This document shows positions 1-34,219 of a DNA stretch of 34,219 nucleotides, piece after piece. Position numbers and translations under genes: made by a program. Origin of the DNA: Halobacteriales archaeon QS_5_70_17 (GTDB lineage Archaea; Halobacteriota; Halobacteria; Halobacteriales; Haloarculaceae); the NCBI GenBank assembly GCA_003021975.1, contig PXRR01000058.1:1-34219 (forward strand), written 5' to 3'. The notes under the pieces are model-generated. The model did no database searches and had not been told where the DNA came from. It worked only from the letters and a program-made list of their open reading frames with translations. Every line of letters begins with the position of its first letter. Position 1 is the stretch's first letter.

Positions 1-377
1 ATCTGGTCGGCGTACTCCTCCGGCGAGAGGAGCGCGTCCAGTCCGTCTTCGTCGACGCCCTCGAGTTCGAGCATCCACCCGTCGCCGTAGGGGTCCTCGT
101 TGACTAGTTCGGGGGCGTCGAACAGTTCCTCGTTGACCGCCGCGACGCTCCCCGAGAGCGGACTGTACAGATCCGACACCGCCTTGATGGATTCGATGAC
201 GCCGAACTCCGCCTCCTGCTCGACGCTCTCCCCGGCGTCGGGGAGTTCCACGAAGACGATGTCGCCCAGTTCGTCCTGGGCGAAGTCGCTGATTCCGATT
301 CGAGTAGTCCCGTCTTCAAGACGGGCCCACTCGTGCGTTTCCAGGTACCGGAGGTCGTCGGGTATCTCGAAGCTCAT
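1..377 (-). CDS. gcvH: Glycine cleavage system H protein (C-terminus cut by window edge)
   Basis: Lipoyl carrier protein that shuttles the aminomethyl group between P, T and L proteins of the glycine cleavage system in the cytoplasm. About 125 residues are visible, beginning [20 protein letters not shown]. The lipoylation site lies in the typical context [12 protein letters not shown], with the acceptor lysine at residue 65. Family members are about 125-130 residues, so only the last few codons lie outside the window. The ATG (375-377 on the minus strand) overlaps the TGA of gcvT in an ATGA arrangement, which implies translational coupling behind gcvT. No separate promoter is needed. Confidence 0.95.
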
Positions 378-1480
378 AGGAACGGTGTTTCGGTGACGCG
401 CGCGTCTTTCCGCTGGCCGCGGACGACGATCCGGACGCTCGTGCCCGGATCGTCGTACTCCCGGGGGACGTAACCGAGCCCGATCGGCTTCTCCAGGGTC
501 GGGCTCATCGTCCCGCTGGTCACCGCGCCGATGACCAGCCCCTCGTCGTTGACGATGTCGTAGCCGTGACGCGGAACCCCCCGCTCGGTGAGTTCCAGGC
601 CGACGAACCGCTCGTCGGGATCGGTCGCGTCCGCGAGCGCGTCCCGGCCCACGAACTCCGTGTCGAGGTCGACGGCGAACCCGATTCCGGCCTCGAAGGG
701 CGTTCGGGGGTCGTCCTCGGGGTCGAAGTCCTGTCCGGAGAGCAGGAAGCCCTGCTCGATCCGGAGTGTGTCGCGGGCGCCCAGTCCGCAGGGCTGGCAG
801 TCGAACGCCGACCACACCGCCTCGGCGTCGTCCCAGGGGACCAGCAGTTCGAAACCGTCCTCGCCGGTGTAGCCGGTCCGGGCGGCGAGGAGTTCGACGC
901 CGGCGACCGCCGCCGGTGCGATGTCGAAGCGGTCGATCGCCCGGACCGCGTCGCCGTCGTCGGCCGCGGCCGCGAGCAGGTCCGCCGCGTCCGGCCCCTG
1001 CAGGGCGAACATCGCGTACCCCTCGGTGGCGTTCTCGACGACGCAGTCCAGCCCCCACTCGTCGCGGCGGCCGGTCCATCGCTCGTGGGCCTCCTGGTCG
1101 TGGCCCGCGTTCGGGACGAAGAGGTACTCCCGACTGCCGTCGGACTCCGCCTCCGATCCCGATTCCGGGAGGCGGTAGACGACAGTGTCGTCGAGCATGA
1201 CGCCTCGTTCGTCGGTGATCGCGGCGTACTGCCCTTCGCCGGGCGCGAGGTCGGTCGCGTCGTTGGTAGTGAGCCGCTGCATCAGTTCGGTCGCGTCCGG
1301 CCCGCGGACCTCGATCTCGCCCATGTGCGAGACGTCGAAGAGCCCGGCGCCCTCGCGGACGGCCGCGTGTTCGGTCCGAATGGAGCCGAACTCCACGGGC
1401 ATGTCCCACCCGCCGAACTCCGTGAACTTCGCGCCCCGGTCCGCGTGGATCTCGCGCAGGGGCGGCTTCCGAAGGGCCAT
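374..1480 (-). CDS. gcvT: Glycine cleavage system T protein (aminomethyltransferase)
   Basis: Transfers the methylene carbon of glycine from the H-protein lipoyl arm to tetrahydrofolate, releasing ammonia. The 368 residues cover the full family length. Visible landmarks are [13 protein letters not shown] near the N-terminus, [30 protein letters not shown] in the folate-binding domain, [12 protein letters not shown], and the C-terminal barrel [23 protein letters not shown] chose the ATG at 1480 ([16 protein letters not shown]) because the family starts there; a longer in-frame start at 1525 adds 15 residues unlike the family. It is the first gene of a gcvT-gcvH operon. A TATA-like TTTACTAA lies about 55 bases upstream of the ATG in the region shared with the divergent regulator. 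The P-protein genes sit 18.6 kb away on the other strand. Confidence 0.95.
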
Positions 1481-1627
1481 GCCGGTCCCGTCGGCCCGAG
1501 GGACGTAATGATTTGGTTCTTCCACGTCTCCTTAGTAAACCGGAGAGCGCTATACGGAACTCCGGGTGTCCCGGTCGCCAACACTTTAGCGAGATATACA
1601 TATGCCTCGGCGTCTACTTCCGTCGCA
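1481..1627. promoter_or_regulatory. Divergent promoter region between gcvT and the Bat-type regulator
   Basis: This spacer carries AT-rich elements facing both ways. Toward the regulator, ATATACATATG at about 1595-1605 lies 23-33 bases before the ATG at 1628, the expected TATA position for a leaderless haloarchaeal transcript. Toward gcvT, TTTACTAA (minus strand, about 1533-1541) would give a short leader. The assignment rests on position and base composition only. Confidence 0.5.
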
Positions 1628-3715
1628 ATGACGGAGCCATCGGTGTCGAGCTACCCCTTCGACGGCGATCCGTCCTCCGACGAGTTCGCCGACGTCTTCG
1701 AGCGTATCTCCGACGCTATCTTCGCGCTCGACGAGGAGTGGCGGTTCACCTACCTCAACGAGCAGGCCGAGGAACTGCTCGACCGGTCCGCCGAGGAACT
1801 CGTGGGAGAGGTCGTCTGGGACGCGTTCCCGGCGGCCGCCGGATCGCGCTTCCGGGAGGAGTACGAACGCGCGATGACCACCCAGGAGTCAGTCGCCTTC
1901 GAGGAGTACTACCCCCCGCTGGATCGCTGGTTCGAGGTGCGGGCCTACCCCTCCGAGTCGGGACTGTCGGTCTATTTCCGGGACGTCTCCGACCGCGTCG
2001 AGCGGGAGCGGGAGATCGAGCGCCGCGAGCGTGCGCTGCGCCGGGCCTACGAGATCGTCGGGAGCACCGAGTTCTCCTTCCCCCAGAAGATCGACGCGCT
2101 GTTGGGAGTCGTCCGCGAGGCGGTGGGGACCGACTACGCGGCGCTGTCGCATATCGTCGACGAGGAGTACGTCTTCGAGTACGTCGACGCGCCGGCCGAC
2201 GCCGACCTCGAGGCGGGCGACACTGCTTCGCTGGAGGCGACGAACTGCGAGCGCGTCGTCGCCACCGAGGAGACGCTCGTGCTCAACGACGTCGCGGCCG
2301 ACGCTCCCGAACTGGCCGACCGAGCGGGCAACGCCGAGTGGGGCATCTCCTGTTACCTCGGCGCGCCCGTGATCGTCGACGGCGAGACCTACGGCACCTT
2401 CTGTTTCTACGACCTGGAGGCCCGCACCGAGGACTTCTCCGACTGGGAGGTGACCTTCGTCGACCTACTGAGCAACTGGGTGAGCAACGAACTCGAACGC
2501 CAGCGGTACGTCGACCGGGTCGCAGCGGTCAACGACCTCAACGGGATCATCCGCGAGATCACCGACGCCGCGATCAGCCAGTCCACGCGCGAGGAGATCG
2601 AGGCCGTGACCTGCGAGCGCCTCGCGGCGACCGACTCCTACCGGTTCGCCTGGATCGGCGAACCGCACCCGCCGACCCAGGAGGTCCGAGCCACCGCGGA
2701 GGCCGGCGTGGAGGACTACCTCGCGGACACCGCGATATCGACCGACCCCGAGGCCGACGAGAGCTTCGGTCCGACCGGCCGCGCGGTCCTGACCGGGGAG
2801 ATGCAGACGGTCCAGAACGTCCGGACGGACCCCGTGTACGAGCCCTGGCGGGACAACGCCGAGCGATACGACTACCGCTCGGCGGCCGCCGTTCCTATCG
2901 CTCACGAGGAGACTCTCTACGGCGTGTTGAACGTCTACGCCGACCGGACCGAGGCGTTCGAGGGCGAGGAGGGGAGCGTCCTCGCACACCTCGGCGAGAT
3001 CCTCGGGCACGCCATCGCCGCCGTCGAGCGCAAGCAGGCGCTGATGAGCGACGCGCTCGTCGAACTCGAGTTCCGGATCGGCGACGTCTTCGGGGAGTGG
3101 GGAGTCGACGGGACTCCCGTCGGACCGATCGTCGTCGACGAGTTCGTCCCCGTCGGCGACGGGGAGTTCCTCGCCTACGGGACGGCCGACGAGTCGACGG
3201 TCGGGGTGCTCGAGGACCTCGCCGAGGGCGCGGCGCCCTGGAACGACATCGTCCGCCTCGGCGACCCCGACGAGGGCGGCGAGTTCGCCCTCCGACTCTC
3301 CGAGCCGCCGGTGCTGTCGATGGTGGCCTCTCGCGGCGGTCGGATCGAGCAGGTCGTCATCGAGGACGGCGACCTGGTGGGGACGGTCCGACTCCCCCAG
3401 AGCGTCGACGCCGGACAGGTACTCGACTACATCGGCGAGACCTACCCCAGTACCGAACTGGTTTCCAAGCAGCGGACGACCCGGCCGACGGACACTGTCC
3501 AGCGGGTCGAGTCGACGCTGACGGGGGAACTCACGGAGCGACAGCTGACCTCGTTGCGAGCGGCGTACTTCACGGGCTACTTCGAGTGGCCGCGGGACGC
3601 GACCGCGGAAGAGCTCGCGGAGCAGCTAGACGTCTCCTCGCCGACGGTCCACAAACATCTACGGGCCGCACAGAGCAAACTCTTCGGAGCGCTACTCGGT
3701 GACGCCTCCGGGTAG
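1628..3715 (+). CDS. Bat-type sensory regulator: PAS, two GAF domains, HTH_10
   Basis: Probable cytoplasmic signal-responsive transcription regulator of the bacterio-opsin-activator (Bat) class, 695 residues. Domains in order: PAS at about 23-122 (DVFERISDAIFALDEEWRFTYLN), a short charged coil, GAF at about 155-295 with YLGAPVIVDGETYGTFCFYD, a second GAF at about 310-455 with AAAVPIAHEETLYGVLNVYA, a Bat-specific GAF/HTH-associated region, and a C-terminal HTH_10 (LTERQLTSLRAAYFTGYFEW, then AEELAEQLDVSSPTVHKHL). There is no kinase or receiver domain, so it looks like a one-component sensor that binds DNA itself. The open frame extends far upstream antisense to gcvT. I chose the ATG at 1628 because the PAS domain follows directly and a TATA-like element sits at the correct leaderless spacing. 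The ligand and targets are not visible. Confidence 0.88.
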   Translation: MTEPSVSSYPFDGDPSSDEFADVFERISDAIFALDEEWRFTYLNEQAEELLDRSAEELVGEVVWDAFPAAAGSRFREEYERAMTTQESVAFEEYYPPLDRWFEVRAYPSESGLSVYFRDVSDRVEREREIERRERALRRAYEIVGSTEFSFPQKIDALLGVVREAVGTDYAALSHIVDEEYVFEYVDAPADADLEAGDTASLEATNCERVVATEETLVLNDVAADAPELADRAGNAEWGISCYLGAPVIVDGETYGTFCFYDLEARTEDFSDWEVTFVDLLSNWVSNELERQRYVDRVAAVNDLNGIIREITDAAISQSTREEIEAVTCERLAATDSYRFAWIGEPHPPTQEVRATAEAGVEDYLADTAISTDPEADESFGPTGRAVLTGEMQTVQNVRTDPVYEPWRDNAERYDYRSAAAVPIAHEETLYGVLNVYADRTEAFEGEEGSVLAHLGEILGHAIAAVERKQALMSDALVELEFRIGDVFGEWGVDGTPVGPIVVDEFVPVGDGEFLAYGTADESTVGVLEDLAEGAAPWNDIVRLGDPDEGGEFALRLSEPPVLSMVASRGGRIEQVVIEDGDLVGTVRLPQSVDAGQVLDYIGETYPSTELVSKQRTTRPTDTVQRVESTLTGELTERQLTSLRAAYFTGYFEWPRDATAEELAEQLDVSSPTVHKHLRAAQSKLFGALLGDASG

Positions 3716-3722
3716 CGCGATC

Positions 3723-3866
3723 TCAGACCGCGGCGACCTCGCGGAACGTGTTACTGCCACACCGGCACCGACCGTCCTCAGTCGGCACGAGCAGCGTCTC
3801 GTCGCTCTGTTTTCGAGCCGTGTACACTCCCCCACACTCGGTGCAGATGGCTGGCGTTTGATCCAT
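3723..3866 (-). CDS. 47-aa zinc-ribbon mini-protein
   Basis: A small unannotated-size gene starting MDQTPAICTECGGVYTA and ending GRCRCGSNTFREVAAV. Cysteines 8 and 11 (CxxC) and 34 and 36 (CxC) form a plausible single zinc site. It lies tail-to-tail with the Bat-type regulator with only 7 bases between the stops. A TATA-like TTTTAGATAC lies about 75-85 bases upstream of the ATG. Function unknown. It belongs to the very small zinc-binding proteins that are abundant in haloarchaea. Clean start and stop and paired cysteines support it as a real gene. Confidence 0.7.
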   Translation of the reverse strand: MDQTPAICTECGGVYTARKQSDETLLVPTEDGRCRCGSNTFREVAAV

Positions 3867-4072
3867 ATTGGATTCCCTCCCCGGTCTCCCGGGATCACGT
3901 CCACACGAACTATTGAGATCGGGGTAGGGGTTCGGGCTAGGTATCTAAAACAGGCGGGCGGGCGCCTCGAGGTCCCGTTCGCCCCCGTTCCGACGGCGCC
4001 TGCGGCGCTCGGCAGGGCGACGGTTCCGCGCTCCCGGCGGGCGGCGCCGGTTCGCGGGAGCGGCCCGACCGG

Positions 4073-5938
4073 TCAGGCGAACTCTCCCATGTCCAGTGCT
4101 TCGAGCCGATCTCGCGTCGGGACGCCGTCGTCGGTCCAGCCCCGGTAGTCGTAGTAGGCGTCGAGCATGGCCTCGAGTTCCTCGGGAGGGCAGTGCATCC
4201 CCTCGGCGGGGCCGTCGGGGATGGGATCGTGCATCACGCGGTGTGAGAGCGTGTCCGTCTCGCGGCTGGCGACGCCGCGCTCGACGTTGATGAGCCGCTC
4301 GAGATTGTAGATTCGCTCGCCGATGCGCTCGACGTCCTCCACGGAGAGTTCCCAGCCGGTGGCGGCGGCGATGGCGTCGCGGTAGCGCTCGTTGATCTCG
4401 GTGCCCCACCCGCCCTCGCTGACGAACCGACACTGCGTGAGCGAGTCCCCTAGCGCCGTGTAGTGCTGGGAGCGGGCGGCGAACTCCGGGGTCCCATCGG
4501 TCGTCTCGTCGTGGTGGCCGGCGTACTGGCGGGTCGGCCGCGTGTCGTGGTGGGACCCCCCACGGGTCGCCGTCGCGTAGCCGATACTCATCCCCTTCAG
4601 CCCCCGCGGCGAGTGTGCCGCGAACTCCAGACCCTTCGACCCGTGCAGGTACTGCTCGGCTTCGTCGGCCAGGGATTCGGCCAGCCGGAACGACCCCTCC
4701 GCGAGGCGGTCGCCGCCCCCCTCCCGGCGGGCCGTTCGCGCGGCGAGGTCGACCAGCCCCTCCGCGTCGCCGAACTCGAGGGCGGCCCGCTCTTCGGGGT
4801 CGTCGACGTCGAGCAGTCCGTTCTCGGCGCACTCCCGGGCGAAGGCGACGGTCACCCCCCAGCTGATGGTGTCCATGCCCAGCCGGTCACAGCGGTCGTT
4901 GGCCTCGATGACGGGGTCGAGATCGTAGACCTCCTGCATCGGGCTGGTGGCGAAGAGGCTCTCGAACTCGGGGATCTTGGCCTCGGTCAGTCCGCGGCTC
5001 TCGACGGAGACGTGTTTGCCACAGCGGACCGGGCAGTTCGCGCACGTCGTGTCCTCGGTGATGTACTCGGCCTTGAGGCGTTCGCCGCTGACGGCCTCGG
5101 CGTCGTCGGGATCGTTGTGTTCGCGCTGGTAGTTGCGCCGGCCGAGTTTCCCCATCTCGTTGATCGGGTTGACGAGGCCGCTGGTGCCGTACTCCTGGAG
5201 CATCTGGGTGTCCTGCATGAGCCCGGGCATCTGGTCGGCGGCCAGTTCCCGGAGCCCCCGCTCGTCGGCGAGGTGCGGTTCGAAGTCGCCCTCGCGGACG
5301 GCGACGGCCTTGAGGTTCTTCGCCCCGAGGACTGCGCCGCTGCCGCCGCGGCCGGCGACGCCCTCGCGGATCTCGGAGTCGTGAACCAGACAGGCGTACC
5401 GGACCTGGTTCTCGCCGGCGGGGCCGGCGGCGATGACGTGGGTGTCGTAGCCGTCCCCCTCGCGCTCGCGGATGGCCTCGCAGGTCGCGTAGGTCTCCAT
5501 GCCCCGGAGGTCCGCGGCGGGTTCGAGGCGCGCGCCGTCCTGGTCGACGTGGAGGTAGGAGGGCTCGTCGGCTTCGCCGTGGAGGACGATGGCCTCGAAG
5601 CCGGTCGTCTTCTGGGCCCGGGGGAACGTGCCGCCGAACGTCGAGTCGAAGAAGCCGTTCGTCATGGGGCTGATGAACCCCACGACGCCGCGACTCGTGC
5701 TCTGGAAGGGCGTGGCGTTCATCGGTCCCACCGCGAACACGACCGCGTTCTCGGAGTCGAAGGGGCCGGTCTCCGGCGGGACGTGCTCGTGGATCAGTTT
5801 CGCCGCGAGGCCGTTCCCCCCCAGGAATCGCCGGGCGTCCGCGGTCGCGATGGGCTCCCGCCTGGTCTCGCCGCGCTCCAGGTCCACGTGCAACACCTCG
5901 CCGCCGTACACCGGCGGCAGGTCGCCGCTGTCGGTCAC
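4073..5938 (-). CDS. Aldehyde:ferredoxin oxidoreductase (tungsten/molybdopterin enzyme)
   Basis: Oxidises aldehydes to carboxylic acids with ferredoxin as acceptor, using a bis-pterin metal cofactor and one 4Fe-4S cluster; cytoplasmic. The 621 residues match the AOR family in length. The cluster ligands are visible: CANCPVRC (C299, C302, C306) and C503 in TQCRFVSEGG, at nearly the same spacing as in Pyrococcus furiosus AOR. Other landmarks are FLGGNGLAAKLI near the N-terminus, GRGGSGAVLGAKNLKAV, and RCDRLGMDTISWGV. I place the start at the GTG at 5938, giving MTDSGDLPPVYGGEVLHVDLE, because upstream codons in this frame do not resemble the family. The GTG overlaps the stop of a 23-codon ORF. 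The divergent neighbour is an iron-type alcohol dehydrogenase, so the pair may interconvert alcohol, aldehyde and acid. Confidence 0.93.
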   Translation of the reverse strand: MTDSGDLPPVYGGEVLHVDLERGETRREPIATADARRFLGGNGLAAKLIHEHVPPETGPFDSENAVVFAVGPMNATPFQSTSRGVVGFISPMTNGFFDSTFGGTFPRAQKTTGFEAIVLHGEADEPSYLHVDQDGARLEPAADLRGMETYATCEAIREREGDGYDTHVIAAGPAGENQVRYACLVHDSEIREGVAGRGGSGAVLGAKNLKAVAVREGDFEPHLADERGLRELAADQMPGLMQDTQMLQEYGTSGLVNPINEMGKLGRRNYQREHNDPDDAEAVSGERLKAEYITEDTTCANCPVRCGKHVSVESRGLTEAKIPEFESLFATSPMQEVYDLDPVIEANDRCDRLGMDTISWGVTVAFARECAENGLLDVDDPEERAALEFGDAEGLVDLAARTARREGGGDRLAEGSFRLAESLADEAEQYLHGSKGLEFAAHSPRGLKGMSIGYATATRGGSHHDTRPTRQYAGHHDETTDGTPEFAARSQHYTALGDSLTQCRFVSEGGWGTEINERYRDAIAAATGWELSVEDVERIGERIYNLERLINVERGVASRETDTLSHRVMHDPIPDGPAEGMHCPPEELEAMLDAYYDYRGWTDDGVPTRDRLEALDMGEFA

Positions 5939-6006
5939 GCGGCGCCCCCCGCGTCGGTCCGGAGCGCCTCGCGCACTGCTCTGCAGTGGTCGCGTGTGTC
6001 GTTCAT
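5935..6006 (-). CDS. Possible 23-aa leader peptide or micro-protein ahead of the AOR gene
   Basis: An ORF beginning MNDTRDHCRAVREALR stops at a TGA that overlaps the GTG start of the oxidoreductase (GTGA). A TATA-like CGTTTTGCTCAC (minus strand, about 6025-6036) lies 20-30 bases before its ATG, so a leaderless transcript would begin exactly at this small ORF and the enzyme would be reached by coupled translation. It has one cysteine and no recognised family. It could simply be the transcribed leader of the AOR gene; conservation in other haloarchaea would decide. Confidence 0.4.
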   Translation of the reverse strand: MNDTRDHCRAVREALRTDAGGAA

Positions 6007-6112
6007 GGGCCCTCTCGCAGTGCTGTGAGCAAAACGGTTGTGCCGCGCGGGCGACCCGCTCTCGGCGGACCCCGAAAAGTGCTAAACCTCCCCGTACCTG
6101 AATCCCCGTGGT
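6007..6112. promoter_or_regulatory. Divergent promoter region, AOR leader ORF and alcohol dehydrogenase
   Basis: The 106-base spacer has a TATA-like CGTTTTGC facing left at about 6025-6036 and AAAAGTGCTAAAC facing right at about 6075-6087, each some 25-38 bases before the respective start codon. The arrangement allows joint regulation of the two enzymes. I see no convincing palindromic operator. Confidence 0.45.
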
Positions 6113-7345
6113 ATGGAGTATCCGGATCCGGAACACGGAACGCGACTGGTCGTCTCGCCGAGTAAAGTCGTCCTCGGGCGCGGGGCCGCAGAGGAGGTCG
6201 GGGACTACGCCTCGACCTACGGGCGTCGAGCGCTGCTCGTCGCCTCCGAAGTGATCTTCGACATCCACGGCGAGTCGATCGTCGAGACCCTCGAGTCGGC
6301 GGGGATGGAGGTCGTCACCTACACCGACGTCCGGCCGGACCCGACCGTCGAGAACATCGAGGCGGCCTTCGAGCGGTGGCAAGCCGAGGACTGCGACGTG
6401 ATCGTCACGCTCGGCGGCGGGTCGTCCATCGACACCGGGAAGGGGGTCGGTATCCTCGCGGCCAACGGCGGGTCGATCCGCGACTACGGCGTCGATCGGG
6501 CCGGCTACGAGGGCGTGCCGACCCCGACGCCGCCGATCGTCGCGGTCAACACGACCGCCGGGACCGGCAGTGAGGCCACCCGGTCGGTCGTCGTCACCGA
6601 CGAGTCCACCGCGACGAAGTTCCTCATCGTCTCTCAGAACGTCGTTCCGACGGTCGCCGTCGAGGACCCCGAGCTGACGCGCTCGCTGCCCCGGAGCCAC
6701 ACCGCGTTCACCGGGATCGACGCCCTCACCCACGCCATCGAGGCGTTCGTCTCGGTGCAGTCCTACAGCGTCTCCGACGACTACGCCCGGTCGGCGATCC
6801 GGCGGATCAGCGACTCGTTCACGAAGGCGTGGGCCAACGGCGACAATATCGAGGCGCGCACCGAGATGATGATCGGGCAGCTCCAGGCCGGTCAGGCGTT
6901 CACCAACGCCTCGGTCGCGCTCGTCCACGGCATGGCGCGACCCCTGGGCGCGCAACTCCACGTCCCCCACGGGCTGGCCAACGCGCTCATCCTCCCGTAC
7001 GTGATGGAGTTCTCCGCGATGGCCGCCCCCGAGAAGTACGCCGAGATCGCGCGTCTGATGGACGCCGCCGACGATGACACGCCCGACCGGGAGGCGGCCG
7101 ACGCTGCCGCCGACGCCGTCCTCGACCTCTGTACGGACGTCGACCTGGCCTCCTACCTCGACGAGTTCGGCGACGTCCCCGAGCGCGGCGACTACCTCGC
7201 CGTCGTCGGGGAGATGGCACAGGACGCCATCGACTCCGGATCGCCCGACAACAACCCGCGCAAGCCGACCCGGAAGGAGATCGAGTCCCTCTACGTGCGG
7301 ATCTACGACGACGCGCTCGCGCCCGACAGCCCCCGGCGCTCGTAG
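6113..7345 (+). CDS. Iron-containing alcohol dehydrogenase family protein
   Basis: NAD(P)-dependent group III alcohol dehydrogenase, 410 residues, cytoplasmic. The nucleotide-binding half shows VTLGGGSSIDTGKGVGILAANGG and VNTTAGTGSEATRSVVVTDE. The metal-binding half shows TGIDALTHAIEAFVS, then VHGMARPLGAQLHVPHGLANA, which supply the usual Asp and His ligands. Length is normal for the family and the frame is intact. The ATG at 6113 is preceded by a TATA-like AAAAGTGCTAAAC. It is divergent from the aldehyde oxidoreductase, which suggests joint alcohol/aldehyde metabolism, but the substrate cannot be read from the sequence. Related butanol-type or lactaldehyde-type dehydrogenases are alternatives within the family. 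Confidence 0.88.
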   Translation: MEYPDPEHGTRLVVSPSKVVLGRGAAEEVGDYASTYGRRALLVASEVIFDIHGESIVETLESAGMEVVTYTDVRPDPTVENIEAAFERWQAEDCDVIVTLGGGSSIDTGKGVGILAANGGSIRDYGVDRAGYEGVPTPTPPIVAVNTTAGTGSEATRSVVVTDESTATKFLIVSQNVVPTVAVEDPELTRSLPRSHTAFTGIDALTHAIEAFVSVQSYSVSDDYARSAIRRISDSFTKAWANGDNIEARTEMMIGQLQAGQAFTNASVALVHGMARPLGAQLHVPHGLANALILPYVMEFSAMAAPEKYAEIARLMDAADDDTPDREAADAAADAVLDLCTDVDLASYLDEFGDVPERGDYLAVVGEMAQDAIDSGSPDNNPRKPTRKEIESLYVRIYDDALAPDSPRRS

Positions 7346-7510
7346 GCGCCGCGAACGATCCGCCGGCCCTCTCCCTTCTGGCCCCGGTCGAGGGACGGTC
7401 CGAGGGCCGGGGGGCGTGATCGGCGCCCGCCGCGACTGCGGCCGACGGCGGGGCGGACCCCGACGGGACCGTGACCGCCGCCGAGCACCGCTCGACGGAC
7501 GGTTCCGCGT

Positions 7511-8858
7511 TCAGCGGTTCTCGATCCGCCCGGCGGCGGTGAGGAACGCGCCCATCCAGTCGTGGATGTCGTTGCGACCGACCGCCCGGCGCAGCGCGCG
7601 GCTCCGCCGGTTGCGCTCGGCGGGATTCATCGTCAGGGCGGTTTCGACGGCCGTCGCCAGCGCCTCGGGATCGAACGGGTAGACCGACAGCGCGCCCGCC
7701 GAGGCCAGGCGCTCGCTCGCGCCGGCCTGATCGGAGAGCACGAGCGCGCCGTCGCCGTCGACTTGCGCCGCCGCGTACTCCTGGGCGACGAGGTTCATCC
7801 CGTCGCGGAGCGGCGTCACCAGCCCCAGATCGGCGCGGCGGTACAGCGCGCAGAGTTCGTCCCGAGAGTACATCTCGTCGGTGTAGACGATCGGCGTCCA
7901 GTCGTCGGTGCCGAAGCGCTCGTTCACGCGGTCGATGGCGTCCCGGACGTCCGCCTGGTGCTCGCGGTAGGCGGGGATGCTCGACCTGCTCTCCGAGCCC
8001 TTCTGGACGTAGACGAGGTCGCCGCGGAACTCCGGGCGCTCCAGCAGGTCGTTCTTGAGGTCCTCGACGAGCTTCATCGGCGGCTCGGTCATCTGGAACC
8101 CCAGCCCGGCGTTGATGGTGGTCTCGGTGCGCGGGAAGTACCAGAGGTACCCCGCCGCGCGGTCGGTCGGCTTGAACACCAGCGCGTCGTCCCACGGCAC
8201 CGGCTCCTCGACCTCGACGATCTCCGGCAGTACCGCTCGACGTGGAACCCCAGCAGGTCGTTGCCAAGCAGCCCCTCCAGCAGGTCCCGGCGCTGCGGGC
8301 AGGCCCGAAACACGTCCGGACCGGGCCAGGGGATGTGCCAGAACTGCGCGCAGAACGCCGACGGGCGCGCCTCGCGGACCATCTCCGGCGCGAGCGCGAA
8401 GTGGTAGGCCCTGGAACCAGATCGTCCCACCGTCGGGGTTCTCGAGGACGGCGTCGGCAAACGCCCGGTTGACCCGCCGGTAGGTCCGCCAGTCGTCGGC
8501 GTCGAAGTGCATCCGTCCGATATCGGAGTGACAGAGCGGCCAGAGCGTCCGGTTGGCGTGCCCCCGGTAGTAGCCCTCGGCGTCGCCGTCGGTGGGCCCG
8601 AGGTACCACAGCGCGTACGCCGGATCCGACGGCGGGACGTCGACGCGCCCGTCGTCGCCGGTCGCCTCGCGGTCGGCCGCGCCGTCGCCTCAGGCGACCC
8701 ACGCCCCGCCGACGCGCTGCATCGCGGGGGCCGAGACCGGCGGTGAGACCGTCGCCAGCCGGTCGACCGCGATCTGGCTGTCGTCGCTGTCGCTCCCGCC
8801 CTCGTACGTGTCTGTACGGTTGCCGGTTCGAGACGACCGTCAGGTCGCCTCCCGGTAC
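7511..8858 (-). pseudogene. otsA: Broken trehalose-6-phosphate synthase (GT20), chimeric centre
   Basis: OtsA would make trehalose-6-phosphate from UDP-glucose and glucose-6-phosphate. Recognisable pieces in order: LTVVSNRQPYRH (N-terminal start region), YEGGSDSDDSQIAVD in another frame, AMQRVGGAWVA then an in-frame TGA where Trp is expected, EGYYRGHANRTLWPLCHSDI, a one-base shift at about 8407, HFALAPEMVREARPSAF through FWHIPWPGPDVFRACP to LLGFHVERY, then foreign sequence, then YVQKGSESRSSIPAYREHQ, FGTDDWTPIVYTDE, LVTPLRDGMNLVAQEY and the normal C-terminus. The part normally holding the RLDYTKG substrate loop is absent. I count about four frame disruptions, one nonsense codon and one replaced block, so no active enzyme is made. 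The C-terminal 333 codons remain open from an ATG at 8512. The original start is unclear; 8858 marks where similarity begins. No otsB is present nearby. Confidence 0.85.
8021..8230 (-). other. 70-codon geranylgeranyl-reductase-family fragment inside otsA
   Basis: The stretch starting LPEIVEVEEPVPWDDALVFK and ending LLERPEFRG is not GT20 sequence. It carries YLWYFPRTETTINAGLG (8099-8149), a perfect match to the YxWxFP(x8)GxG substrate-site motif of the FAD-dependent geranylgeranyl reductase family, whose haloarchaeal members hydrogenate lipid isoprenoid chains. The following GFQMTEPPMKLVEDLK also fits that family. At the downstream end it passes in frame into OtsA sequence through RPEFRGD, close to the RPEWRGD expected in OtsA. 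The upstream end is out of frame with the preceding OtsA piece. The complete reductase gene is not in this window. Confidence 0.8.
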
Positions 8859-9071
8859 GGTAGCGGAAGTGTTGTCTCGGATGTACCCCGGAATCCGGTT
8901 TCTGTCTCTGCATCCGTATCTGTCAGCTGGCGGATGATCGTTACTCGACAGCCTGCACTTGCCGCCACGGAACACAGCGAATCGACCGCGTGGGCAGCGA
9001 CGACCCGGCGAGTAACGCGAGTGTACCCGTTGCGACGGTGCGGTCCACTCGAAGAGCCAAAAACAGCGGCG

Positions 9072-9305
9072 TCAGCTCTGGAACGGTTCCTCGTCGCGAT
9101 GGTTGTCGATGTTCTCTTGTTCGCGGACTTCCTCCTCGTGCATCTCCGACGCCTCCTCGGCCTCCTCTTCCTCCCGCTTTTCCTGCTGTTCGCGCGCGGC
9201 TTTCTTGGCCTCCTCTTCGGCCTCCTCCGCCCCCTCGGGCTCTTCGTCGTCGCTTTTCTCCTTCGTGAGTTCGACGTCCCGTCCGTGTTCGTCGTCCTCG
9301 GACAT
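9072..9305 (-). CDS. Acidic, Glu/Lys-rich coiled-coil protein
   Basis: A 77-residue soluble protein starting MSEDDEHGRDVELTKEKSDD. Residues about 20-62 are almost pure Glu, Ala, Lys, Arg and Gln (EEAEEEAKKAAREQQEKREE), a likely single charged helix or coiled coil, followed by ENIDNHRDEEPFQS. No catalytic motif or family is recognised. It lies 53 bases downstream of the antiporter gene on the same strand and may be its operon partner or independently transcribed. The low-complexity composition makes any homology search unreliable. Confidence 0.6.
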   Translation of the reverse strand: MSEDDEHGRDVELTKEKSDDEEPEGAEEAEEEAKKAAREQQEKREEEEAEEASEMHEEEVREQENIDNHRDEEPFQS

Positions 9306-9358
9306 GATCGCTTCTTGGCCTCGGGCCGGCAAAGGTCTCGTGGCGGCACCGGCAAGGA

Positions 9359-11155
9359 TCACTCCTCGGCTCTCCGTGCATCGCTCTCCGTCGCGGCGAC
9401 GTCGATTCCAACGTCCCGGGCCCGCGAACGCCAGAACTCGGTGTATCCCTCCTCGGCGCGCTCGACGGTCGTCTCGCCGGCCCGCACCCGGTCGAGCTTG
9501 AGGTCGATCTCCTCGACGAGCCGCTCGCCGACGTCGCCGGCGACGATCCCGGACTGTATCGCGTCCATGATGGCGCTCCGCTCCTGTCTGAGGATCTGTC
9601 GTTCGCCGACGAGCAGGCGCTCGCGGCGGAGCCCGGGATTCTTCGCCAGCAGCGCAGCGATCGTCTCCTGGAGATCGTCGCGTTCGCGCTCGTACTCGGC
9701 GGTGAAGTCTTCGAACACCTCGGCCGGGAGGTCCCCTTGCACCTTGAGTTCCTCGGCGGCGTCGAGCGCCTCGAGGACGGCGCGCCGGCGGCCGACGAGC
9801 AGTTCGTACAGCTCCTCGGCGTCGCTGCGCGTGACGATCCCCAGCCGGTCGATCAGGTTCGATATCGTCATTCCCTGGACGACCAGCGAGAAGGTGGCCA
9901 CGCCGAACACCATCGCTCGCAGTTCCTCCCGGAACGGGAACGCCGCTCCCGACTCCACGGTGGCCGGCAGGCCGAGGACGAGCGCGATGGGGATCGAGGC
10001 GTGGAGTCCGCCCCACCACATCACGTGCTGGTAGCTCCGCGGGACGTGCTGGTCAGTGATGCGGTTGAGAAGTGCGGTGAGGGGGTAGACCGCGAGCGCG
10101 CGCGCACACAGGACGAACAGGATCGCGATCCCCATCAGGGAGGCGTGGGCCGCGAGCTGGTCGATCGGCGTGACGACGCCGATCATCAGGAAGATGAACG
10201 TGTTGACGAGAAACGACCCGGTCTCGAGCGTGTTGAAGATCGAGATCTTCGTCTGCGGGCTCATCGCGTACTCCGTGCCCCGGTTGCCGATGAACAGCCC
10301 CGCGACCACCGTCGCGATCACCCCAGAGACGTGGAGGTAGTGCTCCGCGGCGAGGAAGCTACCGTACGCGAGGATCAGCGCGAGGACGATCTCGGTCATG
10401 TGCTCGTCGAGGTTCGCCATCACGCTGTAGACGGCGTAGCCGGCGACCGCTCCGACGAGCAGGCCCCCGAGGCTCACGACGGCGACCTCGACGGCCAGCG
10501 CGCCGATCCCCTCGACGGTGAACAGCTCCGCCGGGGAGCGGCCGCTGACGACGAACCCGAGGAACGACGAGAAGATGACGACGCCGACGCCGTCGTTGAC
10601 GAGGCTCTCGCCCTCGACGAGCACCGCCAGGCGGTCGGGCGCTCCCAGCTCTTCGAACAGCGCGAGGACGCTCACTGGATCGGTCGGGAGCGCCATCGCG
10701 GCGAACAGCAGCGCGACCATCAGTGGGAACGTCCCGGCGGTGACGGCGTCGAACGCCCACGCGCCGGCCAGTCCGAGGGCGGTAATCGACAGCAGCAGGC
10801 CGACGACCGCCATCACGAGGATCGGCAGGGCGTTGCGCCGGAGCCGTTCGAGGTCCGTCGTCGCCGCCCCCTCGAACAGCAGCGGCGGGAGCAACACGAG
10901 TAGTATCAGGTCGTGTGAGAGTTCGATCTCGATCTCGAAGGCACCGGTCGTAAACCGGACGATCGAGACGGCGATACCGGCGAGCAGGAGTGCGATCGTG
11001 TACGGGAACTTGCCGACCTTGGCGACGAAGATGCCGACGCCGGCCGCGATCAGCGCGATCGGCAGCAGGTCGAGCAGGACCTCCTCGATCGTCGGTCCCT
11101 GTTCGGCGGCTTGCGTTGCGAGCGCGACGAGCACCGGCTCGATACCGCTGAGCAT
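9359..11155 (-). CDS. CPA1-family Na+/H+ antiporter (NhaP-type)
   Basis: Membrane antiporter exchanging Na+ for H+, 598 residues. About twelve hydrophobic segments occupy residues 1-420. The ion-binding signatures are ALPTDPVSVLALFEELG and LVEGESLVNDGVGVVIFS, the acidic and Asn-Asp residues typical of CPA1 antiporters. The C-terminal 170 residues form a charged helical cytoplasmic tail (ERERDDLQETIAALLAKNPG) that probably regulates activity. I chose the ATG at 11155 (MLSGIEPVLVALATQAAEQG); the longer frame to 11281 adds Arg-rich non-family sequence. A TATA-like ACGCTTATTCGG lies about 25-35 bases upstream, consistent with a leaderless transcript. K+/H+ exchange is an alternative. Confidence 0.92.
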   Translation of the reverse strand: MLSGIEPVLVALATQAAEQGPTIEEVLLDLLPIALIAAGVGIFVAKVGKFPYTIALLLAGIAVSIVRFTTGAFEIEIELSHDLILLVLLPPLLFEGAATTDLERLRRNALPILVMAVVGLLLSITALGLAGAWAFDAVTAGTFPLMVALLFAAMALPTDPVSVLALFEELGAPDRLAVLVEGESLVNDGVGVVIFSSFLGFVVSGRSPAELFTVEGIGALAVEVAVVSLGGLLVGAVAGYAVYSVMANLDEHMTEIVLALILAYGSFLAAEHYLHVSGVIATVVAGLFIGNRGTEYAMSPQTKISIFNTLETGSFLVNTFIFLMIGVVTPIDQLAAHASLMGIAILFVLCARALAVYPLTALLNRITDQHVPRSYQHVMWWGGLHASIPIALVLGLPATVESGAAFPFREELRAMVFGVATFSLVVQGMTISNLIDRLGIVTRSDAEELYELLVGRRRAVLEALDAAEELKVQGDLPAEVFEDFTAEYERERDDLQETIAALLAKNPGLRRERLLVGERQILRQERSAIMDAIQSGIVAGDVGERLVEEIDLKLDRVRAGETTVERAEEGYTEFWRSRARDVGIDVAATESDARRAEE

Positions 11156-11351
11156 AGCGATCCCACAGATCCGAGCCGAATAAGCGTAGGTGAACCGAAC
11201 GACTCGCCGGCCACGGCGAGCGCTCTCCGAGCGGCGAGGGGCCGCCGGGGTCGCCGCTACCGCCGCTTTCGCCTCGGCCATCCGCGACGGTCGCCGCTTG
11301 AGGAACGCGGCGAACCAGCACGGCTTTGACCGCTCACCGGCAGGAGCCCGT

Positions 11352-11801
11352 ATGCGCGGACTGCTGGGCCGACTGAGCGGTCGCAGGGAGCGGCGAGTCG
11401 GACTGTTCGTCGACGGACCGAACGTGCTCCGATCGGAGTTCGACGTCGACCTCGACGACGTGCGGGCCGCCGCGGCCGACCGGGGACGGATCGTCGTCTC
11501 GCGGCTCTACGTCGACGAGCACGCCACGCCGGGGCTGATCCAGGCGGCGGAGGCCCACGGCTTCGAGGTGATCACCACGAGCGGGGACGTGGACGTGAAA
11601 CTGGGCGTCGACGCGACGGCCGCCGCCGTGAAAGGCGACGTCGACCTGCTGGCGGTCGCCTCCCGGGACATGGACTTCAAGCCGGTGCTGGAGACGGCCG
11701 CCCGCCGCGGCGTCGACACCTTCGCCATCGCGCCGGGGACCTACGGCCGGTCGGACGCGCTGCGGTCGGTCGCCCACGACGCGGTCACGCTCGGGGAGTG
11801 A
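11352..11801 (+). CDS. NYN-domain (LabA/DUF88-type) protein, putative nuclease
   Basis: A 149-residue PIN-like fold protein of the archaeal NYN/DUF88 group. The acidic residues expected in the active site are visible: RVGLFVDGPNVLRSEF, then GDVDVKLGVDATAAAVKGDV and LLAVASRDMDFKPVLETA. NYN proteins are predicted metal-dependent RNases; the substrate here is unknown. The ATG at 11352 opens directly into the domain after a basic stretch (RLSGRRERR). It ends 52 bases before the carotenoid oxygenase gene. Confidence 0.85.
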   Translation: MRGLLGRLSGRRERRVGLFVDGPNVLRSEFDVDLDDVRAAAADRGRIVVSRLYVDEHATPGLIQAAEAHGFEVITTSGDVDVKLGVDATAAAVKGDVDLLAVASRDMDFKPVLETAARRGVDTFAIAPGTYGRSDALRSVAHDAVTLGE

Positions 11802-11853
11802 GGCCGGCCCCGTCGGCCCCTCCGCTTTTCTCCGCCGCCGACTACGGGAACGC

Positions 11854-13299
11854 ATGACCCGGGACTACCGGCTCGGACTCCGGACGCTCCGCGAGGAGGT
11901 CTCGACGCCCCTCGCCGTCGAGGGGACCCTGCCCGACTGGCTCTCGGGGACGTTCCTCCGGAACGGTCCCGGCCGGTTCGAGGTCGGCGGCCGCCGCGTC
12001 GACCACTGGTTCGACGGCCTGGCGATGCTGCGCCGGTTCGCCGTCGACGGGAGCGACGGCGCGGGGGCCGTCGCGTACGCCAATCGCTTCCTCCGCAGCG
12101 AGGAGTTTCGATCCGTCAGCGAGCGGGACCGACTCGCGCGCGCGCAGTTCGGTACGGTGCCCCGGTCGCCGCTGGCCCGCCTGCGGGGGCTGTTCGCGCT
12201 CACCGACAACGCCTCGATCGGCGTCGACTGGGTCGGGGGGCGATACGTCGCCGTCACCGAGACGCCCCGGATGGTCGCGTTCGATCCCGAGAGCCTGGAG
12301 AGCGGGCCGACCGTCCGCTTCGACGACGGGATCGAGGCGACCGGGACGCTCGGCCACCCCCACTGGGACCCCCGCCGCGACGAACTGGTGAACCTCGGCG
12401 TCCGGTACGGTCCCGGGACCTCGGAGTACCTCCTGCTCCGGCGCGACCGGGGCGCGGCCCGCCGCGAACTGGTCGGGGCCGTCCCCGCCGACCGGCGGTC
12501 GTACGTCCACAGTTTCGCGCTCGCGGCCGACTACGCTGTGCTCGTCGAGTCGCCCCTGACGGTGGCGCCCGGCGCGCTGCTGACGGGCGGATCGTTCGCC
12601 GAGGCGCTGACCTGGCGTCCCGACCGGGGGACGCGGCTGACCGTCCTCGAGCGCCGGACCGGGGCGGTCGTCGACCGGCCCGTCGTCGACCCCTTCTTCG
12701 CCTTCCACCACGCCAACGCCTACCAGGACGACGACGCGCTCGTCGTCGATCTGATCGCGTACGACGGGGACGCGGTCGCCCCGCTCTCGCTCGCGAACCT
12801 CCGGTCGGACGCGCCGGACCTGCCGACGGGGGAACTCCGGCGCTACCGGATCGACCTCGCGGCGACCGGCGCGACCGTCGACCGCGAGGTGCTCCACCCC
12901 GGGCCGGTCGAGTTCCCGACGATCGATTACCGGGGCCGCAACGGCCGCCCCCACCGGTACGTCTACGCCGCGGGCAACCGCGAGCGTCCGCCCGGAGGAC
13001 TCCCCGACCGCGTCTGCAAGGTCGACACGTCGGCCGGCGCGGAGGTCGCCGCCTGGTGCGCGGCCGACTGCTACCCCGGCGAGGCGGTGTTCGTCCCCGC
13101 GCCCGACCAGGGCGCCGAGGACGACGGCGTCCTGCTGTCGGTCGTCCTCGACGCGGACGCCGAGCGGTCGTTCCTGCTGGTGCTCGACGCCGCCGACCTG
13201 ACCGAGCGCGCCCGGGCGCCGCTCCCCCATGCGCTGCCCTTCGGCTTCCACGGCCACTTCGTCCGCGACCTCGCGGACCCGGTCCGGTCGATGGCCTGA
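11854..13299 (+). CDS. Carotenoid cleavage oxygenase (RPE65/CCD family)
   Basis: Non-heme iron dioxygenase of the beta-propeller carotenoid oxygenase family, 481 residues. Four iron-binding histidines can be placed: H168 (TLGHPHWDP), H219 (RRSYVHSFALA), H285 (DPFFAFHHANAYQ) and H466 (LPFGFHGHFV). The N-terminus has the family pattern LPDWLSGTFLRNGPGRFEVG. The protein is intact and of normal length. A likely role is oxidative cleavage of a carotenoid or apocarotenoid, for example retinal supply for rhodopsins, but the substrate is inferred only. No rhodopsin gene lies nearby. A TATA-like CGCTTTTCTCC sits about 22-32 bases before the ATG. Confidence 0.9.
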   Translation: MTRDYRLGLRTLREEVSTPLAVEGTLPDWLSGTFLRNGPGRFEVGGRRVDHWFDGLAMLRRFAVDGSDGAGAVAYANRFLRSEEFRSVSERDRLARAQFGTVPRSPLARLRGLFALTDNASIGVDWVGGRYVAVTETPRMVAFDPESLESGPTVRFDDGIEATGTLGHPHWDPRRDELVNLGVRYGPGTSEYLLLRRDRGAARRELVGAVPADRRSYVHSFALAADYAVLVESPLTVAPGALLTGGSFAEALTWRPDRGTRLTVLERRTGAVVDRPVVDPFFAFHHANAYQDDDALVVDLIAYDGDAVAPLSLANLRSDAPDLPTGELRRYRIDLAATGATVDREVLHPGPVEFPTIDYRGRNGRPHRYVYAAGNRERPPGGLPDRVCKVDTSAGAEVAAWCAADCYPGEAVFVPAPDQGAEDDGVLLSVVLDADAERSFLLVLDAADLTERARAPLPHALPFGFHGHFVRDLADPVRSMA

Positions 13300-13300
13300 G

Positions 13301-13486
13301 CTACTCGACGGCCGTCACGTCCCCGGAGTCGCACTCCGGACAGGCTAGTCGCCCCTTCTCCGGGGTCGCCACCTCGCTGCGGGGGAACCGCGCGCCGCAG
13401 TTCCGGCACTCGACGGTCGTCCCCTCGTCAGGGTCGGGCGTCAGGTCCTCCCGTGGCAGGTCGCTGTCGTCGCCGTCTCGTGACAT
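13301..13486 (-). CDS. 61-aa zinc-ribbon protein
   Basis: A small soluble protein starting MSRDGDDSDLPREDLTPDPD, with two zinc knuckles VECRNCGARFPRSEVATP and LACPECDSGDV (CxxC and CxxC). I chose the ATG at 13486, inside a longer frame to 13555, because the conserved part follows and the extra 23 residues are Arg-rich. It is convergent with the carotenoid oxygenase, one base apart. Upstream it faces the MATE gene. Function unknown. Confidence 0.75.
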   Translation of the reverse strand: MSRDGDDSDLPREDLTPDPDEGTTVECRNCGARFPRSEVATPEKGRLACPECDSGDVTAVE

Positions 13487-13593
13487 ACGGTACCGACGGC
13501 CGCCGGAGGCATAACACCTCGCGCTGCGTTCGGATCTGCCGTCCGCGGCCGTCAAGCGTCGCTTTCATTTCGCCCTCTCCCGTATCCGGGGGA

Positions 13594-15084
13594 GTGTCCG
13601 GGACCGAGCGCAAGGGCGTCGACATGACGACGGGGGCCATCGCTCCCAAGGTGGTCCGCCTAGCCTGGCCGCTCGTCCTCGGGAACCTGCTCCAGACGTT
13701 TTACAATCTGGCGGATATGTTCTGGGTCGGCCGGGTGAGCCCCGAGGCGGTCGCGGCCGTCTCGCTGATGTTCCCGCTCTCGTGGATGTTCGTCTCGACG
13801 GCGATGGGGATCACGGCGGCGACGACGGCACTGGTCTCCCAGAACGTCGGCGCCGACGACCGGCGCCGCGCCGACCTGGTCGTCGCCCAGACGGTCGTGT
13901 TGACCGTGGCAGTCGCCGCGGCGCTGGCCGCCCTCGGGTGGGCGTTCCGGAGAGAACTGCTCGCACTCATCGGCGCCGAGGGGCAGGTGTTCGTCGAGTC
14001 GCTGGCGTACATCGAGGTGATCTTCCTGGCGCTGCCGCTGACCTTCCTCTTTTTCGCGTTCCGGGCGGCGCTGCAGGGCGCCGGGGACACGAAGACCGCG
14101 ATGTGGCTGATGGTGCTGTCGGCGGGGCTGAACGTGGTGCTCGATCCCTTCCTCATCCTCGGATGGGGGCCGGTGCCGGCGATGGGCACCCGCGGGGCGG
14201 CGTGGGCGACGTTCGTCGCCCGGGCGTTCGCGACCGGCGCCGGCGTCTACTTCCTGCTTCGGGGCGACTACGGCGTGCGCCTCCACGTCGGCGACCTCCG
14301 GCCCGATCCGGGCGTCCTGCGGAAACTCGTCGACATCGGCTACCCGGCGACGCTGGACGGGTGGGCGCGGAGCTTCGCCGCCGTCGTCATGGCCGCCTTC
14401 GTCGCGCCGTTCGGGACGGCCGCGATCGCGGCCTACGGCATCGGCGTCCGCCTGATGTCCGTCTCGTGGTCGGTCGCGGGCGCGGTCAGCCAGGCCGCCG
14501 CCACGGGCGTCGGCCAGAACCTCGGGGCCGAGACCCCCGACCGGGCCGCGAGCGTCACCTGGACCGCGGCGGGAGGGACGATGGGAATCCTCTTCGCCGC
14601 CGCCGCCCTCTGCGTGCTCTTCCCCGAGTTCGCGATGGGGATCTTCGTCGACGACCCCGAGGTGATCGCCGAGGGGGTCGTCTTCCTCTACGTCATCGCC
14701 CCGTTCTGGGCGTTCTTCGGCGGGACGATGGTGATCCAGGGGGCGTTCCGCGGCGCCGGCCAGACCACAGTCGCCATGGCGCTGTCGCTGCTCTCCCGGT
14801 GGGTGTTCCGCGTCCCGATCGCGGTCGTCCTCGCGTTCTCGACGCTCTCGCTCCCGGGAACCGACTACGCGCTCAAGGGGATCGGCCTCGGCGTCGCGGG
14901 GATCTGGGCCGCGTTCTCCGTCGGCGCGTTCCTCTCCTTTCTCGTCGCCGCGTTCTGGTTCCGCCTGGGCCGCTGGACCGAGGGCGTCGTCGAGAGCGAC
15001 CGGCCGTCCGTCGGGGGGCCGCCCCCCGAGGCAGACGCCGATCCGGAGCGGGAGGCGGACCCGGACGTCGACGCCGACGACTGA
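13594..15084 (+). CDS. MATE-family efflux transporter
   Basis: Multidrug or toxic-compound exporter of the MATE superfamily, 496 residues with about twelve membrane segments in two halves. Family landmarks are RLAWPLVLGNLLQTFYNLAD, MFWVGRVSPEAVAAVSLMFP, AALQGAGDTKTAMWLM in the first half and QGAFRGAGQTTVAMALSL in the second. The acidic tail (PEADADPEREADPDVDADD) is cytoplasmic. I prefer the GTG at 13594 over the ATG at 13624, because family members carry ten or so residues before the TTGAI motif and a TATA-like CTTTCATTTCG lies 24-33 bases upstream of the GTG. Export is probably driven by Na+ or H+; the substrate is unknown. Confidence 0.88.
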   Translation: MSGTERKGVDMTTGAIAPKVVRLAWPLVLGNLLQTFYNLADMFWVGRVSPEAVAAVSLMFPLSWMFVSTAMGITAATTALVSQNVGADDRRRADLVVAQTVVLTVAVAAALAALGWAFRRELLALIGAEGQVFVESLAYIEVIFLALPLTFLFFAFRAALQGAGDTKTAMWLMVLSAGLNVVLDPFLILGWGPVPAMGTRGAAWATFVARAFATGAGVYFLLRGDYGVRLHVGDLRPDPGVLRKLVDIGYPATLDGWARSFAAVVMAAFVAPFGTAAIAAYGIGVRLMSVSWSVAGAVSQAAATGVGQNLGAETPDRAASVTWTAAGGTMGILFAAAALCVLFPEFAMGIFVDDPEVIAEGVVFLYVIAPFWAFFGGTMVIQGAFRGAGQTTVAMALSLLSRWVFRVPIAVVLAFSTLSLPGTDYALKGIGLGVAGIWAAFSVGAFLSFLVAAFWFRLGRWTEGVVESDRPSVGGPPPEADADPEREADPDVDADD

Positions 15085-15184
15085 TCGACCGATCGCCGAG
15101 CCTACACCCCGGCGCGGTCGTCGCCCGCGCAGACTCGCGGCCGTGACGCCTCACTTTTGTCGCCCGGGGGAATCACTACCGGCC

Positions 15185-16015
15185 ATGGAGCCGATACTCG
15201 ACGACCACCTCCACCTCGACCCCGTGAACGGTCGCGGCGTCGAGGCCGCCGAGACGTTCGCCGACGCGGGCGGGACCCACCTGCTCGTCGTCAACAAGCC
15301 GTCGTGGTACTACGACGTGGCGGTCGCCGACCGGGACGACTTCCGGGTCGCCTACGACCACACGCTGGACGTCGTCGCCGGGTCCACGGAGGTCCTGCCG
15401 GGGCGCGCGTGGCCGGTGCTCGGCGTCCACCCGGCGCTGATCTCGCAACTGCTCGATCGGGGGTACGACCCCGGGGAGGCCGCCGACCTGATGAAGGCCG
15501 GCCTGGAGGTGGCCGCGGAGTACGTCGCGAGCGGCGACGCGCTGGCGCTCAAGTCCGGCCGCCCGCACTACGACGTCGACGACGACGTCTGGGCGGCCTC
15601 GAACGAGGTGATGCGGCGGGCCTTCGAACTCGGCGCGCGCGAGGACTGCGCCGTCCAGTTGCACACGGAGGGCGGCGAGGACTTCACCGAGGTGGCCGAC
15701 TGGGCCGCCGAGGCCGGCATGGACCGCGAGCGGGTGGTGAAACACTACGCCGCCGGCCGCTGCGAGGGGCCGACGCCCTCGGTGCTCGCCGACAGGGACG
15801 AACTCCGGCGGGCCGCCGAGAAGGGCGCGCCGTTCATGATCGAGACGGACTTCATCGACGACCCCGATCGCCCCGGCGCGGTTCTCGGACCGAAGACGGT
15901 CCCGCGCCGAACCCGGTGGCTCCGCGAGGAGGGCTACGACGCGGCGCTCGAGCGCGCACACGTCGAAACCCCCCGCGCCGTCTACGGGATCGACACACAG
16001 TCGCTACTCAGGTAA
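15185..16015 (+). CDS. TatD-related metal-dependent hydrolase
   Basis: A TIM-barrel amidohydrolase-superfamily protein of 276 residues, archaeal TatD-like. Metal-binding signatures are spread as expected: DDHLHLDP (HxH) at the N-terminus, VLGVHPALIS, ALKSGRPHY, VQLHTEGGEDF, RVVKHYAAGRC and the C-terminal YGIDTQSLLR aspartate. DNase activity is known for TatD relatives but not established for this archaeal branch. The ATG at 15185 is 24-33 bases after a TATA-like CACTTTTGTCG. The next gene begins 37 bases downstream. Confidence 0.8.
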   Translation: MEPILDDHLHLDPVNGRGVEAAETFADAGGTHLLVVNKPSWYYDVAVADRDDFRVAYDHTLDVVAGSTEVLPGRAWPVLGVHPALISQLLDRGYDPGEAADLMKAGLEVAAEYVASGDALALKSGRPHYDVDDDVWAASNEVMRRAFELGAREDCAVQLHTEGGEDFTEVADWAAEAGMDRERVVKHYAAGRCEGPTPSVLADRDELRRAAEKGAPFMIETDFIDDPDRPGAVLGPKTVPRRTRWLREEGYDAALERAHVETPRAVYGIDTQSLLR

Positions 16016-16052
16016 CGAAAAGGCATATGGCCAGTCGCTCGTAGTTCGGTAT

Positions 16053-16655
16053 ATGAGTGCCCCGGAGGGTGAATACTACACCGAAGAGCGCTGGCACAAC
16101 TGGCTCGACCGCCTCGACGAGGAGGAGGTCGACCTCGAGGACGAGGACTCGGCGCGCCTGCGCCTGAACCTGCAGGACGACGCCGTCATCGCGGTCGCCA
16201 AGATCGTCTCCGGATACGAGGACGGCGACCTCGGGGAGGAGGCGGCCCTCGATGAACTCGCCGACGTCCGCGAGATCGTCCTCTCGGACATCGAGGGGCG
16301 GTTCGACGACGAGGACACCGTGATGCTCGTCGACGCCGTCCAGACGTCGCTGGTCTGCGTGTTCTACGCTGCCGAGGAGTACATCGCGGGCGGCCCCGCC
16401 GAGGAGGGGGCGATCGAGGCCTACGTCGACGCCGCCGTCGACGCCGAGGCCGAGGAGGACCTCGACGCCGCCCTCGGGTACTGCGCGCAGGCCGGCACGC
16501 TCATCATCGACGGCGAGGAGATGGACATGTCGATCGCCGAGGGGATCGACTACGGCCTCGTCGCCGAGTGGGTCAACGGACTGGACAGCCTCTACGAGGC
16601 CATGCGCGACCCCGAGGTCGTCGAGGAGGACGACGAGGAGGGCGACGCCGCGTAA
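16053..16655 (+). CDS. DUF2150 family protein
   Basis: A 200-residue, very acidic soluble protein. The N-terminus YYTEERWHNWLDRLDEEEVD and the following RLRLNLQDDAVIAVAKIV, then LVDAVQTSLVCVFYAAEEYI, are the conserved parts of the haloarchaeal DUF2150 family. The fold looks all-helical. No catalytic motif is evident and no function has been established to my knowledge. It may share a transcript with the upstream hydrolase (37-base gap) or use the TATA-like AAAAGGCATATG just after that gene's stop. Confidence 0.82.
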   Translation: MSAPEGEYYTEERWHNWLDRLDEEEVDLEDEDSARLRLNLQDDAVIAVAKIVSGYEDGDLGEEAALDELADVREIVLSDIEGRFDDEDTVMLVDAVQTSLVCVFYAAEEYIAGGPAEEGAIEAYVDAAVDAEAEEDLDAALGYCAQAGTLIIDGEEMDMSIAEGIDYGLVAEWVNGLDSLYEAMRDPEVVEEDDEEGDAA

Positions 16656-16663
16656 GCCGGGGT

Positions 16664-16692
16664 CTACGCACGTAGATACAAGACCTTTTGTA
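16664..16692. promoter_or_regulatory. Two adjacent short inverted repeats before the surface-protein gene
   Basis: Directly after the DUF2150 stop come CTACG-CA-CGTAG (16664-16675) and TACAA-GACCTT-TTGTA (16677-16692). The second overlaps TTTTGTAG, which lies 20-29 bases before the ATG at 16715 and could be the TATA region. The elements could be a terminator for the upstream gene, an operator for the downstream one, or chance. Confidence 0.35.
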
Positions 16693-16714
16693 GTTCTGTA
16701 CGTTCTTTGTTCCG

Positions 16715-18547
16715 ATGAGGTTTCGGACCGACCGTCGCGGGCAGTCCCTGCAGATCGGGGCGATCCTCCTGTTCGGGATGCTCGTCGTCTCGATGTCTGC
16801 CTACCAGGCGACGGTCGTCCCGGACCAGAACGCGGCGGTCGAGTACCGCCACAGCACGCAGGTCCAGGGGGAGATGCTCGGCGTGCGCAACGGGGTCCTC
16901 CGGGCCGCGGCCGACGGGGAGACTCACCCGGCGTCGGTCGCGCTCGGGACCGACTACCCGCGCCGGACGGTGTTCGTCAACCCGCCGCCAGCGAGCGGGA
17001 CGCTGCGGACGGTCGAGCGCGGCGGCGGCGAGATCGTCGTCGCGAACGCCACCGCCATTGACGGCGAGACCGCCGACTTCTGGACGGCCGGGACCGACCG
17101 CCGCTACGGGTCGCGGGCGCTGGTCTACGAGCCGAGCTACAGCCGCCGCGACTCGGCGCCGGTTTCGGTCTACGAGAACACCGCGCTCGTCCACCGGCGC
17201 GACGGCGCGGTCGTCAACGCGACGGGCCAGCGGATCGTCGACGGACGGCGGATCGACCTCGTGGCCCTTCAGGGGTCGCTCTCGGAGAGCGGGTCCCGGA
17301 CGGCGGCGGTCGATCCGGTGGGTGCGACCGGCGACGCGCGGACCGTCACGGTCGAGAGCACGGCCGCCGACCCGCTGACCGTCCGGATCCCGACGGGGCT
17401 GCCAGAGTCGGAGTGGCGGGACCTGCTCGCGGGTGAACTCGCCGCCGACGGGCGCGTCGAGTCGCTCTCGTGTTCCGGCGCCGACCCCTGCGGGACGTTG
17501 ACGCTGACCTTCGACCCCGGCACCTACGACCTGCGGGTCGCCCGGGTCGACGTCGGCGGCGTTCCGGCGCCGGCGCCGGCGTACGCGACCGACGCTGCCG
17601 GGGACGGCGCGACCGTCCCCGAGGGCAGCAGCCAGCGCCTCGCAGTCGAGGTGCGGGACGCGTACAACGACCCCGGGAGCGGCGTCACGGTGAACGCCAC
17701 GATCACGGACAACGCGACCGCCAAGGGCGACGACAGCCTGGACCGCACGGAGGCGACGACCGACGAGTCCGGTCGGGCGTCGTTCGTCTACGAAGCGCCC
17801 GACAAAGTGGGCAAGACTCGCCAGGCGGAGGTGACAGTCGAGTTCGGGGGCGGCGGCGAGCCGGCCCGGGTGGTCGTCTTCGAGGTGACCGTCACCGGGA
17901 GCGGAAGCGGGTCGGGGTCGGACAGCCCGCTTCCTGAAGGCAAGGTCGCCTACGACGACGAGAACGGCGACGGCACGTACGACGACAACGAGACGACCTA
18001 CTCGACGGGCGAACTGAAGACCTTCGACGACGCGACGGTCGATCTCGTCGTCGCCAAGCCGGTCCAGGCGTCGAAGTTCGACGTGAAAACGAGTTCGATA
18101 ACCGTCGAACGGCTGATGGAGGTGACCGGCGACAACAGCCTGAACCTGACTGCCTCCGACGGTCCGGTGACCGTCGCCGACGGCGAGACGCTCCTGGCGC
18201 CCAGCGTGACCGTCTACGGCGACCGACTGACACTCGACGGCGCGACCGTCGAGGCCACGGCCACGAGCGTCGAACTGAAGGCCCAGAAGAAGGACGGGCC
18301 CATCTCCGCCCGGGGGGCGACCGTCGACGCCCCGGGGACGGCGACCCTCGCGGCCAGCGGTGACATCGACGTCTCGCGGGCGACCGTCGAGAGCGGGTCG
18401 GACGCGACGGCGTCGCTGAACTCCGGGTCGCGGACGCTCACCGTCACCGACGCCCGACTGCGCGACAGCGACGACACGCTCGTCTACTCCCCGAACGGCG
18501 TCGACGTCGTCGGGGAGCCCGCGGAGGGGAGCGTCAGCAGCGGCTGA
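16715..18547 (+). CDS. Secreted pilin-like surface protein with Ig-like domain
   Basis: A 610-residue extracellular protein. The N-terminus RRGQSLQIGAILLFGMLV is a short basic segment and one hydrophobic helix, as in archaeal type-IV-pilin-like and DUF7289-type proteins that follow with VVPDQN and VQGEM. Residues about 290-400 contain an invasin-like Ig domain (GSSQRLAVEVRDAYNDPGSG, TDESGRASFVYEAP). A Ser/Gly linker (GSGSGSGSDS) at about 400 leads to an acidic DDENGDGTYDDNE stretch, a possible calcium-binding loop. The last 180 residues have repeated short beta-strand units (GATVEATATSVELKAQ, GATVDAPGTATLAASG). No C-terminal anchor is seen, so it may be anchored by the N-terminal helix. It probably acts in adhesion or the cell surface; this is inferred from architecture only. 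Confidence 0.75.
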   Translation: MRFRTDRRGQSLQIGAILLFGMLVVSMSAYQATVVPDQNAAVEYRHSTQVQGEMLGVRNGVLRAAADGETHPASVALGTDYPRRTVFVNPPPASGTLRTVERGGGEIVVANATAIDGETADFWTAGTDRRYGSRALVYEPSYSRRDSAPVSVYENTALVHRRDGAVVNATGQRIVDGRRIDLVALQGSLSESGSRTAAVDPVGATGDARTVTVESTAADPLTVRIPTGLPESEWRDLLAGELAADGRVESLSCSGADPCGTLTLTFDPGTYDLRVARVDVGGVPAPAPAYATDAAGDGATVPEGSSQRLAVEVRDAYNDPGSGVTVNATITDNATAKGDDSLDRTEATTDESGRASFVYEAPDKVGKTRQAEVTVEFGGGGEPARVVVFEVTVTGSGSGSGSDSPLPEGKVAYDDENGDGTYDDNETTYSTGELKTFDDATVDLVVAKPVQASKFDVKTSSITVERLMEVTGDNSLNLTASDGPVTVADGETLLAPSVTVYGDRLTLDGATVEATATSVELKAQKKDGPISARGATVDAPGTATLAASGDIDVSRATVESGSDATASLNSGSRTLTVTDARLRDSDDTLVYSPNGVDVVGEPAEGSVSSG

Positions 18548-18613
18548 CGGAGATCGACAATCGTCGAATCGTACGTCGTCAAACACTTATATCAGCCCGC
18601 CGACGGTCGAACC

Positions 18614-19960
18614 ATGACAGCCGTCGGAATCGACGCCATCGAGATCCACACCGGGAAGCTCAGAGTCGACCTCGCGGAGACGTTCGCGCCGGCGAAAGGC
18701 GAGTCCCCCGAGAAGTACACGAAGGGGCTGGGACTCAACGCCAGTTCCTTCCCCGACACCTACGAGGACATCGTCACTATGGGCGCCAACGCCGCCCGGC
18801 GCCTGATGGAGCGCCACGGCCTGTCGCCGAGTGACATCGGTCGGATCGACGTCGCCACCGAGAGCGCGTTCGACAACTCCAAGCCGGTCTCGACGTACAT
18901 CGCGGGCTGTCTGGAGCAGGTGTTCGACGGCGACTTCCACCACGCCAACAAGGGCGAGCGGAAGTTCGCCTGCATCTCGGGGACCCAGAGCCTCGACGAC
19001 GCGTACAACTGGATCAAGGCCGGGCGCAACCGCGGTCGGTCGGCGCTCGTGGTCGCCACCGACACCGCCCTCTACGCCCGCGGGGACGCCGGCGAGGCGA
19101 CCCAGGGGGCCGGCGCCGTCGCGATGCTCATCGACGAGGATCCGGACCTCGTGGAACTCTCGACCGAACAGGGCTACGGCAGCGCCGACGAGACGGACTT
19201 CCTCAAGCCCAACCAGCAGTTCCCCAGCGTCGACGGCAAGCGGTCGGTGCAGGTCTACCTCGCCCGCATGCGCGAGGCCGTCGAGGACTACGAGAGCGTC
19301 GCGGGCGACATCCACCCCGAGGACTTCGCCCTGCTGCCCTTCCACACGCCGTTCCCGGGGATGGTCCGGAAGGCCGCGGCGCTGGCCTACCGCCACATGA
19401 TCCGGGACACGGCTATCGAGGAGGAACTGGCCGACGAGATCGGCCGTCAGCCCCGCTTCGAGGCGTTCGACAGCGACGAGGCCCACCGCGAGGCGATGAG
19501 CGAGTACACCGACCGGCTGGTCGACACCGACCGCTACCGGGAGTGGTACGCCGAGGTCGTCGACCCGACGCTGACGGTCTCCCGGGAGGTCGGCAACTGG
19601 TACACCGGCAGCGTCCACGTCGCGCGGATCAGCGGGCTGAAACACGCCCTCGAGAACGACATCGACCTCGCCGGCCGACGGCTGGGAGTCGCCTCCTACG
19701 GGAGCGGCGCGCAGGCCGAGGTCCACGCCGAGACGATCCAGGACGGCTGGGCCGAGGAGATCGCCGCCCTCCAGGTGGACGAGCAGTTGGCGGCCCGCCG
19801 GGACATCTCCTTCGAGGAGTACGAGCGCATCCACGACGTCCACAACCACGACGTCGACCGGCAGGCCGAGGACGTCGAGGAGTTCACCACCCCCAGCGGG
19901 GAGTTCGTCTTCGACGGCTGGGGGCGGATGGGCGAGCGGAAGTACCGCTTTGTGGAGTGA
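18614..19960 (+). CDS. hmgB: Hydroxymethylglutaryl-CoA synthase
   Basis: Condenses acetyl-CoA with acetoacetyl-CoA to HMG-CoA, an early step of the mevalonate pathway that supplies isoprenoid membrane lipids and carotenoids. The 448 residues are full length. Catalytic residues can be placed: Glu83 in ATESAFDNSKP, Cys120 in KFACISGTQ and His244 in LPFHTPFPGM. A TATA-like CTTATATC at 18586-18593 precedes the ATG by 21-28 bases, a clean leaderless promoter. The gene stands alone; the upstream surface-protein gene ends 66 bases earlier. The alternative symbol mvaS is used for the same enzyme. Confidence 0.95.
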   Translation: MTAVGIDAIEIHTGKLRVDLAETFAPAKGESPEKYTKGLGLNASSFPDTYEDIVTMGANAARRLMERHGLSPSDIGRIDVATESAFDNSKPVSTYIAGCLEQVFDGDFHHANKGERKFACISGTQSLDDAYNWIKAGRNRGRSALVVATDTALYARGDAGEATQGAGAVAMLIDEDPDLVELSTEQGYGSADETDFLKPNQQFPSVDGKRSVQVYLARMREAVEDYESVAGDIHPEDFALLPFHTPFPGMVRKAAALAYRHMIRDTAIEEELADEIGRQPRFEAFDSDEAHREAMSEYTDRLVDTDRYREWYAEVVDPTLTVSREVGNWYTGSVHVARISGLKHALENDIDLAGRRLGVASYGSGAQAEVHAETIQDGWAEEIAALQVDEQLAARRDISFEEYERIHDVHNHDVDRQAEDVEEFTTPSGEFVFDGWGRMGERKYRFVE

Positions 19961-20098
19961 CGCCGCTCCGGCCGCTGGCGCGGGCGCCGCTCCCGCTCCG
20001 CCGGCGGCCGGGACCCCGTAACCGGGAGTATGATAAGCGTGCTCCTCTAGTTCCGACCCATTGGATGTACTGCCGACGGACGCCACTTTTCACGACCT

Positions 20099-21322
20099 AT
20101 GAGCAGTAACGAGACGGGCAGTCCCTTCGCGCCCCACACCGACGCCGAGACGGCGGCGATGCTCGACGCCGTCGGCGTCGCCGGCGAGGAGGAGCTGTTC
20201 GACATCCCGGAGACCGTACGGTTCGACGACGAGTTCGGCATCGAGGCCCGGAGCGAGCGGGCGGTGCGGGCGCACCTCGGTTCGCTGCTGGGCCGCAACG
20301 ACGACCTGACGGAGTTCCTCGGCCGGGGTCACTACGACCACTACGTCCCCTCCGTCGTGGACCACCTCGCGGACCGGTCGGAGTTCCTGACGAGTTACAC
20401 GCAGTACCAGCCCGAGGTCGCCCAGGGGTTCCTGCAGGCGCTGTTCGAGTACCAGTCGATGCTCGTCGAGCTGACGGGGCTGGACGTGGCCAACTGCTCG
20501 ATGTACGACGCCGCGACCGCGCTCGGCGAGGCGGCGACGCTGGCCGCCCGCGTCCGGGCGGCCTCCGGCGACGTCGTGCTCGTCCCCGACCTCCTCCACG
20601 AGAACCGCCGGTCGACACTGGAGAACTACGTCGCCGGCGCCGACCTGACCGTCGAGTCGTACCCGACCGACGACGCCAACGCCGACGTCGAGGCCGTCGC
20701 CGACCGGATGGACGACGACGCGGTGATGCTGTACGCCGAGTCGCCGACCGTCCGGGGGACCATCGAGGAGCGCCTGTCGGCGCTCGGCGACCTCGCGGCC
20801 GACCACGACGACGGCCGGATCCAGTACGACGGCCACCGGACCCACGTGGCGGCGTTCCTCCGGCAGGTGCCCGGCCGCCTCGTCGGCGCCGCCGAGGACG
20901 GCGACGGCCGGCGGGCGTACACGCTCACGCTCCAGACCCGCGAGCAGCACATCCGCAAGGAGCGGGCCACCTCGAACATCTGCACCAACCAGGCGTGGGT
21001 CGCCCTGCGGACGGCGATGCACGTCGCCCAGCTCGGCCCCGACGGGCTCGTCGACCTCGCCGAGGAGTGCGTCGTCGGCGCGCGTGAACTGGCCACCCGC
21101 GTCGACGACGTCACCGGGATCCGGGCGCCCGTCCACGACCGCCACCACTTCCGGGAGTTCGTCGCCCGCACCGACCAGCCGGCCCCGGCGGTCGCCGCCG
21201 ACCTCGAGGGCGAGGGGTTCGCGCTCCACGCGATCGACGACCACCTGCTGCAGATCTGCACGACCGAGGCGAACGCCGCCCACTGGGACGCGCTCGTCGA
21301 GGCGCTGGGGGTGGTCGCGTGA
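20099..21322 (+). CDS. gcvPA: Glycine dehydrogenase (decarboxylating) subunit 1, with replaced internal segment
   Basis: N-terminal half of the split P protein, which with GcvPB decarboxylates glycine. Conserved parts are present: [61 protein letters not shown], and [20 protein letters not shown]. The frame is open over 407 codons, about 35-40 fewer than usual. Between GDLAADHD (to residue 237) and [10 protein letters not shown] (from 254) the family normally has about 50 residues, including the glycine-rich GD region; here there are 16 unrelated residues. The product is therefore probably impaired if the sequence is correct. It overlaps gcvPB by GTGA. TATA-like candidates are TATGATAA at about 20030 and CACTTTTC at about 20084. 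Confidence 0.88.
20810..20857 (+). other. 48-base OtsA-like insert replacing part of gcvPA
   Basis: Residues 238-253 of the gcvPA product read [16 protein letters not shown]. This is not P-protein sequence. It resembles the part of haloarchaeal trehalose-6-phosphate synthase just before the PLGVD motif, which is exactly within the block missing from the otsA gene at 7.5-8.9 kb. It is in frame at both ends. The left edge falls in GACCACGAC and the right edge in GCGTTCC, short sequences that could occur in both parents. The match is by recognition of a short pattern and needs a database search. Confidence 0.55.
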
Positions 21323-22926
21323 GCGACCGTCCCGAGCAGGGCGCGGAACGCGACGGGGACCGCGCGAGCGATAGCGAACGCGATCAGGGGGCGGAGAGCG
21401 ACGGGGACCGCGAGCGGGCGGCGACTGACGCAGGCGTCCCCGCCGACGCCGGTTCCGACCACCGGCTGTTCTACGACCAAGCCCGCTGGACGGACAGCGA
21501 GGACCGCTACGAGCCGCTGCTCTCGGAGAAACACGGCAGCGAAACCGCGGTCGACTCCTCGCTGCCCGACGCCCTGACGCGCGACTCCGTCGAGCTGCCC
21601 GACCCCACGGAGCCGGAGCTGGCGCGTCACTACACGCGGCTCTCCCAGATGAACTACGGCGTCGAGTCGGGGCCGTTCCCGCTGGGATCGTGCACGATGA
21701 AGTACAACCCCAAGTACACCGAGGACGTCGCCGCCCGCCCCGAGGCGGCGGTCCACCCCGACCGCTCCGAGGAGAGCCTCCAGGGGACGCTGGCCGTGCT
21801 CTACGGCCTGCAGGACTACCTGGCGCGGATCGGCGGCATGGACGCGGTGACCCTCCAGCCGCCGGCCGGCGCCGCCGGGGAGTTCACCGGCATCCTCGTC
21901 GCGGCGGCCTACCACGAGGCCAACGGCGAGGACCGGAGCGAGGTGATCGTCCCCGAGAGCGCCCACGGGACGAACTTCGCGTCGGCGGCGATGGCCGGCT
22001 ACGACGTGGTCGAACTCCCCCCCGCGGAGGACGGCCGCGTCGACATGGAGGCCCTCGAGGCCGCCGTCTCGGAGGACACCGCGGCGCTGATGCTGACGAA
22101 CCCAAACACGCTCGGGCTGTTCGAGCGCGACATCGAGGCCATCGCCGAGGTCGTCCACGACGCCGGTGGCCTGCTCTACTACGACGGCGCGAACCTCAAC
22201 GCCCTGCTCGGGCGAGCCCGTCCCGGCGACATGGGCTTCGACATCATGCACTACAACGTCCACAAGACGTTCGCGACGCCCCACGGCGGCGGCGGCCCCG
22301 GGGCCGGCCCTGTCGGCGTCGTCGAGGACCTCGCGGAGTTCCTGCCCGAGCCCCGCGTCCGCCCGGTCGACGCGAGCGAGGACGCCCACCCCGAGGCGGG
22401 CGGCGGGGTCCGCTACGAACTCTACAGCCCGGAGCGGTCGATCGGGAAGGTCCACGGGTTCGGCGGCAACTGGCTCGTGCTGGTGAAGGCCTACGCGTAC
22501 ATCGCGCGGCTGGGCGACGCCGGGCTGGCCGACGCGAGCGCCAAGGCCGTGCTGAACGCCAACTACCTCGCCTCGCAGATCGACTACGACATCCCGTTCG
22601 GCCCGTTCCACCACGAGTTCGTCGCCAGCGCCGACCTGGACGCCGCCGACGCGGCAAAGCGGATGCTCGACTACGGCGTCCACCCGCCGACGACGAAGTG
22701 GCCCGAGTCGGTCCCCGAGGCGCTGATGACCGAGCCGACGGAGGTCGAGAACCGCCGGTCGCTGGATCAGCTCGCGGCGGCGTTCGACGCCGTCGCCGTA
22801 GAGGACGAGGAGACCGTCGCGCGCGCGCCAGAGCGGACCGCCGCCGCCCGCATCGACCAGGTCGGGGCCGCCCGGAACCCGCGGCTCTCCTGGCAGGCTC
22901 TCGAGGAGGACGAGCGCGGCGACTGA
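21319..22926 (+). CDS. gcvPB: Glycine dehydrogenase (decarboxylating) subunit 2
   Basis: C-terminal, PLP-binding half of the split glycine cleavage P protein, 535 residues. The PLP lysine is Lys316 in [19 protein letters not shown]. Other landmarks are [55 protein letters not shown] and [18 protein letters not shown]. The GTG start overlaps the gcvPA stop. The first 45 or so residues (after [20 protein letters not shown]) are a low-complexity Asp/Glu/Arg/Ser/Gly extension absent from many homologues, built in part on a 15-base direct repeat (21350-21364 and 21398-21412, in frame, 48 bases apart). The conserved enzyme begins at about [11 protein letters not shown]. Confidence 0.94.
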
Positions 22927-22932
22927 TCCCCG

Positions 22933-23961
22933 CTACTCCCGCCTGACGCCGTGAGCACCCTCGCGCTCGCGGGCGCCCTCGGTCACTCGGATGAACTCGC
23001 CGTTCTCGCGGGCCTCGGAGAGTGTGTGCGCGCCGCAGTATGACAGCCCCGAGCGGACTCCGGCGAGGAACTCCGCCACGGCGTCGGCGAGCGGTCCCCG
23101 GTAGGGGGTCAGCGCCTCGATCCCTTCGGCGACGTCCGGGTCCCCGCGCTTGTCCGAGCGGGCCTCGTTGGCCTCGTCGCTGGCCATCCCGCGGGAGCGC
23201 TTGTACCGCTCGCCGTCGACCTCGACGACGTCCCCGGGGGCCTCCTCGGTACCGGCGAAGAACCCGCCCAGCATGACGGCGTCGGCGCCGGCGACCAGCG
23301 CCCTGACGGCGTCCCCGGAGCCCCGGATGCCGCCGTCGGCGATGATCCGGACGCCCTGTTCGCGGGCCGCCCCGGCGCAGTCGTCGACGGCGGTGAGCTG
23401 GGGGACGCCAGCGCCGGAGACTTCGCGGGTGGTGCAGTGCGATCCCGGACCGACGCCGACTTTCACGCAGTCGGCGCCGGCGGCCGCGAGGTCAGCGACT
23501 CCGGCGGCGGTGGCGACGTTGCCGGCGATCAGCGGCGCGTCGAACGCGTCGTCGAGGGCGGCGGTCGCGTCGAGGGACCGCTCCATGTGGCCGTGCGCGA
23601 CGTCGAGGACGACGCAGTCGGCGCCGGCATCGAGGCAGGCGGCGGCGCGGTCGCGGTAGTCCTCGTCGACGCCGACCGCGGCGCCGACCCGCTCGCCGGC
23701 GTCGGCCACCCGCCGGACCTGCTCGGCCTGCTCGTCGGGGGTCAGAAACCGGTGGATCGTCCCGAGGCCGCCCGCGGCCGAGAGCGCGCGAGCGGTCGCC
23801 GCCTCGGTGACCGTGTCCATCGGCGCGCTCAGGACCGGCGCGTCGAGCGCGAGGCCGCCGGCCAGCCGGGTCGAGAGGTCGACGTCGCTCCGGCTGTCGA
23901 CCGGCGACCGCTGCGGCACTACCAGCACGTCGTCGTACGAGAGTCCTCTTCTGACGTCCAT
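22933..23961 (-). CDS. IMP dehydrogenase/GMP reductase family protein without CBS domains
   Basis: A 342-residue TIM-barrel enzyme of the GuaB/GuaC family. It starts MDVRRGLSYDDVLVVPQRSP and shows DAPVLSAPMDTVTEAATARA, VKVGVGPGSHCTTREV with catalytic Cys176, IIADGGIRGSGDAVRAL and the flap-region tail PYRGPLADAVAEFLAGVRSG then LSYCGAHTL. The usual CBS pair between the barrel parts is absent, so it is a short paralogue; GMP reductase or another IMPDH-like activity is possible. It is convergent with gcvPB, 6 bases apart. A TATA-like GTTAAACCC lies 33-41 bases upstream of the ATG. Confidence 0.85.
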   Translation of the reverse strand: MDVRRGLSYDDVLVVPQRSPVDSRSDVDLSTRLAGGLALDAPVLSAPMDTVTEAATARALSAAGGLGTIHRFLTPDEQAEQVRRVADAGERVGAAVGVDEDYRDRAAACLDAGADCVVLDVAHGHMERSLDATAALDDAFDAPLIAGNVATAAGVADLAAAGADCVKVGVGPGSHCTTREVSGAGVPQLTAVDDCAGAAREQGVRIIADGGIRGSGDAVRALVAGADAVMLGGFFAGTEEAPGDVVEVDGERYKRSRGMASDEANEARSDKRGDPDVAEGIEALTPYRGPLADAVAEFLAGVRSGLSYCGAHTLSEARENGEFIRVTEGAREREGAHGVRRE

Positions 23962-23970
23962 CGTGAACCC

Positions 23971-24642
23971 TCACACTGTAGCGGGTCGATCGGGTTTAAC
24001 GCCTCCGGTCGCGGCGGTCGAGCGCTCCGCGGTCCCGGTCCCGGTCCCGCGGCCCCCGACCGAGGACGACGGCGTCGGCCGTCCCGGAGTCGCTCGCCCG
24101 CGGGTCCAGAACGAGTCCGGCCCGTGGTCGTCCTGCCAGGCGAACGCGAACAGCCGCCGGGTCGGCAGGCGCTCCAGGCGCCGACCGTCCTCCGCGCGGC
24201 CGGTCGCGGCGTCCCAGACGGTGCCGTCGGCTGCGAAGCCGCCGGGATCGCCGGTCGATCGGAACTCGTAGCCCGGGTCGCGGAAGGCGCGGATCCCGAC
24301 GTCCCCGTCGGCGAGCACGAGCGCCGACGTCTCACCGACGGTCGCCCGGACCGCGCCGCCGGCGTCCAGGACTCGCCGGCGGGGGAAGCCGAGCACTGCC
24401 CCGTCGCGTTCGACGCCGAGGACGACCGCCTTCGAGGCGAGGTCGTCGCGGTTCCACTCCCGGGACCCTCGCCGCGGTGCGCAGCCAGTCCGAAGCCCGC
24501 GCGCTCGAAGTACCGCTCGTGAGGGTTCGGCGTCGTAATCGACTGGCGCGGGATCGTCGCCGTCGCCCGCGGCCTCGCTCTCGCCCCCGGGCGGACGGAG
24601 GACGACTCTCTCGCTCCCCGCGCCGATCCAAGCGCGGGACAC
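23971..24642 (-). pseudogene. DUF3179 protein remnant: 5' end missing, two compensating frameshifts
   Basis: The readable part is the C-terminal third of a DUF3179 protein: REWNRDDLASKAVVLGVERD, GAVLGFPRRRVLDAGGAVRA and the terminal LFAFAWQDDHGPDSFW. DUF3179 proteins usually exceed 300 residues and have the conserved core upstream, which is absent here; sequence similarity starts at about RVVLRPPGGESEAAG. Between the frame segments ending DYDAEP and starting REWNRDD, the family-like sequence HERYFERAGFGLAAHRGEG is read in another frame (about 24464-24520), implying a +1 and a -1 change about 60 bases apart. Beyond DSFW the tail is low-complexity. The 5' end abuts the promoter of the divergent gene at 24674. 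Confidence 0.6.
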
Positions 24643-24673
24643 GGCTATATCGTCCGCCGACCTCCAGTGAGTC

Positions 24674-25165
24674 GTGGCATCGAATCCCAGATACCGGGTG
24701 GGGCTGTACGTCCGGTCGCTCCCGGCGGACGACGATTACGGGCGCCAGGAACGGGTCCTCGAACGGCCCGACAGGCCGGTCGCGGACGGCCGGCTGGCGT
24801 CCCGGGAGGTACACGTCTGGGGACCGGGAGTCTGCCGGCAGTCCCGGGTGGCGGAGACGCCCGCCGGGGCGCTCGTCGGTGACCGCCTCGACCGGATCGC
24901 GGCGTGGGCGCCGGCGACCGGCCGCTCCGTGGAGCAGTTCGTCCCGACGACGGAACTCCGGTCGGCGTTCACCGGCGACGTCCGGACGGCGACGCGGTTC
25001 CCGGCGCTCGCGCTCGCGGAGTTCGACGGCGACGACTTGGCGTTCTTCGTGCCCTGCCGGGACCGCGAGAGCGTGGTCGGCGTCGACGGCCGCCTCCGGG
25101 CGCTCGAGGGGGACCCGCGACCGAGCGCTCCCCGCTCCCCGGGTCCGCCGGAGGAATCGGTCTAG
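24674..25165 (+). CDS. Haloarchaeal small protein of the YVRSL type (HTH-annotated family)
   Basis: A 163-residue soluble protein beginning at a GTG: MASNPRYRVGLYVRSLPADD. The pattern VxLYVRSLxP, then REVHVWGPGVC, LDRIAAWAPATGRSVEQF, TTELRSAFTGDVRTATRFPA, LALAEFDGDDLAFFVPC, matches a common haloarchaeal family often annotated only as HTH-domain protein. Its function is unknown to me. A TATA-like GGCTATATCG at about 24643-24652 is 22-31 bases before the GTG, supporting a leaderless transcript from this start. Its stop codon shares the CTAG palindrome with the convergent zinc-finger gene. Confidence 0.6.
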   Translation: MASNPRYRVGLYVRSLPADDDYGRQERVLERPDRPVADGRLASREVHVWGPGVCRQSRVAETPAGALVGDRLDRIAAWAPATGRSVEQFVPTTELRSAFTGDVRTATRFPALALAEFDGDDLAFFVPCRDRESVVGVDGRLRALEGDPRPSAPRSPGPPEESV

Positions 25166-25290
25166 TCGACGAGTCCGACCTCGCGGACGTGGCGGCGCAG
25201 GGCGGCCTCGGACTCGAAGGCGTCGCCGCAGGCCTCGCACTCGTACTCGCGGTCGGAGCCGCGTTCCCGCTCGTCTCCGTTCTCGGTCAC
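25162..25290 (-). CDS. 42-aa C2H2-like zinc finger mini-protein
   Basis: Starts at a GTG (MTENGDERERGSDREYECEA) and carries YECEACGDAFESEAALRRHV followed by REVGLVD. This is the single C2H2-like finger common in haloarchaea, which ends in HVxxVGLVD. CxxC and one His are clear; the second His position is occupied by Val or lies elsewhere. A TATA-like AAAATATCC lies about 40 bases upstream. The TAG stop is the complement of the neighbouring gene's TAG through the palindrome CTAG at 25162-25165. It may bind DNA, RNA or protein; function unknown. Confidence 0.65.
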   Translation of the reverse strand: MTENGDERERGSDREYECEACGDAFESEAALRRHVREVGLVD

Positions 25291-25395
25291 GTTCGGGCCG
25301 ACGCCGCCGCGCCGGATAGTCGGAACGGATATTTTCCGTAAATGTAGTCTGGAATCAAACCGATTACGGTACCGGACCGTCGACGGCGGATCCCC

Positions 25396-26743
25396 TTACA
25401 GTTCCCGCTCGGCCTCCCTGAGCAGACCGTCGATGATCTCCGGGGTCGTCGGGTGGTACGCCCGGTCCGGGATCGCTCGGACGTCCATCTCCGACTCGAC
25501 GACGACCTGCATCGTCTTGGCCATGACGTCGGCGTGGTAGTGCAGCCCCTGGTAGCCGAGCACCGTCCCGTCGGTGCCGACGACCAGTCGCGCCAGCCCC
25601 TCGGGGTGGCCTTTCGTCGCGAACACGCCGTCTTGCCTGGCCTCGCGGGTGACGGCGACGTGATCGATTCCCGCCGCCTCGGCGGACGCCGCCGAGTGAC
25701 CGACCCGGGCGAACGGGTAGACGGCCAGCCCCGAGAAGACGACGTGGTGGTGGACGTTCTCGTACTGCCGGAGGGATTTCCCCTCGCGGTGCCGGAGGAC
25801 GTTCTCGGCGGCGACGCCGGCCTGCTCCTTGGCGACGTGCAGGATCGGCTCCCCAGTCGGGACCGGGATCCAGCGACGCGGCCTCGAGGCCGAGACCGTC
25901 GAGGGCCGGGCGGCGTCCGGCGAACACGAACAGCTGGTCGGCAGTGATCGTCTCCCGCTCGTCGCCGCGCTCGACGGCGAGTTCGACCCCGCCGTCCCCG
26001 TCCGGGCCGGCCGGCGCGAGCGACAGCTCCCGGGTGTCGGTCCGGACGTCGATGCCGAACGCCTCGCGGTAGCGGTCGAGCAGCGCGTCCCCGAACGGGT
26101 CGTCGGCCTCGTCGAGTGGCCGGCGGTCGTGCTCGATCACGGTGAGGTCCACGTCGCCGACCTCCGCGAGGTACGGCGCCATCTCGAGGCCGACGTACCC
26201 GAAGCCGACAACGATTCCGCTGTCGCCGAACTCGGTCGCGTCGAGGACGTCCGCGCTCGTCAGGTACTCCACGTCGTCGATGCCGGGGATGTCCGGGACG
26301 TTCGGCTCGGAGCCGGTGGCGACGACCACGTAGTCGGCCTCGACGACCCGCTCACCGATCCGAACGGCGTGACCGTCCCCGTCGTGGTCGACGAACGTGG
26401 CGGTTTCGTGGTAGAACTCCACGGAGTCGCGGTCGGCGAGCTTATCGACCGCCGACCGGCGGTGCCGCGCGAAGTTCGCCACGTGCTCGTCTTTCCGTTC
26501 GACGACCGCTTCCAGGTCGACCGCGGGGGTTCCGTCCAGACGGTCGTCGGCGCGGGCCTGGTAGCGGTGGGCCCCCGCCGAGAAGACGTCCTTCGAGGGC
26601 ATGCACCCCCGGAGGATGCAGAGTCCGCCCCCCGGATTGCCGTTGTCGACGAGCGTCAGTTCGACGCCCGGTTCGTCGGCCAGCGCGTCCGCGACCGCGA
26701 CCCCTGCGCTCCCGTAGGCACCGATGACGACGACGCGAGTCAT
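25396..26743 (-). pseudogene. Class I pyridine nucleotide-disulfide oxidoreductase, frame-broken by an internal deletion
   Basis: A flavoprotein of the dihydrolipoyl dehydrogenase/mercuric reductase class. The N-terminal FAD motif VVVIGAYGSAG and the redox disulfide GLCILRGCMPSK (C42, C47) are intact, followed by VVVATGSEPNVPDIPGIDDV and the NAD-binding GIVVGFGYVGLEMAPYLAEV. At about 25850-25856 the frame breaks: LDPGPDW is followed, in another frame, by EPILHVAKEQAGVAAENVLR. The dimerisation domain continues normally (ENVHHHVVFSGLAVYPFARV, GYQGLHYHADVMAKTMQVVV) to a TAA at 25396. About 20 residues that normally contain the second FAD motif (VFxxGDANG) are missing, so no active enzyme should form. 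A TATA-like AAAGCGTAAGC lies about 24-33 bases before the ATG. Confidence 0.8.
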
Positions 26744-26883
26744 ACTAGACGCGAGGGTGCCGACCGCTTACGCTTTCTCCCCGGTGAGGACGACCGCCCG
26801 CTCCGCGCCGACCGCCGGCGGGCGATCGCGCCGCTGATCGGGTCGGTCGCCGCAGAAATGAGTGGGTGCCCGGTAGACGGGGA

Positions 26884-27051
26884 TTACTCCCCACTCTCGC
26901 TGATCTCGACGAACGAGTCCGACTGGACCCACGCGTCCGAATTGTCGGGGTCGTAGAGGATCATCTCGCCGTTCTCCAGCGGCAGCGCGACGCAGCCGGC
27001 TTCGTCCGTCTCCGGTTCCCGGTCCGGTTCGTCGTACGTTCGTGTGCTCAT
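26884..27051 (-). CDS. DUF7331-like small protein
   Basis: A 55-residue acidic protein starting MSTRTYDEPDREPETDEAGC, then LENGEMILYDPDNSDAWVQS and a short tail ending ESGE. The pattern of an acidic N-terminus followed by a xxxDGxxxLYDxxNxxAWVQS core is that of a widespread haloarchaeal family (DUF7331). No function is established to my knowledge. It is upstream of, and in the same direction as, the broken oxidoreductase, with 140 bases between. TATA-like elements are AAGATACGG close by and TTTATGG about 70 bases upstream. Confidence 0.65.
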   Translation of the reverse strand: MSTRTYDEPDREPETDEAGCVALPLENGEMILYDPDNSDAWVQSDSFVEISESGE

Positions 27052-27315
27052 TGATGGGGTCGCTCCGTATCTTCTCTATCTGTTGTCTGTCCGACGTTCG
27101 AAGGTATGTCACCGGGTACCATAAACTTTGTAGCCCGCTGCAGGTTCTGCGAACGCGGGGTCTCGGTCCAGACGAGCGGCCGCGTTCGCGCTAGGCGGGA
27201 CGCCGCTCAGTTCCGCCGGCGGCCGTCCGACCTCGATTTCCTATCGCGACACGCGGTGTACGAGTCGGCGAGCGAGAGCGGTCGCTCGGGGGCTTGCGAA
27301 CCGAAGAAGGGCGTC

Positions 27316-27492
27316 TCAGGCGGTGACGTCGGCGTCGCTCTCGACTTCCTCGCCGATCCGGACGAACCCGTAGTTGCACTCCGGACAGCGCCACTTCGTC
27401 TTCTCCCCGAGGTGGAGGCGGGTGCTGGCGCTGAGATAGAACGTACGTTCCTCGCCGCACTGCGGGCAGTAGTGGTCGGTCTCGAGGCCCAT
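27316..27492 (-). CDS. 58-aa zinc-ribbon protein
   Basis: Starts MGLETDHYCPQCGEERTFYL and continues SASTRLHLGEKTKWRCPECN. Two CPxC knuckles (C9/C12 and C36/C39) make a classical zinc ribbon, followed by YGFVRIGEEVESDADVTA. This layout is a well-conserved haloarchaeal family. The ATG at 27492 is inside a longer frame to 27939 that is only antisense shadow of the adenosyltransferase. It is divergent from that gene, with 84 bases between the starts. Function unknown. Confidence 0.75.
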   Translation of the reverse strand: MGLETDHYCPQCGEERTFYLSASTRLHLGEKTKWRCPECNYGFVRIGEEVESDADVTA

Positions 27493-27576
27493 ACTGAAAC
27501 GTCGGGCCGGATCGCACTTCACGCTTTCCACCCGGCCGACGCGCAAAATAAGGTACTGGCGTCCGTCCGGTGGGAC

Positions 27577-28110
27577 ATGCGAATCTACACCGGTCAGGGC
27601 GACGAAGGGATGACCGACCTGCGGAACATGGATCGCGTCCCGAAGACGAGTCCCCGCATCGAGGCCTACGGGACCGTCGACGAGGCCAACACCGCCGTGG
27701 GGATGATCCGCCCGTCGGGATACGACGACGTCGACGAACGCCTCGGCGAGATCCAGAACCACCTCCACATCATCCAGGCGGACTTCGCGGACCCGGACGA
27801 CGAGAGCGACGCCCCGCGGATCGACCAGACGGAGATCGATCTGCTCGAGGAGTGGATGGACGAGTTCGACGAGGAACTCGACCCCCTGAGTTCGTTCATC
27901 CTGCCCGGCGGCAGCGATCCGGGGGCGAACCTCCACCACGCGCGCGCTGTCGTCCGACGCGCCGAGCGGCGCGCGGTCGCGCTGGCCGGCGAAGAGGAGG
28001 TGAACGAGCGGGCGGTCGCGTACCTCAACAGGCTGTCCGACGCGCTGTTCGTCTTCGCCCGCGTAGTGAACAAACGCGAGGGGCTTCGGGAGGAATCCCC
28101 CACGTACTGA
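27577..28110 (+). CDS. Cob(I)yrinic acid a,c-diamide adenosyltransferase, PduO type
   Basis: Transfers adenosyl from ATP to cob(I)alamin to make coenzyme B12, 177 residues, cytoplasmic trimer in the family. Visible signatures are MRIYTGQGDEGMTDLRNMDR at the N-terminus (ATP site), RIEAYGTVDEANTAVGM, DPLSSFILPGGSDPGANLHH and ARAVVRRAERRAVALA, NRLSDALFVFARVVNKRE. I chose the ATG at 27577 since the longer open frame upstream to 27106 has no family similarity. A TATA-like CAAAATAAGG at 27543-27552 is 25-34 bases before the ATG, which fits a leaderless transcript. Confidence 0.93.
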   Translation: MRIYTGQGDEGMTDLRNMDRVPKTSPRIEAYGTVDEANTAVGMIRPSGYDDVDERLGEIQNHLHIIQADFADPDDESDAPRIDQTEIDLLEEWMDEFDEELDPLSSFILPGGSDPGANLHHARAVVRRAERRAVALAGEEEVNERAVAYLNRLSDALFVFARVVNKREGLREESPTY

Positions 28111-28190
28111 GGACAGACGCGTCCGGCCTGACGGCCGGGGCCCACTGTTTCTGAACGATACGTAGTCGGCCCGAACGGGCGACCACGTGG

Positions 28191-28216
28191 TTTAGGGGAG
28201 CCTAAAACGATATAAG
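28191..28216 (+). promoter_or_regulatory. DtxR/IdeR-like palindrome abutting a TATA box
   Basis: TTTAGGGGAGCCTAAA (28191-28206) is a perfect 6-bp inverted repeat with a 4-base spacer and TTAGG/CCTAA half-sites typical of iron-responsive DtxR-family operators. Two bases later is GATATAAG (28209-28216), a good archaeal TATA box facing right. No protein gene begins within the next 200 bases; tRNA-Val starts 85 bases downstream. The promoter may drive an RNA or be what is left of a lost iron-regulated gene. Confidence 0.5.
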
Positions 28217-28300
28217 ACTGTCGCTTCGGATTCCAGAGATCCGGCGGCGGTCGGGAAAAGAGGGAACCGTTAAGTTGCGCGGTCCGCTGGTGTCTGTTGC

Positions 28301-28375
28301 GGGTCGGTGATCTAGTTCGGTTATGATACCTCCTTCACACGGAGGAAGCCGGCGGTTCGAATCCGCCCCGACCCA
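28301..28375 (+). tRNA. tRNA-Val, anticodon CAC
   Basis: A full cloverleaf can be drawn: acceptor GGGTCGG/CCGACCC, D arm with AGTTCGGTT loop, anticodon stem CCTCC/GGAGG around loop TTCACAC giving anticodon CAC, T stem GGCGG/CCGCC with loop TTCGAAT, and discriminator A. There is no intron and CCA is not encoded. A TTAAGTTG element about 30 bases upstream may be its promoter. The region 3' of it is gene-poor and degraded. Confidence 0.95.
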
Positions 28376-28443
28376 TCCTCTTATACGGGTTTTGAGAGAA
28401 TAGCCGGAGCCGCGACCGACCGGTCAAGGACGGGCCAGCGCAG

Positions 28444-28844
28444 GTGAGTACCCCTGCGTCCGACGGCGATCGGTCGTTCCTCTCGCAGTTCCGTCCGATC
28501 GACGACAGGTTCGGAGTCGCCCTCCTCGCGCTCAATACCGAGAGGGGGCGCTGGTCCGGGTCCACTGGGAGTTCGTTGCGGACGAACCGAACGCGGACGT
28601 AGTCCGGGAATTCGCAGTCGACGCGCCGACAGTTGCGGACGACGCGGTGCTCGTCGGGGTGGCGACCGCCGTAAGCGACCACGGCGATCCCGAGGACACC
28701 GAACTGCTGGCACTGGACGCTGCTACAGGGCGGGAGCGGTGGCGAGTCGCTCCGGGGGTCCTCCCCCGTGCGGTCGCCGTCGCCGGCGACCGGGTGTACA
28801 CCGATGGCCGGGACGGCCGGGTCGCGGCGCTCGACTTCCAGTGA
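28444..28844 (+). pseudogene. PQQ-type beta-propeller protein remnant
   Basis: The final 95 or so codons read VHWEFVADEPNADVVREF, TELLALDAATGRERWRVAPG and VAVAGDRVYTDGRDGRVAAL ending DFQ, the last blade of a PQQ-like beta-propeller (ALDAATGxxxWR repeat). Upstream, from a possible GTG at 28444, another frame gives FRPIDDRFGVALLALNTERG, also propeller-like, and the two join out of frame at about 28540-28560. A complete protein would be several hundred residues with a signal peptide, so most of the gene is deleted. It starts 69 bases after the tRNA-Val gene. Confidence 0.6.
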
Positions 28845-29296
28845 GGGACCGAGAGCCAGCCGACCTGAATCAGTGTTCGCTCCGTGTACGCCGATCTCGG
28901 GGTGTTGCGGCGGTCGCCATCCATATATATTACCACAAGGAGCGAGCGACCTAGAGAACTGTTGATAGCTGGCGGCGTGCTCACATCGTTACCACCCCGA
29001 AATTCCCGCGATTTCCCTCACGCCGCCCTCTCGGCCGTTCGGACGCCGGAAGATAGAAGAGCGGCCTCGTCGGAACCCTCAGTCGGTGACAGGTTCTAGC
29101 GGGTGGGCTGGACACACGCGTTGATGTAGCGCTATCCGAAGGGTGGTGACCGTTCGTATCCAGAGGAGCTATCGAGCGGTAACCCGGGTCGTGAGTTCAC
29201 TCGAATGCGACCAGTACAGTACCCGAGTATGGCGCCGACGGTGAGGACGACCGGCCGGAGGGGGTCGACAACGCCCTACGCCGTTCCTCGGTACGC
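28845..29296. other. Gene-free, degraded stretch
   Basis: No convincing gene is visible on either strand. Base composition drops in places, with TATATATT at about 28923-28930. On the minus strand near 29180-29270 a short hydrophobic reading (VVDPLRPVVLTVGAILGYCT) looks like the end of a lost membrane protein. Confidence 0.5.
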
Positions 29297-29491
29297 CTAC
29301 GAGTCCTGTCGGTAGTACGTTCCGTCGTGGGCGATGGTAGCGTCGGCGTGCCCCCAGAGTGCCATCCCGGTCAGCGGGCGGTCCGTGTGGACGCGTTCTT
29401 CGGCGACGAGGCGCTGGACGCTGCCGGCGACACTACGGGAGACGGTCGGGAGAGACCTACGGTTTCTATCGGTCGCCTTTGTGCTGACGGA
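29297..29491 (-). pseudogene. Orphan 64-codon C-terminal gene fragment
   Basis: An open stretch with haloarchaeal codon use reads VSRSVAGSVQRLVAEERVHT, then DRPLTGMALWGHADATIAHD and ends YYRQDS before a TAG. It has no usable start codon and is bounded upstream by an in-frame TGA, so it looks like the tail of a decayed gene. I do not recognise the family. Confidence 0.35.
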
Positions 29492-29571
29492 TCAGTGCCG
29501 TGGACCAGTTACTACACAGCCGCTCTTTCATCCACCTGTAGATACTTGGCTGCTGGCCAAAAAGCGAGCGT

Positions 29572-30000
29572 ATGCCCGCCAAGCGACAGTCCCTCCGGTC
29601 GTGGGCTATCGGGCGGGAGCGCTCCGTCACTGACCGATTCGTCGGTGGTGTCGCGATCGTGTACCTCGTCGTTATCCTGACGATGGGCTGGCTCGGAGTC
29701 GGCGAAGCGTGGCTCCCTTTTACCGGACTCGGGTGGGCCCTGACGACGGTCGCTGTTGTCGGACTGAGTGCGGCCTACGCGTATCTAAACGACGGGCTAC
29801 TCGTCAGCGTCGGGCTCGCCTACGTCCTGCTCGTGGCGGTCGTTGCAGCGGGCGTGGTTCCGCTCACCGTCACGAGGTCCGGGTGGGACCCGATCGCGGG
29901 GACCCTTCTAGTGGAGCAGCTGGGAGTCGCGGTCGTGCTCGGACTGGGCGGCGGACTACTCGGAGCCACGAGCCGCCGCGTCAGAGAGCGAATACGCTGA
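29572..30000 (+). CDS. Small integral membrane protein, unknown function
   Basis: A 142-residue protein with a basic N-terminus (MPAKRQSLRSWAIGRERSVT) and four hydrophobic helices: VGGVAIVYLVVILTMGWLGV, TTVAVVGLSAAYAYL, SVGLAYVLLVAVVAAGVVPL and GVAVVLGLGGGLLGAT, ending in a basic tail. The helices and start/stop are clean, so it is probably expressed, but I recognise no family. It sits in the degraded region after tRNA-Val with no clear operon partner. Confidence 0.6.
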   Translation: MPAKRQSLRSWAIGRERSVTDRFVGGVAIVYLVVILTMGWLGVGEAWLPFTGLGWALTTVAVVGLSAAYAYLNDGLLVSVGLAYVLLVAVVAAGVVPLTVTRSGWDPIAGTLLVEQLGVAVVLGLGGGLLGATSRRVRERIR

Positions 30001-30352
30001 CGTCGAGCAGGTGTCCGAGCGAGAAAACCACGCCCGCCGAAGCAGGATGAGTTCCAGGATCGGGTGTCAGAGGTCAGGGACGAGCAGTCCGGTCCGGGGC
30101 GGGAAAGCAGGCCAACCCTCCCCGAAGATCACTGGATGGCGGGCGTGTAGTAATGGCTGGTCGTCACAGCGAGACGAGCCTTGCCGAGTCGTATCTAGAG
30201 TCGCTTTCCGGATCGGGAACGCTTCGGGAGGTGCTCGCGGACCCTCCGTCGGATCGACCCTCTGCTGGTCGAGAGAGACCGCTCCGCTGCCCGCCGGAGG
30301 GGTCGCTCTCGGAACTCCGAGTCGCTAGTGGGGCACCGACAGATCCGTCCGA
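30001..30352. other. Stretch without a supported gene
   Basis: A plus-strand frame opens at an ATG at 30153 (MAGRHSETSLAESYLESLSG, then TLREVLADPPSDRPSAG) and looks somewhat protein-like for about 45 codons, but it continues antisense through the gene at 30353-30568 and lacks a recognisable family. It could be a remnant or a short gene; I do not call it. Confidence 0.4.
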
Positions 30353-30568
30353 TCACTCTCCTGTGCCGAAGTACTCCGTCCTGCAGCCCTCACAGACGGC
30401 TCGGCCGCTCACCCTCGCCTCTTGGTCGGCAGTCGAACAGACGAAACACCGTTCGGCTGCGGAGAGTGACGTCGACGCTCGTCTCGGCGCCGAGAAGAGC
30501 GCGACGACTGCGAGCACCAGCCCGAAATTCAGGAACAGGAGCGCGAGGGCAGCGGCGACTCCAGGCAT
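30353..30568 (-). CDS. 71-aa membrane-anchored zinc-finger mini-protein
   Basis: One transmembrane helix (VAAALALLFLNFGLVLAVVA) is followed by a basic RR segment and a cytoplasmic zinc finger: ERCFVCSTADQEARVSG with CxxC, then AVCEGCRTEYFGTGE with CxxC. A TATA-like CTATATGC at 30593-30601 lies 25-33 bases before the ATG, ideal for a leaderless transcript, which supports this strand over the overlapping plus-strand frame. Function unknown; possibly a membrane-tethered adaptor. Confidence 0.6.
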   Translation of the reverse strand: MPGVAAALALLFLNFGLVLAVVALFSAPRRASTSLSAAERCFVCSTADQEARVSGRAVCEGCRTEYFGTGE

Positions 30569-30669
30569 CGAAACCCGGTTGCGCCAACACCCGCATATAG
30601 CTTCTGTCTATACTGAATGTCACTATATCCAATTATAGGATTCGCCGCCGAGCGGAGTAGCGAACGCCC

Positions 30670-30705
30670 GCGAGCGACCGGACGTCGGCCGCTCCGGCCG
30701 CTCGC
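30670..30705. repeat. 12-bp imperfect hairpin
   Basis: GCGAGCGACCGG (30670-30681) and CCGGCCGCTCGC (30694-30705) are inverted copies with one mismatch and a 12-base loop. It lies 58 bases beyond the stop of the zinc-finger gene at 30764 and could terminate that transcript, though no T-run follows. It could also be a protein-binding or mobile-element relic. Confidence 0.45.
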
Positions 30706-30763
30706 GCCGCAGTGTTGGGCGCGCTTTTCCCGCGGGCCAAGCGGGGGCCCTCGATCCGGCGCG

Positions 30764-30898
30764 CTACTGACCGGCGACTAGCTGCAGGTACCCGCACCTC
30801 TGGCACTCCCCGATCCGTCCCTCCCCGATCGGTTCTCGGACGGGCGAACCGTATCGCTCCCGCAGTCGTCCGCCGCAGTTGTTGCACGCTCGATCCAT
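30764..30898 (-). CDS. 44-aa zinc-finger mini-protein
   Basis: Starts MDRACNNCGGRLRERYGSPV and ends IGECQRCGYLQLVAGQ. Two CxxC knuckles (C5/C8 and C32/C35) bracket a basic loop, a compact treble-clef or ribbon-like zinc site. The frame is open further upstream to 31030, and an ATG ten codons earlier (MNLQSLSHT) is an alternative start. A TATA-like AACGTAATGAATC lies 25-37 bases upstream. Function unknown. Confidence 0.6.
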   Translation of the reverse strand: MDRACNNCGGRLRERYGSPVREPIGEGRIGECQRCGYLQLVAGQ

Positions 30899-31023
30899 GG
30901 TGTGTGATAACGATTGAAGATTCATTACGTTGACTCTTGGACCCGCGCCGTCCTCGACTGCGCTTGCTCCAGCAGGCAGGCGAGCTATTGAAAAAACATA
31001 TCGTCCTGTTATATAGCTGAGGA

Positions 31024-31311
31024 ATGTCACGGAGTCTACTGTCGTCGGTCGTCCGGTGTGTCGGTACGGTTTTCGCGGTCGTATTCGCCGTGGAACGTGA
31101 CTGGATCGACGAGACCTACGAGGAGGAACTCGAACGGGTCGCCGAGGAGCGGGACGTCACCCTGTCGCGCGTCAAGCGGACCTTCCGCGACCACTGCGAG
31201 ACGTTCCAGTCGACCGTGGTCGAGGGAACGCCTCCCGACGTCGTACGGCGACTCGCTCTGGACAAGCTCGCGTGGCACCCGCCGGGCGAGAGCGAGGACA
31301 CGACGGACTAA
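31024..31311 (+). CDS. Hypothetical 95-aa protein
   Basis: The N-terminal 25 residues are hydrophobic (LLSSVVRCVGTVFAVVFAVE) and may be a membrane anchor; alternatively, translation begins at a later codon and this part is leader. The remainder, DWIDETYEEELERVAEERDV then TLSRVKRTFRDHCETF and VVRRLALDKLAWHPPGESED, is a charged helical domain. I do not recognise the family. AT-rich AAAAAACATATC at about 30991-31002 lies 22-33 bases upstream of the ATG. Confidence 0.55.
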   Translation: MSRSLLSSVVRCVGTVFAVVFAVERDWIDETYEEELERVAEERDVTLSRVKRTFRDHCETFQSTVVEGTPPDVVRRLALDKLAWHPPGESEDTTD

Positions 31312-31411
31312 TGGACGGTCTCCCGGAGCACGCCCTCGCGGGCGGATCGCGGGATAGCGGTTCGGTCTGCGGCCGTCGACGAATCGATTCCAGAACGTCT
31401 ATACCGCACAA

Positions 31412-31433
31412 ATGTTGGTTTAGAAATCAACAT
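31412..31433. promoter_or_regulatory. 10-bp inverted repeat overlapping the start of the HTH_10 regulator gene
   Basis: Arms ATGTTGGTTT (31412-31421) and AAATCAACAT (31424-31433) match in 9 of 10 pairs around a 2-base centre. The right arm includes the first two bases of the ATG at 31432. A TATA-like TCTATACC at 31398-31405 is 27-34 bases upstream of the ATG, so the repeat would span the transcription start of a leaderless mRNA, a good place for autorepression. Confidence 0.5.
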
Positions 31434-32091
31434 GACGACGCTGATGACGGCGACGCTGCCGCGGGCAGAGTTCGCACTCGCGGAGACGCTCTCCTCGGTG
31501 CGGGAGGCGACCTTCGAGGTCGAGGAGATCGTCGAGACGGGCGACGACAGCGTGATGCCGCTCGTGTGGGCCGGAGCGGCCGACCAGGACCGCCTCGACG
31601 ACGCCCTCCGGGCGGACCCGACGACCGAGCACGTCGAACTCCTCTCGAGTCACGGCGAGCGGTGGCTCTACCGGATGGAGTGGGCCGACAACGTCCAGCT
31701 CCTGCTTCAGATGCTCGTCGCGAACGAGGCGACGGCCCTGGAGGCGTCGACGAGCGGCGAGCGCTGGGTCCTCCGGATCATGTTCCCGACCCACGACGAG
31801 GTCAGCGCCACGAGGGAGTTCTGCCAGGAGCACAACATCACGCTCGGCGTTCACTCGATCCGGGAGATGGACACCGAGCCCGCAGGCCGCTACGGCCTGA
31901 CCGAGGAGCAGTACGAGGCGTTGCGAGTGGCCTGCGAGAGCGGATACTACGCCGTCCCCCGCGAGATCGCCCTCGACGACCTCGCGGAGGACTTCGACAT
32001 CTCCCACCAGGCGTTCTCCGAGCGGCTCCGGCGCGCCGTCGACGCGCTCGTCAGGGACACGCCGTATTCCTCCGTGAGCCGAACGGAGTGA
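31432..32091 (+). CDS. Bat-type HTH_10 transcription regulator
   Basis: A 219-residue regulator. Residues 1-150 match the Bat N-terminal ligand-like module (TLSSVREATFEVEEIVETGD, LLSSHGERWLYRMEWADNVQ, LRIMFPTHDEVSATREFCQE). Residues about 155-210 are HTH_10 (GLTEEQYEALRVACESGYYA, VPREIALDDLAEDFDISHQA, FSERLRRAVDALV). There is no PAS or GAF sensor, unlike the regulator at 1628-3715. The start ATG follows a TATA-like element and lies in a palindrome that may be its own operator. Targets are unknown. Confidence 0.85.
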   Translation: MTTLMTATLPRAEFALAETLSSVREATFEVEEIVETGDDSVMPLVWAGAADQDRLDDALRADPTTEHVELLSSHGERWLYRMEWADNVQLLLQMLVANEATALEASTSGERWVLRIMFPTHDEVSATREFCQEHNITLGVHSIREMDTEPAGRYGLTEEQYEALRVACESGYYAVPREIALDDLAEDFDISHQAFSERLRRAVDALVRDTPYSSVSRTE

Positions 32092-32312
32092 TGCCGTCGG
32101 AGCGGTGCTCTCCACCCCCGGCGGAACGTCAGAGGCTTCTGACCGGTCGTCCGCCCTCCTTTCCCCCCCGGGTTCTCGGATCTGACCGCTGGACGGACTA
32201 CTGGTCCCCGTTCCGATCCGGCGACCGCGAGGAGCGCTCTCGGCCGCGGTCGCCGACTGCGCCGCTCCGTGGTCGCCTTCGAGGGCCGGTCCGCCGACGC
32301 ACCGCGGCGCCG

Positions 32313-32513
32313 TCAGTCCTCCAGTTTGAACGCGACTTCGACTTCCGCCTGGTACTGGTGGTCCTCGACGCTCGCCACTTCGACGCCGAGTTCCTTGACC
32401 TCCATCCAGGCGACGTTGTCGAGCGTGTTCTCTGCCCGTTCGAGCGCGTCGTCGGTCGCGTCGTCGAAGCTCTCGTCGCTCGAACCGATCAGGGTGATCT
32501 TCTTGTATACCAT
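32313..32513 (-). CDS. Dodecin (flavin-storage protein)
   Basis: A 66-residue protein starting MVYKKITLIGSSDESFDDAT with LERAENTLDNVAWMEVKELG and the C-terminal strand YQAEVEVAFKLED. Length and sequence match dodecins, which form hollow dodecamers; haloarchaeal dodecin binds riboflavin and related flavins. The tryptophan at NVAWMEV stacks on the flavin in the family. A TATA-like ACACTTATCC lies about 28-38 bases upstream of the ATG, giving a likely leaderless single-gene transcript. Confidence 0.92.
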   Translation of the reverse strand: MVYKKITLIGSSDESFDDATDDALERAENTLDNVAWMEVKELGVEVASVEDHQYQAEVEVAFKLED

Positions 32514-32586
32514 CGCCCGGGGTATCTCGGGGCGCGCGGATAAGTGTAGGCGTCCCGGAAGCCGCCGCGCCGCTCGGCGAACGACG

Positions 32587-33291
32587 CTATCCCGACTCCG
32601 ACCGACCGGCGAAGCGCCGCCCGATGGCGTCGGCGACGGCCGTCAGATAGGCCGTCCCCCACAGCGCGACGATCACGCCGCCGAGCGTGTTGAACATGAG
32701 ATCCTTCATCGTGTCGCCGAGCCCGTACTGGGTGAGGACCGACCCCATCCCGAACAGCACGGCGACCTCGCCGATGACGAACTCGACGACCTCCCAGAAG
32801 ACGCCGAACGCGAGGACGAACATGAGGATGTAGACGAACATGAACTCCGCGGGGAGGTGGACCGAGTCGACGTGCTCGTCGAGCGCGCGGGCGGTAGCGT
32901 AGCCGACGGCGGCCACGACGCTCGCCGAGAGGGCGTGGGTGAGGTGGTCCCACCAGTCGCCGGACCGGTACAGCGTCGCGTACCGCTCTCCCGCCGGCGC
33001 GGTGCCGACCAGATCGACCACTTCGGCCGGCAGGGGCACGGTGCCGACCGCGTGGAGGAAGACCGCCCCCGTGATCCACAGGGTCAGTCCCACGTCCATC
33101 GGGATGTTGTAGTCGCGCTCGAGGATCGGCGGGAGCTGGGCCACCAGCAGGGCGATCCCGGCGTTGACGACGACGCCCGTGTGGCCGAGGTAGAGCCCCA
33201 CTCCGAGGATGGCGACGAGTCCGACTTCCGTCAGCCAGGTGAGGCGGTGCTGGGCGGCCTCGCTCAGGCCGACCCGGTCGCGGAGCCTCAC
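32587..33291 (-). CDS. Multi-spanning membrane protein, DUF2238/YjdF-like
   Basis: A 234-residue protein with about seven hydrophobic helices. The motif DHLTHALSASVVAAVGYATA and the later FGVFWEVVEFVIGEV, with MKDLMFNTLGGVIVALWG, resemble YjdF/DUF2238 (VanZ-like) membrane proteins, which have conserved Asp/His and Trp-Glu positions. Translation starts at a GTG (33289-33291) overlapping the TGA of the upstream gene, so it is coupled to it. The longer frame to 33828 is a shadow. Function unknown. Confidence 0.7.
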   Translation of the reverse strand: MRLRDRVGLSEAAQHRLTWLTEVGLVAILGVGLYLGHTGVVVNAGIALLVAQLPPILERDYNIPMDVGLTLWITGAVFLHAVGTVPLPAEVVDLVGTAPAGERYATLYRSGDWWDHLTHALSASVVAAVGYATARALDEHVDSVHLPAEFMFVYILMFVLAFGVFWEVVEFVIGEVAVLFGMGSVLTQYGLGDTMKDLMFNTLGGVIVALWGTAYLTAVADAIGRRFAGRSESG

Positions 33292-33887
33292 GGCTCCGCC
33301 TCCGGGAGCAGTTCCAGGCGCTCCTCGACCCGGGCGATCCGCCGGAAGTAGTACTCGAAGACGACGCCGGCGCCGGCGCCCGCGGCCGTCGAGGCGACGA
33401 ACTCCAGCATCAGCGCCCGCTCGTCCAGGTCGACCCCCGTCCCGAGGTAGATGTCGGCGACCCAGCGGACGACCGCCCAGACGCCCGCCGTGGCCATCGT
33501 CGTCACGACGACGAAGACGACGGCGAACGTCCGGTTCATCTCTACGGGGGTGAACAGGTGGAGCTCGACGGCGATGACGAGGGCGACCGCCGCCACCGAG
33601 AGGTAGGTGGCGACGCTCCCCGTGCCGGGGCCGCCGAACGGCCGCGCGAGCAGGGGCACCGACGCGAGCAGGAGCACCTCCCACGGGAGCATCGTCCGCG
33701 TCGACCGCGTGACGACGGGGGGAACGACGGCGAGGGCGGCGAGCGCGAGGGCGAACCCCGCCCAGAGCCGCTCGCCCGCCAGCAGGTTCGCCCCGGCGCC
33801 GAGGCAGACGACGCCGACGAGGAGCCACGCCAGGACGGCGTTGAGCCCCTCGTCTTCGAGGACGCGTCCGATGTCCGACCGGTCCAT
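33288..33887 (-). CDS. Membrane protein, unknown function
   Basis: A 199-residue integral membrane protein with six helices (for example AVLAWLLVGVVCLGAGANLL, YLSVAAVALVIAVELHLF, TFAVVFVVVTTMATAGVWAV) and a cytoplasmic C-terminal helix (YYFRRIARVEERLELLPEAE). It is the middle gene of a three-gene membrane-protein operon and overlaps the next gene by GTGA. The ATG at 33887 is 30 bases after the stop of the upstream gene. The pairing with a YjdF-like protein suggests the two may form one complex, which is inference only. Confidence 0.7.
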   Translation of the reverse strand: MDRSDIGRVLEDEGLNAVLAWLLVGVVCLGAGANLLAGERLWAGFALALAALAVVPPVVTRSTRTMLPWEVLLLASVPLLARPFGGPGTGSVATYLSVAAVALVIAVELHLFTPVEMNRTFAVVFVVVTTMATAGVWAVVRWVADIYLGTGVDLDERALMLEFVASTAAGAGAGVVFEYYFRRIARVEERLELLPEAEP

Positions 33888-33917
33888 ACCCCCTCTGGGA
33901 TCTGACGGACCGAAAAG

Positions 33918-34219
33918 CTACCTGACGAGGAGGTAGATGCCAGCGTACGCTCCGACGGCGACGGTGACGGCCGTCAGCGCCGTGACGGCCGCCGAGAGCG
34001 CGAGCGCGGCCCGCGCGCGCCCCCGGACGCGGCCGACGCCCGCCCCGATGATCCCACAGCCGATACCGACCCCGAGGATGGTGAACACGAACGGGTACGA
34101 CAGCGTCAGCGTCGGCGCCGGCACCGCCAGGACCGCGCCGGCGTAGCCCACCCCGAGCGCCGACGACCGGGTGACGTGGGCTCGGACCGCTCGACCGGTG
34201 AGCCAGAGGTAGACCGCCG
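33918..34219 (-). CDS. Membrane protein, N-terminus beyond window end
   Basis: About 100 residues are visible and the frame stays open to the window edge (VYLWLTGRAVRAH at the edge). Hydrophobic segments are GVGYAGAVLAVPAPTLTLSY, FVFTILGVGIGCGIIGAGVG and, after an Arg-rich loop, AVTALTAVTVAVGAYAGIYL, ending LVR. No family recognised. A possible internal GTG start at 34151 exists, but the upstream residues look coding too. Confidence 0.6.
   Translation of the reverse strand, partial: AVYLWLTGRAVRAHVTRSSALGVGYAGAVLAVPAPTLTLSYPFVFTILGVGIGCGIIGAGVGRVRGRARAALALSAAVTALTAVTVAVGAYAGIYLLVR

Follow-up and report, generated by a model that had tools for sequence, protein, structure and literature searches.

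A mosaic of otsA and a geranylgeranyl reductase fragment in a haloarchaeal draft genome very probably arose from a wrongly closed assembly gap

In haloarchaea, gene conversion is the non-reciprocal replacement of an internal stretch of sequence. By the definition given in an abstract on the subject (see PMC8223754 and PMC11276520), it acts between homologous sites. Local assembly errors at the scaffold gaps of MAGs have also been described, and the relevant sections of PMC7111523 report k-mer-sized overlaps of contig ends for IDBA-UD and metaSPAdes. Here we analyzed a 34,219-bp stretch of DNA (hereafter the window), which makes up the whole of contig C58 in the draft genome of a haloarchaeon (2.6 Mb, 78 contigs, 73% complete) and in which part of a geranylgeranyl reductase (GGR) gene interrupts otsA. 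The locus resembles haloarchaeal gene conversion in that an internal stretch of otsA has been non-reciprocally replaced, but otsA and GGR are not homologous, unlike the partners in that definition. With the errors described in those sections of PMC7111523 it shares N-gapped scaffolds, contig-end overlaps about one k-mer long and apparently false protein-coding sequence without support from relatives. The test applied there was lack of read support, whereas ours relied on gap sizing and comparison with relatives, and the constant shortfall reported below does not figure in those sections.

Pieces of otsA in several frames occupy positions 7511–8849 on the minus strand of the window. Pfam GT20 matched the C-terminal OtsA stretch at 7511–8021 (1.3e-52, profile positions 301–469) and a middle stretch in a different frame at 8227–8418 (3.2e-18, profile positions 149–208). 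Profile positions 209–300 are absent between them. A search of the genome placed a further stretch (profile positions 82–147) at 8411–8593, and alignment to the otsA of a same-genus genome, G001, revealed an N-terminal stretch with more indels at 8700–8849. All of these features lie on the minus strand, as does a GGR-encoding patch at 8022–8224, where about 290 bp of otsA would be expected. The RLDYTKG loop, which is present in G001 otsA and in a second otsA of the draft genome (contig C42, 510 aa), falls in the absent block. Outside the patch, an in-frame TGA at 8690–8692 takes the place of a TGG in G001 otsA, and indels that are not multiples of three occur relative to G001 near 8806, 8794, 8784, 8751, 8726, 8433, 8423 and 8411; the otsA remnant is therefore broken beyond the patch too. 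Thus, clear GT20 stretches flank the patch as in OtsA (trehalose-6-phosphate synthase; GT20; TIGR02400), but the window gene lacks profile positions 209–300, has a broken frame and a stop, and does not encode the complete GT20 domain in one frame that a functional OtsA has. The broken frame, the stop and the missing catalytic block likewise rule out a working fusion enzyme. Beside otsA, positions 4076–7342 carry an aldehyde ferredoxin oxidoreductase gene and an iron-containing alcohol dehydrogenase gene; positions 1518–7540 have no match in the corresponding G001 stretch (L042).

The patch matched Pfam GGR_cat (3e-06) and the geranylgeranyl reductase family TIGR02032 (7e-10, residues 98–190 of the chimeric ORF). 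At the DNA level, its 203 bp were 81% and 78% identical to two GGR genes on contig C4 of the same draft genome (E values 7e-51 and 3e-42), which rules out chance similarity. The segment YLWYFPRTETTINAGLG in the patch fits the motif YxWxFP(x8)GxG, which we take to be a GGR signature. An earlier note on the window had pointed to this motif and had described otsA pieces on both sides of GGR sequence with the catalytic block absent; the GT20, GGR_cat and TIGR02032 matches bear out that description, and the stretch 8021–8230 placed with GGR rather than in GT20 proteins. Sequences related to the patch are encoded by 274 stretches in a genome-contig collection. The patch shares with the GGR family positions 31–57 of the 88 in GGR_cat (27 positions) and part of TIGR02032, but it differs in being only 203 bp long, with no gene, start or FAD-binding N-terminal part of its own, so that instead of a complete GGR enzyme the window has a fragment with otsA on both sides. 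As also noted earlier, the frame changes at the upstream otsA/GGR junction and is kept at the downstream one, at RPEF/RGD. The matching bases at the junctions number about 10 downstream and about 3 upstream, as judged from relatives.

To compare the locus with its relatives, we searched with the DNA of the otsA region, covering 40 genomes, the window's own included. In G001, the otsA sequences on either side of the patch site have 76% identity to those of the window, the neighborhood is collinear, and a single open frame runs through the patch site. The aligned flanks are separated by 187 bp in the window and by 290 bp in G001, leaving the window otsA 103 bp short. It is also 103 bp short of the C42 otsA, the intact copy that the earlier note had proposed to look for, and 94–109 bp short of 18 relatives with both flanks among the matches listed. 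At E values of at most 1e-62, the window alone among 392 genomes of the order (same-species genomes not included) matched across both otsA/GGR junctions, and the five other matches at this threshold covered the GGR part only. Of seven matching plasmid records, three aligned with the GGR part and four with trehalose-6-phosphate synthase, and none of the seven matched across both junctions or over most of the query.

Differences from G001 at the first, second and third codon positions of otsA amounted to 0.233/0.186/0.36 in the C-terminal segment, 0.136/0.169/0.339 in the middle segment and 0.233/0.267/0.302 at 8420–8686. The corresponding values for intact neighbors were 0.094/0.092/0.307 (gcvPB), 0.183/0.127/0.344 (sodium/proton exchanger) and 0.099/0.09/0.285 (HMG-CoA synthase). 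By this codon-position measure, constraint is apparent in two of the three otsA segments but not in the third. The damage beyond the patch possibly reflects either recent decay or sequence errors near a gap.

The donor of the patch likely came from outside the genus, judging by sequence affinity. Its best DNA match among the 392 genomes of the order was 87% identical and came from other families; no DNA donor of at least 90% identity was found among these genomes, and no protein donor of at least 90% among 80 of the 274 relatives in the genome-contig collection, the top one reaching 88% at the amino acid level. The patch was at most 80% identical to nine GGR copies of the genus and at most 87% identical to those outside it. 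The two GGR genes of the draft genome itself were rejected as exact donors, being only 81% and 78% identical; a GGR gene with the same 210 bases, for which the earlier note had proposed a search of the rest of the genome, was not found in the 73% complete draft, where the best match was 81%. In a GGR tree of 115 segments of 198 bp, some rows of which are one species taken from two collections, the draft's own GGR genes fell into two clades with genus copies (support 100/98 and 99/95), and the patch lay outside both. It paired with an uncultured archaeon (97/83), and this pair grouped with sequences of Halorussus, Halegenticoccus and G030, though with weak support (83/78). A source in reads of a different haloarchaeon from the sample would be consistent with this; horizontal transfer may instead have supplied the patch.

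The otsA lesion has counterparts in other genes. Comparison with relatives identified gcvPA (20099–21322, plus strand) as a second patched gene of the window contig, in which the native sequence is replaced at 20800–20858 (plus strand) by 59 bp that match the draft's own C42 otsA exactly. Its aligned flanks are 40 bp apart versus 148 bp in G001, match coordinates make it 108 bp short relative to each of seven other genus genomes, and about 11 and 5 bases match at the joins. The gcvPA frame is open in all seven of these genomes (457–467 aa; four of them aligned). A pyridine nucleotide-disulphide oxidoreductase gene of the window (25399–26749, minus strand) shows a deletion and frame change relative to G001 at 25853–25869, with 15 bp in place of 80, so that 65 bp and 22 residues are missing. 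On contig C4, an oxidoreductase-like gene is 103 bp short relative to G001 (L011:15951–15952) and changes frame with no inserted sequence. The G001 counterparts of both oxidoreductase genes carry Pyr_redox_2, and both lesions are deletions with no patch.

These counts comprise the four lesions seen inside genes, drawn from many collinear gaps between the draft and G001; some other gaps were longer in the draft than in G001, and those at gene ends (for example, L011 6185/6238) were set aside. Open-frame scans for broken genes were noisy, since antisense frames in GC-rich DNA produce spurious open frames and stops. The first scan flagged eight pairs in the draft sample and two in a control of six stretches from other genus genomes, counts too few to weigh, and it missed gcvPA and the window oxidoreductase gene, which were found by a second scan and by the collinear-gap comparison. 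In that second scan, stops occurred in 21 of 89 frames of the draft and in 15 of 36 control frames, and stops there are therefore uninformative. Within 395,665 bases of the draft, short exact copies were limited to the gcvPA patch and two other pairs, so patches derived from its own sequence are uncommon in this sample. The replaced stretches have a GC content of 0.67–0.77 in G001 against a mean of 0.675, giving no firm link to GC. Contigs C35 and C77 share 122 bp at 95% identity (L157:9585–9706 and L162:14268–14389).

The draft is a scaffolded assembly with gaps inside genes, as exemplified by an N run on C69 that lies within a G001 open frame. The 395,665 bases, window included, contain 14 N runs, and the window itself contains no N. 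We defined the shortfall of an N gap as the distance between its flanks in a relative minus that in the draft, and of nine runs tested seven could be measured; the 18-N run of C12 and the 30-N run of C4 yielded no usable flank pair. The 19-N run of C69 was short by 103 bp in G001, and the 158-N run of C7 by 102 bp in G003, G004 and G005. For the 66-N run of C7, the shortfall was 135 bp in G004, G006 and G007, 144 bp in G001 and 300 bp in G002, and for the 53-N run of C12 it was 140 bp in G002, G003, G004, G006 and G007 and 134 bp in G001. On C8, the 54-N run was short by 154 bp in G001 and 151 bp in G004, and the 177-N run by 171 bp in G004. The 43-N run of C4 was short by 169 bp in G003 and G004 and by 163 bp in G001, G002, G005, G006 and G007. 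All seven measured gaps are thus too short, by 102–171 bp apart from the single value of 300 bp in one of five relatives. Three of the four broken genes show a length error within this range (otsA, 103 bp; gcvPA, 108 bp; the C4 gene, 103 bp), and the 65-bp shortfall of the window oxidoreductase gene lies below it and does not fit. In addition, exactly 99 bp are common to three contig ends (the starts of C7 and C63 and the end of C25), and no other pair among the 43 contig ends compared shares at least 30 bp. These shared ends suggest de Bruijn assembly with a k close to 100, which fits the k-mer-sized overlaps in the relevant sections of PMC7111523.

We are highly confident that the otsA/GGR mosaic is a local assembly error, a strong inference though short of proof: the draft is incomplete and scaffolded, its measurable N gaps are all too short, and four genes are broken at N-free sites, three of them with the same shortfall. 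The fused-looking sites look like undersized scaffold gaps that were wrongly closed. Sequence coverage would have failed within otsA, with its two sides kept connected by read pairs. The resulting gap would have been made about 100 bp too small and filled with part of a GGR gene, probably that of a different haloarchaeon in the sample, and this filler would have joined the flanks through a few to about ten matching bases. Relatives are normal at these sites (otsA in G001; gcvPA in all seven other genus genomes), and an ordinary otsA sequence probably occupies the patch site in the real genome. The earlier note had named recombination and assembly error as the main explanations. For its second proposal, good support comes from the sizing of the N gaps, from further broken genes on this contig and on C4, from the open otsA of G001 and from the foreign affinity of the patch; its first gained nothing beyond the short matching stretches at the junctions. 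Several points count against an assembly error, namely the few junction bases, the stop and indels beyond the patch, the 65-bp misfit, the N-free window and the want of an exact donor among the sequences searched. The junction matches of about 3 to 11 bases are below what a long-k assembler needs, which makes it necessary to assume a lenient gap closer, and the stop and indels are as would be expected of a real pseudogene.

A real illegitimate recombination, in which the cell took up foreign GGR DNA that then displaced about 290 bp of a second, decaying otsA through short matches, would accommodate the roughly 10 and 3 matching bases, the foreign affinity of the patch, the intact paralogue and the damage beyond the patch, including the one segment without codon-position constraint. 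We nevertheless consider it very improbable: gcvPA and two oxidoreductase genes are similarly broken, no other genome among the 392 of the order matches across both junctions at the same E-value threshold, and signs of constraint persist in two of the three otsA segments. Above all, the shortfalls match those of the N gaps, and there is no reason why a cellular recombination event should mimic the sizing error of an assembler. It is scarcely credible that chimeric DNA molecules formed during library amplification and were carried into the assembly; this would suit the short junction matches and the joining of pieces of unrelated genes, both own and foreign, but each patch needs two switches, the second of which must return to the original gene with order and strand preserved, and the N-gap-like shortfalls are left unexplained. 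We regard as extremely unlikely, too, a haloarchaeon that swaps short stretches of its genes for unrelated foreign or own DNA by way of 3–11 matching bases, with several such events caught here.

If a wrongly closed gap is indeed the source of the otsA/GGR mosaic, then false gene fusions and deletions are possible in a scaffolded draft genome without any N as a warning. A suspect fusion can be tested without reads by setting its length error against that of the N gaps in the same assembly. Were the mosaic real after all, it would represent an unusual way for haloarchaea to patch their genes.
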